Source: an uncultured Oscillospiraceae bacterium (lineage in GTDB: Bacteria > Bacillota > Clostridia > Oscillospirales > Oscillospiraceae). From it: a DNA stretch of 64,000 nt. The stretch is taken from contig CANQUE010000004.1 of NCBI GenBank assembly GCA_947626905.1, forward strand, positions 17,351 to 81,350. The letters run 5' to 3'. The notes below the pieces were generated by a model. That model was not told the origin of the DNA, did not search any database, and saw only the letters and a program-made list of their open reading frames with translations. This document shows, piece by piece, positions 1 to 64,000 of this stretch. The position numbers and the translations under genes are program-made. Numbering within the stretch: the first letter of the stretch is position 1; every line of letters starts with the position of its first letter.

Positions 1-3000
1 GCTGACGCTGAGCAAGCACACGGTGTTCCCCTGCCTCTACTCCTTGCTGTCGGATGCGGGAAAGCTCTATATCAGCCAGGTGGACAGCTTCTCCAGAGGC
101 GTGTCCCAGCAGCTGCCGTGGCAGGCCGGCCGTATCGAGGGCCTGTACGCCCCCGGGGCGTATTTTTCCGTGGACAAGATGGTCCGCTGTTACGAGGGCG
201 TCGTCAGGGACGGCACTGTGTCGGCATATCTTCGCGGGAACGACTTTCTGCAGCAGGAGGTGTTTTACCGCTGCGTGACCCATCGGACGGTGGACGAGCG
301 CCGGCCGGGGCCTCTTTCCAGCACCGTCATCGATATCTGCGGCAAGTATCAGCTGGGGAAGATATACATCAGCAGCGGCACGGTCAAGAGAGTGCAGTGC
401 GAGCGCATATACACCGCCAGGACCGACCTGACCCCTTACGAGGACGGGGCGAAGGTGCGGGCGGAGCTGTGCAGCGAGGGGCAGAGCCTGGTCGTCAGCT
501 CCGTCTCCACAGAGGAGCTGCTGCTCCCCTCCTATAAGCTGGCGCTGCAGCAGGAAAAGGCCGCCTTTGACGCCCAGACGAAGGACGCGGAAGCCAGGGG
601 CGACTACGAGACGCAGCTGCGGCTGACCGAGCAGATGCTGGAGCGGGAATTCATCCAGCCGGAGGTTGGCTTCAACGTCATTTTCAAGATATGCGTGGCC
701 CAAAACGGTCTGCCCCGGATGTACGGCGCGCTGGAGCGCTATGGCTACCAGCTCCGGCGGTCGGCCTATAACGGCTACAGGATGCAGCTGGATGCGCTGA
801 GCGGCCAGTACGAGCAGGCCGCAAAATACGCGAGGGACTATCTCTCCGCGGACCAGTCCAGCAAGTTCCTCAATTCCGCGGCCAGCCAGATCGTCCGGCG
901 CGCCGTGGACCCCGAAACGCTGAGAGAACACATCCTGAACGAGGCTACCTTCGACCAGAAAAAGTGCGCCGGCAAGATCGGCTATTACGACAACCCCACA
1001 AAGCACGGGTATATCCTCTGGGAGCGCAGCAAGCTGAACTTCTCCCACAAGGATATCCTGGGCAGCAGCGATATAGAGTTCGACCTGCAGGCCTTCGACT
1101 ATTTCGTCTCCTTTGACGTGGACCGCAGCAAGCCCGTCCTCCGGGCCAGGAACGTCATCATCGACGAGATCGTCTCCCGGGGGGATGAGAATGAACAGCC
1201 CCCTCAGCCGGAGATGCCCGAATACCCCGAGGGACCGGACGAGCTGGGCTTCAACGAGGACATCCGGGTCACCCGGGTGCTGGAGTTCGCCAGAGAGAAC
1301 TTCTCCTATGACAGCATCCTGGGCTACCTCCCCAGCGAGGACCGCAGACTGTTCTCCGACGGCGGGTTCTGCGGCACGGCCGACCAGGCGCGAAAGCTGA
1401 TCGGGAGCCTGCGGGCGTTCTTTGGCTCGCGGCGGAGGCCCGACCGCTTCAGCGGCATCCCGGCCCATCTGCGCCCCGGTCTGCTGCTGGCGGCCGCCAA
1501 GCTCCACCACCAGTTCGCCGCGGACTACGCCGGGGACGATGAGTTCTGGAGCGACGGCGTGGGCAACGCCATCCTGTTCGAATACGCCGACCGGTATATC
1601 AACGCCGACGGCGCCACCGAGCCCGCGGAGGCAGAATATTACTGCGAGAGCGTCTTTTTGAACAACTTCCCCAACACCGCGAAAAACCGCATGAAGGCCC
1701 GCTGCCTGGTGGACTTCTTCCAGGGGACGGAGGGCATCAACACATCCCGCTGCGCGGAGGACTCCGCCATCTCCGGTTTGCTGAAACGGACCTGTGTGGA
1801 CCCCGACGGCCTTTCAAGGATGCTTCTGAACCTGCCTGAACAGATATTCAGCGACCTGCTGCAGCTCATGCCCCAGTCGCTGCGAAAAATCCTTGTGGGG
1901 ACGATCAGCGTCACAGAGGATACCGGCATGCTGCGAAAGCGGGAACAGGAACACGCAGAGGCCGTCATCCGCCAGTACTACATCCGTTACCACGGCTATC
2001 TGGAAAGGGCCCGGCAGTTCGTGGACCAGTTCTCCGTCATCGAGGACGTGCCCCACTACCTGGCCCAGCTGGAGAGCGCCAACGACGCGGTGGGGCGGTA
2101 TTTCTTCGGCATAGACCAGGAGCGGGTCCTGAGCACGGTCAATGTGCTGAACACCATAGCCGCCGGACTCAGCGAGGAGGATGTGGACAGAAAGATCAGC
2201 CAGATGCAAAGCGTGTTCGGCAATATCCGTCACCTGCTCACCCAGACAGAGAGCCACCCCTCCAAGCTCTCCTTCGAGTTCATCCGGCCGTTCATGCTGA
2301 AGATACAGCAGCTGCTGTCGGCCTATCTGGACAACCAGTTCGAGAAGCTCCAGCCGGAACTGACGGTGGAGCACTACGAGCTGGCGGGAGATGGGATGCG
2401 GGAGCGGCTGCAGATCAGCAACGAGAGCCAGCGGCTCTCCGCCATGAACATCAAGCTGAAAGAGGCCAGGCCCTACGGCAAGGACCCGGGCTTCATCGTG
2501 GACGACAACGGCAGCCGGACCACCCAGGGCCTGGGCCAGACCATCGTCGGCGGCAAAGCCGCGGAGATCAGCATCCCGATCCAGATCTATCCGGACGCGC
2601 CGAAGGTCCTGGAGCTGTCTCTGACCCTGGCGTACGAGCGCTCGTGCCATTACAATGTGGAGAAGGGCTTTGCCGAGAACCAGGTGGAAGAGGTGACGGT
2701 CAGCGTCCAGATACCCCGGCAGACGGAGGCGGCGGAGTATATCCGGGAGAACAAATACGCCCATTTCGCCGGCGGTATGGCCATGCAGCCGGGAAAGAAC
2801 AAAGCGGAGGAGATGTTCTTCGGCAGAGAAAACGACATCGACACGGTCTACCGGATGCTGACGGACGACGCCGGTCACTTCAAGACGGGCAGCATGGTGG
2901 CGATCTATGGGCAGAAGCGCTGCGGCAAGACCTCCGTCATGAACTTCCTGGCAAAGAGGATACAGCAGGAGCACCCGGACGCGCTGGTCCTGAGCATCAA

Positions 3001-4060
3001 CGCCCAGTCCATCAGCCCCGGCCAGGACAAGGACGCATATTACAGAATGCTGCTCCAGGCCATCACCACGTCCTTCAAGATAAGCTCCTTCGCCAAGCCG
3101 GAGCTGCGGGCCGAGCTGACCGAAAACGGGCTGAAGGCTCCCTCTCCCGCCGAGCTCCTCTCCGACGGGGGCGAGGTATATTTCAACGACTTCTTCCAGG
3201 TGTTCCACGCGGTGTTCCAGGACCGCTACCCCATCATCCTGATGGTGGACGAATTCACCCAGATATATATCCACATGAAAAAGCGCCGGGTCAGCGAGGA
3301 TTTCCTGAACCGCTGGCGGGCCATGATCCAGGAGAACGCATTCGTCAACATCATCGTCGGCCAGGATTTCATGGACAAGTTCACCACCGACGAGGAGGTG
3401 GCCAACCAAAACTACGGCGGCGCTGTCAACGGCCTGGGGACCCTGGGCAAGAAACGGCTGTCCTACCTGGCGAAGGAGGACGCCAAGCATATGATCGAAG
3501 ACCCTGTCCGGTACTCCGACGGGTCGAGCCGGTTCCGGGGCCAGCTGGGCGACGCGGCCATCGACAGGATATACGATCTCACCGGCGGCAGCGCCTTTTA
3601 TCTCATGAAATTCTGCAACGCCCTGGTGGACTATATGATGAAAAACCGGATCACCCTGATCCCCCGGAGCCTGGTGGATACCGTCGCCACCGGGTATGCC
3701 TTCGACACCCCGAACAATCCCATCGAAAAGAGGGACTTTGATCCCATCTACAACGAGTACAGCTACGACGAAAAGAAGGACCAGGGCGACGAGATCATCG
3801 CCCAGGTGGGCAGCGAGGTCGATCACACCTATAGGCTTCTCAAACTCATCGCCGACTTGTCCGACCGGGAGGGCCGCTGCGAGCTTTCGAGGCTCCAGTG
3901 GGACGACGAGGAGGAGAAGCTGCGCATCCTGCACTCGCTTTTCGTGCGGGGCGTGCTGATGGACCCGCGGGGACGGGACATCACGGCTGAGCGCATAGAC
4001 AGGCTGGAGGTCCGCATCAAGGTACAGCTGTTTTCCATATGGCTGAGAGAGAGGGGATAA
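1..4060 (+). CDS. Large multidomain P-loop NTPase (STAND/AAA-like) with internal cold-shock/OB-like segment; 5' end truncated by window
   Basis: ORF open to window position 2 in frame (LTLSKHTVFPCLYS...), so the GTG at 23 need not be the start. Walker A AIYGQKRCGKTSVM (~2903-2944), Walker B IILMVDEFTQ (~3232-3261). CSD-like GKIGYYDNPTKHGYI...FDYFVSFDV...ARNVIID (~970-1165). Confidence 0.75.
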   Translation, partial: LTLSKHTVFPCLYSLLSDAGKLYISQVDSFSRGVSQQLPWQAGRIEGLYAPGAYFSVDKMVRCYEGVVRDGTVSAYLRGNDFLQQEVFYRCVTHRTVDERRPGPLSSTVIDICGKYQLGKIYISSGTVKRVQCERIYTARTDLTPYEDGAKVRAELCSEGQSLVVSSVSTEELLLPSYKLALQQEKAAFDAQTKDAEARGDYETQLRLTEQMLEREFIQPEVGFNVIFKICVAQNGLPRMYGALERYGYQLRRSAYNGYRMQLDALSGQYEQAAKYARDYLSADQSSKFLNSAASQIVRRAVDPETLREHILNEATFDQKKCAGKIGYYDNPTKHGYILWERSKLNFSHKDILGSSDIEFDLQAFDYFVSFDVDRSKPVLRARNVIIDEIVSRGDENEQPPQPEMPEYPEGPDELGFNEDIRVTRVLEFARENFSYDSILGYLPSEDRRLFSDGGFCGTADQARKLIGSLRAFFGSRRRPDRFSGIPAHLRPGLLLAAAKLHHQFAADYAGDDEFWSDGVGNAILFEYADRYINADGATEPAEAEYYCESVFLNNFPNTAKNRMKARCLVDFFQGTEGINTSRCAEDSAISGLLKRTCVDPDGLSRMLLNLPEQIFSDLLQLMPQSLRKILVGTISVTEDTGMLRKREQEHAEAVIRQYYIRYHGYLERARQFVDQFSVIEDVPHYLAQLESANDAVGRYFFGIDQERVLSTVNVLNTIAAGLSEEDVDRKISQMQSVFGNIRHLLTQTESHPSKLSFEFIRPFMLKIQQLLSAYLDNQFEKLQPELTVEHYELAGDGMRERLQISNESQRLSAMNIKLKEARPYGKDPGFIVDDNGSRTTQGLGQTIVGGKAAEISIPIQIYPDAPKVLELSLTLAYERSCHYNVEKGFAENQVEEVTVSVQIPRQTEAAEYIRENKYAHFAGGMAMQPGKNKAEEMFFGRENDIDTVYRMLTDDAGHFKTGSMVAIYGQKRCGKTSVMNFLAKRIQQEHPDALVLSINAQSISPGQDKDAYYRMLLQAITTSFKISSFAKPELRAELTENGLKAPSPAELLSDGGEVYFNDFFQVFHAVFQDRYPIILMVDEFTQIYIHMKKRRVSEDFLNRWRAMIQENAFVNIIVGQDFMDKFTTDEEVANQNYGGAVNGLGTLGKKRLSYLAKEDAKHMIEDPVRYSDGSSRFRGQLGDAAIDRIYDLTGGSAFYLMKFCNALVDYMMKNRITLIPRSLVDTVATGYAFDTPNNPIEKRDFDPIYNEYSYDEKKDQGDEIIAQVGSEVDHTYRLLKLIADLSDREGRCELSRLQWDDEEEKLRILHSLFVRGVLMDPRGRDITAERIDRLEVRIKVQLFSIWLRERG

Positions 4061-4064
4061 GGCG

Positions 4065-5663
4065 ATGAAAAGATTTTTTGACCCCAATAACCCTGTTACC
4101 GGCAGCTCGTTCCTGGGGCGGACCCGGGAACTGGCGTTCCTCCGGGACACGCTTTTTTCCAACGCGGTGCAGGGGAACAGCGTCAATCTGTCCATCACCG
4201 GGATGAACCGGATCGGCAAGACGTCTTTGATGAAAGAGGCGTGCCGCCGGTTCCGGGAGGAGGACCATCCTGACGTATATCTGATCGAGAGCACTCTGGA
4301 CGGCCAGAGCGGCTTCTGGCGGTACTGGGTCGGCGAGGTCCTGCGGCCCCTCTTAAAACAGATCGGCCCTGGAGAGATAGACGCAGACTGTGCCGACTTG
4401 TTCGAGATGTGCCGGGCGTATTTTTTCGATAAGGAGAAGCTGCGCGCACTGTTCCAGGACGACGATCTGGTCGCCGATATGGAGGCCAAGGAGCAGATGG
4501 ATATGCTCTTTTTCGTCCTGCAGCGCATGCAAAAGCATGTCATCCTCGTGATCGACGAATTTGACAAGGCGAGCAGCGTGTTTGGCCTGCGGGAGGAGAA
4601 TTTCGGCTGGTTCCGGGGTCTTTTGCAGCAGAATCAAAACCTTTCGGTGGTCACCCTTTCCAGAAGAAGCATCTATTTTATCGAGCAGAACAGCTTCGGC
4701 GGCTCCACGCTCCACGGCATCTTTTCAAAGCATGGCCTCTTTGGCTTCACCAACAGCGAGATACAGGAATTTTTCGACTATGTGGAGATCGAGCGCGGGC
4801 CCTTGACGGACAAGCAGAAAAAGAGCATCTGGTACAGCTGCGGCAGATCGCCGTATTACCTGGCCATCATCGGCGATATCCTGCTGAACAACGAAAAGGT
4901 GAATATCGCCGAGGCCTGCAACTGCCTGTGCGACAGCTTTGACGCCGTCCTCCGGCTGCTAAAGGAGGAGGGGCTTCTGACCGCCATGCTGCAGATGTTC
5001 GTCGGCCCCCGGTTCAATCTGCGGCAGCCGGAGGTGGAGAGGCTGATGGCGATGGGCTATTGCATGAGCAAGGCCTCGCTGGATACCGAGTACGGCATCA
5101 AGGAATACATAGACCTCTATGTGCCGGAACGAACCGGCGCCTACCTTACGGTCTGCCGCCGGTTCGAGGACTATATGGCCGAGACCTTCAAGGGCGAGAT
5201 CGACGATATCTGGCCAAAGCTCACCGCCACGCAGCGCCATCTGAAAAAACTCATAGAGGCAAAATACAAAACGCTGTACGGCGGCAACAGCGAGAACAAG
5301 TTAAGGCAGCTGTTGATGACTGCGACCCGGGAGATCTTTTTGAACGAGCATGAGCAGCTCTATATGCAGGCGGGCGCCCGCCAAAAGAAAGAGGTGGGCA
5401 ACAGCATCCTCAATGTCGTCAACTTTACCGGTCTTGGCATTGCGATGCTCTGTGAGTGGAACAGCTTCAAGGGATGCTTTTCGTGGTCCAAGGACCAGTT
5501 CAAGCAGAATATCCAGATCCTGCAGAACGCACGCAATCCTATCGCCCACGGCAACGGGGAGCTTCTGACGCCGGAGCAGGTGGAAGAGGTCGAGGACGTC
5601 TGCGCCCAGTTCATCACGAAGATCGACAAGGTCCTGCCCCCGGAGCCCGTTCCCGCCCACTGA
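4065..5663 (+). CDS. P-loop NTPase with C-terminal HEPN-like domain
   Basis: Walker A SITGMNRIGKTSLMKEA, Walker B VILVIDEFDKAS, N-terminal FLGRTREL typical of STAND/AAA ATPases; C-terminal helical region with RNPIAHGN (R-x4-H). Starts 4 nt after the preceding stop. Confidence 0.8.
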   Translation: MKRFFDPNNPVTGSSFLGRTRELAFLRDTLFSNAVQGNSVNLSITGMNRIGKTSLMKEACRRFREEDHPDVYLIESTLDGQSGFWRYWVGEVLRPLLKQIGPGEIDADCADLFEMCRAYFFDKEKLRALFQDDDLVADMEAKEQMDMLFFVLQRMQKHVILVIDEFDKASSVFGLREENFGWFRGLLQQNQNLSVVTLSRRSIYFIEQNSFGGSTLHGIFSKHGLFGFTNSEIQEFFDYVEIERGPLTDKQKKSIWYSCGRSPYYLAIIGDILLNNEKVNIAEACNCLCDSFDAVLRLLKEEGLLTAMLQMFVGPRFNLRQPEVERLMAMGYCMSKASLDTEYGIKEYIDLYVPERTGAYLTVCRRFEDYMAETFKGEIDDIWPKLTATQRHLKKLIEAKYKTLYGGNSENKLRQLLMTATREIFLNEHEQLYMQAGARQKKEVGNSILNVVNFTGLGIAMLCEWNSFKGCFSWSKDQFKQNIQILQNARNPIAHGNGELLTPEQVEEVEDVCAQFITKIDKVLPPEPVPAH

Positions 5664-5719
5664 CAGCGGGCGGCGGACGGGGCCGGCGCTATGGCCCCTC
5701 CACCCTGCCATCGGGCAAA

Positions 5720-5751
5720 ATGATTTGGCGCACGACTGTGCGCCAAATCAT
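5720..5751. repeat. Perfect inverted repeat, 14-bp arms, 4-nt loop (ATGATTTGGCGCAC-gact-GTGCGCCAAATCAT)
   Basis: Read directly; lies between convergent genes; no T-tract follows on either side. Confidence 0.9.
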
Positions 5752-5770
5752 CAGAGGTGGCAAGGCACCC

Positions 5771-6745
5771 CTATAACGAGTCGCAGATGGACTCCACGAT
5801 GGCTCTCGGCCTGTAGCCCAGCGATCTTGACGCCTTCTCATGAGAGAAGCGGCCGTTGGTGTGCAGGGTATAGACGGAGTAAGGGGTGAGCAGCGGCGAG
5901 CGGTCCCCGGCCAGCAGGCTCAGCCGCTCCGCGATGGGGGCGATACGCCGCACCAGGCCGTGGGGAAGCTCGATCTTGTTCTCACGCCTCCCCTTGAGGC
6001 GGCAGACGGCGCTGAGAAGCTCCCTGACTCTCATATAGTGGCCGCTGAGGATATAGCACTCGCCGGCCTGGCCGTGTTCCTCGCAGGAGAGGATGCCGTC
6101 CACCACGTCCCGCACATCCACGAAGTCATAGCCGCCATCCATGCTGACGGGTATCCTGCCGCTGGCCATGGCCCGGATGGTGCGGACCATGTGGTTGCGC
6201 CGGCCACAGTCCCCGGGGCCGATGATGCCGGAGGGATGGACGATGCTCACGTTCAGCCCCTCCCGGGCATGGGTCAGCACCCGCTGGGCCGCCGCGGCCT
6301 TGGAGCGGGCATACTGGCCGTGGACCAGGTGGGGCGAGAAATCGGCCACCTCGCAGATGATCTCGCCATGGGGCCGCTCCGGAATGGCGTGGACAGAACT
6401 GACATAGACCACCCGCTCCACCCCAGCCCGCCGGGCCTGGCGCATCACGTTCTCCGTCCCGTTCACGTTCACGTCCCAGACCCGCCGGTCCTTCCTGGAG
6501 GCGATGGTGATCATGGCGGCGCAGTGGAGCAGGACCACGCTGTCGTACCCGGACCGGTCAAAGAAGGGGGCGAGGGTATCCTCCCGCGCCACGTCCCCCT
6601 CGACGGCCTGGACGCCCCGGGGCACAAGAGAACTCCTGCCGGGCCGCACCAGGACCCGGACATGCTCGCCCCGGCGGAGCAGCTCCGCCGTGAGGCATGT
6701 CCCCAGATGGCCGGTGGCGCCGGTCACAAGATAGAGCTTATTCAT
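5771..6745 (-). CDS. NAD-dependent epimerase/dehydratase (extended SDR)
   Basis: MNKLYLVTGATGHLGTCL Rossmann motif, VNVNGTENVMRQA, YARSK (YxxxK); internal ATG with GGAGCGGG ribosome-binding site chosen over the ORF-track start at 6826. Confidence 0.88.
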   Translation of the reverse strand: MNKLYLVTGATGHLGTCLTAELLRRGEHVRVLVRPGRSSLVPRGVQAVEGDVAREDTLAPFFDRSGYDSVVLLHCAAMITIASRKDRRVWDVNVNGTENVMRQARRAGVERVVYVSSVHAIPERPHGEIICEVADFSPHLVHGQYARSKAAAAQRVLTHAREGLNVSIVHPSGIIGPGDCGRRNHMVRTIRAMASGRIPVSMDGGYDFVDVRDVVDGILSCEEHGQAGECYILSGHYMRVRELLSAVCRLKGRRENKIELPHGLVRRIAPIAERLSLLAGDRSPLLTPYSVYTLHTNGRFSHEKASRSLGYRPRAIVESICDSL

Positions 6746-6828
6746 CTGTCCCGCTCCTTCATGGGTCTGTCGGTCCGTGTTCTGCAATTCTATTGTAACA
6801 GACCGCCCCGGCGTGCGCAAGGGCAAAA

Positions 6829-6866
6829 AGCGCCCATATCACCGGCTTACCGGTGATATGGGCGCT
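6829..6866 (-). terminator. Rho-independent terminator-like hairpin reading on the minus strand
   Basis: 17-bp perfect arms AGCGCCCATATCACCGG / CCGGTGATATGGGCGCT, 4-nt loop, T-run (TTTTT) on the minus strand. Confidence 0.8.
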
Positions 6867-7054
6867 CTGTTACTGCAGCGGCTCTGGCCATTATAACGCC
6901 GCAATGTTCGGGCTGCATGAACCGATCGTCGTACAGATCGGCCAAACATCTCCGGGGATAGAGCGCCCGCGCATCCAGGATCGCCTTCGCGGTCTGCGCG
7001 ATTTTCTCTTTCCCTCCCGGAAAAAGAATGTTCCCGTTGCAAAATGGCTAAAAT
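6847..7054 (-). pseudogene. C-terminal remnant of a class I DNA N6-adenine methyltransferase (type II/MmeI- or YeeA-like)
   Basis: Minus-strand frame (not in the ORF track) reads *PFCNGNILFPGGKEKIAQTAKAILDARALYPRRCLADLYDDRFMQPEHCGVIMARAAAVTERPYHR*; matches remembered C-terminal pattern TAxxILDARALYPxxxLADLYDxxxMPPEL of these methylases. Confidence 0.6.
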
Positions 7055-7078
7055 ATGATATAATGAATTTAGCTAAAA
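7037..7078 (+). promoter_or_regulatory. Promoter and putative operator of the toxin-antitoxin operon
   Basis: TTGCAA (7037-7042), 16 nt, TATAAT (7059-7064); palindrome TTTAGCTAAA (7068-7077); GCTAAAA repeated at 7048 and 7072. Confidence 0.65.
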
Positions 7079-7094
7079 GAAAGGGGTGCTCATT

Positions 7095-7337
7095 ATGGTC
7101 GGCGCGACGGCGACTGCTACAGAGATGCAGAACAATTTTGGGCGCTATCTGAACCTGGTCATGCACGGGGCCGAGGTCATTGTGACGAAAAACGGCAGAG
7201 AAGTCGGCAGATTCATTCCCAAAGGCGCGGCGGTGTCGTATCTCACAGATTCTCTGACCGGTGTCCTCAAGGGCGATCATGATCTGGAAGATGTCCGGGC
7301 GGCGCGAGTGAAGAGAAAATATGAAGCTGCTGATTGA
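7095..7337 (+). CDS. Type II antitoxin, Phd/YefM family
   Basis: MVGATATATEMQNNFGRYLNLVMHGAEVIVTKNGREVGRFIPKG is a Phd/YefM fold signature. Confidence 0.9.
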   Translation: MVGATATATEMQNNFGRYLNLVMHGAEVIVTKNGREVGRFIPKGAAVSYLTDSLTGVLKGDHDLEDVRAARVKRKYEAAD

Positions 7338-7728
7338 CGCCAACATCCTGCTGGATGTGCTGCAAAAACGGGAGCCTCATTACAGGGACTCTGCCTTGAT
7401 CTGGAAGTTGTGTGAAGCGGAACAGGCTGAAGGCTATGTTTCCGCCCTGTCCTTCGCGGATCTCGTCTATGTGATGCGCAAAGAACTAAACGCCGAGATG
7501 GTCCTGGACGTTCAGAAAAAGATGGCTCTGATCTTCCGCTTTGCGGACCTTACCGCGGCGGACATCACCCGTGCGGTGGAGATGCAATGGGATGATTTCG
7601 AGGATGCCGTGCAGGCGGCGGCCGCCGAACGCATCCACGCCGATCATATCATCACGCGTAATGTGCGGGATTTCAGGCAGAGCAGGATCGTGGCCTTTAC
7701 TCCGGCGGAGTATCTGGCGAGGATCTGA
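7321..7728 (+). CDS. Type II toxin, PIN domain ribonuclease (VapC-like)
   Basis: MKLLIDANILLDVL and ADHIITRNVRDF PIN motifs; overlaps the antitoxin by 17 nt. Confidence 0.9.
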   Translation: MKLLIDANILLDVLQKREPHYRDSALIWKLCEAEQAEGYVSALSFADLVYVMRKELNAEMVLDVQKKMALIFRFADLTAADITRAVEMQWDDFEDAVQAAAAERIHADHIITRNVRDFRQSRIVAFTPAEYLARI

Positions 7729-7750
7729 CATGTGTTGACCGACGATCCAT

Positions 7751-8623
7751 ATGGAAGAAGCTTTGACCCGAGAGGAGCTGTACCGCTCCATCTATACCCA
7801 CGACACCATCTATATCCCGCCCCACGAGGAGACCAGCGGCGCGCTGGAGGTGGCCCTGGGCTGCTCCTGGCACCGGTGCGCCTTCTGTGATTTTGCAAAG
7901 GACCCGTTCCGCCTCATCCCCCTGGAGGAGGTGGAGCGGCGGGTACAGGTGCTGGCCCGGCTCCAGCCGGAGCAGACCCGGCTGTTTCTGCTGGGGGAAA
8001 ATCCCTTTTGCATGGACACGTCCCGGCTGCTGGCCATCCGGGCGCTCGTCGGCCGGCATATGCCCCGGGTAAAGGCCCTGGCCATGTACGCCCGGGCGGA
8101 TGACGTGCTCAAAAAGAGCGACGGCGAGCTGGCGGACCTGGCGGCCGCCGGGGTCCGGGCGCTGCATATCGGGGTGGAGAGCGGCTGCGACAGCATCCTG
8201 CTCCGGTGCGAAAAGGGCGTGACCGCCGCCCAGACCGTGGAGGCCCTCCAGCGGCTGGACCGGGCGGGGATCGACTATTTCGTCACCGTCATCCCCGGGC
8301 TGGGGGGACGGGAGTATTCCCGCCTGCACGCCGTGGAAACCGCCCGGATGCTCAACCGCACCCACCCGAAGAACATCTGGTGCCTGAAGCTGCACCTATA
8401 TCCGGATACGCCCCTTTACCGCCAGGCCCAGGCCGGGCACTTCACCCAGATGACCCCGGAGGAAGTGCTGGCGGAGGAGCGGCTGATGCTCCGGGAGCTG
8501 ACGGTGGAGGACTGCCTGTTCGAGGACACCACCGTTCTGGACGAATATACCATCCGGGGGATGCTCCCGGACCAGAAGGCCCAGCTGCTGGCCGCCATCG
8601 ACATGCTCCTGTCGGCCCGGTGA
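7751..8623 (+). CDS. Radical SAM protein
   Basis: ALGCSWHRCAFCDF cluster motif; HIGVESGCDSIL and TVIPGLGG segments typical of B12-binding-like/Elp3-like radical SAM proteins. Confidence 0.88.
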   Translation: MEEALTREELYRSIYTHDTIYIPPHEETSGALEVALGCSWHRCAFCDFAKDPFRLIPLEEVERRVQVLARLQPEQTRLFLLGENPFCMDTSRLLAIRALVGRHMPRVKALAMYARADDVLKKSDGELADLAAAGVRALHIGVESGCDSILLRCEKGVTAAQTVEALQRLDRAGIDYFVTVIPGLGGREYSRLHAVETARMLNRTHPKNIWCLKLHLYPDTPLYRQAQAGHFTQMTPEEVLAEERLMLRELTVEDCLFEDTTVLDEYTIRGMLPDQKAQLLAAIDMLLSAR

Positions 8624-8668
8624 GCCCGCCGCAGACCGCGCCTGCAAGGGGCCGCCCATATATAAGCG

Positions 8669-8702
8669 AAGTCCGTGCTCTTTTCCAGGAGCACGGACTT
8701 TC
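8669..8702. terminator. Terminator hairpin between convergent genes
   Basis: AAGTCCGTGCTC / GAGCACGGACTT arms with 8-nt loop. Confidence 0.7.
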
Positions 8703-8716
8703 CGCTGTATCCGGAT

Positions 8717-9964
8717 TCATTCGCTGATGGGCAAGCCCTGCAGGTACCGGCGGAGCATGTCGAAGGCGTGGTTGGCGGCCAGGGCCCGGACCCGCTCCCG
8801 GCGGGTGCCCAGGCGAAGCTGCCGCACCCAGACGCTGTCCCTGTCCGCCAGGCCCACGAACACGGTGCCCACCGGGTGGACCCCGTCCCCGTCTGGGCCG
8901 GCCAGGCCGGTGGCGGACACGGCCAGGTCCGCCCCCACGGCCAGCCGGGCGCCCTTTGCCATGGCCGCGGCGGTCTCATAGGACACCGCGCCTTTTTCCT
9001 CGATCATGTCCCGGTCGATGGCCAGCATGGCCGCCTTCACCTCGTTGCAGTAGGTGACCGCGCCGCCTTTATAGACCGCCGAGGCCCCGGGCAGGGCGGT
9101 GAACCGGGCGCCGATGAGCCCGCCGGTCAGGCTCTCCGCCGTGGCGAAGGTGAGCCCCTTCTCCTTCAGCAGGCCCAGGCACAGCGCCTCCAGACTGTCC
9201 ACATCCACGCCGTAGACCACATGGCCCAGCTCCGCCTTCACCATGTCCACCACCGGGGCGCACATGGCCTCGGCGGCCGCCTCGTCATGGGCCTTGGCGG
9301 TGACCCGGAGCATCACCTCCCCCACCTTGGCGTAGGTGGCGAGGGTGGGGTTGGTCATCTGTTCCATCCGGGCGCGCAGCCGGTCCTCCACCGCGCTCTC
9401 CCCCATGCCGAACACCCGGATCTGGTGGGAGAAGATGGTCTCATGGGAGAGGCTCTTCAGATAGGGCACCGCGCAGTGCCGGAACATGGGCACGCACTCA
9501 TTGGGCGGGCCGGGGAGCATGATCACATGCACGCCGTCCTCTTCAAAGGCGCAGCCGGGGGCGGTGCCCCAGTCGTTGTGGAACACCGTGCACCGCTCGG
9601 GAAGATATGCCTGCTGGAGGTTGTTTTGGGTGAATTGGATGGACGTGTTCTTGGCGAACCACGCCCTCAAAAACTCCCCCTCTTCCGGATGATACTCCAT
9701 CTTCCGGCCGAAGCACTCCGCCAGCACGTTCTTCGTCAGGTCGTCGTAGGTGGGCCCCAGCCCGCCGGTGGTGATGATCAGGTCCGCCCGCTTTTTGGCG
9801 ATGGCCACCGCCTCCGCCAGCCGGGCGGGGTTGTCCCCCACCGCCGTGTGCCAGAACACGTTCACCCCCAGGCCCGCCAGCATGTCGCCCAGGTCCGCGG
9901 CGTTGGTGTTGACGGTATTGCCCAGCAGCAGCTCTGTTCCCACGCAAAGTATCTCGCAGTTCAT
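8717..9964 (-). CDS. cinA: CinA family competence/damage-inducible protein (nicotinamide-nucleotide amidase)
   Basis: MNCEILCVGTELLLGNTVNTNAADL N-terminus; C-terminal ATAESLTGGLIGARFT. Confidence 0.95.
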   Translation of the reverse strand: MNCEILCVGTELLLGNTVNTNAADLGDMLAGLGVNVFWHTAVGDNPARLAEAVAIAKKRADLIITTGGLGPTYDDLTKNVLAECFGRKMEYHPEEGEFLRAWFAKNTSIQFTQNNLQQAYLPERCTVFHNDWGTAPGCAFEEDGVHVIMLPGPPNECVPMFRHCAVPYLKSLSHETIFSHQIRVFGMGESAVEDRLRARMEQMTNPTLATYAKVGEVMLRVTAKAHDEAAAEAMCAPVVDMVKAELGHVVYGVDVDSLEALCLGLLKEKGLTFATAESLTGGLIGARFTALPGASAVYKGGAVTYCNEVKAAMLAIDRDMIEEKGAVSYETAAAMAKGARLAVGADLAVSATGLAGPDGDGVHPVGTVFVGLADRDSVWVRQLRLGTRRERVRALAANHAFDMLRRYLQGLPISE

Positions 9965-9974
9965 AGCAAACCCC

Positions 9975-11216
9975 TCAAAACGCGAAATTGCCGTTTACGA
10001 ACACCGGCACTTCCTTCCCGTCGTGGGTGGTGCCCACGATGGAGAGGTCCGCCGTGCCCACCATGAAGTCCACGTGGTTGATGGACTGGTTCAGGCCCGC
10101 CGCCTTCTGCTGCTCCTCCGTCATGTCCGCCCCGCCCTTCACGCAGGTGGGATAGGCCGAGCCGAAGGCCAGGTGGCAGGAGGCGTTCTCATCGAACAGG
10201 GTCTCATAAAACAGGATGCCCTTGTTGCGGATGGGGCTGTCGTAGGGCACCAGGGCCGCCTCCCCCAGGTAGTGGGAGCCCTCGTCCAGGTCGATGGAAT
10301 GGCGCAGGATGTCCTCCCCCTCGCCGGCGTGAACATCCACGATGCGGCCGCCCCGGAAGTCCAGGTAAAAATCCTTCACCAGGTTCCCGTCCAGGGCCAG
10401 GGGCAGGGCCGCGTATACCCGGCCGTCCACGGCGTCCCACTTGGGGGCGGTGAAGATCTCTTCGGTGGGCATGTTGGCCACGAACTCGATGCCCGCGGCG
10501 CTTTTTTCGCTGCCGCCCTCCCAGACGTGGTCATCCGGCAGCTGTACGGTCAGGTCCGTGCCCAGAGAATTGGTATAGCGCAGGCTCTTGAAATTATAGC
10601 GGTTCAGCGTTTCGCACCGCCGGGCGGTGGTGGCGATGTGCTCCCGCCAGCGCTCCACGGCCCGGCCGTCGCCGGTGATGCGGCACACGTCGAAGATGGC
10701 GTCCCACAGCGCGTCCATGGCCTCGGCCTCGGGCATGTCCGGGAACACCTTCTTCGCCCAGGCGGGGGTGGGATGGGCGCCGATGGACCACTGGAAGCGG
10801 CTGGCGGTCATGGCGTCAAAGTAATCCTTGGTGGCCTGGCCGCTGACCCGCTGCCAGGTCTGGATACGCTTGGGGTCCACGCCCTTCAAAAGCTCCGGGT
10901 CGCCGCCGACGATGGCCAGGCTGGGCGAACCCTTTGCCAGCAGCCAGTCCAGCTGTTCCTTCATATAGGCGGGGTACTCGGCGAACACCGCCTCGTCCGC
11001 CCGCAGGTATTTCTCCCGGGTCATGAAGTCGTCGCGCCACTCCACCACCACCTCCCGGGCGCCGCAGTCATAGCAGGCCGCCGCGCATTTCCTGGCCAGG
11101 GGCGCGCACGTCACCTCTGAGCGCAGCCGCACCGTCTGTCCGGGCCGGACATTCACGCCGATCTGGACCAGCAGGTGGGCGTATTCGTCCAGCTTCTCGT
11201 CAAAGTTCTTGACCAT
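9975..11216 (-). CDS. M29-family aminopeptidase
   Basis: LLVQIGVNVRPGQTV, VVVEWRDD, HVDFMVGTADLSIVGTTHDGKEVPVFVNGNF. Confidence 0.92.
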   Translation of the reverse strand: MVKNFDEKLDEYAHLLVQIGVNVRPGQTVRLRSEVTCAPLARKCAAACYDCGAREVVVEWRDDFMTREKYLRADEAVFAEYPAYMKEQLDWLLAKGSPSLAIVGGDPELLKGVDPKRIQTWQRVSGQATKDYFDAMTASRFQWSIGAHPTPAWAKKVFPDMPEAEAMDALWDAIFDVCRITGDGRAVERWREHIATTARRCETLNRYNFKSLRYTNSLGTDLTVQLPDDHVWEGGSEKSAAGIEFVANMPTEEIFTAPKWDAVDGRVYAALPLALDGNLVKDFYLDFRGGRIVDVHAGEGEDILRHSIDLDEGSHYLGEAALVPYDSPIRNKGILFYETLFDENASCHLAFGSAYPTCVKGGADMTEEQQKAAGLNQSINHVDFMVGTADLSIVGTTHDGKEVPVFVNGNFAF

Positions 11217-12399
11217 GATAAACTCCTTCGTATCCGATCTTCACAAATTCTATCCCCGCCAGGGCCTCGGCCACCAGACCGTCCACGTCCAGGGCGGCCT
11301 CCGCCTCCCGGACTTTTTTGATCTTGGGGTGGGTGCAGGGGTGGCGGGGGGTGAACACGGTGCAGCAGTCCTCATAGGGCAGGATGGAAGTCTGGAAGGT
11401 GCCGATGCGCTCGGCGATGGCGATGACCTCCTTCTTGTCCATGCCCACCAGGGGCCGCAGCACCGGCCGGTCGGCGCAGTCCTCGGTGGCGGCCATGGCC
11501 TCCATGGTCTGGCTGGCCACCTGGCCCAGGCTCTCTCCGGTAATGATGGCGCCGCACTTGTTGTCCGCCGCCACGGCGCAGGCGATGCGCATCATCATCC
11601 GGCGCATGACAAGGGTGAAGTAATCCTCCGGGCACTTGTCCCGGATCTCCTCCTGGATGTGGGTGAAGGGCACGATCTGCACGTTCATCCGCCCGCACCA
11701 GGGCACCAGCAGCTTCGCCAGGTCCAGCACCTTCTGCTTGGCAAGTTCGGAAGTGTAGGGGAAGGAGAAAAAGTGCACCGGGATCAGGCGCATGCCCCGC
11801 TTGGCCATCATCCAGGTGGACACGGGGCTGTCGATGCCGCCGGACAGCATCGTCACCGCCGCGCCCGCCGTGCCCACAGGCAGGCCGCCGGCGGCCTCGA
11901 TGGGGGCGCCGTGGACATAGGCCGCCCGGTCCCGCACCTCCAGGTGCACGGTGAACTCGGGGTCGTGCATGTCCGCGGTCAGGCCGGGGAAGGCGTCGTT
12001 CAGCTCCCCGCCCACGTACTGGCTCAGCTGCACGCTGGTCATGGGGAAGGACTTGTCCCCCCGGCGGGATTCCACCTTGAAGGTCTTTGCCGCCGACAGC
12101 TGGTCGAACAGGTATTCTTTGGCCTTTGCCAGAATGGCCTCCGGGGTCTTTTCGCAGGCGGCGGCCCGGGTCATGGTCATGATGCCAAAGACCTTTTCCA
12201 GGGCCTCGAAGGCCCCGTCCACGTCGCAGTCCCCGCTCTGGGGCTCCACGTAGATGATGGACTGGTGGGCGATCACCTCAAAGCGGCCGAATCGCCGGAT
12301 GCGGCGGCGGATGTTGCTGAGGAGCTTTTGCTCGAAGGAGCGCTTGTTCAGGCCCTTCAGGACCACCTCGCCCTCCTTCAGAAGGATCATATCGGTCAT
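11200..12399 (-). CDS. thiI: tRNA 4-thiouridine synthase ThiI
   Basis: LLKEGEVVLKGLNKRSFE..., PP-loop MLSGGIDSPVSTWMMAKRG, THUMP region. Confidence 0.95.
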   Translation of the reverse strand: MTDMILLKEGEVVLKGLNKRSFEQKLLSNIRRRIRRFGRFEVIAHQSIIYVEPQSGDCDVDGAFEALEKVFGIMTMTRAAACEKTPEAILAKAKEYLFDQLSAAKTFKVESRRGDKSFPMTSVQLSQYVGGELNDAFPGLTADMHDPEFTVHLEVRDRAAYVHGAPIEAAGGLPVGTAGAAVTMLSGGIDSPVSTWMMAKRGMRLIPVHFFSFPYTSELAKQKVLDLAKLLVPWCGRMNVQIVPFTHIQEEIRDKCPEDYFTLVMRRMMMRIACAVAADNKCGAIITGESLGQVASQTMEAMAATEDCADRPVLRPLVGMDKKEVIAIAERIGTFQTSILPYEDCCTVFTPRHPCTHPKIKKVREAEAALDVDGLVAEALAGIEFVKIGYEGVYHGQEL

Positions 12400-12460
12400 A
12401 AATGGATCTCTCCGATCGGGATGTTATCATGGTCTTTGCCGCTTGGCGGCAAAGGGAGGC

Positions 12461-13975
12461 CTATTTCGCGAGCGCCGACGACGTTCTGTACTGTATGGCC
12501 TCCGCCAGATGCATGGGGCCGATGGATTCGGCGCCGTCCAGATCCGCGATGGTCCGGGCCACCCGCAGGATGCGGTCATAGCTCCGGGCGGTGAGGCCCA
12601 GGGCCTCATAGGCTCCCTTCATCAGGGCCGAGCCCTCCGGGTCCAGCGCACAGAACCGCTCCAGCGCCGCCGGGCCCATCCGGGCGTTCTCTCCCACCTC
12701 TGTGCCGGCGAACCGGCCCCGCTGGATGGCGCGGGCGGCATCCACCCGGGCCTTGATGGCGGCGGAGCTCTCTCCGCTGGGCTTGGCCTCCAGCTGGTCG
12801 TACTCCAGGGCCGGGACCTCCACCATAATGTCGATCCGGTCCAGCAGCGGCCCCGAGATCTTGCCCTGGTACTCCGCCACAGAGCGGGGCGAACACCGGC
12901 AGCGGCCCGAGGGGTGGCCATACCAGCCGCAGCGGCAGGGGTTCATGGCGCACACCAGCATGAACCGGCTGGGGTAGGTGACAGACCCGCCGGCCCGGGA
13001 AACGGTGACCTCCCCCTCCTCCAAGGGCTGGCGCAGCAAGTCGATCACGTCCCGGTGGAACTCCGGCAGCTCGTCCAGAAACAGCACCCCGTTGTGGGCC
13101 AGGCTCATCTCCCCGGGCCGAAGGTCCGCCCCGCCGGACAGGGCCTGGCGGGAGGCGGTCTGGTTGGGGGCCCGGAAGGGCCGCCGGAGGACCACCGGCG
13201 CGGCGGGGCTGGTCAGTCCCGCCACCGACCAGATGGCCGTGGTGCGCAGGGCCTCGTCCCGGGTCAGGTCCGGCAGGATGCCGGGCAGGCGCTTGGCCAG
13301 CATGGATTTGCCCGCCCCCGGCGGGCCCACCATCAGCACGTTGTGGCCGCCGGCGGCGGCCACCTCCAGCGCCCGCTTCACGTTCTCCTGGCCCTTTACC
13401 TCGGAAAAGTCCGGCACGGGAACGCTGTCCGGGTCCAGGACCCCCGGGGCGGCGGGCAGGATGGCCTGTTCCCCCGCCAGATGGTCCGCCAGCTGGCGGA
13501 CGTTCTCCACGGGATAGACCTCCACGCCCTGGGCAAACGCCGCCTCGGCGGCGTTGTCCCGGGGCACGAACAGCCGCTTCGCCCCGGCGGCCTCCGCCGC
13601 CAGCGCCATGGGCAGCGCCCCGGAAACAGGCCGGAGCTGTCCCGTCAGGGACAGCTCGCCGAAAAACATATCGTCCTGCTCGGGGGCCCGGCACTGGCCG
13701 GTGGCCGTCAGGATGCCCAGCAGCACCGGCAGATCATAGACCGTGCCGGCCTTTTTCGTGTCCGCCGGGGCCAAGTTGACCGTGATGCGGCTGACCGGAA
13801 AATCCCAGCCGTTGTGCTTGATGGCCGCCCGGACCCGGTCCGCGGCCTCCTTCACGGCGGCGTCGGGCAGGCCCACCATGTCCAGGCGGGGCAGGCCGGA
13901 GGTGATGGATGTCTCCAGCTCCACCTCGTAGCCGCCTATTCCTTTGATGCCAAGGGAACGGATGCGTGCGTACAT
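12461..13975 (-). CDS. comM: YifB/ComM family Mg-chelatase-like AAA ATPase
   Basis: VELETSITSGLPRLDMVGLPDAAVKEA; VGPPGAGKSMLAKRLPGILP; CNPCRCGWYG. Confidence 0.95.
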   Translation of the reverse strand: MYARIRSLGIKGIGGYEVELETSITSGLPRLDMVGLPDAAVKEAADRVRAAIKHNGWDFPVSRITVNLAPADTKKAGTVYDLPVLLGILTATGQCRAPEQDDMFFGELSLTGQLRPVSGALPMALAAEAAGAKRLFVPRDNAAEAAFAQGVEVYPVENVRQLADHLAGEQAILPAAPGVLDPDSVPVPDFSEVKGQENVKRALEVAAAGGHNVLMVGPPGAGKSMLAKRLPGILPDLTRDEALRTTAIWSVAGLTSPAAPVVLRRPFRAPNQTASRQALSGGADLRPGEMSLAHNGVLFLDELPEFHRDVIDLLRQPLEEGEVTVSRAGGSVTYPSRFMLVCAMNPCRCGWYGHPSGRCRCSPRSVAEYQGKISGPLLDRIDIMVEVPALEYDQLEAKPSGESSAAIKARVDAARAIQRGRFAGTEVGENARMGPAALERFCALDPEGSALMKGAYEALGLTARSYDRILRVARTIADLDGAESIGPMHLAEAIQYRTSSALAK

Positions 13976-14030
13976 GAGCCGGATACTCCTTTCATTTCAT
14001 ATGCCCGAAGGGCACTATATCGAACGGGGT

Positions 14031-14065
14031 CCCCACGGGAAACCAGCAAAGCGTTTCCCGTGGGG
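14031..14065. repeat. Intergenic hairpin, 13-bp perfect stem
   Basis: CCCCACGGGAAAC-cagcaaagc-GTTTCCCGTGGGG. Confidence 0.85.
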
Positions 14066-14085
14066 AGAGGAGAGACCCCCGGGCT

Positions 14086-14119
14086 GTCCTCCCCTTGCCG
14101 CTTGCGGCAATGGGAGGAC
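14086..14119. repeat. Intergenic hairpin, 16-bp stem with one mismatch and TT loop
   Basis: GTCCTCCCCTTGCCGC-tt-GCGGCAATGGGAGGAC. Confidence 0.85.
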
Positions 14120-14123
14120 CAGC

Positions 14124-15899
14124 TTAGGGTGTTTCGACGACGGCGATATGCAGCTCGTCCAGCTGCTTTTGCTCCACGGCGGAGGGGGCGCCCATCATCA
14201 CGTCCTGGGCGTTCTTGTTCATGGGGAAGGGGATGATCTCCCGGATGGAGGGCTCGCCGGCCAGGAGCATCACCATCCGGTCCACGCCGGGGGCGATGCC
14301 CGCGTGAGGGGGCGCGCCATAGCAGAAGGCGTTGTACATGGCGGGGAACTTGGCCTTCACGTCCGCCTCCCCCAGGCCCACCATCTCGAAGGCCTTGACC
14401 ATGATGTCGGGGTCATGGTTGCGCACCGCGCCGGAGGAAAGCTCCACGCCGTTGCACACCAGATCGTACTGGTAGGCGTAGATGTCCAGCGGGTCCACCT
14501 CGCCCTTTTCCGCCTGCTCCAGGATCTTCAGCCCGCCGTTGGGCATGGAGAAGGGGTTGTGGCAGAACTCCAGCTGGCCGGATTCCTCCCCGATCTCGAA
14601 CATAGGGAAGTCCACGATCCAGCAGAATTCGTACCGGGCCTCGTCCATATGGCCGGGCACCGCCGCGCCCAGCATCTTCAGGGCCACCCCCGCGGTCTTG
14701 CGGGCCGCGTCGGGGGTCCCGGCGGCGATCAGCCCCAGGCTGCCGGGGACCATGCCCAGGTCCTTCAGCGCCTGCTCATGGCCGGCCAGGAACTTGGCCA
14801 CGCCGCCCACCAGAGCGCCGTTTTCGTCCATCCGCACCCAGTAGGGCTTCGCTCCCGCCTGGACGGCCACGTCGTCGCAGAGCTTGTCGATCTGCTTCCT
14901 CGTCAGCGCCGCGCCGGTGCAGGGCACGATCTTTACGGCTCCGGCCTGGGCGAAGGGCTCAAAGCCCTCGGTCTGGCGGGCCAGGGCGGTCATGTCCTTC
15001 ACCGTCAGGTCGATGCGCAGATCCGGCTTGTCGGTGCCGTAGGTGTCCATGGCGTCGTTGTAGCTGATGCGCCGGAACGGCGGCCGGGAGGCCACGTCAT
15101 AGACGCCGTATTTGGCGAAGATGGGCGGCAGCACGTCCTCGATGACGGCGAACACGTCCTCCTGTCCGGCAAAAGCCATCTCCATATCCAGCTGATAGAA
15201 CTCGCCGGGGGACCGGTCGCCCCGGGCGTCCTCGTCCCGGAAGCAGGGGGCGATCTGGAAGTAGCGGTCAAAGCCGGAGGTCATCAGAAGCTGCTTGAAC
15301 TGCTGGGGGGCCTGGGGCAGGGCGTAGAACTTGCCCGGATGCTTCCGGGCCGGCACCAGGTAATCCCGGGCGCCCTCCGGGCTGGAGGCGGTGAGGATGG
15401 GGGTGGTGATCTCCAGAAAATCGTGGGCGAGCATGGCGCTGCGCAGCGCCGCCACCACGTTGCACCGCAGGATGATGTTCTTCTTCACCGCCGGGTTGCG
15501 CAGGTCCAGATAGCGATACTTCAGCCGGATGGCCTCGTCCGCCTCCCGGCTGCGGTTGATCTCAAAGGGCAGCTCGTTATAATGGCAGCGGCCCAGCACT
15601 TCCACGGTCTCGGGCACCACCTCGATGTCCCCGGTGGGCAGCTTGGGATTTTTGCTGTCCCGCTCCCGGACCGTGCCGGAAACGGAAACGGTGCTCTCCT
15701 TGGTGATGGCCCGGAAGCATTTGACCATGTCCTCCGTCTCGGCCACCACCTGGGTGGTGCCGTAAAAGTCCCGGATCACCGCGAAGGCCAGGGCGGAGCC
15801 CACTTCCCGGACGTTCTCCAGCCAGCCCACGATGGTCACCTTCTGCCCGGCGTTTTCCAGCCGCAGCTCGTTGCAGGTATGGGTGCGCATTTGTGTCAT
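14124..15899 (-). CDS. aspS: Aspartyl-tRNA synthetase (bacterial type)
   Basis: RTHTCNELRLENAGQKVTIVGWLENVREVGSALAFAVIRDFYGTTQVV; GAPPHAGIAPGVDRMVMLLAG. Confidence 0.97.
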   Translation of the reverse strand: MTQMRTHTCNELRLENAGQKVTIVGWLENVREVGSALAFAVIRDFYGTTQVVAETEDMVKCFRAITKESTVSVSGTVRERDSKNPKLPTGDIEVVPETVEVLGRCHYNELPFEINRSREADEAIRLKYRYLDLRNPAVKKNIILRCNVVAALRSAMLAHDFLEITTPILTASSPEGARDYLVPARKHPGKFYALPQAPQQFKQLLMTSGFDRYFQIAPCFRDEDARGDRSPGEFYQLDMEMAFAGQEDVFAVIEDVLPPIFAKYGVYDVASRPPFRRISYNDAMDTYGTDKPDLRIDLTVKDMTALARQTEGFEPFAQAGAVKIVPCTGAALTRKQIDKLCDDVAVQAGAKPYWVRMDENGALVGGVAKFLAGHEQALKDLGMVPGSLGLIAAGTPDAARKTAGVALKMLGAAVPGHMDEARYEFCWIVDFPMFEIGEESGQLEFCHNPFSMPNGGLKILEQAEKGEVDPLDIYAYQYDLVCNGVELSSGAVRNHDPDIMVKAFEMVGLGEADVKAKFPAMYNAFCYGAPPHAGIAPGVDRMVMLLAGEPSIREIIPFPMNKNAQDVMMGAPSAVEQKQLDELHIAVVETP

Positions 15900-17239
15900 A
15901 TCGTTTTCTCCTTCACCGGTCTGACCGGCTTATTCAAGTTCTCCCGAAGGATGGCGGCCGCCTCCCCGCAGGACACGGTCACCTGGCCGCCGGAGCGCAG
16001 GTCCTTCAGCCCCACGGTCCCGGCCGCCCGCTCGCTCTCCCCCACCACCACGGCATAGGGGATCGCCAGCTTATCGGCATAGGCAAATTTCGCCTTTGTC
16101 TTCTTCTTTTCCGCGTATACCTGGGTCCGGACCCCCTCGGCGCGCAGGGCGGCGGCGCAGCGCACGGCGTAATCCAGATCCTCCTCCAGGGGGATCACCA
16201 GCGCGTCGCAGGGAGCGGTGGGCAGCTCGTCGTTGAGAATCCCCTGCTCCTGGAGGATGTAGAACAGCCTGGTCACCCCGATGGACAGGCCCACGCCCGG
16301 CAGCTTTTTGTCCGTGTAATACCCCGCCAGGTCGTCGTACCGTCCGCCGGAGCAGACGCTGCCCACCTCCGGATAGTCGGTCAGGACGGTCTCATACACC
16401 GTGCCGGTGTAATAGTCCAGGCCCCGGGCGATGGTCAGATCCACCCGCCACTTGTCCTCCGGCACGCCCAGCCCCGGCAGCAGGCCGGTGACAGCCTTCA
16501 GCTCGGCCAGGCCCTGATCCAGCGCCGGGCATTTCCCCGCCAGGGCCTCCAGGGTGGCGATGGGCTCCGCCGAGCGCAGGATCTCCAGCAGCTCCTCCGC
16601 CTTTTCCGGCGCCATGCCCAGCTCCTCCAGGATGGCCTTCACTTTCTCCGGCCCGATCTTCTCCAGCTTGTCCACCGCGGTCATCACCGCCGCCGACTGG
16701 CCGCCGATGCCCAGGTATTCAAACAGCCCGTTGAGCACCTTGCGGTTGTTCATGCGGATGCAGAACCGCTCCAGCCCCAGGTTCCGCAGGGTCTGGCAGA
16801 TGATGGCGGGCATTTCCGCCTCGTTGGCCACGTCCAGGCTCCCGTCGCCGATCACGTCGATGTCCGCCTGGTAAAACTCCCGGAACCGGCCCCGCTGGGC
16901 CCGCTCGCCCCGGTAGACCTTGCCGATCTGATACCGGCGGAAGGGGAAGGCCAGCTGGCCGTAATTCATGGCCACATACTTGGCCAGCGGCACCGTCAGG
17001 TCGAACCGCAGGGCCAGGTCGCTGTCCCCCTTGGTGAAGCGGTATATCTGTTTTTCCGTTTCCCCGCCGCCCTTGGCCAGCAGCACCTCCGCCGGCTCGA
17101 TCACCGGCGTGTCGATGGAGGTGAAGCCGTACAGGGCATACGTCCGGCGCAGCACGTCGAGCACCGCGTCCATCCGGGCCTGGGGCCCGGGCAAAAGCTC
17201 CATGAACCCGGACAGGGTCCGGGGTTTGATCCGTTCCAT
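15896..17239 (-). CDS. hisS: Histidyl-tRNA synthetase
   Basis: DTPVIEPAEVLLAKGGGETEKQIYRF; GLDYYTGTVYE; SVCSGGRYDDL; 4-nt overlap with aspS. Confidence 0.97.
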   Translation of the reverse strand: MERIKPRTLSGFMELLPGPQARMDAVLDVLRRTYALYGFTSIDTPVIEPAEVLLAKGGGETEKQIYRFTKGDSDLALRFDLTVPLAKYVAMNYGQLAFPFRRYQIGKVYRGERAQRGRFREFYQADIDVIGDGSLDVANEAEMPAIICQTLRNLGLERFCIRMNNRKVLNGLFEYLGIGGQSAAVMTAVDKLEKIGPEKVKAILEELGMAPEKAEELLEILRSAEPIATLEALAGKCPALDQGLAELKAVTGLLPGLGVPEDKWRVDLTIARGLDYYTGTVYETVLTDYPEVGSVCSGGRYDDLAGYYTDKKLPGVGLSIGVTRLFYILQEQGILNDELPTAPCDALVIPLEEDLDYAVRCAAALRAEGVRTQVYAEKKKTKAKFAYADKLAIPYAVVVGESERAAGTVGLKDLRSGGQVTVSCGEAAAILRENLNKPVRPVKEKTI

Positions 17240-17297
17240 ATTCGCTCCTCATGGCGGACGGCAGCCTGTCCGGCCGCCGCCCAGCTGGTTTTTGTCC

Positions 17298-17714
17298 TTA
17301 TTTTTTCCTGGCCTTGGGGTTGACGATGTCGCGCCAGGCGAAGTCGCCCCGGCGCAGGCCCTGGACCAGCACCTCCGCCGTGGCCATATTGGAGGCGAAG
17401 GGGATGTTATGGGCGGCGCAGAGCAGCGCGATCTCATTCACCGGGCCGAACAGCTCCGGGTGGTAGGGATCGGCGAAAAACATCACCAGGTCGATCTCGT
17501 TATAGGCGATGCGGGCGCCGATCTGCTGCACGCCGCCCTGGGTGGCGTTCATATATAGCTCGATGGGCAGGCCCGTGGCTTCGCTCACCAGCTTTCCGGT
17601 GGTGTTGGTGGCAATGATGTTGTGTTCGGCAAGGATGCCGCTGTAGGCGATGCAGAATTGCACCATCAGTTCCTTCTTCCCGTCATGGGCCATCAGTGCG
17701 ATATTCATAAACAC
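17298..17714 (-). CDS. mgsA: Methylglyoxal synthase
   Basis: NIALMAHDGKKELMVQFCIAY; TNTTGKLV; GGVQQIGARIAYNEIDLVMFFADP. Confidence 0.95.
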   Translation of the reverse strand: MFMNIALMAHDGKKELMVQFCIAYSGILAEHNIIATNTTGKLVSEATGLPIELYMNATQGGVQQIGARIAYNEIDLVMFFADPYHPELFGPVNEIALLCAAHNIPFASNMATAEVLVQGLRRGDFAWRDIVNPKARKK

Positions 17715-17769
17715 TCTCCGATCTATAGGATTCCACTTGCCGAGGCAAGGTTTTTTCCGGCTCTTCCCG

Positions 17770-19860
17770 TCAGTGGAGGAGGGTCAGCTCCTGCTCCGTC
17801 TGCTGGGTGCTCTCTTTGAAATCAAAATAGTATTGCAGCACGTCCCTGGCCATATAGCCCAGGCTGGCGCCGCGGGCTCCCTTCTCCAGCGCCACCGCCA
17901 CGGCGATCTCCGGGTCCTCATAGGGGGCGTAGCAGATGAAGAAGGCGTCGTTGGTGCCGAAGCCGGTCTCGGTGGTACCGGTCTTGGCCGCCACGGTGTA
18001 GGGGAAACCGAAAAACTCCATACGGGCGGTACCGTTGGTGATGGCCCCCCGCATCCCGGAGTGGATCAGGTCCCAGGTGGCCTGGGAGCTCTTCACCTGG
18101 CTGACCACCTCCGGCTCCCGCTCATACACGCTCTCGGAATAGTCATAGCTGGAGGCGGACTTGAGGATGGAGCAGCTGTAGGTGGTGCCGGAATTGGCGA
18201 TGGCCGCCGCGTACCGGGCCAGCTGGATGGGCGTCACCAGGGTGAAGCCCTGGCCGATGGAGGCCTGGATGGTGTCGGCGGCATACCAGGCGGCGTTGCG
18301 CTGTCCGGCATAGCGCCAGGCCTTGTACTCCGGGGAGGCCACCTGGCCGGTCTCTTCGTACAGCTCGATGCCGGAGGGCTCGCCCAGGCCCAGAAGGGCG
18401 CCGTATTTGTCGATGTTCTTGATCTGGATGGTATCGCCCACGGTGTAGAAGAAGAAGTTGCAGCTGTAGGTCAGCGCCTTATCCACCGTGAGAGAGCCAT
18501 GGCTGCCGGTACAGCCGGGGGCATAACCCGCGTCCTGGTATTTTTTATACACGCCGGTGCAGACAATCTCCGTCTTCCCGTCGATGAAGCCCTCCGTCAG
18601 GGCCGCCAGGGCCATGCAGGGCTTGAAGGTGGAGCCGGGGGAGTAAAGGCCCTGGAGGGCCCGGTTCAGCATGGGCGTCCCCTCGTCCTCCTGCAGGGCG
18701 CTGTAGTCCCGCAGGAAGGTCTGCAGGTTATAGGTGGGGTAGCTGGCGATGCACAGCGGCTCGCCGGTGCGCACGTCTATGGCCACCAGGGCGCCGCCCT
18801 TGATCAGCTCCTTCATATCTTTCAGATTCCCCTCCGCCTGCAGCTGGGCGTTGTTCCGCTCCGTTTCCGCGTTGGTGGTGGTGATATAGCTGGCCAAGGC
18901 GGTCTCGGCGGCGCTCTGCAGCTCGATGTCCAGCGTCAGATAGATGTTGTTTCCGGGCTGGGGGATCTCGGTATAGACGGTGCTGGTGATGACGCCCTCG
19001 CTGGTGCTGGTGAGCTTGGCCTTGCCGTCCACCCCGTGGAGCAGGGACTCAAAGGCCGCCTCCACGCCGGACTTGCCCACCGTGGCGTCCATAGGATAGC
19101 CCTTTTCCTTGTAGGTATCATATTCCTCCGCCGTCATAAGGCCGGTATAGCCCAGCACATGGGGGGCATAGGCGGTGTTGTATTCCCGGATATAACCCAC
19201 CTGCACGTCCACGCCGGGCAGGTCCGCCTCCATGAGGGAGGTGATGGTGTTGATGTTCACATCCTGGGCGAAGATATAGTCGGCGGTGGCGATGTCGTAG
19301 CGGACGTTGACCGCATAGCGGATGGAGGAGATGATGCGCATCTCGTCGGCGGTGTAGTTGCCGTCGATGCCGTAGCGGGTGCGCATGTTGGCCATCACCT
19401 CCACGGCGGTGGCGTCCTCGTCCAGCTTGTTCGCCTTCAGCCACGCCTCCAGCAGCAGCCGCTGGGTGGCGGACATATCGGTGAACTGCCAGGGGGTGGA
19501 GGCGCTGATGGGCAGCTCGTCGTTATAGTGGTCGCCGTTGGCCTCGATGATCTGGCACATCTCCAGGATGTCGGCGTTGATCTCGTCGTTGTCCAGGCCG
19601 GAATAGAACAGCTCGTCCACGTCGATGAGCAGATTGTTGCAGTTCCGGTTGGACACCAGCAGCCGGCCGTAGCGGTCCATGATGTTCCCCCGGGCGGCGA
19701 TGACGGTCTTCTCGGTGACGATGGAGTGGGTGGACTCCTCATAGGCCTGGTTGCCGCCCACGATCTGCAGCTGGTACAGCGTGACGAAAAACGTCGCCAA
19801 CACCGCCGCCACCACCAGCCCCAAAAAGGCCAGCCGTCCCGGACTGATCAGCTTTCTCAT
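17770..19860 (-). CDS. mrdA: Penicillin-binding protein 2 (elongasome transpeptidase)
   Basis: YSPGSTFKPCMALAAL (SxxK), YSCN, AAKTGTTE (KTG), dimerisation domain; adjacent to mreD/mreC. Confidence 0.92.
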   Translation of the reverse strand: MRKLISPGRLAFLGLVVAAVLATFFVTLYQLQIVGGNQAYEESTHSIVTEKTVIAARGNIMDRYGRLLVSNRNCNNLLIDVDELFYSGLDNDEINADILEMCQIIEANGDHYNDELPISASTPWQFTDMSATQRLLLEAWLKANKLDEDATAVEVMANMRTRYGIDGNYTADEMRIISSIRYAVNVRYDIATADYIFAQDVNINTITSLMEADLPGVDVQVGYIREYNTAYAPHVLGYTGLMTAEEYDTYKEKGYPMDATVGKSGVEAAFESLLHGVDGKAKLTSTSEGVITSTVYTEIPQPGNNIYLTLDIELQSAAETALASYITTTNAETERNNAQLQAEGNLKDMKELIKGGALVAIDVRTGEPLCIASYPTYNLQTFLRDYSALQEDEGTPMLNRALQGLYSPGSTFKPCMALAALTEGFIDGKTEIVCTGVYKKYQDAGYAPGCTGSHGSLTVDKALTYSCNFFFYTVGDTIQIKNIDKYGALLGLGEPSGIELYEETGQVASPEYKAWRYAGQRNAAWYAADTIQASIGQGFTLVTPIQLARYAAAIANSGTTYSCSILKSASSYDYSESVYEREPEVVSQVKSSQATWDLIHSGMRGAITNGTARMEFFGFPYTVAAKTGTTETGFGTNDAFFICYAPYEDPEIAVAVALEKGARGASLGYMARDVLQYYFDFKESTQQTEQELTLLH

Positions 19861-19878
19861 CTGGTTCCTTTCCGCGCC

Positions 19879-20433
19879 TCACCGGCCCATCGGCCGGGAA
19901 GCGATCAGTTTGCAGGGGATGTAAATGGGCATGGCCCAGACCAGGCTGTATGCCGTCTGGATCAGCCCCGTGCGCCACACGGGCCAATTCGCGCCCGCCC
20001 CCAGAAGGGCCGTCCGAAACAGTTTCACGTCCCCGTCCAGGAAAAACAGGAACCGGAACATCTGGCAGAAGGCCACCACGGCGAGCGCCGCCAGGGTCAG
20101 CGTCATATAGGACACGAAACCCTTGTGGAGCATATATTTTCCCAGCACGCCGGAGAAAAAACCGGCGGCGGGGAGCAGTACGGTGAACAGCGCCACCTGG
20201 TCGGTATAGGCGATGTCGGAGAAGATCCCCGCCGTCAGCCCGACGAAGCCGCCCCAAAGGCCGCCCTCGAACAGGCCCACCGCCACCACCGCCGACGGCA
20301 CCAGCATGGCCCGCACGCCCCACAGCGTAAAGCGCACCGCCACCAGGTTCTGCAGGGAGAACAGCACCACCAGCAGCAGCCCGTAGGCGATGGCCCGGCG
20401 CAGCTTGGACAGGTCTATCAAGTCAAGCAGCAT
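19879..20433 (-). CDS. mreD: Rod shape-determining protein MreD
   Basis: Small hydrophobic protein with MreD-like FEGGLWGGFVGLTAGIFSDI; position between mreC and PBP2. Confidence 0.85.
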   Translation of the reverse strand: MLLDLIDLSKLRRAIAYGLLLVVLFSLQNLVAVRFTLWGVRAMLVPSAVVAVGLFEGGLWGGFVGLTAGIFSDIAYTDQVALFTVLLPAAGFFSGVLGKYMLHKGFVSYMTLTLAALAVVAFCQMFRFLFFLDGDVKLFRTALLGAGANWPVWRTGLIQTAYSLVWAMPIYIPCKLIASRPMGR

Positions 20434-20438
20434 AATGC

Positions 20439-21332
20439 TTACTCCTGAACGGTGAAGTCGGTGATGATGAACACCTGTGTCAGACTGCCCAGGTCACAGG
20501 CCGGCTCTACCACGCCGTAGATGGTCTGGCCGTTGCCCTCGCTGAGCACGGCGCTGATATAGCCGATGATCAGTCCCTGGGGAATGGAGCCTCTGCCGGA
20601 GGTGAGCACCGCCTCGCCCTCCACCAGCTGGGCGTTCTCGGACAGATAGGTCAGGCGCAGCTCGTTGTTCTGCATCAGGGAGAACTCGCCCACGCACATC
20701 CCCACCGCGCCGGCTTCGCCCACCAGCGCGCCCACGTCGATGCCGGAGTCGACCACGGTACGCACCGTGCACCAGGTGTCCCCCAGCTCGATGACCTGGC
20801 CCACCAGCGCGCCGTACTCGGTGATGACGCAGTCGCCCACCTCGATGGGGTTGGTGGCGTTGGACGAGCCCTTGGAGATGCGGAAGGTGCTCTCCCAGTT
20901 GGAGCTGGACCACTCCGTGATCTTGGCGGACTCCATCACATAGTCGGTATGCTTTTCCGCGAAGCCCAGCAGCTCCCGCAGCCGGATGTTCTCCTCCTGG
21001 AACTCGGAGGCGCTGATGGCCGCCTGCTGGGCCTGGGCCAGCTGGGCCCGGAGGGCGTTGTTGTCCGCCACCAGCTGGTCATATTCGTAGATATAGCCAT
21101 AGATGCCCTCGATCCACTCGATGGCGGAGGAGGCCGCCTGGCCCACCGCGCCGGACAGAGAACCGGTCACGTTGGCCAGCAGTCCCGCCCGGCCGCCCAG
21201 CAGCACGGTGGCCAGCACCGCTATCAGCACCACGGCCACCACCACTGCGCCTACCCGCAGGCCATATTTTCTGATGTATTCTTTCAAACCAACTTGACTC
21301 CCGCTTCTGAAAGCATTTCCCCCAAAAGACAC
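20439..21332 (-). CDS. mreC: Rod shape-determining protein MreC
   Basis: N-terminal TM, coiled coil, ENIRLRELLGF, GDCVITEYGALVGQVIELGDTWCTVRTVVD. Confidence 0.92.
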   Translation of the reverse strand: MSFGGNAFRSGSQVGLKEYIRKYGLRVGAVVVAVVLIAVLATVLLGGRAGLLANVTGSLSGAVGQAASSAIEWIEGIYGYIYEYDQLVADNNALRAQLAQAQQAAISASEFQEENIRLRELLGFAEKHTDYVMESAKITEWSSSNWESTFRISKGSSNATNPIEVGDCVITEYGALVGQVIELGDTWCTVRTVVDSGIDVGALVGEAGAVGMCVGEFSLMQNNELRLTYLSENAQLVEGEAVLTSGRGSIPQGLIIGYISAVLSEGNGQTIYGVVEPACDLGSLTQVFIITDFTVQE

Positions 21333-21871
21333 AGGGGCAGACCCACCACGTTGTAGTAGTCCCCCTCGATCCGCTCCACAAAAAGCCCCGCCCGGCCCTG
21401 GTAGCCATAGGCCCCGGCCTTGTCCATAGGCTCGCCGGTGGCCACATAGCTGTCGATCTCGGCGTCGGTCAGCTCCCGGAAGAACACCTTCGTCACGGCC
21501 ATGCGGGTGTCGTTGTAAGACTGGACGGCGGGATACACGCCGTACCGCACCAGGCTCACGCCGGTGTAGACCTGGTGCTCCCGGCCGGAGAGCAGCCGCA
21601 GCATCCGCCGGGCGTCCGCCACGTCATGGGGCTTGCCCAGGATCATCCCGTTTACGCCCACCACCGTGTCCGCGCCGATCACCAGCGCCTCGGGATGGGC
21701 TTCGGCCACCTGCCTGGCCTTTTGCTGGGACAGATACCAGGCCGTCCGGCCCGCCTCCGCCTCGTCGGGCGGCACCTCCGGCCCCGGGGCGGGGATGATC
21801 CGGAACGGCAGCCCCAGCGTTTCCATCAGCTGCCGCCTTCTGGGGGAGGTGGAGGCAAGGATCAGCTCCAT
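21284..21871 (-). CDS. maf: Maf-like nucleotide pyrophosphatase
   Basis: MELILASTSPRRRQLMETLGLPFRIIP; VIGADTVV; start reassigned from the ORF-track 22000 to this conserved N-terminus. Confidence 0.93.
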   Translation of the reverse strand: MELILASTSPRRRQLMETLGLPFRIIPAPGPEVPPDEAEAGRTAWYLSQQKARQVAEAHPEALVIGADTVVGVNGMILGKPHDVADARRMLRLLSGREHQVYTGVSLVRYGVYPAVQSYNDTRMAVTKVFFRELTDAEIDSYVATGEPMDKAGAYGYQGRAGLFVERIEGDYYNVVGLPLCLLGEMLSEAGVKLV

Positions 21872-23958
21872 AGCGCTCCTTTCTGATAGGCCCCCCGGCT
21901 GGCGTTGATCGGCACATAGTCGTTTTGCTCCCGGTACCGCTGGGTCACCTGCACGCACTCCCGGGGGCTCTCGGTGGTGAACAGCAGCCGCAGGCCCCAC
22001 AGCCCCGCCCCGGCATATATCTCCGGGTGGTCGGCCAGGAAGATCTTCCGGCTGTCATAGACCGTGTTCCGGCAGCCAAACTCCTTCGCCACCGGGTATA
22101 CGCCTCCAAAGGCGTCCCCCATGGAGGCAGGGGTGGAGCAGGCGCACCGCCCGGCGCTGTTGCGGATCAGGCAGTGATCCGTCACCATCACCGGCACCCG
22201 GCCGTAGACCACCATCTCGGTGGGGGCGGACTTGGCCATCCCGGCGATCTGCCGGGCGGTCATCTCACAGGAGGCGGTGACGGAGATCAGCCCCGCCCGG
22301 CCCAGCCGGTCCAGGGCCAGGGAGTTGGCCACGTTCAGGGCCAGATCCCCCCGCACGGCCATGCCCGCCCGCCGGGCCGCCGGCAGCAGCCCCAGGCTCC
22401 CGGCCAGCACCTGGCGCACGCCCATGGCTTGGAGCGCGGCCAAAAGCTCCGCCAGCACCGGCATCTCCGCCTCGGAAACCACCGGCGGCAGCACCGCCGC
22501 GATCTTTGTCCCCCGGGAGCGGAAATGCTCCACCCCCGGCGCTCCGGCCGCCAGCACCTCCGCCGGCACATAGAGCAGCTCCGCCCCCATGCCGGCCAGC
22601 TCCGGCGTCAGCTGGGACTCGGAGGACACCTGCAATATCAGCTTGGGCGGCCCCGGCGGGAGCTGGTTCTCCGGCCGGAGAGGGCGCTCCTCCACCCGGA
22701 CGGTCACCGGTTCCCGGCTCTTGTCGCTGATCTGGGCCAGCAGATCCCGCCGGGCGTCTTCCACCGCCTCGTCGGGATAGTCCAGGTTCGGGGCCACGGC
22801 GCATTTGACATAGGTGCAGTGAAAGGGCGTCCCGCCCGTGCGCTGCAGGATCTCCCGGACGCGGCTGTCGGATATGCCCTGGCGGCCCAGGTCGATGGGC
22901 TCAAAGCCCCTGTGCACCGCCCGGCTGCCCTGTTCGTCCTCCGCGGCGAACAGGGCGGGCTTGCCCGGCTCCAGCACCGCGTAAAACTTCACCGGCACCC
23001 GGCGCAACTCGCCGCTCATGTAACCGCGGCGCACCTCCGTATAGAACCGGGACGGGACCTTGTCCCGCTCCGGCGCGGGGGCGAACATATCCGGCCCCGC
23101 CTGGCCGGTGAAATAGCCGTCGGACAGGCCCGTGGCGCCGAAGGCGCCGGCCAGATAATCCCGCTCCTCCGGCGAGGGGGGCAGCTTTTCCCGGATCGCC
23201 CGGGCATACAGCCGGGTGGCATAGGCCACATATTCGGGGCGGCGGTCCCGCCCCTCGATGGCGGCGAAGGCCACCCCGGCGGCCTCCAGCTCCTCCAGCC
23301 GGTCGATCAGGCACACGTCCGCCATGGACAGGGGATGCTCGTCCATCCGTCCGCCCAGGGAGAACCGGCCCCGGCAGGGCTGGGCGCAGCGCAGGCACCC
23401 GTCCCCCCGGTGTTCATGGGCCATGGCCCCTATGTAGCAGCGGCCGCTGTGGGCCACGCACACCGGCCCGTGGACGCACACCCCCACCGGGATGGGCGAC
23501 GCCTTGGCGATGGCGGCCACCTGGTCCGCGCTCAGCTCCGGGGCCAGGATCACCCGGCTCAGACCCATGGCGGCCGCGGCCGCCACGCTGTCCAGGTTGC
23601 TCAGCCCCAGGCGCAGGCCGCCCCACAGGGGCATGTCCGGCAGAGTCTGGCGCAGCGCCGAAATCAGGCCCGTGTCCCGGACCACCAGCGCCCCCGCGCC
23701 CTCCCGGGCGGCAAACAGCGCCAGATCCAGGGCCTGGGGCAGGGTCTCGTCCGTATACAGCGCCTCCACGGCCACCGCCGCCAGGCAACCCCGCACCCGG
23801 CAGTAGCGGATGCTCTGGGCCAGCCCCTCCCGTTCCAGGGGCTGGTCGCCCTTGCCCAGGGCGGTGAGCCCCCGGCCCATATATACCGTGTCCGCTCCGC
23901 TCTGCACGGCGGCGATCACCGCCTCCGTGCTCCCGGCAGGCGCAAGAATCTGCAGCAT
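21862..23958 (-). CDS. U32-family peptidase
   Basis: MLQILAPAGSTEAVIAAVQSGADTVYMG; CVHGPVCVAHSGRCYIGAMAHEHRGDGCLRCAQPCRG. Confidence 0.93.
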   Translation of the reverse strand: MLQILAPAGSTEAVIAAVQSGADTVYMGRGLTALGKGDQPLEREGLAQSIRYCRVRGCLAAVAVEALYTDETLPQALDLALFAAREGAGALVVRDTGLISALRQTLPDMPLWGGLRLGLSNLDSVAAAAAMGLSRVILAPELSADQVAAIAKASPIPVGVCVHGPVCVAHSGRCYIGAMAHEHRGDGCLRCAQPCRGRFSLGGRMDEHPLSMADVCLIDRLEELEAAGVAFAAIEGRDRRPEYVAYATRLYARAIREKLPPSPEERDYLAGAFGATGLSDGYFTGQAGPDMFAPAPERDKVPSRFYTEVRRGYMSGELRRVPVKFYAVLEPGKPALFAAEDEQGSRAVHRGFEPIDLGRQGISDSRVREILQRTGGTPFHCTYVKCAVAPNLDYPDEAVEDARRDLLAQISDKSREPVTVRVEERPLRPENQLPPGPPKLILQVSSESQLTPELAGMGAELLYVPAEVLAAGAPGVEHFRSRGTKIAAVLPPVVSEAEMPVLAELLAALQAMGVRQVLAGSLGLLPAARRAGMAVRGDLALNVANSLALDRLGRAGLISVTASCEMTARQIAGMAKSAPTEMVVYGRVPVMVTDHCLIRNSAGRCACSTPASMGDAFGGVYPVAKEFGCRNTVYDSRKIFLADHPEIYAGAGLWGLRLLFTTESPRECVQVTQRYREQNDYVPINASRGAYQKGALWS

Positions 23959-24103
23959 AAATCCCTCGTGTTCATCCGGCCGCAGGCGGCCGGGCAGGTG
24001 CCAGTCCAAAGACCATAAAAGACCATATAATCTTTTACATTATAAACGTAAACCTCTGACAAAACAAGAGAAAATCCCGATTTCAGGAAGCCTTTACAAA
24101 AAC

Positions 24104-24952
24104 TTAAAATTTGACCCGCCGGAGCTCGTCCAGCGCCGACGCCGGCACGCGCACCTCTCCGTCTATGCCCCGGCCCAGCCGGATGCGGGGCTTGCGCTCG
24201 CCGTGGAAATCGCTGCCGCCGGACACGGCCAGGCCGAACCGGGCCGCCAGACCGGTCAGAAGCTCCCGCCGCTCCGGGCCATAGCCGGAATAGACGCACT
24301 CCATGGCCCGGCATCCCGCCTCGGTACAGGCGCGGATGAAGGCCTCCAGCGCCCCGCCCTCGTAGCCGTACTGCAGCGGATGGGCGATGGCGGCCAGGCC
24401 CCCGGCGCTTCGGATGGCCTCGACCGCCTGCTCCAGAGGCATGCGCCGCCGGGGCTGGTAATAGACGCCGCCCTTGTTCAGCCACCGGGTCAGCGCCTCC
24501 TCCACCGAGGACGCGCAGCCCGCCTTCACCAGCAGGGAGGCGATGTGGGGCCGGCCCAGGACCGCCCCGGGAAAGGAGGCCCTCAGCCGGTCCATGGAAA
24601 GGGGAAAGCCGTCCGCCGCCATGGCGTCCACGATGGCCGTGTTGCGGCGCTCCCGCTCCCGCCGGAACCAGTCCAGCGCCTCGGCCAGGGCGGGGGCGGC
24701 CGGGTCGATGAAATAGCCCAGGATGTGTACGCCCTGGCCCAGATACCCGGCGGAGACCTCCACGCCGGGGACCACCTCCACCCCCAGCGCCTCTCCCGCC
24801 GCCAGCGCCTCGGCCAGGCCGGAGGCGGTGTCGTGGTCGGTCACGGCGATGGCGGCCAGGCCCGTTTCCCGGGCCAGCGCCACCGTCTGGCGGGGCGTCA
24901 GGGTCCCGTCCGACGCCGTGGTGTGTACATGCAGATCGATCAGGCGTTCCAT
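24104..24952 (-). CDS. PHP-domain phosphoesterase
   Basis: MERLIDLHVHTTASDGTLTPRQTV, AVTDHDTASGL, SGGSDFHGERKPRIRLG. Confidence 0.92.
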   Translation of the reverse strand: MERLIDLHVHTTASDGTLTPRQTVALARETGLAAIAVTDHDTASGLAEALAAGEALGVEVVPGVEVSAGYLGQGVHILGYFIDPAAPALAEALDWFRRERERRNTAIVDAMAADGFPLSMDRLRASFPGAVLGRPHIASLLVKAGCASSVEEALTRWLNKGGVYYQPRRRMPLEQAVEAIRSAGGLAAIAHPLQYGYEGGALEAFIRACTEAGCRAMECVYSGYGPERRELLTGLAARFGLAVSGGSDFHGERKPRIRLGRGIDGEVRVPASALDELRRVKF

Positions 24953-25083
24953 CGTCCGTCCTCCTGTCGTTGTCGTTCCGCGGTAAGGGGGCATGTTTTG
25001 CGGTCCCGGCTTCGCCGGGAGCAAAACGCCGTAAATCAAATATAATGGCCGCTTGCGGCCATTATAGCATAAACAAGCAAAAC

Positions 25084-25112
25084 TTGTAACTGGTCCCGGT
25101 TGATGTTATAAT
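25084..25112 (+). promoter_or_regulatory. Sigma-A-like promoter upstream of dnaD-like gene
   Basis: TTGTAA (25084-25089), 17 nt, TATAAT (25107-25112). Confidence 0.6.
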
Positions 25113-25145
25113 GTAGAAGATCATACCAAAGACAAGGGACGAGCC

Positions 25146-26087
25146 ATGGACGACGCCAAGCTGAAACTGAACAGCCCCCGCCTTTTGGCGGTGCCTCTGC
25201 GGGACGCGGACCGCCTTCTGGAAGCCGGCGACGGCGATTGCGCGCTGCTGTATCTGTACCTGGTCAAGGGGGGCGGGGTCCTGGATCTGGAGCAGGCCGC
25301 GGGAGAGCTGCGGCTGTCCGTCCGGGCGGTACAGGCCATCGCCCGGCGGTTGGAGCGGATGGGTCTGCTGGATATGGCGGACCGGGACGTCCAGCCCGCC
25401 CGGGAGCCGCCCGAATACCGGGCGGCGGACGTGGTGCGCCGCAGCCAGTCGGACCCGGCCTTCCGGGACCTGGTGAAGGAGGCCCAGACCGCGCTGGGGC
25501 GGCTTTTGAGCTCCACAGATCTGAAAAAGCTGTTCGGCATCTACGACGATCTGGCCCTGCCGCCGGAGGTGATCATGCTGCTGATCCACCACTGCCGGGA
25601 GGAGCACGAGCAGCGCTACGGCGCCGGGCGGAACCTGGGCTTCGCCGCCATCGAAAAGGAGGCGTACAGCTGGTTCGACCGGGAGATCGTCACCTATGAG
25701 CAGGCGGAGAGCTGGCTGGCGGAGCTGGACCGGCGCAAGAGCCTGACCGGGGAGATCCAGCAGGCCCTGGGCATCCGGGGCAGGGATCTGACGGCCACGG
25801 AGCGGCGGTACATCGACCAGTGGATCGAGCTGGGCTTCGGCCCGGAGCCCCTGGCTCTGGCGGCGGACCGGACCGTCACCAACACCGGGGCGCTGAAGTG
25901 GAAATATATGGACTCCATCGTCCGCTCCTGGCACAGCAAGGGCCTGCACACCGTGGCCGACATCGAGCAGAAGGACCGCAAGAACCCGGCCGCGCCCCTT
26001 CCGCCCCGGCAGGCCGCCGGGTCCGCTCCCGACGCCGGAGAGCTGGAACGGATGAAGAAGCTCCGGGAACGAATGAAGAACCGTTGA
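25146..26087 (+). CDS. DnaD-domain replication protein
   Basis: DDLALPPEVIMLLIHHCREEHEQRYG..., YIDQWIELGFGPEPLALAADRTV...WKYMDSIVRSWHSKGLHT (DnaB_2/DnaD domain). Confidence 0.88.
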   Translation: MDDAKLKLNSPRLLAVPLRDADRLLEAGDGDCALLYLYLVKGGGVLDLEQAAGELRLSVRAVQAIARRLERMGLLDMADRDVQPAREPPEYRAADVVRRSQSDPAFRDLVKEAQTALGRLLSSTDLKKLFGIYDDLALPPEVIMLLIHHCREEHEQRYGAGRNLGFAAIEKEAYSWFDREIVTYEQAESWLAELDRRKSLTGEIQQALGIRGRDLTATERRYIDQWIELGFGPEPLALAADRTVTNTGALKWKYMDSIVRSWHSKGLHTVADIEQKDRKNPAAPLPPRQAAGSAPDAGELERMKKLRERMKNR

Positions 26088-26097
26088 GGACACAGCC

Positions 26098-27087
26098 ATG
26101 GACGGAAAGCTGCTGGCCCAGGCCAGAGAGGAAAAAGAGAATATCCGCCGGGCGGCCGTACAGACGGACCGGCTCCGCCACGAAACGGCCTATGCCCGGG
26201 TGCCGGAGCTGCGGCGGCTGGACGAGCGCATCGCCGCGCTGGTGCCGCTGGCGGCGGTGGCGGCCCTTGGCGACGGTCCGGACCTGGACCGGCTCCGGGC
26301 GGAGAGCCTGGACCTGCAGGCCCGCCGGGCGGAGCTGCTGGTGGAGAACGGCTGGCCCATCAACTGGCTGGACGGGGCCTGGAGCTGCCCCAAATGCCGG
26401 GACACCGGCTATGTGGAGGGGCGGATGTGCTCCTGCCTGAAAAAGCTGTACGACAAAGCGCAGACCCGGGAGCTGTCGGAGCTGCTGCTGCTGGGCAGCG
26501 AGAGCTTCGGCACCTTCGATCTGGGCCTTTACGACGACCGGCCCGACCCCGCCTCCGGGGTCTCTCCCCGGGCGCAGATGGAAACGGTGTTCGGCATCTG
26601 TTACGATTACGCCCTGGACTTCGGCCGCCGGCGGGAGAATTACCTGTTCCGGGGCGGCACGGGTCTGGGCAAGACCTTTTTGTCCGCCTGCATCGCCCGG
26701 GAAGTGGCGCAGCAGGGCTTTTCCGTGGTCTATGCGTCCGCGGTGTCGGCCCTGACCGCCTTCGAGCGGCAGAAATTCTCCCACGACGGGGAGGAGGCCG
26801 CCCAGGCCGACGGAAAGGTCCGGCGGCTGATGGGATGCGACCTGCTCATTTTGGACGACCTGGGCACGGAGATGGTCTCAGAATTTACCCGCAGCGCCCT
26901 GTATACGCTGATCAACACCCGGCTGGTGGACCGGAAGAAGACCGTCATCAGCACCAACCTGTCCGCCGCCGAGATGGCCGCCCGCTATACCCCCCAGATC
27001 GTATCCCGCCTGGAGGGGGAATATCAGATCCTCTCTTTTGCCGGACGGGACATCCGGCTGCTGAAAAAGGAGCGGGGCCTGGACTGA
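26098..27087 (+). CDS. DnaC/DnaI-like helicase-loader ATPase
   Basis: CPKCRDTGYVEGRMCSCLK, NYLFRGGTGLGKTFLSACIAREV, CDLLILDDLGTEMVSEF. Confidence 0.93.
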   Translation: MDGKLLAQAREEKENIRRAAVQTDRLRHETAYARVPELRRLDERIAALVPLAAVAALGDGPDLDRLRAESLDLQARRAELLVENGWPINWLDGAWSCPKCRDTGYVEGRMCSCLKKLYDKAQTRELSELLLLGSESFGTFDLGLYDDRPDPASGVSPRAQMETVFGICYDYALDFGRRRENYLFRGGTGLGKTFLSACIAREVAQQGFSVVYASAVSALTAFERQKFSHDGEEAAQADGKVRRLMGCDLLILDDLGTEMVSEFTRSALYTLINTRLVDRKKTVISTNLSAAEMAARYTPQIVSRLEGEYQILSFAGRDIRLLKKERGLD

Positions 27088-27102
27088 CGGCCGCCCCGAA
27101 AA

Positions 27103-27151
27103 CACCGTGGACCCCCGGCGCGCTGCCGGAAGTCCACGGTGATCCTTTTTT
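27103..27151. terminator. Terminator between convergent genes
   Basis: CACCGTGGAC / GTCCACGGTG arms followed by ATCCTTTTTT. Confidence 0.8.
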
Positions 27152-28089
27152 CAGCCCAGTACGCGCAGCCAGTTGTTGAAGAAGATGTCCTCCAGCGTCC
27201 CCCGGTCGTAGCCCCGCTCCGCCAGGGCGTCCCACAGCCGGGGCAGGTCCTGTACCCCCTGCCAGCCAAAGGCCAGGCGGCACCCGTCCCAATCGCCGCC
27301 CAGAGCCAGCGTTTTGGCGCCGTCCAGGTCCATGAAATGGTCCACATGGCGCACCGCGTCCTCCAGGCCGCCGGTCCCGCCGATGAAGTCCTCGTACATA
27401 TTCAGTCCCGCGGCGCCGCCGCTGTCCCGGACGGCCCGGAACATGTCATCCGTCAGGTTCCGGCTGTGTCCGCAGACCGCCCTGGCGTTGGAGTGGCTGG
27501 CCACCAGAGGCCCCAGGGCCATCTCCGCCAGGTCCCAGAACCCGGCGTCGGACAAATGGGACACGTCCGGCAGGATCTGCAGCCGGGCCGCCTCCCGGAC
27601 AAAGGCCCGGCCCCGGTCCGTGAGCCCCTGCTCCGGCCGTTCCACGTTGGACCCGGACAGGGCGTTGGCGTGGTTCCACGTCACGTTCACCAGCCGCACG
27701 CCCCAGCCGGCCGCCTGCTCCAGCATGGCCGGCTCGCACCCCAGCAGCTCCCCGCCCTCCACGGAGAGCAGCGCCGCCGTTTTCCCGGCGGCCAGGGCGG
27801 CGGCGATGTCCGCCGCGGTGGCGCACCGGACCGCCAGGTCCGCGTTCTTTTCCAGCTCCCCGGCAAACACGTCCCTCTGCCGGCGGCACTCGCCGGCCAG
27901 ATCCCCCGGGACCCGGCCGCTGTCGGCGAAAATGGCAAATACCTGCACCGCTTTTTGGAAGCGGCTCAGCCGGACCAGGTCCAGCTGGCCCCCGTTTTCC
28001 CGCAGGCTCTGTCCCCCGTGGGCGCAGCGGCTGACGGTGTCGCAGTGAGCGTCAAAATAGGGGATATCCCCCATGGCTGAAGCGGACAT
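27151..28089 (-). CDS. Membrane dipeptidase (M19 family)
   Basis: PYFDAHCDTVSR, SVEGGELLG, VNVTWNHANALSGSN, DVSHLSDAGFWD, VASHSNARAVCGHSRNL, GGDWDG. Confidence 0.95.
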   Translation of the reverse strand: MSASAMGDIPYFDAHCDTVSRCAHGGQSLRENGGQLDLVRLSRFQKAVQVFAIFADSGRVPGDLAGECRRQRDVFAGELEKNADLAVRCATAADIAAALAAGKTAALLSVEGGELLGCEPAMLEQAAGWGVRLVNVTWNHANALSGSNVERPEQGLTDRGRAFVREAARLQILPDVSHLSDAGFWDLAEMALGPLVASHSNARAVCGHSRNLTDDMFRAVRDSGGAAGLNMYEDFIGGTGGLEDAVRHVDHFMDLDGAKTLALGGDWDGCRLAFGWQGVQDLPRLWDALAERGYDRGTLEDIFFNNWLRVLG

Positions 28090-28290
28090 GATCCCTTCCT
28101 CCCGTCGTTTTCATCCCCAGCAGTATATGCTCTGAGGCGGCGGTTGTCAACGCCGGCGCAGCCGGCATAAATTGTGGATGATTTCCAAAGAACTGGTAAA
28201 TTTTTGTCGAGTATTATTTGCAAAGAAAATAACAAACCTCTTCCATTTGGAGGAAGGCTTTGCTATAATGTGGAATATAGAGTGGACGAT

Positions 28291-28311
28291 ATCATAGCCG
28301 TTGGCTATGAT
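28291..28311. repeat. Leader hairpin upstream of prs
   Basis: ATCATAGCC-gtt-GGCTATGAT, perfect 9-bp stem; TATAAT at 28264-28269 upstream. Confidence 0.75.
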
Positions 28312-28355
28312 GACGATAGAAAAATAAATATGCCGGTTCCGGCAGGGGGTAATTT

Positions 28356-29318
28356 ATGATTTCACACGGGAAAGAGATCAAGGTCTTCACCGGAAATGCC
28401 AATCCCGCCCTGGCCCAGGGGATATGCGACAACCTGAACATCTCGCTGGGCGACGCCGTATGCACCCACTTCGCGGATGGGGAATGCTCTGTGTCCGTCT
28501 ACGAGCCTGTGCGCGGGGCGGACGTGTTTTTGGTCCAGTCCACATGCGGTCCCGTTAACGACAACCTGATGGAGCTGCTGGTGATGACCGACGCCATGCG
28601 CCGGGCCTCCGCCGGCCGGATCACCGCCGTGATGCCCTATTTCGGCTATGCCCGGCAGGACCGGAAAGCCAAGAGCCGCGATCCCATCTCCGCCAAGCTG
28701 GTGGCGAACCTCATCACCCAGGCCGGCGCGGACCGGGTCCTGACCATGGACCTGCACGCCCCCCAGATCCAGGGCTTTTTCGACATCGCCGTGGACAATC
28801 TCTCCGGCGGGCCCCTGTTCGCCAACCACTATAAAAAGCGTTTTGATCTGGCCAGCGGCCAGTATATGGTCGTATCTCCGGACGTGGGCAGCGTGGCCCG
28901 GGCCCGGACTTTTGCCATGAAGCTGGGCGTGGGCCTGGCCATCGTGGACAAGCGCCGGGAGAAGGCCAACCAATCCGAGGTGATGAACCTGATCGGCAAC
29001 GTGGAGGGCAAAAACGTCATCATCTTGGACGACATGGTGGATACCGCCGGCTCCCTGGTCGGAGCGGCCAGGGCCCTCAAGGAGCTGGGCGGCGCCAACA
29101 AGGTCTATGCCTGCGCCAGCCACGGCGTGCTGTCCGGCCCCGCCCTGGAGCGGATCGAGTCCAGCGCGCTGGAGGAGCTGCTGCTGTTCGACACCATCCC
29201 CTACCCCAAGGATCAGCCCCAGGTGGAGAAGATCCGCTATCTCTCCGCCGCGCCGATCTTTGCCGCGTCCATCCACCGGATCTACGAGGACGAGTCCCTC
29301 TCGTCCCTGTTCGACTGA
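28356..29318 (+). CDS. prs: Ribose-phosphate pyrophosphokinase
   Basis: VFTGNANPALAQGICDNLNISLGDAVCTHFADGE; RQDRKAKSRDPISAKLVANL; VIILDDMVDTAGSL. Confidence 0.96.
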   Translation: MISHGKEIKVFTGNANPALAQGICDNLNISLGDAVCTHFADGECSVSVYEPVRGADVFLVQSTCGPVNDNLMELLVMTDAMRRASAGRITAVMPYFGYARQDRKAKSRDPISAKLVANLITQAGADRVLTMDLHAPQIQGFFDIAVDNLSGGPLFANHYKKRFDLASGQYMVVSPDVGSVARARTFAMKLGVGLAIVDKRREKANQSEVMNLIGNVEGKNVIILDDMVDTAGSLVGAARALKELGGANKVYACASHGVLSGPALERIESSALEELLLFDTIPYPKDQPQVEKIRYLSAAPIFAASIHRIYEDESLSSLFD

Positions 29319-29908
29319 TGTTCGGCACGGGCGGCAGCGTCCAATGGCTGGCGGTGTTCCTGGGCAACCCGGGGCCCCGCTACACCGGCACCCGGCACAA
29401 CGCCGGGTTTCTGGCGGCGGACGAGCTGGCCCGGGAAAAGGGCGTGAAGATCGCCCGGCTGCGCTTCCGGGCCATGACGGGCCGGATCGAGCTGGGCGGG
29501 GCGGGCGTGCTGCTGATGAAGCCCCAGACATATATGAACGAGTCGGGCCAGGCCGTGGGCCAGGCCGCCCGGTTTTATAAGCTGCCCCCGGAGCGGGTGA
29601 TCGTGGTGTCCGACGACATCAACCTACCCTGCGGCCGCCTGCGGGTGCGCCCCCGGGGCTCCGCCGGCGGGCACAACGGTCTGAAAAGCGTCATCGCCCA
29701 CCTGGGCAGCGAGGATTTCCCCCGGGTCCGCATCGGGGTGGGCGCCCCTCCCCACGGAGGCGGGGAGCAGGTGGACTGGGTGCTGGGCGTGCCGAAAAAC
29801 CAGGACTGGGAGGACTTTTCCGGGGCGTGCGCCCGGGCCGCCCAGGCGGTGGAGGAGTACATCCTCCACGGGCCGGAGCGGACCATGGACCGGTTCAACC
29901 GGCAGTGA
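29318..29908 (+). CDS. pth: Peptidyl-tRNA hydrolase
   Basis: WLAVFLGNPGPRYTGTRHNAGF; KPQTYMNESGQAV; GSAGGHNGLKSV. Confidence 0.96.
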   Translation: MFGTGGSVQWLAVFLGNPGPRYTGTRHNAGFLAADELAREKGVKIARLRFRAMTGRIELGGAGVLLMKPQTYMNESGQAVGQAARFYKLPPERVIVVSDDINLPCGRLRVRPRGSAGGHNGLKSVIAHLGSEDFPRVRIGVGAPPHGGGEQVDWVLGVPKNQDWEDFSGACARAAQAVEEYILHGPERTMDRFNRQ

Positions 29909-29978
29909 TATTTCCGTATTCCTGCGCTTACGGCGGAGCGCAAAAAATATCGATGAAATATGAAAAGGGGGTTCGCCA

Positions 29979-31175
29979 GTGAAAAAGGAATGCATCGCCA
30001 TGCTGCTGGCGGGCGGCCAGGGTTCCCGGCTCTATGCCCTGACTGCCAATGTAGCAAAGCCAAATCTCCCCTTCGGGGGCAAGTACCGCATCATTGATTT
30101 TCCCCTGTCCAACTGCGCCAACTCCGGCATCGACACCGTGGGGGTGCTGACCCAGTACCGGCCCATGAAGCTCAATGCCTACCTTGGCACGGGCCAGCCC
30201 TGGGACCTGAGCGCCGACGACGGCGGCGTGTTCATCCTGCCGCCGTATATGTCCGCGGGGGAGAAGGGCAACTGGTTCTCCGGCACGGCAAACGCCATCT
30301 ACCAGAACATCGACTTCATCGACGTGCGGGACCCGGAATATGTGCTGATCCTCTCCGGTGACCACATCTATAAGATGGACTACGCCGACATGCTCCGGGA
30401 GCACAAGGAAAAAGGCGCCGCCTGCACCATCGCCGTCATCCAGGTGAGCATGTCCGAGGCCCCCCGCTTCGGTATCCTCAACACCGGCGAGAACGGGTAC
30501 ATAACCGAGTTCGAGGAAAAGCCCCCTCAGCCCAAGAGCGACCTGGCCTCCATGGGCATCTATATCTTCACCTGGAAAAAGCTGCGCCAGGCCCTGATCG
30601 AAGACGAGGCCGATCCCCACAGCCAGCGGGACTTCGGCAAGAACATCATCCCCAAGCTGCTGGCGGAGGGCGAAAAGCTCTGGCCCTACCGGTTCAAGGG
30701 CTATTGGCGGGACGTGGGCACCATCACCAGCCTGTGGGACGCCAATATGGATATGCTCTCCCCGGACCTGATCGACCTGTACGATCAGGACTGGCCCATC
30801 ATGAGCCGCAGCCCCATCCGGCCGCCCCAGGTGGTGGGCCCGGAGGCGGACGTGCGCCACAGCATCGTCACCGAGGGCTGCATCCTGGATGGAAAAGTGT
30901 TCAACAGCGTCCTGTCCAATCAGGTAGTGGTGGAGAAGGGCGCTACCGTGGAGTACAGCGTGCTGATGCCCGGCGCCCATGTGGAGACCGGAGCGGAAGT
31001 GCGGTTCGCCATTTTGGGCGAGAACGTCCGGGTCTGCCGGGGAGCCCACGTGGGCACCGAACCGGACGGGACGGAGAGCTGGGGCGTAGCTACCTGCGGC
31101 CCGGATGTGACTGTTGGCCCCGGCGCGCTGGTGGCGCCCGGCGCCATGCTCTATGATGATTTGGTGGCGACATGA
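29979..31175 (+). CDS. glgC: Glucose-1-phosphate adenylyltransferase catalytic subunit
   Basis: [42 protein letters not shown]. Confidence 0.96.
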
Positions 31176-32290
31176 GAAACGATCTGCATGGAATCATTTA
31201 TACGCTCCACTCCGAGCGTGCGCTCCGGGAACTGGTCGAACACAGAAACAGCGCCTCCATCCCCTTCGGCGGGCGCTACCGTCTGATCGACTTCGCCCTG
31301 TCCATGATGGTGAACGCCGGCATCCATGACGTGGGCGTGATCATGGAGCGGGATTATCAGAGCCTGCTGGATCATATGTCCAACGGCGCCGACTGGGGCC
31401 TGGCCCGCCGCAGCGGCGGACTGCGCCTGCTGCCGCCCTTCGGCCTGCGGGAGGCCCACTCCGGCAACTTCAACGGCTGCATGGAGGCCCTGCGCTCCGT
31501 CAGCTCCTATATCCGCGACATCCCCCACGAGAACATCGTGCTGTGCGCCGCCGACTGGGTGGGCAACATCGACCTGAGCAAGGCGGTGGAGGTGCATATG
31601 CAGACCGGCGCGGACATCACCGCCGTCTGCTCCGAGGGCTACGGCCACTTCCCCCATCACCGGCTGGTGCCGGACAGCGACGGCTTTGCCCGGACGCTGC
31701 TGTTCTCCGAGGGCGGCCCCGGACCGGGCCTGTTCTCCCGGGAGATCTATATCCTCAAACGGACGTTCCTGCTGCAACTGATGGACTACTGCTCCGACGC
31801 GGTCCACAACCACTTCCACCGGGACGCGCTGGCCAATTATCTGGCCAACGGCGGCAAGATCGCCATTTATGCGCACAACCAATACGCCCGGCGCATCACC
31901 TCCGTGCGGGACTACTACGACGCCAGTATGGAGCTGTTCCAGCCCCAGATGCTGGCGGAGCTGTTCCCCGCGGACGGACTGCCCATCCGCACCAAGGAGC
32001 GGTCCGAGGTCAGCACCTACTACAGCGACACCGCCAAGGTCCACGCCTCTCTGGTCGCCGACGGCTGCTATGTGGAGGGCGAGCTGGACCACTGCATCCT
32101 CTTCCGTGGCGTCCAGATCGCCAAGGGCGCCAAACTGAAAAACTGCATCATCATGCAGGACACCGTCATTCAGGAGGGCGCCGCCCTCAGCTGCGTCATC
32201 GCGGACAAGGACTGCGTCATCACGGAAAACAGCCTTCTGGCCGGGACCGACCGCATCCCCCTGGTGATCCCCAAGGGCGAAAAGGTCTGA
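31172..32290 (+). CDS. glgD: Glucose-1-phosphate adenylyltransferase regulatory-type subunit GlgD
   Basis: GlgC-like without the catalytic GGxGxRL loop ([39 protein letters not shown]); directly follows glgC. Confidence 0.92.
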
Positions 32291-32313
32291 CAGGCCATCC
32301 TTCCATCTTCCGG

Positions 32314-32345
32314 CCGAGCCCCCGCCCCGCGGGGCGGGGGCTCGG
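32314..32345. terminator. GC-rich perfect palindrome, probable terminator/processing hairpin
   Basis: CCGAGCCCCCGCCCCGCGGGGCGGGGGCTCGG; no T-run. Confidence 0.55.
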
Positions 32346-32388
32346 TCTGGCCCAAAAACGCTATCAATCTTCATAAGGAGTTCTATAT

Positions 32389-34782
32389 ATGTCAGAAATC
32401 ACACGGGACGAGCTGCACGCCGCCATAGAAGACAAGCTCTGCGCCCATTTCGGCACCACCGGCGCCAGCGCCACCGACGAACAGGTGTTCCTGGCCTCCG
32501 CCCAGGTGATCCGGGAGATCATGAGCCGTGTCATCGCTTTCCAGCGGGAAATGAAGCCGCAGCGGCAGGTCCATTACCTGTCCATGGAGTATCTGCTGGG
32601 CCGCAGCCTGATGAAAAACGCCTACAACCTGGGCATCGGCAAGGAGCTGACAGGCGCCCTGGAGGACATGGGCCGGGAACCGGCGGACATCTTCGAGATG
32701 GAGCCGGACGCGGGACTGGGCAACGGCGGCCTGGGCCGCTTGGCCGCCTGCTATTCCGACAGCATGGCCACGCTGAACATCCCCGCCTCCGGATACTCTC
32801 TGTGCTATGAGCTGGGCCTGTTCAAGCAGGTCATCAAAGACGGCGTCCAGACCGAGATCGCCGACAGCTGGCCCCTGGGGGCCATCGGCTGGCTCATCCC
32901 CCGGGAGGAGGACACCTGCGAGGTGCGCTTCGGCGGCCGGGTGGAGGAGGTCTGGGACCACACCGGCATGTGCCGGACCCACCTGAAGGACTATACCAGC
33001 GTGCTGGCCGTGCCCCGGGATATGCTCATCGCGGGCTATGGGGCCAAGCGGGTCAACACCCTGCGCCTGTGGGAGGCCCGCAGCAACCAGGACCTGGATA
33101 TGTACCTGTTCTCCGGGGGCAAGTACCTGGAGGCCATGGAAAAGCGGACCATGAGCGAGGTCATCACCAAGGTCCTCTATCCCGCCGACGACCACACCCA
33201 GGGCAAGGAGCTGCGGCTGAAGCAGCAGTATTTCTTCGTGTCCGCCACCGCCCAGGACCTGGTGAAAAAGCACCGCCGGGACTGGGGGGACGTGCGCTCG
33301 TTCCCGGAGCACCACGTCATCCAGATCAACGACACCCACCCCACCCTCATCATCCCGGAGCTGATGCGCATTTTCATGGACGAGGACGGCCTGGGCTGGG
33401 ACGAGGCCTTCGACTGCGTGCGCCAGACGGTGGCCTACACCAACCACACGGTCCTCAGCGAGGCGCTGGAGAAATGGCCCCAGGGCCTGATCGAGTCGCT
33501 GATGCCCCGGGTCTGGCAGATCATCCGGGAGCTGAACATCCGCTGGACAAAGCAGCTGAACCAGTGGTTCCCCGGGGACCAGAAGAAGGTGGAATACAGC
33601 CTCATCCTCTCCGGCGGCCAGGTGCATATGGCCAACCTGTGCCAGGCGGTGTGCTATAAGATCAACGGCGTGTCCGCCCTGCACGGAGAGATCCTCAAGA
33701 CCCGGCTGTTCAAGGACATCTGCTCCATCCGGCCGGAGCGATATACCTTCGTCACCAACGGCATCGACCACCGCCGCTGGCTGGACCAGATCAACCCGGA
33801 GCTGTCCGGCCTGATCCGGGAGCTGATCGGCGACGGCTTCATCACCAAGCCCGAGGAGCTGGGCCGGCTGCGCCAGTATGAGCAGGACACCTCCGTCCTG
33901 GAGCGGCTCAACGCCATCAAATCCGACAACAAGGCCCGCCTGGCCGCCTGGCTGAAGCGGGACCAGGGCGCGGTGCTGGACCCGTCCGCCGTATTGGACG
34001 TACAGGTCAAGCGCCTGCACGAGTATAAGCGCCAGCTTCTGGCCGCCATGCTCATCACCAGCCTACAGCAGCGCATCCACGACGACCCCAAGGCCGATTT
34101 CCTGCCCCGGACCTTCGTGTTCGGCGCCAAGGCCGCAGGCAGCTACGTCACCGCCAAGCGGATCATCGAGCTGATCAACTCCCTGTCCCGGGACCTGGCC
34201 GCCGACCCCCTGTGCCAGGGCAAGCTGCAGGTGCTGTTCGCCGCCAACTACCGGGTGAGCATGGCCGAGCAGCTCATGCCCGCCGCCCAAGTCTCCGAGC
34301 AGATCTCCACCGCCGGCAAAGAGGCCAGCGGCACGGGGAACATGAAGCTGATGATGAACGGCGCTATCACCATCGGCACCCTGGACGGGGCCAACGTGGA
34401 GATGTACGAGCGGCTGGGGGCGGACAACATGTTCCTGTTCGGCCTGAAGGCCCAGGAGGTGGAAGCCCTGCGGCCCCAATACCAGCCCCAGAAATATTAC
34501 GATTCCGACCCGGTGACGAAGGCGGTGCTGGACCGGTTCCGCTCCGGCTTCTCCGACGGCAAGAGCTACTCGGACCTGGTGAGCAACCTGCTGTACGGCG
34601 GCGACCAGTATATGCTCCTGGCGGACTTCGCCGACTACCGCCGGGCCCACGACGAGCTGTATAAGCTCATGGCCGACCCCATCGCCTCCGCCCGGATCAG
34701 CCTGGTGAACATCGCCGAGTCCGGGGTGTTCGCCGCGGACCGGGCCGTCGGGGAATACGCCAAAAACATCTGGAGAGTATAA
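32389..34782 (+). CDS. glgP: Glycogen/starch phosphorylase
   Basis: EYLLGRSLMKNAYNLG, PDAGLGNGGLGRLAACYSDSMATL, EASGTGNMKLMMNGAITIGTLDGANVEM (PLP site). Confidence 0.97.
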   Translation: MSEITRDELHAAIEDKLCAHFGTTGASATDEQVFLASAQVIREIMSRVIAFQREMKPQRQVHYLSMEYLLGRSLMKNAYNLGIGKELTGALEDMGREPADIFEMEPDAGLGNGGLGRLAACYSDSMATLNIPASGYSLCYELGLFKQVIKDGVQTEIADSWPLGAIGWLIPREEDTCEVRFGGRVEEVWDHTGMCRTHLKDYTSVLAVPRDMLIAGYGAKRVNTLRLWEARSNQDLDMYLFSGGKYLEAMEKRTMSEVITKVLYPADDHTQGKELRLKQQYFFVSATAQDLVKKHRRDWGDVRSFPEHHVIQINDTHPTLIIPELMRIFMDEDGLGWDEAFDCVRQTVAYTNHTVLSEALEKWPQGLIESLMPRVWQIIRELNIRWTKQLNQWFPGDQKKVEYSLILSGGQVHMANLCQAVCYKINGVSALHGEILKTRLFKDICSIRPERYTFVTNGIDHRRWLDQINPELSGLIRELIGDGFITKPEELGRLRQYEQDTSVLERLNAIKSDNKARLAAWLKRDQGAVLDPSAVLDVQVKRLHEYKRQLLAAMLITSLQQRIHDDPKADFLPRTFVFGAKAAGSYVTAKRIIELINSLSRDLAADPLCQGKLQVLFAANYRVSMAEQLMPAAQVSEQISTAGKEASGTGNMKLMMNGAITIGTLDGANVEMYERLGADNMFLFGLKAQEVEALRPQYQPQKYYDSDPVTKAVLDRFRSGFSDGKSYSDLVSNLLYGGDQYMLLADFADYRRAHDELYKLMADPIASARISLVNIAESGVFAADRAVGEYAKNIWRV

Positions 34783-34792
34783 GCAAACCAGC

Positions 34793-34824
34793 GGGCGGCT
34801 TTCCGGCGGGGAAGCCGCCCTTCT
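34793..34824 (+). terminator. Terminator hairpin after glgP
   Basis: GGGCGGCTT / AAGCCGCCC followed by TTCTT. Confidence 0.65.
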
Positions 34825-34863
34825 TACAGCTCCCCGGACAGCGGGAAGCGGGTATGTCATTTT

Positions 34864-34885
34864 GTCCGACGGCGGTTCGTCGGAC
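34864..34885. repeat. Hairpin immediately upstream of the tldD ribosome-binding site
   Basis: GTCCGACG-gcggtt-CGTCGGAC, then AAAGGAG. Confidence 0.75.
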
Positions 34886-34904
34886 CGAAAGGAGCTGATC
34901 GACC

Positions 34905-36323
34905 TTGAAAGTACAGCAAAGCGCCTTCATCGCCCAGGCGCGGCCCCTGCTTTTGAAGCTGCGGGACGCGCTTTGCGGGGCGTTTGAATATGCCTCGATC
35001 CTGGCGGAGGACACCGTGGGCAGAAGCTACCGGGTCAGCCGCCACAGCGTCAGCGTGGGCGAGGGCGACAACATGCGGGGCTTCGTGGTGAAGGCCCTGG
35101 ACGGGGGCCGCTACGGGGAGTATTCCTTCACGGAGCTGACAGAGGATTCCATCCCCGGCGTGGTGGACGCGGTGCGGGATCTGCTGGCCGCGCCGGCGCG
35201 GCCGGAGAACCTGGGCGCCAACGCCTACGCGCCCCCGGCGGAGGACCCCGCCGTGTTCTCCGGCGCCACGGACTATGAGCAGGACCCGGCGGACTTCAGC
35301 GACGGGGAGATCCTGGACCGGCTGGCCGCCCTGCGGGACAGTGGCCTGGCCATGGACGGGGCGGTGCTGGACTTCATCGCCCAGATGACCTGGCAGAAAT
35401 ACACCAAGCTGTTCCTGTCCCGGGAAAAGGACATGACCCAGAGCGTGATGTACATGGACGGGGCGGTGGCAGCCGCGGCGGCGAAGGGCCAGGAGGTGAA
35501 GCAGGCGTACCTGCCCTGCTCCGGCCTGGGGGGCATGGAGCTGATGGAGCGGATGGAGGCCAACGCGGCCCCCTGCGTGCGGACCGTGCTGGACCTGCTC
35601 GACAGCGAGCCCATGATCCCGGGCACCTATGAGTGCATCTGCGACCCGGAGACCACCGGCATGATCGTCCACGAGGCCTTCGGCCACGGGGTGGAGATGG
35701 ACATGTTCGTCAAGGACCGGGCCCAGGCGCCCCAGTTCGTGGGCAAGTATGTGGCCTCGCCTCTGGTGACCATGCACGACGGGGCCGCCTCCGCTAAGCA
35801 GACCGCCACCTATTTCTTCGACGACGAGGGCACCCCGGCCCACGACACCATCGTCATCGACAAGGGCGTGCTGCGCACCGGCATCAGCGACCTGCAGTCG
35901 GCCCTGGCTCTGGGCACGGAGCCCACCGGCAACGGCCGGCGGGAGAGCTTCGCCCGCAAGGCCTATACCCGCATGACCAACACCTGGTTCGAGCCGGGGC
36001 ATGACAAGCTGGAGGACATGATCGCCTCGGTGAAGTACGGCATGTTTCTGCAGTGCCCCTCCAGCGGCATGGAGGACCCGAAAAACTGGGGCATCCAGTG
36101 CATGGTGAACATCGCCCGGGAGATAAAAGACGGCCAGCTCACCGGCCGCATCTTCTCCCCGGTGGTGCTCACCGGCTACGTGCCGGACCTCTTGAAGTCC
36201 ATCACCGCCATGTCCGACGGCGCCGAGCTGAGCGGCTCCGGCTTCTGCGGCAAGGGCCACAAGGAGTGGGTGAAGGTCTCCGACGGCGGGCCCTATATCA
36301 AGGCCACCATCAGGCTGGGTTAA
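34905..36323 (+). CDS. tldD: TldD-family metalloprotease
   Basis: ETTGMIVHEAFGHGVEMDMF (HExxxH), GTPAHDTIVIDKGVLRTGI; TTG start. Confidence 0.88.
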   Translation: MKVQQSAFIAQARPLLLKLRDALCGAFEYASILAEDTVGRSYRVSRHSVSVGEGDNMRGFVVKALDGGRYGEYSFTELTEDSIPGVVDAVRDLLAAPARPENLGANAYAPPAEDPAVFSGATDYEQDPADFSDGEILDRLAALRDSGLAMDGAVLDFIAQMTWQKYTKLFLSREKDMTQSVMYMDGAVAAAAAKGQEVKQAYLPCSGLGGMELMERMEANAAPCVRTVLDLLDSEPMIPGTYECICDPETTGMIVHEAFGHGVEMDMFVKDRAQAPQFVGKYVASPLVTMHDGAASAKQTATYFFDDEGTPAHDTIVIDKGVLRTGISDLQSALALGTEPTGNGRRESFARKAYTRMTNTWFEPGHDKLEDMIASVKYGMFLQCPSSGMEDPKNWGIQCMVNIAREIKDGQLTGRIFSPVVLTGYVPDLLKSITAMSDGAELSGSGFCGKGHKEWVKVSDGGPYIKATIRLG

Positions 36324-36336
36324 GGGGGGAGCGCAT

Positions 36337-37608
36337 ATGGAAAAGATCCTTTCCGCCCTGCGGGCGCTGGGCGTGGAACAGTATATCATCACCGAAAAGC
36401 ACACCGATTCGCTGCAGTCCTTCTATGTGAAGAAGAACATGGACCTGATCCGCCGGGCGGACACCACTCTCCGCTCTGTGCAGGTGTTCCGCCCCTTTGA
36501 AAAGGACGGGACAGAGATGCTGGGGGACACGGAGGTGACCCTCCGCCCGGGCATGTCGGACGGGGAGATCCGGGCCGCCCTGGAAAGGGCCTGGTTCGCC
36601 GCACAGTTCGTGGCCAACCCCTGGTATCCGCTGCCCGGAGGCGTGAAGCAGCCGCCCCGCCGGGACCGGGGCGGCTTCGCCGGCAGGAGCCTGGCGGAGA
36701 GCATGAAGACCATGACGGCCGTCCTGTTCGCCGCGGACACCTCCCGGCAGGTCTTTCTCAACTCCGCGGAGATCTTCATGCGCCGCGCCGAGACCCGCAT
36801 CGTCACGTCCATGGGCGCGGACGTGGGGTGGGAGCAGTACGACGTGTGGGGAGAATATGTCTGCCAATGCCCCGCGCCCCGGGACGTGGAAACCTATCAC
36901 CAGTTCAGCTACCGGGACCCGGAAACGGAGGCCCTGACCGGGGCGGCGGCCCACGCCCTGGAGATGACGAAGGCCCGGGCCATGGCCCAGGCGGCTCCCC
37001 GGACCGGCACGTATGCCCTGGTGCTGGACCGGGAACAGATGCGGACGCTGCTGGGCTACTATGTGGACCGGTCCGGCTCCGGCATGATCTACCAGAAATA
37101 TTCCCCCTTCCAGCTGGGGGACGATGTCCAGGGCCAGGACATCGCCGGCGACAGGCTGTCCATCGCCCTGACGGCCACCGAGCCTTACACCGGCTTCGGC
37201 GCGCCCATGGCCGACCGGCCCCTGCTGGAGGACGGCGTGCTCAGGACCATCCACGGCGGCGCCCGCTTCGCCCACTATCTGGGGGTAGAGCCCACCGGCC
37301 GTTACCGGGCCGTTTCCGTGCCGGCGGGGGATACGCCCCTGGCGGAGCTGACCGGGTCCGCCTGTCTGCACGTGGCGTCCTTTTCGGATTTTCAGATGGA
37401 CGCTCTTTCCGGCCACTTCGGCGGAGAGATCCGGCTGGGGTTCCTGCACGAAAACGGCGCGGTGACGCCGGTGACCGGCGGGTCCGTCAACGGCAGCATC
37501 CTGGACTGCCAGGGGCGCATGACCTTCTCCCGGGAGCGGTACCGCAGCGCCGATTACGACGGCCCCCTGGCGGTGCGCATCGAGGGCGTACAGGTGGCCG
37601 GCTCCTGA
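36337..37608 (+). CDS. TldE/PmbA-family protein
   Basis: Follows tldD; PmbA-like DTPLAEL and terminal FSRERYRSADYDGPLAVRIEGVQVAGS. Confidence 0.78.
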   Translation: MEKILSALRALGVEQYIITEKHTDSLQSFYVKKNMDLIRRADTTLRSVQVFRPFEKDGTEMLGDTEVTLRPGMSDGEIRAALERAWFAAQFVANPWYPLPGGVKQPPRRDRGGFAGRSLAESMKTMTAVLFAADTSRQVFLNSAEIFMRRAETRIVTSMGADVGWEQYDVWGEYVCQCPAPRDVETYHQFSYRDPETEALTGAAAHALEMTKARAMAQAAPRTGTYALVLDREQMRTLLGYYVDRSGSGMIYQKYSPFQLGDDVQGQDIAGDRLSIALTATEPYTGFGAPMADRPLLEDGVLRTIHGGARFAHYLGVEPTGRYRAVSVPAGDTPLAELTGSACLHVASFSDFQMDALSGHFGGEIRLGFLHENGAVTPVTGGSVNGSILDCQGRMTFSRERYRSADYDGPLAVRIEGVQVAGS

Positions 37609-37634
37609 GCCGCGCCGCCGTATATAAGGATATC

Positions 37635-37675
37635 AGCGGCTCCCTCTGTGCGAGGGGGCCGCTCTGTTTCTCTTT
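37635..37675 (+). terminator. Terminator hairpin after tldE
   Basis: AGCGGC-t-CCCTC-tgtgc-GAGGG-g-GCCGCT followed by a T-rich tract. Confidence 0.65.
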
Positions 37676-37706
37676 ACACGGACGGCCCTTTTGGTATACT
37701 ATACCG
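37673..37706 (+). promoter_or_regulatory. Promoter with palindromic operator over the -10
   Basis: TTTACA, 17 nt, TATACT; palindrome GGTATA-C-TATACC at 37694-37706. Confidence 0.65.
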
Positions 37707-37723
37707 GAAGAGAGGTGACTGGC

Positions 37724-38401
37724 ATGCAGAAACACATCCTCATCGTCGACGACGACGTTGCCATCGGGGACATGCTGACGGAGGCCCTGACCCGGGAGGG
37801 CTACCGGGTCAGCCGGGCCTATTCCGGCACGGAGGCGCTGCTGCTCCTGCCCCAGGCCCGGCCGGACCTGGTGCTGCTGGACCTGATGCTGCCGGGCCTG
37901 GCCGGAGAGGAGGTCCTGCCCCGGCTCAAGGGCGTGCCCACCATCGTGGTGTCCGCCAAGGTGGACGTACAGGACAAGGTGGACCTGCTGCTGGGCGGGG
38001 CGGCGGACTATGTGACCAAGCCCTTCGAGATCCGGGAGCTGCTGGCCCGCATCGCCGTGCGCCTGCGCCAGGCCCCGGCTCCGGATGCGGCCCGGCTCAC
38101 CTTCGGCGGCCTGGCGCTGGACACGGATACCCGCGCCGCCTCGGTGGACGGCGCCCAGACCCATCTGACCCGCACCGAGTGCGCCATTTTGAAGCTGCTC
38201 ATGCTCAACCCCAACCAGGTCATCACCAAGTCCGTCATCCTGGACCGGATCAGCCTGGACACCCCCGACTGCACGGAGAGCAGCCTCAAGATGCACGTGA
38301 GCAACCTGCGCAAAAAGCTCCGGGAGCTGGACGGCAACGACTACATCGAAGCCGTCTGGGGCATCGGGTTCAAAATGCGGGCCCCCGCGCCGGAGCCATG
38401 A
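37724..38401 (+). CDS. OmpR-family response regulator
   Basis: HILIVDDDVAIGDML, VLLDLMLPG, winged helix ...TRTECAILKLLMLNPNQVITKSVILDRI. Confidence 0.94.
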   Translation: MQKHILIVDDDVAIGDMLTEALTREGYRVSRAYSGTEALLLLPQARPDLVLLDLMLPGLAGEEVLPRLKGVPTIVVSAKVDVQDKVDLLLGGAADYVTKPFEIRELLARIAVRLRQAPAPDAARLTFGGLALDTDTRAASVDGAQTHLTRTECAILKLLMLNPNQVITKSVILDRISLDTPDCTESSLKMHVSNLRKKLRELDGNDYIEAVWGIGFKMRAPAPEP

Positions 38402-38476
38402 GATGCTTACCCGCCTCTTTACCGCTTTCTTTACCGTCCCCGTCCATACTGGGGCCATAAAGGAGGTCGTTATCCC

Positions 38477-39391
38477 ATGGAATATGTTCTGCAGACGGCG
38501 GGGCTGACAAAGCGCTACCGCGATTTCACGGCCCTGGACAAGCTGACCATGAACGTGCCCCGGGGGGCCATATACGGCCTGGTGGGCCGCAACGGCGCCG
38601 GCAAGACCACCCTCATCCGGCTGATCTGCGGCCTGCAGCGCCCCACCGCGGGCCTGTACATGCTCTACGGCCGCAAACACACGGACCGGGACATCAGCCT
38701 CTCCCGGCGGCGGATGGGGGCGGTGGTGGAGACCCCCTCCATCTATCTGGACATGTCCGCCGTGGACAATTTGAAGCAGCAGTATCGGGTGCTGGGCCTG
38801 CCCTCCTTCGAGGGCATACCGGAGCTGTTGGCGCTGGTGGGCCTGGAGGACACGGGCAAAAAGAAGGCCCGCCACTTCTCCCTGGGCATGAAGCAGCGGC
38901 TGGGCATCGCGGTGGCCCTGGCGGGGGACCCGGACTTTCTGGTGCTGGACGAGCCGGTGAACGGCCTGGACCCCCAGGGCATCATCGAGATCCGGGAGCT
39001 GATCCTCCGCCTCAATCGTGAGCGGCAGATCACCGTGCTCATCTCCAGCCACATCCTGGACGAGCTGAGCCGCCTGGCCACCCATTACGGGTTCATCGAC
39101 GGCGGGCGGATGGTGAAGGAGCTGTCCGCGGCCCAACTGGAGGCCGCCTGCCGCAAGTGCGTGCGCCTGACCGTCACGGACACCGCCGCCCTGGCCCGGG
39201 CCCTGGACGGCATGGGCGCGGAGTATAAGATCCTGGACAGCGAGACCGCGGACGTATACCAGAAGATCCCCGTCTCCCGGCTGACGGCGGCCCTGGCCGC
39301 CCAGGGATGCGAGCTTGTGGACATGCAGGAGCGGGACGAGAGCCTGGAGAGCTATTTCGTCTCCCTGGTGGGAGGTGGCCGCCATGCGTGA
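38477..39391 (+). CDS. ABC transporter ATP-binding protein
   Basis: LVGRNGAGKTTLIRLICGL, FSLGMKQRLGIAVAL, FLVLDEPVNGLDPQG. Confidence 0.95.
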   Translation: MEYVLQTAGLTKRYRDFTALDKLTMNVPRGAIYGLVGRNGAGKTTLIRLICGLQRPTAGLYMLYGRKHTDRDISLSRRRMGAVVETPSIYLDMSAVDNLKQQYRVLGLPSFEGIPELLALVGLEDTGKKKARHFSLGMKQRLGIAVALAGDPDFLVLDEPVNGLDPQGIIEIRELILRLNRERQITVLISSHILDELSRLATHYGFIDGGRMVKELSAAQLEAACRKCVRLTVTDTAALARALDGMGAEYKILDSETADVYQKIPVSRLTAALAAQGCELVDMQERDESLESYFVSLVGGGRHA

Positions 39392-40211
39392 TCTGCTGCG
39401 GGCGGGCTTCTCCCGGATGTGGCGGGCCCCGGTGTTCTGGCTGGGCGTGGCGGTCATGGTGTGCTGCGGCGGTCTGGTCTGCCAAAACGCCTACGACGGT
39501 TCCCGGAGGGGGATCGTCTACTTCATGGGCGACCTGTGCCGCTACCACTGCGTCGTCACCGTGTTCCTGCCGGCGGTGTTCTGCGCCCTGTTCCTGGGCA
39601 CGGAGTATGAGCACGGCACCATCCGCAACAAGCTCGTGGCGGGCAAGAGCCGCCCGGCGGTGTACTTTTCCAGCCTCATCCTGAGCCTGGCCGCCTGCTT
39701 TCTGATGATCGGGGCCTATTTTGTGCCGGTGGTCATCGCCGGCCCCTTCGTCACGGAGGGGCTGGGCATGACGCCCGGTATGCTGGCCCTGATCCTGGGC
39801 GGGGAGCTTCTCATGGCGGCGGCCCTGTGCGCGCTATGCACCCTGGGGAGCATGCTCATCTCCCGCAAGGCGCTGCTGGCGGTGGTGCTGCTGCTGGCGG
39901 CGGTGGGCGGGGTCGTCTTCAGCGCCACCGTGGAGGGCCGGCTGGCGGAGCCGGAATTTTACCCGGGCATCATGATGACCGTGGACGGTGAGCAGGTGGA
40001 CACGTCGCATATGGAGAATCCGAGCTATGTCCGGGGCTGGGCGCGGGAGATCTATCAGTTCGCAGCGGACTTCCTGCCCACCGGCCAGGCGCTGGAATAT
40101 AACCTCGGGACCTACGTCCACCCGGCGGCCATGTGCCTTTACTCCCTGCTGATCCTGACCGCGTCCACCGCCGGGGGCCTGGCGGCCTTCCGCCGGAAGG
40201 ACCTGAAATAA
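39384..40211 (+). CDS. ABC transporter permease (ABC-2 like), paralogue 1
   Basis: MRDLLRAGFSRMWRAPVFWLGVAVM; FLGTEYEHGTIRNKLVAGKSR; multiple TM segments. Confidence 0.85.
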   Translation: MRDLLRAGFSRMWRAPVFWLGVAVMVCCGGLVCQNAYDGSRRGIVYFMGDLCRYHCVVTVFLPAVFCALFLGTEYEHGTIRNKLVAGKSRPAVYFSSLILSLAACFLMIGAYFVPVVIAGPFVTEGLGMTPGMLALILGGELLMAAALCALCTLGSMLISRKALLAVVLLLAAVGGVVFSATVEGRLAEPEFYPGIMMTVDGEQVDTSHMENPSYVRGWAREIYQFAADFLPTGQALEYNLGTYVHPAAMCLYSLLILTASTAGGLAAFRRKDLK

Positions 40212-40223
40212 GGGGGCGGCGGC

Positions 40224-41039
40224 ATGGCAAGTCTGATCCGCTCCCACCTGGCGCGGCTGCGGAAGAGCCCCGTGTTTCTGCTGGCCCTGTTCGCCATGGT
40301 CCCCTACGGCCTGGGCCTTTGCAACAGCGCCATAGGCGACTTTCAGGCCGGCGGCGTATCCGCCGGCCTGTGGGGCCAGCCCCTGTTCGGCCCCGGTCTG
40401 CTGATGGGCCTGATCCTGTCGGCGGTGTTCAGCCTTTTTTTCGGCACGGAGCACGCCGACGGGGCCATCCGCAACAAGCTGATCGCCGGCCACGGGCACG
40501 CGTCCATCTATCTGGCGACCCTCGCGGCGAGCCTGTTGGCGGCGCTGGCGCTGTATGCGGTCAATTTGCTGACCTGGGCGCCCCGGCTGGGCTGGATGCT
40601 GCAAAACTTCCCCGCGCCGCCTCCAGGGACGGTGCTGCTGTGTCTGGCGGGGATGGCGCTGCTCCTGGCGGGGCAGTGCTCGCTGTGCGTGATGCTGTGC
40701 ATGCTGATCCAGCGGCGGTCGGTGCTGGCGGTGGTCTTGATCCTGCTGATGGTCTTTCTGTTCTTTGCCGCCATCCAGGTCCAGGACGCCTATGAGACCG
40801 CCGTCGCCGGGGGCGTGCAGATGGAGATCGACGGGGCCGGACGGCAGCAGTGGGTGTTCCACGAGCCGGGCCAGGCAGGGGCGCTGACGGCGTTTCTCTA
40901 TGACGCGCTCCCGGTCTGCCAGGCATACCGGTACATGGAGCTGGACGCGTCGCCGGTCATGCCGGCCTATTCCGCAGCCCTGACGGCGCTGACCACGGCC
41001 CTGGGTCTGGCCCTGTTCAAACGAAAGGATATCCGGTGA
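40224..41039 (+). CDS. ABC transporter permease (ABC-2 like), paralogue 2
   Basis: LIRSHLARLRKSPVFLLALF; FFGTEHADGAIRNKLIAGHGHASIYLATLAAS. Confidence 0.85.
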   Translation: MASLIRSHLARLRKSPVFLLALFAMVPYGLGLCNSAIGDFQAGGVSAGLWGQPLFGPGLLMGLILSAVFSLFFGTEHADGAIRNKLIAGHGHASIYLATLAASLLAALALYAVNLLTWAPRLGWMLQNFPAPPPGTVLLCLAGMALLLAGQCSLCVMLCMLIQRRSVLAVVLILLMVFLFFAAIQVQDAYETAVAGGVQMEIDGAGRQQWVFHEPGQAGALTAFLYDALPVCQAYRYMELDASPVMPAYSAALTALTTALGLALFKRKDIR

Positions 41040-41042
41040 GAT

Positions 41043-41861
41043 ATGGGGAATCTGATCCGCTCCCATCTCGCCCGGCTGATGCGCGCGCCGGTGTTCTGGC
41101 TGGCCGTAGCGGTGTCGGCGGGCGCGGGCCTATGCCTGGGGTTCATCCAGGCCGCCGGGCTGGTCATCTTCCCGCCGGCCTGCTGCGCGGTGGTGTTCAG
41201 CCTCTTTTTCGGCCCGGAGCACGCCGACGGCGCTATCCGCAATAAGCTGATCGCCGGCCACAGCCGGACGGAGATATACCTGTCTGTCCTGGCGGTGTCC
41301 ATCCTGGTCATGTGGCTTTTTCTGGCCCTGGCCAGCCCCCGGATCATCCACACCGCCCGGTTCAACACCTATGGCCATTACACCCCCGGCCAGGCAGCGC
41401 TGACCATCGCGACGGTGATGCTGGCTCTGGCGGCGGTGGCGGCGGCGCTGACGGCGCTGTGCATGCTGATCCACCGGCGGACGGTGCTGGCCCTGGCCCT
41501 GGTGCTGCTGGTGCTGTGCGGCATCCTGCTGGGGGCGGCGGTGTGGACCGAGATCGCCTCCTATGGCAGCTACAGCTACCTGGAGATCGCCGAGGACGCG
41601 CCGAGCAGGCTCCTGGAGCGCTATGATGTGGACGAGCTACTGCGGCTGGGGCTGGCCCAGTGGGTGTACGTGCCGGCCCAAAAGCCGCCGGCGACGCTGG
41701 CCTTCGCGGGCCGGCTCCTGCCCGTGGTGCAGGCCCTGCAGGCGCTGGACCGGGACACGGGCGTGCCCATGGCCTGGGACGCGCCCCTGTGGTCTCTGGG
41801 GGAGATGGCCCTGGTCACGGCCCTGGGCCTGGCCCTGTTCCGGAGAAAGGATATAAAATAA
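41043..41861 (+). CDS. ABC transporter permease (ABC-2 like), paralogue 3
   Basis: LIRSHLARLMRAPVFWLAVAV; FFGPEHADGAIRNKLIAGHSRTEIYLSVLAVS. Confidence 0.85.
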   Translation: MGNLIRSHLARLMRAPVFWLAVAVSAGAGLCLGFIQAAGLVIFPPACCAVVFSLFFGPEHADGAIRNKLIAGHSRTEIYLSVLAVSILVMWLFLALASPRIIHTARFNTYGHYTPGQAALTIATVMLALAAVAAALTALCMLIHRRTVLALALVLLVLCGILLGAAVWTEIASYGSYSYLEIAEDAPSRLLERYDVDELLRLGLAQWVYVPAQKPPATLAFAGRLLPVVQALQALDRDTGVPMAWDAPLWSLGEMALVTALGLALFRRKDIK

Positions 41862-41875
41862 AAGGCGGTGTTTCC

Positions 41876-42757
41876 ATGGCGTATCTGGCCTGCGCCATAC
41901 TGGCCATAGCCGTGCTGGCGCTGGGGATCAAGGTCCTGTCCATGCGCCGCTCGGCCCGGCAAATGCTCCGGGAGCTGACCGAAAAGCTCTCGGAGGACAC
42001 CAATACCCTCATTTCCCTGTCCGGCTCGGACAGGGAAATGCGCCGTCTGGCGGCGGAGCTGAACCGCCAGCTGCGCACCCTGCGGGAGCTGCGGCTGCGC
42101 TACCAGCAGGGGGACCAGGAGCTGAAGGACGCCGTCACCAACATCTCCCACGACCTGCGCACGCCCCTGACCGCCATATGCGGGTATCTGGAGCTGCTGG
42201 AGCGGGAGGAGAAGAGCGAGGCGGCCAGCCGGTACCTGGAGCGCATCGCCGAGCGGACCGAGGCCATGAAGGCGCTGACGGAGGAGCTTTTCCGCTACTC
42301 GGTGGTGCTGTCCACGGCGGAGGACATGACCCCGGAGCCGGTGGATCTCAACGCCGCGCTGGAGGAGGCCTCCGCCGGCTTTTACGCCGCCCTCACCGGC
42401 CGGGGGATCGAGCCGGTCATCGACCTGCCCCAGACCCACGTGGTGCGCCATCTGAACCGGGCGGCCCTGAACCGGATACTGTCCAACCTCTTTTCCAACG
42501 CCCTGAAGTACAGCGACGGGGACCTGGAGGTGACCCTCTCGCCGGAGGGGGAGCTGGCCTTCTCCAACGCCGCGGCGGGCCTGGACCCGGTACAGGTGGG
42601 GCGGCTGTTCGACCGGTTCTTCTCCCTGGAGGCGGCCCGGAGCTCCACCGGTCTGGGCCTGGCCATCGCCCGGACGCTGGTGGAGCGCATGGGCGGGTCC
42701 ATCGCCGCCGGATACCAGGCCGGCCGCCTCACCGTCACGGTCCGGTTCCCCCCTTGA
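41876..42757 (+). CDS. Sensor histidine kinase with minimal N-terminal TM and no obvious extracellular domain
   Basis: NISHDLRTPLTAICGYLELLE (H box), ILSNLFSNALKYSDG (N box), STGLGLAIARTLVERMGG (G box). Confidence 0.93.
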   Translation: MAYLACAILAIAVLALGIKVLSMRRSARQMLRELTEKLSEDTNTLISLSGSDREMRRLAAELNRQLRTLRELRLRYQQGDQELKDAVTNISHDLRTPLTAICGYLELLEREEKSEAASRYLERIAERTEAMKALTEELFRYSVVLSTAEDMTPEPVDLNAALEEASAGFYAALTGRGIEPVIDLPQTHVVRHLNRAALNRILSNLFSNALKYSDGDLEVTLSPEGELAFSNAAAGLDPVQVGRLFDRFFSLEAARSSTGLGLAIARTLVERMGGSIAAGYQAGRLTVTVRFPP

Positions 42758-42761
42758 CGGG

Positions 42762-42795
42762 GTATGGTATACTGGGATCGTGAGGCATACCATAC
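42762..42795. promoter_or_regulatory. Inverted repeat, candidate operator of the DtxR/MntR-like gene
   Basis: GTATGGTAT (42762-42770), 16-nt spacer, ATACCATAC (42787-42795), just upstream of the GTG at 42809. Confidence 0.65.
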
Positions 42796-42808
42796 AAGGA
42801 GGTCCGTC

Positions 42809-43177
42809 GTGAAGATACAGGAGTCAGCGGAAAACTATCTGGAAGCGGTACTGATGATCTCCCGGCGGCAGCCCTTCGTCCGGGCGGCGGATCTGTGCCG
42901 CCAGCTGGGCTTTTCCCGGCCCACGGTGAGCCAGGCGGTGCGGGAGCTGGCCGCGGACGGATACCTGACCGTGGACGGGGAGCGCCACATCGCCCTCACC
43001 GAAAAGGGCATGGCCATCGCCGGGAGCATCCTGGAGCGCCACGAGGTGATCGCGGAGATCTTCATGGGCCTGGGCGTCAGCCGGGACACGGCCTATGCCG
43101 ACGCCTGCCGGGTGGAGCACTATATCAGCGCGGAGACCTTCCAGTGCATGAAGCGCTGGCATCGGCGGGAGGGCTGA
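42809..43177 (+). CDS. DtxR/MntR-family metal-dependent regulator (short form)
   Basis: QESAENYLEAVLMISRRQPFVRAADLCRQLGFSRPTVSQAVRELAADGYLTV...ERHEVIAEIFMGLGV...DACRVEHYIS; GTG start after AAGGAGG. Confidence 0.88.
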   Translation: MKIQESAENYLEAVLMISRRQPFVRAADLCRQLGFSRPTVSQAVRELAADGYLTVDGERHIALTEKGMAIAGSILERHEVIAEIFMGLGVSRDTAYADACRVEHYISAETFQCMKRWHRREG

Positions 43178-43200
43178 CGGGCAGCCGCATATAAACGTCA

Positions 43201-43227
43201 ACGGCAGCCCCTCGGCCGCCGTTTTTT
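43201..43227 (+). terminator. Rho-independent terminator
   Basis: ACGGC-a-GCC-cctc-GGC-c-GCCGT followed by T-run. Confidence 0.75.
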
Positions 43228-43258
43228 CCTATCCCGAGCGGGAAAACGGCCCGATCAG

Positions 43259-43287
43259 TTGACGAAGATCTCATCTTATGCTATAAT
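43259..43287 (+). promoter_or_regulatory. Sigma-A-like promoter for the CNNM operon
   Basis: TTGACG, 17 nt, TATAAT. Confidence 0.75.
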
Positions 43288-43331
43288 ACCTCATTGATTT
43301 TGACCGAGAAAGCAAGAGGTGGTTTTTCCCC

Positions 43332-44621
43332 ATGGGAGATGGCAGTAGTTGGCTATCTGTCCTTTTCCTTCTCGCCCTGGTGGGCTTTGCCACATATTTC
43401 GCCGTGGCGGAAACGGCGTTCGCATCCGTGTCCCGCAACCGCATCCGTGTCCGGCAGGAGCGGGGCGACCACCGGGCCAAAAAAGCCCTGTACGTTCTGG
43501 ATCACTTTGACCGGGCCATTACCACGATCCTCATCGGCACCAACATCGCCCATCTGGCGGCGGCGGCCGTGGTGACCGTATTCGTCACCCGCCAGTGGGG
43601 CGTGGGGAAAGTGGTGTGGGGCACCATCGCCACCACGCTGGTCCTGTTCTTTTTCGGGGAGATGCTCCCCAAGAGCATAGCGAAAAAATACAGCGAGCGG
43701 TTCAGTCTTGGCACCGCCGGTTCGCTGTGCTTTTTTATGCGCTTTTTCGCGCCCATATCGGCCCTTCTCACCGCCATTGGCCAGGCGGCCGCCCGGCTCT
43801 CCAAGGGAGAGGGCGAGGTGTCGGTGACGGAAGACGAGCTGTATGATCTGATCGAGGACATGACCGACGCGGGCAGCCTGGACGAGGAACAGGGCGACCT
43901 GGTCCAGTCGGCGCTGGAATTCGCCGACATCACCGTGGAGCACGTGCTCACCGCCCGGGTGGATATGGCCGCCATCGACGTGGCCTGGCCGGCGGAGCGG
44001 ATCATCGACTTCATCCGCTCCCAGCGGCATACCCGGCTGCCGGTATATGAAAACGACACCGACAACATCATCGGCATCCTGCAGATCCGCAAGTACATCA
44101 AGGCCTGGCTCAGCCAGGGGGACGGGGTGGCGCTGCGGGCGCTGCTGGACCCGGCCTATTTCGTCCCGGCCACCACCAAGGTGGACGACCTGCTGCCGGA
44201 GCTGAGCCGCAACCGGCAGAACATGGCCATCGTCACCGACCCCTGGGGCGGCACCCTGGGCATCGTGACGGTGGAGGACATCGTGGAAGAGCTGGTGGGC
44301 GAGATCTGGGACGAGGAGGACGAGGTGGAGGAATACTTCCGCCCCATCGGCGGCGGCCGGTATGAGGCCGACGGCCGGTTAGACGTGGACGAGCTGTTTG
44401 AACGGCTGGACTTCAAGGACCCGGAGGACAACGAGGAGCTGATCCACAAGCCCCTGGCCGAGTGGACCCTGGAGCAGTTCGATCTGATGCCCGCCCAGCG
44501 GGACACCTTCACCTACCACGGCCTGGAGTTCACCGTATCCGACGTGCGCCAGCACCGCATCCGCAAGCTGACCGTCCGGCGCCTGCCGGAGGCGGCCCAG
44601 GAAGAGGAGGCGGGCCGATGA
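43332..44621 (+). CDS. CNNM/CBS-domain hemolysin-like (CorC/TlyC family) membrane protein 1
   Basis: VAETAFASVSRNRIRV; RHTRLPVYENDTDNIIGILQIRKY; WGGTLGIVTVEDIVEELVGEIWDEED. Confidence 0.92.
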   Translation: MGDGSSWLSVLFLLALVGFATYFAVAETAFASVSRNRIRVRQERGDHRAKKALYVLDHFDRAITTILIGTNIAHLAAAAVVTVFVTRQWGVGKVVWGTIATTLVLFFFGEMLPKSIAKKYSERFSLGTAGSLCFFMRFFAPISALLTAIGQAAARLSKGEGEVSVTEDELYDLIEDMTDAGSLDEEQGDLVQSALEFADITVEHVLTARVDMAAIDVAWPAERIIDFIRSQRHTRLPVYENDTDNIIGILQIRKYIKAWLSQGDGVALRALLDPAYFVPATTKVDDLLPELSRNRQNMAIVTDPWGGTLGIVTVEDIVEELVGEIWDEEDEVEEYFRPIGGGRYEADGRLDVDELFERLDFKDPEDNEELIHKPLAEWTLEQFDLMPAQRDTFTYHGLEFTVSDVRQHRIRKLTVRRLPEAAQEEEAGR

Positions 44622-45877
44622 TCGCGTATGTTCTGGCTCTGTTGGTATGCCTGGCCCTGTCGGCATTCTTCTCCGCCTCGGAGATGGCCCTTTCCTCGGC
44701 CAACCGCCTGCGGCTGGAGAGCGCCGCCGACAGCGGCAGCCGTTCCGCCAAAACGGCGCTGGGCCTGCTGGACGGATTTGACAACGCCCTGGGCGTCATT
44801 TTGATCGGCAACAACTTGGTCAACGTGGCCTCCAGCTCCATCAGCTCCGTTATCGCCATCACCATCGCCGCCAAGGCGGGGCTGGCGGACGGACTGTGTT
44901 CCACGGCGGCCACCGTGATCGTGACCGTGCTGGTGATCATCTTCGGCGAGACCATGCCGAAGATCCTGGCAAAGAAAAACGCCACCCGGCTGACCCTGGC
45001 GGTGGCGGGCCCGATCCGGGTGCTGGCGGTGGTGCTCACGCCTCTGGTCTGGTGCGCGGTGGGCCTGACCCGGCTCATCACCAAGCCCCTGCACGGGGAG
45101 TCCGCCGAGGACGACCAGGAGGCGGCGGTGGAGGAGCTGCAGTCCATCATCGAGACCGCCCAGGACGAGGACGTGCTGGACGACGACCGGGGCGAGCTTT
45201 TGCAGGCGGCCCTGGATTTCGGAGAGATCTCCGCCAGCCAGGCCATGACCGCCCGGGTGGATATGATGGCCCTGGACGTCGACGACAGTCTGGAGGAGAT
45301 CCTGCGCCAGGTGGCCGACGTGCCTTATTCCCGGCTGCCGGTCTATGAGGGGGACACCGACAACATCATCGGCGTGCTCCATCTGAACACCCTGTACCGG
45401 GCGCTGCTGGAGGGCGGCCAGATCGACCTGCGGTCCCTGCTGACGGAGCCCTGCTGGGTATACAAGACCGTGAAGCTGCCGGCGGTGCTGGAAAAGCTGC
45501 GCCAGCGGCAGACCCACCTGGCCATCGTCACCGACGAGTACGGCGGCACCGCCGGCGTCATCTCCATGGAGGACGTGCTGGAGTACCTGGTGGGGGACAT
45601 CTGGGACGAGACCGACGAGGTGGAGGAAGAGATCGTAAAGACCTCGGAGGACAGCTGGGAGCTGGACGGGGATCTGCCCATCGGGGACTTTCTGGAGCTG
45701 GTGGATCGCGGCGAGGACGGCTTCGACTTTGAGAGCGAGACCGTGGGCGGCTGGGTCATGGAGCTGAACGAGGGCTATGCCCCGCCGGGATGCGTCGTAA
45801 CATATGAGGACCTGGAGATCACCGTCCTGGAGGCGGATGACAAACGGGTGGAAAAGGTGCGGGTGATCCGAAAATGA
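44618..45877 (+). CDS. CNNM/CBS-domain hemolysin-like membrane protein 2
   Basis: SASEMALSSANRLRLES; YSRLPVYEGDTDNIIGVLHLN; YGGTAGVISMEDVLEYLVGDIWDETDE; ATGA overlap with gene 1. Confidence 0.92.
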   Translation: MIAYVLALLVCLALSAFFSASEMALSSANRLRLESAADSGSRSAKTALGLLDGFDNALGVILIGNNLVNVASSSISSVIAITIAAKAGLADGLCSTAATVIVTVLVIIFGETMPKILAKKNATRLTLAVAGPIRVLAVVLTPLVWCAVGLTRLITKPLHGESAEDDQEAAVEELQSIIETAQDEDVLDDDRGELLQAALDFGEISASQAMTARVDMMALDVDDSLEEILRQVADVPYSRLPVYEGDTDNIIGVLHLNTLYRALLEGGQIDLRSLLTEPCWVYKTVKLPAVLEKLRQRQTHLAIVTDEYGGTAGVISMEDVLEYLVGDIWDETDEVEEEIVKTSEDSWELDGDLPIGDFLELVDRGEDGFDFESETVGGWVMELNEGYAPPGCVVTYEDLEITVLEADDKRVEKVRVIRK

Positions 45878-46560
45878 ACGAAACCGAAAACAAAAACGAC
45901 CGGGAAAACGAAGCCGATAAAGAGAGCCGGGCATTGCGGTTCTGGAAGGGCCCGGGGCCCTGGATCGTGGTGGCGGCGCTGCTGATCCCGTCGGTCTATG
46001 TGGGGCTGGTGAATCCCGGCCTGCTGGGGCAGCGGCTGTCCGCGGTGCTGTCCATCGCCGGGGCGGGCGTGGCCTTCATCTTCCTCACCACCGCCGGCCG
46101 GGTCCGCAAGGCCCTGAAGCAGGCCGCGGAGCGGTCCGCCCAGCCGGACGGGCCCGAGGGCGGCGCCCCGGCGGACGGGCCGGACAAGGTGCCGGACGAG
46201 GAGGAATATGAATTCCCCTTCCTGCGGCTGATGGATACCCGCAGCCGGCTGTATCTCTGCTTCGAGACCCGCAGCTGGTACGCCATCCAGTTCCAGACGG
46301 TGGCCACCCCCGGGGCCCACGGCGACAGGATGACCCCCAGCTGGTACCCCGCCGACGTGGACCACGATTACGCCACGAAGCAGGACATCTGGATCGCCAA
46401 GAGCGACCTGGTGGAATATGAGCTGGACCCCTTCCCGGTGGCCAACCTGCCCTGGAAAAACAGCGGCGCGCTGACGCTGAAGACCCCCACGGCCAAGTAT
46501 TCCTTCGCGCTGCTGGGCGACGTGGACGAGGACGAGCTGGACGATTTCTTTCAAAAATAG
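45874..46560 (+). CDS. Hypothetical membrane protein with two TM segments
   Basis: ATGA overlap with upstream CNNM gene; two hydrophobic stretches then a soluble domain; family not recognised. Confidence 0.75.
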   Translation: MNETENKNDRENEADKESRALRFWKGPGPWIVVAALLIPSVYVGLVNPGLLGQRLSAVLSIAGAGVAFIFLTTAGRVRKALKQAAERSAQPDGPEGGAPADGPDKVPDEEEYEFPFLRLMDTRSRLYLCFETRSWYAIQFQTVATPGAHGDRMTPSWYPADVDHDYATKQDIWIAKSDLVEYELDPFPVANLPWKNSGALTLKTPTAKYSFALLGDVDEDELDDFFQK

Positions 46561-46569
46561 ACAACGAAA

Positions 46570-46595
46570 AAGCCCGGAGCGATTGCTCCGGGCTT
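46570..46595. terminator. Bidirectional terminator between convergent genes
   Basis: AAGCCCGGAGC-gatt-GCTCCGGGCTT with T-runs (strongest on minus). Confidence 0.8.
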
Positions 46596-46610
46596 CTGGT
46601 TTCGGAAAAA

Positions 46611-46799
46611 TCACACGGCGCGCTGGACCTTGCCGCTGCGCAGGCAGCGGGTGCACACGTACACATGCTGGGGTTTTCCGTCCACGATCGCCTTCACGCG
46701 CTTTACGTTGGGCTTCCACGTACGGTTGGAACGCCGGTGGGAGTGGCTGACCTTGATGCCGAAAGTCACGCCTTTTCCGCAAACCTCACATTTTGCCAT
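46611..46799 (-). CDS. rpmB: 50S ribosomal protein L28
   Basis: MAKCEVCGKGVTFGIKVSHSHRRSNRTWKPNVKRV. Confidence 0.96.
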   Translation of the reverse strand: MAKCEVCGKGVTFGIKVSHSHRRSNRTWKPNVKRVKAIVDGKPQHVYVCTRCLRSGKVQRAV

Positions 46800-46993
46800 C
46801 GTAATCAGCTCCTTCCTGCTGTCCGGCGGACAGCCTCAATATAATAACAGACCGGCCGGGAAATTGCAAGGGTTTTTTTCAATTCCGGGAAAAACTTGAA
46901 AAAATGCGGGATATCGATTGCGAAACCACATAGGTATGTATTAAAATGTACTGTGTATTTTCTTCTACTCTCTGACAGAAACGGGGGTCCCCC

Positions 46994-47935
46994 ATGGGCA
47001 AGAAATATACCGTTTCCCTGACCGAGCTGGTCCGGGAGCACAACCTGAAAGTGGTCCATGCCGCGCCGGATTACGCCACCATCCGCATCGGCTCCGTGGA
47101 CCTGAACCGGCCCGGCATCCAGTTGATGGGCTATCTGGATCACTTCGACGCCTCCCGTATCCAGGTCATCGGCCGGAGCGAGAACGCCATGATGGAAGAG
47201 CTGGACCGGGAAAGGCGGCTGGCGGGTTTTGAGGCGGTGATGGCCCGGCGGGTGCCTGCGGTCATCGTGGCCCACGCCGAACCGGTGCTGCCCGAGTGCC
47301 TGGAAATGGCCCAGAAGTACGGCGTGAACCTGCTCACCACCGACATAGACACCTCGGAGTTCTCCGCCCGGCTCATCTATTCCCTGCGCTATCATCTGGC
47401 CCCCCGGGAGACCATCCACGGCGTGCTGATGGAGGTCTACGGCGAGGGGATGCTCATCATCGGCGACAGCGGCGTGGGCAAATCCGAGACCGCCCTGGGC
47501 CTTTTGAAGCAGGGCCACCGGCTCATCGCTGACGACGCGGTGGAGCTCCTGCGCACGTCCAACTTCCATCTGGAGGGGCGCAGCCCCTCTCTGATCCGGC
47601 ATTTCATGGAGCTGCGGGGCATCGGCGTGATCAACGTCCCCAGCGTGTTCGGCATCGGCGCCGTCAAGCCCTCCTGCCAGATCGACCTGGCGGTGGAGAT
47701 GGAGCTGTGGGACGACAGCAAGCATTATGACCGCCTGGGTCTGGACACCAAGACCACAGAGTACCTGGGCGTCAGCATCCCCCTGGTGACCATCCCCGTA
47801 CGGCCCGGCCGGAACCTGGCGGTCATCCTGGAGCTGGCCGCGCTGACCAACCGGCAGAAAAAGACCGGTTACAACGCCGCCGAAGATCTGGTCCGCCAGG
47901 TGGATGAGAGCGTGGACAAGGGCCTGGAGTTTTGA
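46994..47935 (+). CDS. hprK: HPr kinase/phosphorylase
   Basis: GEGMLIIGDSGVGKSETALGLLKQGHRLIADDAVEL; MELRGIGVINVPSVFGIGAV. Confidence 0.96.
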   Translation: MGKKYTVSLTELVREHNLKVVHAAPDYATIRIGSVDLNRPGIQLMGYLDHFDASRIQVIGRSENAMMEELDRERRLAGFEAVMARRVPAVIVAHAEPVLPECLEMAQKYGVNLLTTDIDTSEFSARLIYSLRYHLAPRETIHGVLMEVYGEGMLIIGDSGVGKSETALGLLKQGHRLIADDAVELLRTSNFHLEGRSPSLIRHFMELRGIGVINVPSVFGIGAVKPSCQIDLAVEMELWDDSKHYDRLGLDTKTTEYLGVSIPLVTIPVRPGRNLAVILELAALTNRQKKTGYNAAEDLVRQVDESVDKGLEF

Positions 47936-47946
47936 GAGAAGCGTTT

Positions 47947-48858
47947 ATGGACTATACAAGTCTTATCCATGATATACGCCAGGCCCTGCCCGGGCTGGAG
48001 GTGCGGCAGGACGAGCCCATGCGGGAGCACTGTTCGTTCCGCATCGGCGGGCCGGCGGCAGCGCTGGCCCTGCCCCGGTCGGCGGAGGAGCTGGAAGCGC
48101 TGTGCGCCCTGCTGCGGCGGGCGGGGGAGAAGCCCCTCATCCTGGGAAAGGGGACCAATATCCTGCCCCCGGACGGGCGGCTGGACCGGTTCGTGGTGTG
48201 CGCCTGCCCCGGCGCGGGGCGCATCGCCGTTTCCGGCTGTACGGTGACGGCGGACTGCGGCGCCACGCTGGCGCAGACCGCCATGGCCGCGGCGGAGGCC
48301 GGGCTGACCGGTCTGGAATTTGCCCACGGCATCCCCGGCAGCGTGGGCGGCGGCGTGGTGATGAACGCCGGCGCCTACGGCGGGGAGCTGAAGGACGTGG
48401 CCGTTCGGACAGAATACCTGGACGATCAGCTGGTCCGCCGGACTGCGGAGGGGGCGGAGCAGGCGTTTTCTTACCGCCACAGCCTCTTCTCCCACAGCGG
48501 CGCGGTGGTGCTGCGGACGGCGTTCGCCCTGGCCCCGGCGGACCGGGAGAGCATCCTGTCGCGGATGCGGGAGCTGGCCGCCCGGCGGCGGGCCAGCCAG
48601 CCCTTGGAACAGCCGTCGGCGGGCAGCACCTTCAAGCGCCCGGCCGGAGGCTTTGCCGCCGCCCTCATCGACCAGGCCGGCCTGAAGGGCTGTTCCGTGG
48701 GCGGGGCCATGGTCTCGGAAAAACACGCCGGATTCGTGGTGAACACCGGTCTCGCCACGGCGGCGGACGTGCGGCGGCTGATGGAACACATACAAAAAAC
48801 GGTCCTGGCCCGCTCCGGCATATGGCTGGAGCCGGAGGTCCTGGTCCTGGAGGGGTGA
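47947..48858 (+). CDS. murB: UDP-N-acetylenolpyruvoylglucosamine reductase
   Basis: ILGKGTNIL, GLEFAHGIPGSVGGGVVMNAGAYGGE, SAGSTFKRPAGGFAAALIDQAGLKG. Confidence 0.95.
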   Translation: MDYTSLIHDIRQALPGLEVRQDEPMREHCSFRIGGPAAALALPRSAEELEALCALLRRAGEKPLILGKGTNILPPDGRLDRFVVCACPGAGRIAVSGCTVTADCGATLAQTAMAAAEAGLTGLEFAHGIPGSVGGGVVMNAGAYGGELKDVAVRTEYLDDQLVRRTAEGAEQAFSYRHSLFSHSGAVVLRTAFALAPADRESILSRMRELAARRRASQPLEQPSAGSTFKRPAGGFAAALIDQAGLKGCSVGGAMVSEKHAGFVVNTGLATAADVRRLMEHIQKTVLARSGIWLEPEVLVLEG

Positions 48859-48862
48859 CGTG

Positions 48863-49717
48863 ATGGAGCTGCTCATCATTACCGGTCTGTCCGGCGCGGG
48901 CAAGTCCCGGGCGGCGGATATCTGCGAGGATCTGGGCTATTACTGCGTGGACAATATGCCTCCGGCCCTGCTGGGCCGGTTCGCGGCCCTGTGCCAGTCC
49001 AGCCAGGGCCGGTTCGAGCGGGTGGCGCTGGTGATGGACGTGCGCAGCGTGGAGAACTCCCAGGATCTGGAGCTGGCGCTGGAAGAGCTGGATGAACTGG
49101 AGTGCACGGTGCGCATCCTTTTTATGGAGGCGGACACCTCCACCCTCCTGCGCCGGTATAAGGAATCCCGGCGGCCCCATCCCTTGGGCCGGCCCGGGGA
49201 GAGCATCGGCCAGGCGGTGGAGCGGGAGCGGGCCTTCATGGCGCCGCTCCGGGACCGGGCGGATTTCATCCTCCGCACGGACGCCGCGCCGCTGAACGAG
49301 CTGCGGGCCCGGATCTGCCAATGCCTGCAGCGGGCGGAGCGGCGCTTCACGGTGAACGTGCTCAGCTTCGGCTTTCACAAGGGCCTGCCGCCGGAGGCGG
49401 ACCTGGTGTTCGACGTGCGTTGTCTGCCCAACCCCTTTTACCAGCCGGACCTGCAGCATCTGACCGGCCTGGACCAGGCCGTGGCGGAGTATGTCTTCCG
49501 GGGCGGGAACGCCCAGGCGCTGCTGGACAAGCTGTTGGAGCTGCTGGAGCTGCTGCTGCCGCTGTACGAGGCAGACAGGCCGGAGCTGACGGTGGCGGTG
49601 GGCTGCACCGGCGGCCAGCACAGGAGCGTCGCCATGGCCCAGGCCCTGGCCCGCGGGCTGGAGGCGCGGGGCGCGGCGGTATCTGTCCGGCACCGGGAGC
49701 TGGAGGCGGGAAAATGA
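48863..49717 (+). CDS. rapZ: RNase adapter/P-loop protein RapZ (YvcJ)
   Basis: MELLIITGLSGAGKSRAADICEDLGYYCVDNMPPALL; SFGFHKGLPPEADLVFDVRCLPNP; VAVGCTGGQHRSV. Confidence 0.95.
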   Translation: MELLIITGLSGAGKSRAADICEDLGYYCVDNMPPALLGRFAALCQSSQGRFERVALVMDVRSVENSQDLELALEELDELECTVRILFMEADTSTLLRRYKESRRPHPLGRPGESIGQAVERERAFMAPLRDRADFILRTDAAPLNELRARICQCLQRAERRFTVNVLSFGFHKGLPPEADLVFDVRCLPNPFYQPDLQHLTGLDQAVAEYVFRGGNAQALLDKLLELLELLLPLYEADRPELTVAVGCTGGQHRSVAMAQALARGLEARGAAVSVRHRELEAGK

Positions 49718-50622
49718 GCTTTTCCGCGGATGTGAAGACCGAGCTGTGCCGGGAGGGGCCCGGGAAAAAGTGCTGCGCCCTGGCGGAGGCTTACGGCGTG
49801 CTGCTGTATGCCAACGCCTTTACGCCCCGGCTGATCCGGATCATGACGGAAAACGACGCCTTCGCCGCCCGGCTGCCCAAGCTGTTCCACCGGGCGTTCG
49901 GGTCGGCCTTCGACGTTCTGCCCCCGGAACAAGCCGGGGGCAAACGCTCTTTTCTCCTCACCGACCGGGACAAGCTCCGGGCCATCTTCACCGCCTTCGG
50001 CTACGACCCGGACCGGGCCCTGGTCCACCACATCAACCTGGCGGTGGTGGAATCCGACTGCGACCGGGTCGCCTTTTTGCGGGGGGCCTTCCTAGCGGGC
50101 GGCAGCGTCACCGACCCGGCCAGGGGCTATCACCTGGAGCTGGCCACCGGCCACGAGAGCGTATGCCGGGAGATCCGGGCACTGCTGCTGGAAATGGGCT
50201 TTGAGCCCCGGGAGGCGGTCCGGGGCCGGAATTGGATCACCTATTTCAAAAAAAGCGGCGCCATCGAGGACCTGCTCACCACCATGGGCGCCGGCGTGTC
50301 CGCCATGGGCGTGATGCAGGCCAAGGTGGAAAAGCATATGGCCAGCGCCATGAACCGCATCACCAACTGCGACATGGCCAACGCCGACAAGGTCACCGAC
50401 GCGGCCGCCCAGCAGCTGGCCGCCATCCGGGCCATCGAGGCCGGGCCGGGGCTGGACAGCCTGCCCCCGGTATTGCAGGACACGGCGCTGTTGCGCATCG
50501 CCAACCCCTCCTGCAGCCTTTCCGACCTGGCCCAGCTGGCCTGGCCGGCGGTGACGAAAAGCTGTATGAGCCACCGGCTGCGCAAGCTGGTGGAGCTGGG
50601 CAACGAGATAAAGGAGCAATGA
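49714..50622 (+). CDS. whiA: DNA-binding protein WhiA
   Basis: MSFSADVKTELCRE; AFLAGGSVTDPARGYHLE; NRITNCDMANADKVTDAAAQQL; C-terminal HTH SLSDLAQLAWPAVTKSCMSHRLRKL. Confidence 0.94.
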   Translation: MSFSADVKTELCREGPGKKCCALAEAYGVLLYANAFTPRLIRIMTENDAFAARLPKLFHRAFGSAFDVLPPEQAGGKRSFLLTDRDKLRAIFTAFGYDPDRALVHHINLAVVESDCDRVAFLRGAFLAGGSVTDPARGYHLELATGHESVCREIRALLLEMGFEPREAVRGRNWITYFKKSGAIEDLLTTMGAGVSAMGVMQAKVEKHMASAMNRITNCDMANADKVTDAAAQQLAAIRAIEAGPGLDSLPPVLQDTALLRIANPSCSLSDLAQLAWPAVTKSCMSHRLRKLVELGNEIKEQ

Positions 50623-50623
50623 T

Positions 50624-53600
50624 ATGTCCTTCGTCCATCTGCATGTACACAGCGAATACAGCCTCCTGGACGGGGCCTGCCGCATCGGCGAGATGGCCCG
50701 GCGGGCCAAGGAGATGGGCCAGGACGCCCTGGCCATCACCGACCACGGCGTCATGTACGGGGTGGTGGATTTTTACCGCGCCTGCCAGGCGGCGGACGTC
50801 AAGCCCATCATCGGGTGCGAGGTGTACGTGGCGCCCCGGAGCCGCACGGACAAAGAATACGGCCTGGACAACAACTACTCCCACCTGATCCTGCTGTGCA
50901 AAAACGAGACCGGCTATCACAACCTGTGCGCGCTGGTGTCGGAGGGATTCGTCAACGGCTTTTACATCCGCCCCCGGATCGACTGGCCCCTGCTGCATGA
51001 GCACGCGGAGGGGCTGGTATGCCTGTCCGGGTGCCTGGCCGGGGACATCCAGCAGAAGCTGGTCCAGGGCCAGTACGAGGCCGCCAAGGCCCGGGCTTTG
51101 GAGCTGGACCAGCTCTTCAGCCGGGGCAGCTTTTATCTAGAGCTGCAGGACCACGGCATCGCCGACGAGCGCCGGGCCGCCCAGGGTCTGATCCGTATCC
51201 ACAACGAGACCGGCATCCCCCTGGCCGTGACCAACGACGCCCACTATCTCACCCGGGAGGACGCCCACATCCAGGACGTGCTCATGTGCGTGCAGACCGG
51301 CAAGACCGTGGACGATCCCAGCCGGATGAAATTTGAAAGCACGGAGCTGTATCTCAAGAGCGAAGAGGAGATGCGCGCGCTGTTCGCCGACCTGCCCGAG
51401 GCATACGACAACACCGTCCGGATCGCGGACATGTGCGACTTCGACTTCGAGTTCGGCCACTACCACCTGCCCCGGTTCCAGCTGCCGGAGGGGGAAACGG
51501 ACAGCTTCGCGTATCTGAAAAAGCTGTGCTATTCCGGCCTGGCCGAGCGCTACCCGGGCTACGGAAAGGAGCTCTCGGACCGGCTGGACTACGAGCTGGG
51601 CGTCATCGGCCAGATGGGCTTCGTGGACTACTTCCTCATCGTCTGGGACTTTATCGCCTTCGCCAAGGGCCGGGGCATCCCCGTGGGGCCGGGCCGGGGC
51701 TCCGGCGCCGGCTCCATCGTCAGCTACACCCTGCACATCACCGACGTGGACCCCATCAAATACAGCCTGTTCTTCGAGCGGTTCCTGAACCCGGAGCGGG
51801 TCACCATGCCGGACATCGACATGGACTTCTGCGTCCGCCGCCGGGGCGAGGTGATCGACTATGTCAGCCATAAGTACGGCGCGGACCACGTGGCCCAGAT
51901 CGTCACCTTCGGCACCATGGCGGCCCGGGCGGCCATCCGGGACGTGGGAAGAGTGCTGAACGTGGGCTATGGCGAAACGGACGCGGTGGCCAAGAACGTC
52001 CCCTGGGCCCCGGGCATGACCTTGGACGAGGCCCTGCGGCTGTCCAAGCCTCTGAAGGAGATGTACAGCTCCGACGAGAAGATCCACGATCTGATCGACA
52101 CCGCCCGGGCCCTGGAGGGCATGCCCCGCCACGCCTCTACCCACGCCGCCGGCGTAGTCATCACGGAGCGGCCCCTCACCGATTACGTGCCCCTGGCCCG
52201 CAACGACGACGCCATCGTCTGCCAGTTCGACATGGTGACGCTGGAACAGCTGGGCCTTTTGAAGATGGACTTTCTGGGCCTGCGGAACCTGACGGTGCTG
52301 GAGGACGCGGCGGAGCTGGTGCGGCGGGTGGAGCCGGACTTCCGGGTGGAGACCATCCCGGAGGACGACCCGGACACCTTCCAGATGCTCACCGACGGCC
52401 GGACCAGCGGGGTGTTCCAGCTGGAATCCACCGGCATGACCGGGGTATGCGTGGGCCTGAAGCCCCGGTCCATCGAGGACATCACCGCCATCATCGCCCT
52501 GTACCGGCCCGGACCGATGGACTCCATCCCCCGGTTTCTGGACTGCGCCGTCCACCCGGAGCGCATCACCTACAAGCACGAGCTGCTGCGGCCCATCCTG
52601 GACGTGACATATGGCTGCATCGTCTATCAGGAGCAGGTCATCAGCATCTTCCAGCGCCTGGCCGGCTTCTCCCTGGGCCAGGCGGATATGATCCGCCGGG
52701 CCATGAGCAAGAAAAAGCACGCCGTCATCGACGCGGAACGGCGGGCCTTCGTCTACGGCGACCCGGCCCGGGGCATCCCCGGCTGCATCGCCAACGGCGT
52801 GAGCGAGGCGGTGGCCAACAGCATCTACGACGAGATCCTGGACTTTGCCTCCTACGCGTTCAACAAATCCCACGCGGTATGCTACGCCGTCGTGGCCTAC
52901 CGCACGGCCTGGATGAAGCGCCACTGGCCGCGGGAATACATGGCGGCGCTGCTGACCAGCGTGCTGGACTCCGCCGGAAAGGTGGCCGAATACATCGCCG
53001 AGTGCAAGGCCATGGGCATCGACCTGCTGCCGCCGGACGTGAACGAGTCCGACGCGGACTTCACCGTGGCGGGAAACAACATCCGCTTCGGTCTGGCCGC
53101 CGTAAAGGGCGTGGGCCGGGGCTTCGTACAGCAGCTGATGGCCGAGCGGCAGGCCGCGGGCCCCTTCACCGCTTTTGACGAGTTCTGCCAGCGGCTGTAC
53201 GGCAAGGAGCTGAACCGCCGGCCGGTGGAGAGCCTGATCCGGGCGGGGGCCTTCGATTCCATGGGCTACAAGCGCAAAGCGCTGCTGCAGGTGCTGGACA
53301 AGGTCCTGGAGGGGGTCAACTCCGCCGGGCGGAAAAACCTGGCCGGACAGTTCGACCTGTTTTCCATGGACGAGGAGGGGCCGGCGTCCTCTCTGGAGCT
53401 GCCGGAGGTGGAGGAATTCACCGCCGCGGAAAAGATGGCCATGGAAAAGGAGACCACCGGCCTGTACCTGACCGGCCACCCCATGGACAGCCACCGGGAA
53501 ACGGTGAAAAAGCTGGGCGCGGCCTCCATGGGGGCCATATTGGAGGACTTCGCGGGAGAGGACGGCCCCCGCCGGTTCCAGGACGGCCAGCGTGTCATCC

Positions 53601-54139
53601 TAGCCGGGGTGGTGGCCTCGGTGCGCACCCGCACCACCAAAAACAGCACCCTGATGAGTTACGTGGTCCTGGAGGACGACACCGGCAGCATGGAGCTGCT
53701 GGCCTTCCAGCGGGCGCTGGATCAGGGGGGGAGCTACCTCACCGAGGGGGCGGCCGTTTGCTGCACCGGGCGCATCTCCGTGCGGGACGAAAAAGACCCC
53801 CAGCTGATGCTGGACGCGGCCTATCCCCTGGAGGGGATGGACCAAAGCACCATCGACGCGGTCAAAAACGCCGCCAGGGACGGGGGATATGCGGGCCGGC
53901 GCAGCCCGGCCCCGGCCGCCGCCCCGGCCCAAAAGACGCTGTGGGTCCGCCTGCCCTCCCGGCAGGACGCCCGGATGCGCCGGATCGAACTGGTGCTGAC
54001 CATGTTCCCGGGCGTCGAGCCCATGGTGGTATATTTCGAGGATACCAAACGGCGCCTGGGCGCCCGGTGTATCATCCATCCGGCCCTTGTCCAGGAGCTG
54101 CAGGAGCTGCTGGGGCCGGAGAACGTAGTGGTGAAATAA
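50624..54139 (+). CDS. dnaE: DNA polymerase III subunit alpha
   Basis: FVHLHVHSEYSLLDGACRIGEM (PHP), GRGSGAGSIVSYTLHITDVDPI, MPDIDMDFCVRRRGEVIDYVSHKYG; TTG/ATG start region. Confidence 0.97.
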   Translation: MSFVHLHVHSEYSLLDGACRIGEMARRAKEMGQDALAITDHGVMYGVVDFYRACQAADVKPIIGCEVYVAPRSRTDKEYGLDNNYSHLILLCKNETGYHNLCALVSEGFVNGFYIRPRIDWPLLHEHAEGLVCLSGCLAGDIQQKLVQGQYEAAKARALELDQLFSRGSFYLELQDHGIADERRAAQGLIRIHNETGIPLAVTNDAHYLTREDAHIQDVLMCVQTGKTVDDPSRMKFESTELYLKSEEEMRALFADLPEAYDNTVRIADMCDFDFEFGHYHLPRFQLPEGETDSFAYLKKLCYSGLAERYPGYGKELSDRLDYELGVIGQMGFVDYFLIVWDFIAFAKGRGIPVGPGRGSGAGSIVSYTLHITDVDPIKYSLFFERFLNPERVTMPDIDMDFCVRRRGEVIDYVSHKYGADHVAQIVTFGTMAARAAIRDVGRVLNVGYGETDAVAKNVPWAPGMTLDEALRLSKPLKEMYSSDEKIHDLIDTARALEGMPRHASTHAAGVVITERPLTDYVPLARNDDAIVCQFDMVTLEQLGLLKMDFLGLRNLTVLEDAAELVRRVEPDFRVETIPEDDPDTFQMLTDGRTSGVFQLESTGMTGVCVGLKPRSIEDITAIIALYRPGPMDSIPRFLDCAVHPERITYKHELLRPILDVTYGCIVYQEQVISIFQRLAGFSLGQADMIRRAMSKKKHAVIDAERRAFVYGDPARGIPGCIANGVSEAVANSIYDEILDFASYAFNKSHAVCYAVVAYRTAWMKRHWPREYMAALLTSVLDSAGKVAEYIAECKAMGIDLLPPDVNESDADFTVAGNNIRFGLAAVKGVGRGFVQQLMAERQAAGPFTAFDEFCQRLYGKELNRRPVESLIRAGAFDSMGYKRKALLQVLDKVLEGVNSAGRKNLAGQFDLFSMDEEGPASSLELPEVEEFTAAEKMAMEKETTGLYLTGHPMDSHRETVKKLGAASMGAILEDFAGEDGPRRFQDGQRVILAGVVASVRTRTTKNSTLMSYVVLEDDTGSMELLAFQRALDQGGSYLTEGAAVCCTGRISVRDEKDPQLMLDAAYPLEGMDQSTIDAVKNAARDGGYAGRRSPAPAAAPAQKTLWVRLPSRQDARMRRIELVLTMFPGVEPMVVYFEDTKRRLGARCIIHPALVQELQELLGPENVVVK

Positions 54140-54154
54140 CAGGGAGGCGGCGCG

Positions 54155-55054
54155 GTGTTTCAATATCGGATCGGCGAAAACGGCTCTTTGGTCCCGGCGG
54201 CGGAAAAGGGGCCGGCCTTTGTGACGGTGCTGTCGGCGGAGGACGTCCGGCAGGACGAGAGCTTTCCCCACCGCAAGCAGATGCTCCACAACCTGGGCTC
54301 CATTCGCTATTCCCGGGCGGAGATCTTTTCCGACTCTGTCCAGGGCGTGCTCCGCTTCCCCGACAAGGGCAGCCAGCAAAAGTCCCACCTGGCCATAGGC
54401 TTTTGCCTGGAGCGGGAGAGGCTGGTCCTCATCGAGAGCCTCGGGACCCTCCGGGACCTGCCGGAGCGGCTGAACGGCCGGCTGCCGCCGGACGCCGGAC
54501 CGGACCGGGTGCTGCTGCTGTTGGCGGAGCGGGAGAGCGAGGAGGACATCTTCTTCCTGCAGCACATCGAAGAGCGGCTGGAGGCCCTGGAGGAACAGGT
54601 CCTCACCGGCAAAGGGGAAAGCCCCTTCGAGACCCTGCTGGGCATCCGCAAGAAGCTGTCGGAGCTGAACGCCCACTATGAGCAGCTGTCCGCCCTGGCG
54701 GAGGCCCTTGGTGACGGAGGTGTGGACCCGGTCCGGGACCCGGCTCCCTGGCGGCGGTTCGCCGGGATGATGTGGCGGCTGAAGCAGTACGCCTCTCTGC
54801 TGCGGGAATATGCCATCCAGCTGCGGGAGGTATGCCAGGCCCAGCAGGACGCCCGGCAGAACCGGACCATGAGCATCCTGACGGTGGTGACCACCATTTT
54901 CCTGCCCCTGACGCTGCTCACCGGCTGGTATGGGATGAACTTCGCCAACATGCCGGAGCTGCACTGGCGCTACGGCTATCCCGCCGCCATCGCGGCGGCG
55001 GTGATCATCGCCGTGGCGGAGATCGTCTATTTCAAAAAGAAGAAAATGCTTTGA
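54155..55054 (+). CDS. CorA-family divalent cation transporter
   Basis: C-terminal TM pair with YGMNFANMPEL (GMN motif). Confidence 0.92.
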   Translation: MFQYRIGENGSLVPAAEKGPAFVTVLSAEDVRQDESFPHRKQMLHNLGSIRYSRAEIFSDSVQGVLRFPDKGSQQKSHLAIGFCLERERLVLIESLGTLRDLPERLNGRLPPDAGPDRVLLLLAERESEEDIFFLQHIEERLEALEEQVLTGKGESPFETLLGIRKKLSELNAHYEQLSALAEALGDGGVDPVRDPAPWRRFAGMMWRLKQYASLLREYAIQLREVCQAQQDARQNRTMSILTVVTTIFLPLTLLTGWYGMNFANMPELHWRYGYPAAIAAAVIIAVAEIVYFKKKKML

Positions 55055-55070
55055 CGCGAGGAGAACGGCC

Positions 55071-56342
55071 ATACAAGACACGACTGTAAAAAAAGAACGG
55101 GCGGCCCTGGCGGGGCTGGCCGCGGCCAGCATGGACCTCATGGAGCGCAGCGGCGAGGTGAGCATGGACGAGCTGTGGCGTCTGGCGGAAACCGCCGGGG
55201 CGGAGCCGGTGTGCACCGTGCTGCAGAGCCGGGACAAGCCGGACCCCCACAGCTTCCTAGGCCCCGGAAAGGTCCAGGAGCTGAAGCTGGCCGTCCAGAA
55301 CGAGGGCTGCGACCTGGTGATCTTCGACAACGACCTGACCCCCTCCCAGGCGCGGGTGCTGGAGCAGGCGCTGGGCGTGCGGGTGCTGGACCGGACCGGC
55401 CTGATCCTGGACATCTTCGCCCAAAGGGCCAGGACCCGGGAGGGCAAGCTGCAGGTGGAGCTGGCCCAGTACCGGTATCTGCTGCCCCGGCTGACGGGCA
55501 TGTGGACCCACCTGAAGCGCCAGGCGGGCACCTCCGCGCCCATCGGCACCCGGGGCCCCGGCGAGACCCAGCTGGAGACCGACCGGCGGCACATCCGCGG
55601 CCGCATCCAGAAGCTGGCCCAGGAGCTGGAGCAGGTGCGGCGGGTCCGCGGCACCCAGCGGCGGCAGCGGGAGCGCAACGCCGTGCCCGTGGTGGCCCTG
55701 GTGGGCTATACCAACGCGGGCAAATCCACCCTTCTCAACACCCTCACCGGGGACAGCATCCATACCGGCGACCGGCTGTTCGACACCCTGGACACCACCA
55801 CCCGGCGGCTGGATCTGGCGGAGGGGGGCCAGGCCCTCCTGTCCGATACGGTGGGTTTTATCCGCAAGCTGCCCACGGAGCTGGTGGACGCGTTCAAGGC
55901 CACGCTGGAGGAGCTGGCCTACGCGGATCTGCTGCTGCACGTCATCGACATCTCCGACCCGGACTGGCCCACCCAGGTCCAGGTGGTGGAGGAGCTGATC
56001 GTCCGCTTGGGCGCGGGCAAGACCCCCTGTCTGAAGGTATACAACAAATGCGACGCCTACTTCGGCCGCCTCCCGGCCGGAGAGGACGAGGTATGCGTCT
56101 GCGCCCGGACCGGGGAGGGCGTGGGGACGCTGCTGTACGCCATCGGCCGGAAGCTGAGCGGCGAGCTGCGGCGGATGGAGCTGGCCATCCCCTATGACCA
56201 AACCGGGCTGGTGGAGCGGCTGCGCCGGGAGGCCAACATCCTGGACCTTCAGTATACCGACCAGGGCGCCCAGGTGCTGGCGGTGGTGCGGCCGGCCCTG
56301 CGCCGGGAACTGGAGCCCTACGAGGCGGCGGGCCATGAGTGA
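55071..56342 (+). CDS. hflX: GTPase HflX
   Basis: FLGPGKVQELKLAV, GPGETQLETDRRHIRGRI, VALVGYTNAGKSTLLNTL; N-terminal homology extends upstream of ATG 55131 to a candidate ATA start at 55071 after GAGGAG. Confidence 0.9.
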   Translation: MQDTTVKKERAALAGLAAASMDLMERSGEVSMDELWRLAETAGAEPVCTVLQSRDKPDPHSFLGPGKVQELKLAVQNEGCDLVIFDNDLTPSQARVLEQALGVRVLDRTGLILDIFAQRARTREGKLQVELAQYRYLLPRLTGMWTHLKRQAGTSAPIGTRGPGETQLETDRRHIRGRIQKLAQELEQVRRVRGTQRRQRERNAVPVVALVGYTNAGKSTLLNTLTGDSIHTGDRLFDTLDTTTRRLDLAEGGQALLSDTVGFIRKLPTELVDAFKATLEELAYADLLLHVIDISDPDWPTQVQVVEELIVRLGAGKTPCLKVYNKCDAYFGRLPAGEDEVCVCARTGEGVGTLLYAIGRKLSGELRRMELAIPYDQTGLVERLRREANILDLQYTDQGAQVLAVVRPALRRELEPYEAAGHE

Positions 56343-56940
56343 GCGCAGGCGCCCCGCGGGGTATGGGACCGGGACATACGAGGAAAAGCGCTCCCGGTTC
56401 ATCGGAGAGCTGTTCCCCATCTCCGGGGAGGACCAGGCCAGAGAGTGCCTGGCCCAGGTAAAGAAAAAATATCCCGACGCCCGGCACCACTGCTGGGCCT
56501 GGGTGCTGCCGGACGGCAGCTGCCGCTGGTCCGACGACGGGGAGCCGGGCGGCACCGCCGGCGGGCCCATGGCGGCGGTATTGAAGGGGGCGGACCTGTA
56601 CGGGGCCCTGTGTGTGGTGACCCGGTACTTCGGCGGCACGCTCTTGGGCAGCGGCGGGCTGGTGCGGGCCTATTCCAAGGCCGCGGCCCTGGCCGTGGCG
56701 GACGGCGGGTCCGAGCCGGACCCGGACATGGCCCTGCTGCGCCTGGCCTGCCCCTGGGAGCATCTGGACCGGCTGCACCGGCTGGTCCGGGAGTATGAGG
56801 GCGCGCTGCTGGAGAGCGACTACGCCTCTGACCCGGAGCGGGCGCTTTTGACCGTGGAGCTGCTGGCGGACCGGGCGGAGCCTTTTGCCCGCCGCCTGGC
56901 CGACGCCACCGGCGGCAAAGCGTCGGTGACCGGACCGTAA
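56335..56940 (+). CDS. YigZ/IMPACT family protein
   Basis: EEKRSRFIGELFPI, ARHHCWAWVL, SDDGEPGGTAGGPM, VTRYFGGTLLGSGGLVRAYSKA. Confidence 0.93.
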   Translation: MSERRRPAGYGTGTYEEKRSRFIGELFPISGEDQARECLAQVKKKYPDARHHCWAWVLPDGSCRWSDDGEPGGTAGGPMAAVLKGADLYGALCVVTRYFGGTLLGSGGLVRAYSKAAALAVADGGSEPDPDMALLRLACPWEHLDRLHRLVREYEGALLESDYASDPERALLTVELLADRAEPFARRLADATGGKASVTGP

Positions 56941-57023
56941 ACGGATATTTGAAAGAGTCGGACAGGATAAAATTTTTTAATTTTCTTCGCGCAAAAAAGG
57001 AAATCCGCCGGAGCGCGGCGTAT

Positions 57024-57057
57024 AAGGTATTGCAGAAGCCTCTGCGATACCTTTTTT
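57024..57057 (+). terminator. Rho-independent terminator
   Basis: AAGGTATTGCAGA-agcc-TCTGCGATACCTT followed by T-run. Confidence 0.8.
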
Positions 57058-57076
57058 ACATATGGGGCAAACGGCC

Positions 57077-58078
57077 ATGTCTACCTTCCGCGAGATACGT
57101 CAGGAGCAGGAAAAGCACATCATCGGGCCCTACGGGACCCTGTCGTCCGCCAGCCGGGGCCGGCCCGTGCCGGAGCCGGAGGACGACGTGCGCACCTGCT
57201 TCCAGCGGGACGTGGACCGGGTGACCCACTCCAAGGCCTTCCGCCGCCTGCGCCACAAGACCCAGGTGTTCCTCCGGCCGGAGGGGGACCATTACCGCAC
57301 CCGGCTGACCCATACCCTGGAGGTGGCCCGCATCGGGCGGACCATCGCCCGGGCTTTGGGGCTGAACGAGGATCTGACGGAGGCCATCTCCCTGGGCCAC
57401 GATCTGGGCCACACCCCTTTTGGCCACGCCGGAGAGCGGGCGCTGCGGGACATCACCGGGTCCTTCTGCCATTATGAGCAGAGCCTGCGGGTGGTGGACA
57501 AGCTGGAAAAAGAGGGCCGGGGCCTGAATTTGTGCCATGAGACCCGGATGGGCATTTTGAACCACACCACCGGCCAGCCCAAGGACACCCCGGAGGCGGA
57601 CGTGGTGCGTCTGGCGGACCACATCGCCTATCTGAACCACGATCTGGACGACGCCCAGCGGGCGGGGATCGTCCGGCCGGAGGACGTGCCGGAGATCATC
57701 CGCCTGCGGATCGGGACCCGCAATTCCCAGCGGATCAACGCCATGGTCACCGACGCCATCACCGCCAGCGCCGGAGGCGTCATCGGCCTGTCCCCCGCCA
57801 TGGAGGACGCCTATGCCGCCTTTGAGGAGTTTATGTACGCGGCGGTATACCACAACCCCACCGCCAAGGGAGAGGAGTCCAAGGTCAAGGGCATCCTGGC
57901 CCCCATCATGGAGCACTATCTGCGCCATCCGGACAAGCTGCCGGCGGAATTTCAGGCCATTGCCGCGGCCGACGGGGTCCAGACCGCCGTCACCGACTAC
58001 GTTTCCGGCATGACCGACTCCTTTGCCATCTATACCTTTGAAGATCTGTTCATCCCGGCCAGCTGGCCGGTGCGGTGA
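57077..58078 (+). CDS. dgt: dGTPase (deoxyguanosinetriphosphate triphosphohydrolase-like, HD domain)
   Basis: SKAFRRLRHKTQVFL, RTRLTHTLEVARIGRTIAR, ISLGHDLGHTPFGHAGE. Confidence 0.94.
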   Translation: MSTFREIRQEQEKHIIGPYGTLSSASRGRPVPEPEDDVRTCFQRDVDRVTHSKAFRRLRHKTQVFLRPEGDHYRTRLTHTLEVARIGRTIARALGLNEDLTEAISLGHDLGHTPFGHAGERALRDITGSFCHYEQSLRVVDKLEKEGRGLNLCHETRMGILNHTTGQPKDTPEADVVRLADHIAYLNHDLDDAQRAGIVRPEDVPEIIRLRIGTRNSQRINAMVTDAITASAGGVIGLSPAMEDAYAAFEEFMYAAVYHNPTAKGEESKVKGILAPIMEHYLRHPDKLPAEFQAIAAADGVQTAVTDYVSGMTDSFAIYTFEDLFIPASWPVR

Positions 58079-58177
58079 GCGTTCCTGTGTTTTCCCGGGG
58101 CGTCCGTCCCCGGAAAACGGTCCTGTTTTTTCGCGCCCCCGGGCGCAGACTTTGCCAGGCGGGGAGGTGGGCATCCG

Positions 58178-59917
58178 GTGCCGTTTTCAGAAGAGTTTCT
58201 GGAGGAGCTGAACCGGCGCAACGACATCGTGGACGTGGTCAGCGCCTATGTGCCCCTGACAAAGCGCAGCGGCTCCAATCGGTTCGGCCTGTGTCCCTTC
58301 CACGGGGAAAAGACCCCCTCCTTCTCCGTCAACGCCGACCGGCAGATCTATCACTGCTTCGGCTGCGGCAAGGGCGGGAACGTCATCAACTTCATCATGG
58401 AGATCGAGAATCTCTCCTTCCCGGACGCGGTCCAGTTCCTGGCCCGGCGGGCGGGCATGGAGGTGCCCCAGGACGACTACGATCCCAACCGGGGCAAGCG
58501 GGCCCGGATGCTGGAGCTGAACCGGGAAGCGGCCCGGTTTTTCCATGACCGGCTCATGGAGCCCGGCGGCGCGCCCGGCCAGGCCTACGCGGAAAAGCGG
58601 GGCATCGTGCCCATGGTCACCCGCTTCGGCCTGGGCTATGCCCCGGACAGCTGGCAGGCTCTCACCGACGCCATGACGAAAAAGGGCTTCACCCGCCAGG
58701 AGCTCATCGACGCGGGGCTGGCCCGAGTGGGCAAGTCCGGCGGGCTTTACGACTATTTCCGCGGCCGGCTGATGTTTCCCGTCATCGACGTGCGGGGCAG
58801 CGTCATAGGTTTTTCCGGGCGCATCCTGTCGGACGGGGAGCCCAAGTATCTGAACAGCCCGGATACGCTTGTGTACAGCAAGAGCCGGAGCCTTTTCGCC
58901 CTGAATCTGGCTAAAAAGTCCAAAAGCGGATATATTCTTCTCGCGGAGGGAAATATAGACGTGGTCAGCCTCCATCAGGCGGGGTTCGACAGCGCCGTGG
59001 CCAGTCTGGGCACCTCCCTGACGCCGGACCAGGCCCGGCTCATCAGCCGCTACACCCAGCAGGTGGTCATCGCCTACGACGCAGACGCCGCCGGCCAGAA
59101 GGCCGCCCAGCGGGCCATCGGCATCCTCCAGCCCCTGGATCTGAAGATCAAGGTCCTGAAGATCCCCGGGGCCAAGGACCCGGACGAGTTCATCCAGCAA
59201 AACGGGCCCACCGCCTTCAAAAACCTCATCGAGCGCAGCGACAGCCAGGCGGTGTACCGGCTGGAGCAGCTGGCGGAGGGGTACGATCTCACCGCCGACG
59301 ACGGGCGGGTGGGCTATCTGAAGGCCGCGGCCAAGCTGGTGGCCTCCTTCCCCGGCAGCGTGGAGCGGGAGATCTACGGCATCCGGGCGGCGGAGAAGGC
59401 GGGGGTAAGCAAGGAGGCCTTCCTGGCCGAGGTGGCCCGGGTCCGGCGGCAGAACGCCGCCGCGGCGAAAAAACGGCTGGACCGGGACAATTCCTCCCCC
59501 CTCCGCGCCGCCCAGCCCCAGGCCCGGGAGCTGCGGTTCGAGAACGTGCGCAGCGCCGTGGCGGAGGAGGGCGTGCTGAACCTCTTGTGCCGGTTCCCGG
59601 AGCTGTTCGGTTCCCTCCCCCTCACCGGGGCGGACTTCACCTCCCCCTCCCTGGGCCGGCTCTATGACGCGGTGGCCGCCCGGGTCCGGCAGGGCCGGAG
59701 CGTGTCCACGGCGGCGCTGGCGGAGCAGTTTTCCCCGGAGGAGATGGCCCTGCTGGCAAAGATCCTCCAGCGCGACGAGATCCCCGCGTCCGCCGCCGAC
59801 CAGGCCATGGGCGACTACATAAACAAGATACGCACCGAGAGAGACAAAGCCTCCGCCGGCGACGACCTGCGGAGTTATGCGGAAAAGCTGAAACAAACGA
59901 AAGGGTATGGTCCATAG
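58178..59917 (+). CDS. dnaG: DNA primase
   Basis: [36 protein letters not shown] zinc finger; [28 protein letters not shown] toprim; GTG start. Confidence 0.97.
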
Positions 59918-59919
59918 AT

Positions 59920-61188
<1,269 letters not shown>

Positions 61189-61199
61189 CCAAAATAAAG

Positions 61200-61226
61200 G
61201 GAGCCTGCCGCAAGGCGGCAGGCTCC
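61200..61226. terminator. Terminator hairpin between rpoD and the convergent XRE gene
   Basis: GGAGCCTGCCGC-aag-GCGGCAGGCTCC. Confidence 0.75.
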
Positions 61227-61244
61227 TTGGCCTGTGGGTCTGGC

Positions 61245-61454
61245 TTATTTCTTTTTCCTGCCGCCCCGTTCGGCGATATAGTCGCAGCTGACGCCGTAAA
61301 AATCCGCCAGCCGGATGATAAAGGAGAAGGGCGGTTCCCGCTTCCCCTGCTCGTAGTTGGTATATGTGGTCTTGTGCATCCCCAGCTTCTCCGCCAGCTT
61401 CGCCTGGGTGAGATCGGCGTCTTCCCGCAGATCGCGTATCCTCCGATAGTACAG
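61245..61454 (-). CDS. Small XRE-family HTH transcriptional regulator, probable CTG start
   Basis: LYYRRIRDLREDADLTQAKLAEKLGMHKTTYTNYEQGKREPPFSFIIRLADFYGVSCDYIAERGGRKKK*; AAGGAGG 8 nt before CTG; absent from the ORF track because no ATG/GTG/TTG starts this frame. Confidence 0.85.
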   Translation of the reverse strand: MYYRRIRDLREDADLTQAKLAEKLGMHKTTYTNYEQGKREPPFSFIIRLADFYGVSCDYIAERGGRKKK

Positions 61455-61495
61455 ACGCCATCCCTCCTTGTCTGCTGATGACGATATTATGCACT

Positions 61496-61538
61496 AATAC
61501 ATCGTTTGTTGTTTACAAAATACATCGTTCGATGTATT
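61496..61538. promoter_or_regulatory. Repeated half-sites, putative XRE operator
   Basis: AATACATCG at 61496 and 61519; inverted CGATGTATT at 61530-61538; between divergent small genes. Confidence 0.75.
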
Positions 61539-61580
61539 ATTTTTCTGGCCCCACAACAAACGACCCTTGGAGGTGACCTT

Positions 61581-61733
61581 ATGCCGGATTATAAAAAGAT
61601 GTACCTGCTCCTGTTCAACGCCGTCACGGACGCGCTGGACCAGCTGGAGCGGCAAAACATGGGATGCGCCGCCGAGATCCTGAAAAAGGCCCAGGCAGAC
61701 GCGGAAGAGGTCTACATCGAAATGGAGAAATGA
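61581..61733 (+). CDS. Small conserved hypothetical protein (50 aa)
   Basis: MPDYKKMYLLLFNAVTDALDQLERQNMGCAAEILKKAQADAEEVYIEMEK; TTGGAGGTG ribosome-binding site upstream; followed by terminator. Confidence 0.85.
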   Translation: MPDYKKMYLLLFNAVTDALDQLERQNMGCAAEILKKAQADAEEVYIEMEK

Positions 61734-61766
61734 CCGCCGGGACAGGCCGTCCCGGCGGTCATTTTT
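61731..61766 (+). terminator. Rho-independent terminator
   Basis: TGACCGCCGGGAC-aggcc-GTCCCGGCGGTCA followed by TTTTT. Confidence 0.9.
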
Positions 61767-61812
61767 CCCGCCATATATTATGAACAAATTACAAATAATA
61801 ACGTCCAGCCCC

Positions 61813-61866
61813 TTGACACAGACTAAAAGACGTGGTAAATTAGCACTCGAAGGAAAAGAGTGCTAG
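61813..61866 (+). promoter_or_regulatory. Sigma-A promoter with CIRCE operator upstream of hrcA
   Basis: TTGACA (61813-61818), 17 nt, TAAATT; TTAGCACTC-N9-GAGTGCTAG at 61840-61866. Confidence 0.95.
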
Positions 61867-61897
61867 CAGCGTTTGCCTGGGTTTGCCAGGGGGGCCA

Positions 61898-62977
61898 ATG
61901 GAACTGAGTGATCGAAAGAAAAAAATACTGACCGCTCTGGTAGAGAGCTACATCGCCACCGCGGAGCCGGTGGGGTCCAAGGCGCTGGCCGGCGTGATCG
62001 GCTGCTCCTCCGCCACCATCCGCAACGAGATGAGCGAGCTGACCGGCATGGGCCTTTTGGAACAGCCCCACACCAGCGCCGGGCGGGTCCCCTCTCCGGC
62101 GGGCTACCGGCTGTACGTCAACGAGCTGATGCAGCGGCAGAAGCTCTCCGAGGCGGAGGCGGCCGCCATCAACGACAAGCTGGCGAAAAAGGACGAGCAG
62201 ATCGAACAGCTGATGAACGAGGTAGGCCAGCTCACCAGCTCCCTGACCCAATATCCCGCCTATGCCCTGGCCATGAAGCCGCCGGCGGCGGTAAAGCGGT
62301 TCGATTTCATCTATGTGGATGCCAACACCTTCATCGTGGTGGTCCTGCTGACGGACAACACGGTGAAAAACAAGCTGGTGCACCTGCCCTTCTCCGTCCA
62401 CCAGGAACAGATCACCACCCTGTCCAGCCTGTTCAACGCCAACTTCACCGGCGTGACGGACGAGGAGATCACCGACTCGCTCATCCGCTCCACGGAGCGG
62501 GCCGCCGGGGACACGTACGGCCTGGTGGCGGTGGTGGCCAGCTTCACCATGGAGTGTCTGGCCGGGGCGAAGTCCGCCGCCATGCAGGTGGCCGGCGCGT
62601 CCCATCTGCTCAGTCAGCCGGAATTCCGGGACCCGGACAAGGCCCACGCCCTGATGAACTTCATCTCCGACGGCGGGCGGCTGGTGAGCGACCTGCCCCA
62701 CATGGGCATGGAGCGGGACGGCCTGCGGGTGACCATCGGGCCGGAGAATCTGGCCGAGGAGCTGAAAGATTCCAGCGTGGTCATGGCCTCCTACGACACC
62801 GGCGACGGCATGCGGGGCTATATCGGCGTGGTGGGCCCCACCCGCATGGATTACTCCAGCGTGGCGGCAAAGCTCAGCTATATCGCCGCCGGCCTGAGCC
62901 GTCTGCTGGCCGGACCGGACGCCCCGGAGGGGCTGAACAACAAACTGGTATTGAAAGAGAGTGACCGCCATGAGTAA
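61898..62977 (+). CDS. hrcA: Heat-inducible transcription repressor HrcA
   Basis: MELSDRKKKILTALVESYIATAEPVGSKAL; SSATIRNEMSELTGMGLLEQPHTSAGRVPSPAGYRLYV; downstream of CIRCE. Confidence 0.97.
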   Translation: MELSDRKKKILTALVESYIATAEPVGSKALAGVIGCSSATIRNEMSELTGMGLLEQPHTSAGRVPSPAGYRLYVNELMQRQKLSEAEAAAINDKLAKKDEQIEQLMNEVGQLTSSLTQYPAYALAMKPPAAVKRFDFIYVDANTFIVVVLLTDNTVKNKLVHLPFSVHQEQITTLSSLFNANFTGVTDEEITDSLIRSTERAAGDTYGLVAVVASFTMECLAGAKSAAMQVAGASHLLSQPEFRDPDKAHALMNFISDGGRLVSDLPHMGMERDGLRVTIGPENLAEELKDSSVVMASYDTGDGMRGYIGVVGPTRMDYSSVAAKLSYIAAGLSRLLAGPDAPEGLNNKLVLKESDRHE

Positions 62978-63515
62978 GAAGGACGAAAAGCAGACCCCCG
63001 CTCCGGAGGAAGAGGCCGCCCAGGCTCCCGCCGCCGAAGAGGAGGCCGCCGCGCCCCAGGAAGAGCCGGCGCCCCAGGAGGACGCTCTGGCAAAGGCCCA
63101 GGCCGCCCTGGCGGAGGCCAACGACAAATATCTGCGGATGCTGGCGGAATACGACAACTACCGCCGCCGCAGCATGAAGGAACGGGAGAGCATCTACTCC
63201 GACGTGCGGGCCGACACCGTGACGAAATTCCTGCCCATCTACGACAACCTGGCCCGGGCCGTCCAGCACGAGACCGACGAGGAAACGAAAAAGGGCGTGG
63301 AGGGCATCTTCACCCAGCTCAAGAACATTTTGGCGGGGCTGGGCGTGACGGAGATCCCCACCGTGGGCAAAAAATTCGACCCGGCGCTCCACGACGCGCT
63401 GCTGCACATCGAGGACGAAAAGTACGGCGAGGGCGAGATCGTCCTGGAGCTGGAAAAGGGCTTCAAGCTGGGGGACAAGGTCATCCGCTTCGCCAAGGTC
63501 CAGGTGGCAAACTGA
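62970..63515 (+). CDS. grpE: Nucleotide exchange factor GrpE
   Basis: LRMLAEYDNYRRRSMKERESIYSDV; PTVGKKFDPALHDALLHIED; between hrcA and dnaK. Confidence 0.96.
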   Translation: MSKKDEKQTPAPEEEAAQAPAAEEEAAAPQEEPAPQEDALAKAQAALAEANDKYLRMLAEYDNYRRRSMKERESIYSDVRADTVTKFLPIYDNLARAVQHETDEETKKGVEGIFTQLKNILAGLGVTEIPTVGKKFDPALHDALLHIEDEKYGEGEIVLELEKGFKLGDKVIRFAKVQVAN

Positions 63516-63550
63516 ACCGCAGATCCGTCCCCCAGGGGACTGTGATATAG

Positions 63551-64000
<450 letters not shown>

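Follow-up and report, generated by a model that had tools for sequence, protein, structure and literature searches.

The closest described relative of the locus presented here is a computational prediction by Kaur et al. (2021, eLife, PMC8195603), who proposed a mobile two-gene nSTAND2 counter-invader operon with a STAND core in both proteins. In the text of that paper, the partner with eroded motifs carries variable effectors as fusions, GT4 and HEPN being the most frequent, an arginine finger is conserved in both proteins, and a toroidal hetero-multimer is predicted. No follow-up paper or experiments on nSTAND2 paired-STAND operons were found in the open-licence texts searched. Fusions of the Swt1-type HEPN domain to STAND-ATPase, TPR and S1 domains were tabulated by Anantharaman et al. 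(2013, PMC3710099, Table 1), with Npun_F6454, MED222_16016 and Desac_1927 as examples. STAND switches with exchangeable effectors are also found in Avs and NLR-like defence proteins, and HEPN RNases accompany large NTPases in the DUF499/BrxC-like BREX-related systems and in CoCoNuTs, which are predicted to act in defence (PMC12839542, PMC11090510).

The pair of genes described here lies at the left edge of a 64,000-nucleotide stretch of DNA from an uncultured Oscillospiraceae bacterium (the window; G000:C4:17351-81350 in the source contig), and is very probably a variant of the two-gene immune operon predicted in 2021. The first-pass annotation had reported two same-strand genes 4 nt apart, and this layout is borne out by the open reading frames, both on the + strand. 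Gene A (2..4060) is 5'-open at the window edge; gene B (4065..5663) encodes a 532-aa protein and begins 4 nt beyond the stop of A. The two genes are probably co-translated. The first protein, originally given as longer than 1345 aa, reaches ~1823 aa when the contig is extended leftward: the frame of gene A covers L003:7529-13060 (window coordinate = L003 minus 9000), so that window base 1 lies inside gene A, ~1.4 kb downstream of the likely ATG at L003:7589. The window thus holds the 3' part of the gene (1..4060, ~1352/1823 codons). A scan for promoters and terminators gave a number of sites no better than shuffles.

Each protein has a Walker A and a Walker B motif of its own, as had been noted from the single sequence. 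In A these are AIYGQKRCGKTSVM (2900-2941) and IILMVDEF (3233-3256); in B they are SITGMNRIGKTSLM (4191-4232) and VILVIDEF (4539-4562), all on the + strand. Alignment of gene A from 21 loci and gene B from 20 loci showed that the GQxxxGK[ST]S and DEF signatures of A are conserved in 21/21 loci and the Walker A and DEFD signatures of B in 20/20. Such conservation of the four motifs throughout the aligned homologues means that they are not chance matches. On balance, we think it probable that the pair is a mobile two-gene counter-invader module, probably directed against phages, in which A would serve as sensor and switch and B as HEPN effector. Defence is the best reading that the sequences offer, and the domain content of A and B agrees with the earlier assignment, in which a large sensor-like protein is paired with a HEPN protein as effector.

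The pairing recurs well beyond this genome. A lies directly upstream of B in 21/21 homologous loci from Bacillota, Actinomycetota and Bacteroidota, collected by a family survey, an order-level match, a GTDB genome scan and surveys around two new carriers; a survey around a third new carrier gave no additional carrier. Separate searches with A and with B across 251 family genomes matched the identical 4 genomes, where A always precedes B, and did not match the pair in three same-genus genomes. One further carrier was found among ~396 genomes at the order level. For the Streptomyces carrier, 5/199 genomes of its genus had the pair; the families of the Actinomadura and Chryseobacterium carriers had it in 6/221 and 1/217 genomes, respectively. 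Each of these tallies, like the 4/251, counts the seed genome. The homologues, spread across three phyla, share roughly 20-30% identity. Moreover, distances between the A NTPases correlate with those between the B NTPases (Mantel test; r 0.90 for 10 loci, 0.94 for 20 loci and 0.83 after close relatives were taken out). Given the constant gene order, the correlated divergence and the sparse occurrence, A and B are one unit, and co-occurrence together with correlated divergence rules out two unrelated ORFs. The shared four genomes, the 21/21 pairing, the r of 0.83 and the presence of two intact NTPases that are homologous to each other also argue for the counter-invader reading.

Other searches were less productive. 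No homologue was found in plasmid, phage and viral-contig searches with the B protein of the window, and a plasmid search with the A protein returned one match, at 22% identity over the NTPase, to a protein annotated as a methylase on the Acinetobacter ursingii plasmid described below. PDB sequence searches with single A and B proteins gave nothing useful. Matches of the B profile at phylum level were set aside as short, generic P-loop similarities.

Gene B is predicted to encode a STAND NTPase with a C-terminal HEPN domain. It scores above the curated Pfam cut-offs for ATPase_2 and AAA_16, while the HEPN profiles stay below theirs (HEPN_RiboL-PSP, 21.0 vs 28.4 bits; HEPN_Swt1, 18.6 vs 27.5 bits). 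The HEPN-like domain is placed in the C-terminal helical region (5211..5636, residues ~383-524, + strand), with R490-N-P-I-A-H495 (5532..5549, + strand) as the putative catalytic motif. Supporting this call, the R and H of the Rx4H motif are kept in 16/16 HEPN-bearing homologues, Swt1-HEPN matches occur in 6/10 B members, PADLOC HEPN-type models match B, and the AF2 model of B (pLDDT 82) has an all-helical C-terminus. The putative HEPN domain first proposed for the end of B is upheld by these data, with Pfam scores that are sub-threshold. The AF2 model matches the archaeal STAND ATPase 2qen, the plant NLR ZAR1, Avs3 and RdrA. Among the 21 loci, the effector position of B is taken by HEPN in 16 and by Pfam GT4-conflict in one (a copy from the Streptomyces survey, E 3.6e-132), and no effector is recognised in four actinobacterial copies, which end after the NTPase. 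The effector of B is therefore swappable, being HEPN, GT4-conflict or absent. The fold matches, the Rx4H conservation and the exchange for GT4-conflict argue for the counter-invader reading; the sub-threshold Pfam HEPN scores and the four effector-less B copies were counted against it. At one effector-less locus (L031), a caspase gene lies directly downstream of B in the opposite direction. Some B relatives carry a further C-terminal extension, small-barrel-like as judged by eye.

Comparison with the described systems places the pair closest to the nSTAND2 operon. As set out in the text of Kaur et al., that operon shares with A/B the two-gene, mobile character, a STAND-type NTPase in each protein and the use of both GT4 and HEPN effectors, found here on B. 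The interpretation of the locus as a two-gene NTPase/NTPase-HEPN module is supported, whereas the claim that it is of an undescribed kind is not, since a mobile paired-STAND GT4/HEPN operon had been predicted in that paper (PMC8195603). The two differ in several respects. The effector partner described there is eroded, whereas Walker A and B are intact in A (21/21) and in B (20/20). A is not matched by Pfam nSTAND2 and fits nSTAND1, and B is partly nSTAND2-like: it is the sole nSTAND2 (PF20702) match in the window genome, at 18 bits vs a cut-off of 24, and nSTAND2 is above the cut-off, at 30 bits, in 2/10 carrier genomes. With regard to the predicted arginine finger, B retains SR(R) following its fourth strand, and A lacks this motif at the corresponding position. 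The Sm-like and cold-shock N-terminus of A, described below, has no counterpart in the text of Kaur et al.

The remaining relatives are more distant. Compared by tabulated domain types, B resembles the Swt1-HEPN fusions in its STAND NTPase and Swt1-like HEPN domain, and the small-barrel-like extension of some B relatives is a further likeness; unlike A/B, those entries (PMC3710099) are listed as fusions only, without a described partner gene. The STAND switch, the exchangeable effectors and the match of the B model to Avs3 and plant NLRs recall Avs and NLR-like proteins, but Avs proteins hold sensor, switch and effector in a single chain, and A/B is split over two STAND NTPase proteins. HEPN with large NTPases is shared with the BREX-related systems and CoCoNuTs, and cold-shock domains with large NTPases are shared with CoCoNuTs, which are predicted to be RNA-directed (PMC12839542, PMC11090510). 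The NTPases of those systems are of the BrxC/ORC-Cdc6 type or McrB rather than paired STAND NTPases, and, unlike those systems, the window contains no methylase or helicase. The PADLOC check suggested by the first-pass annotation did not yield a named system: PADLOC-DB 2.0.0 gave no full-length match of A or B to a named system protein, and the domain matches obtained (mad8, RTasHEPN, PDC-M34B and TPR-CSD) were all weak or partial, a result counted against the counter-invader reading. PDC-M34 was considered and rejected: B matches none of its models but the HEPN-type one, and the A proteins match none at all.

The first gene of the pair encodes an NTPase protein of 1300-2100 aa across the loci. 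The NTPase of the window A protein scores 31.5 bits against Pfam nSTAND1, above the curated cut-off of 27.1, and is also placed by Pfam in ATPase_2 and AAA_16. The N-terminal ~60 aa resemble an Sm/Hfq-like small barrel by profile, with an archaeal Sm protein as best PDB match (E 1e-4) and Hfq, RimP and designed SH3-like barrels among the other matches, next to some unrelated chains at weaker scores. The barrel was found in 18/21 A proteins using the family's own profile, with some proteins held out of profile building. In addition, A proteins of Bacillota and Bacteroidota contain one to five cold-shock domains, and the top PDB matches of the repeat profile are cold-shock/Y-box proteins (best E 3.4e-4). 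One clear copy is present in the window A protein (residues 285-355), as detected by the family's own profile, in which this copy is itself included; taken alone, it gave no match to Pfam CSD. Both the Sm-like barrel and this cold-shock domain are encoded left of the window. They are followed by a beta-rich segment, predicted by eye, the STAND NTPase and a winged-helix-like C-terminal tail, which the alignment places at approximately 3836..4057 (+ strand). TPR matches occur in several A relatives, and PADLOC identifies one A relative as a fusion of a TPR protein with a cold-shock-like domain. An AF2 model of the A N-terminus from a relative (L024) was of low confidence (pLDDT 48) and was rejected as a model; Foldseek with it returned cold-shock proteins as top matches, none below E 0.07, which lends weak support.

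The Sm/Hfq-like and cold-shock domains argue for the counter-invader reading, against which the low-confidence AF2 result and the actinobacterial A proteins, with no detected cold-shock domain, were counted; given the latter, nucleic-acid sensing may not be general. Tentatively, the pair may be pictured as a split NLR-like machine, in which the giant A would sense foreign RNA or ssDNA through its Sm/Hfq-like and cold-shock barrels, and a catalytically competent STAND-STAND pair would activate an exchangeable HEPN RNase or GT4 glycosyltransferase on B. The strongest rival, which we regard as rather unlikely, retains the immune role and the same two-gene logic and has A sense an invader protein or complex through its TPR, helical or beta-rich segments, as in NLRs and Avs, leaving the Sm-like and cold-shock barrels for assembly or autoinhibition. 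It draws on the TPR matches in A relatives, on the resemblance of the B fold to the protein sensors Avs3 and plant NLRs, and on the actinobacterial A proteins without a detectable cold-shock domain, but the occurrence of the Sm-like barrel in 18/21 A proteins and of up to five tandem cold-shock copies in one of them suggests that nucleic acid is directly involved, at least in those members.

The genomic setting bears on mobility. The pair is placed after a tRNA-Met gene, and in four sister species DNA similarity stops at the 3' end of the same tRNA-Met. In one of these species, an element of ~2.6 kb that encodes a large serine recombinase lies at this tRNA-Met, flanked by tRNA 3'-end repeats; around the window pair, a search for an intact element found no such repeat. 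A single 11/12 promoter-like site lies just 5' of the tRNA and is probably the tRNA's own. Elsewhere, the pair neighbours genes for an EcoRI-type restriction enzyme and methylase, PARG, Uma2 and KptA (L011), WYL-domain genes (L027 and L028), a PIF1/UvrD-like helicase gene (L026), or, close by, phage-integrase and Schlafen-AlbA genes (L066). On an Acinetobacter ursingii plasmid, a more distant pair has its A NTPase fused to an N6-methylase; genes for a restriction R subunit and a WYL protein precede this fusion, and a B-like protein follows it. DGFD replaces DEFD in this distant relative only. Several loci lie in ordinary metabolic surroundings, which was counted against a defence role. The tRNA-Met breakpoint with the recombinase element of the sister species, the EcoRI, WYL and phage-integrase neighbours and the related pair in a restriction-like plasmid operon argue for the counter-invader reading. 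These data support a mobile, sparse pair, and the possibility raised at the outset that these are vertically inherited core genes falls.

Adjacent, probably co-translated genes at a recombinase-targeted tRNA, one of them with a HEPN domain of a kind common among toxins, could also point to a toxin-antitoxin or plasmid or genomic-island maintenance pair, with B as RNase toxin and A as its large inhibitor. We consider this improbable: a first gene encoding an NTPase of 1300-2100 aa does not resemble known antitoxins, the motifs of both NTPases are kept intact, GT4 can stand in place of HEPN, and an effector is missing from some B proteins. A vertically inherited housekeeping or stress RNA-processing factor, which RNA-binding and RNase-like domains might suggest, is ruled out on distribution and is given almost no credence, as occurrence is sparse (4/251, 1 in ~396 in the order, 5/199, 6/221 and 1/217), three same-genus genomes of the family survey gave no match, identity across three phyla is roughly 20-30%, and the tRNA site is used by the recombinase element of a sister species.

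For the counter-invader reading, we propose a plausible mechanism. Gene A would provide the sensor and switch, with Sm/Hfq-like and cold-shock (OB-fold) nucleic-acid-binding domains and helical or TPR repeats in its N-terminal part, and gene B the effector, a related STAND NTPase with a HEPN RNase. At rest, the two NTPases together would keep the HEPN domain inactive. Sensing of an invader cue by A would then lead to nucleotide exchange by A and its co-assembly with B; the cue would most likely be a nucleic acid, possibly phage RNA. The HEPN domains brought together in this way may cleave host or phage RNA, and growth would stop. Of this picture, the sequence analysis provides the gene pairing, the intact motifs, the domain content, the exchange of effectors, the patchy occurrence and the mobile-element setting; defence, the cue, hetero-oligomerisation, RNA cleavage and growth arrest are proposals.

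The survey provides compact, intact paired-STAND examples in named bacteria, Streptomyces coelicoflavus and a Chryseobacterium MAG. Within this family, HEPN and GT4 are exchanged on one conserved chassis, and Sm-like and cold-shock domains are placed on the predicted sensor protein A. Direct nucleic-acid sensing by bacterial STAND proteins and the role of GT4 effectors are thereby opened to test.

The HEPN effector is replaced or absent in some homologues of gene B. In locus L069 (7936-10383, minus strand) of genome G1087, from the genus of the Streptomyces carrier, the B homologue bears a Pfam GT4-conflict domain in place of HEPN (E = 3.6e-132). A B gene lacking HEPN is also found in locus L031, where it is adjoined in convergent orientation by a caspase (Peptidase_C14) gene (9926-12114 for the two genes), whose product might conceivably be an effector separated from B.

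A relative of the NTPase pair is carried on the Acinetobacter ursingii plasmid NZ_MH220285.1, within an operon-like gene run (locus L080, 5-10827) comprising a WYL gene, a hypothetical gene, a restriction R subunit, a STAND NTPase of the A type fused to an N6-methylase, and a B-like ATPase with DGFD as its Walker B motif. This run looks like a restriction system based on the same NTPase pair as A-B.

Restriction and WYL genes also neighbour A-B pairs themselves. In a gut clostridial genome (locus L011), the pair is directly preceded on its upstream side by a set of genes (1309-5065, minus strand) for a restriction enzyme of the EcoRI type (E = 5.8e-129 to Pfam EcoRI), a methylase, PARG, Uma2 and KptA. 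In locus L028, a gene at 11911-14808 (plus strand), ~100 nt downstream of gene B, encodes a 965-aa protein, unusually large for a WYL regulator, with no more than a weak WYL match. In the window, overlapping genes for a Phd/YefM-like antitoxin and a PIN-domain (VapC-like) toxin (7086-7728, plus strand) are located ~1.4 kb downstream of gene B.

The tRNA-Met gene that precedes the window pair is occupied in sister species G1015 by a small element (L048, 8452-11028) that encodes a large serine recombinase and has repeats of the tRNA 3' end at its borders. This tRNA gene is a live integration site in the genus of the window genome.
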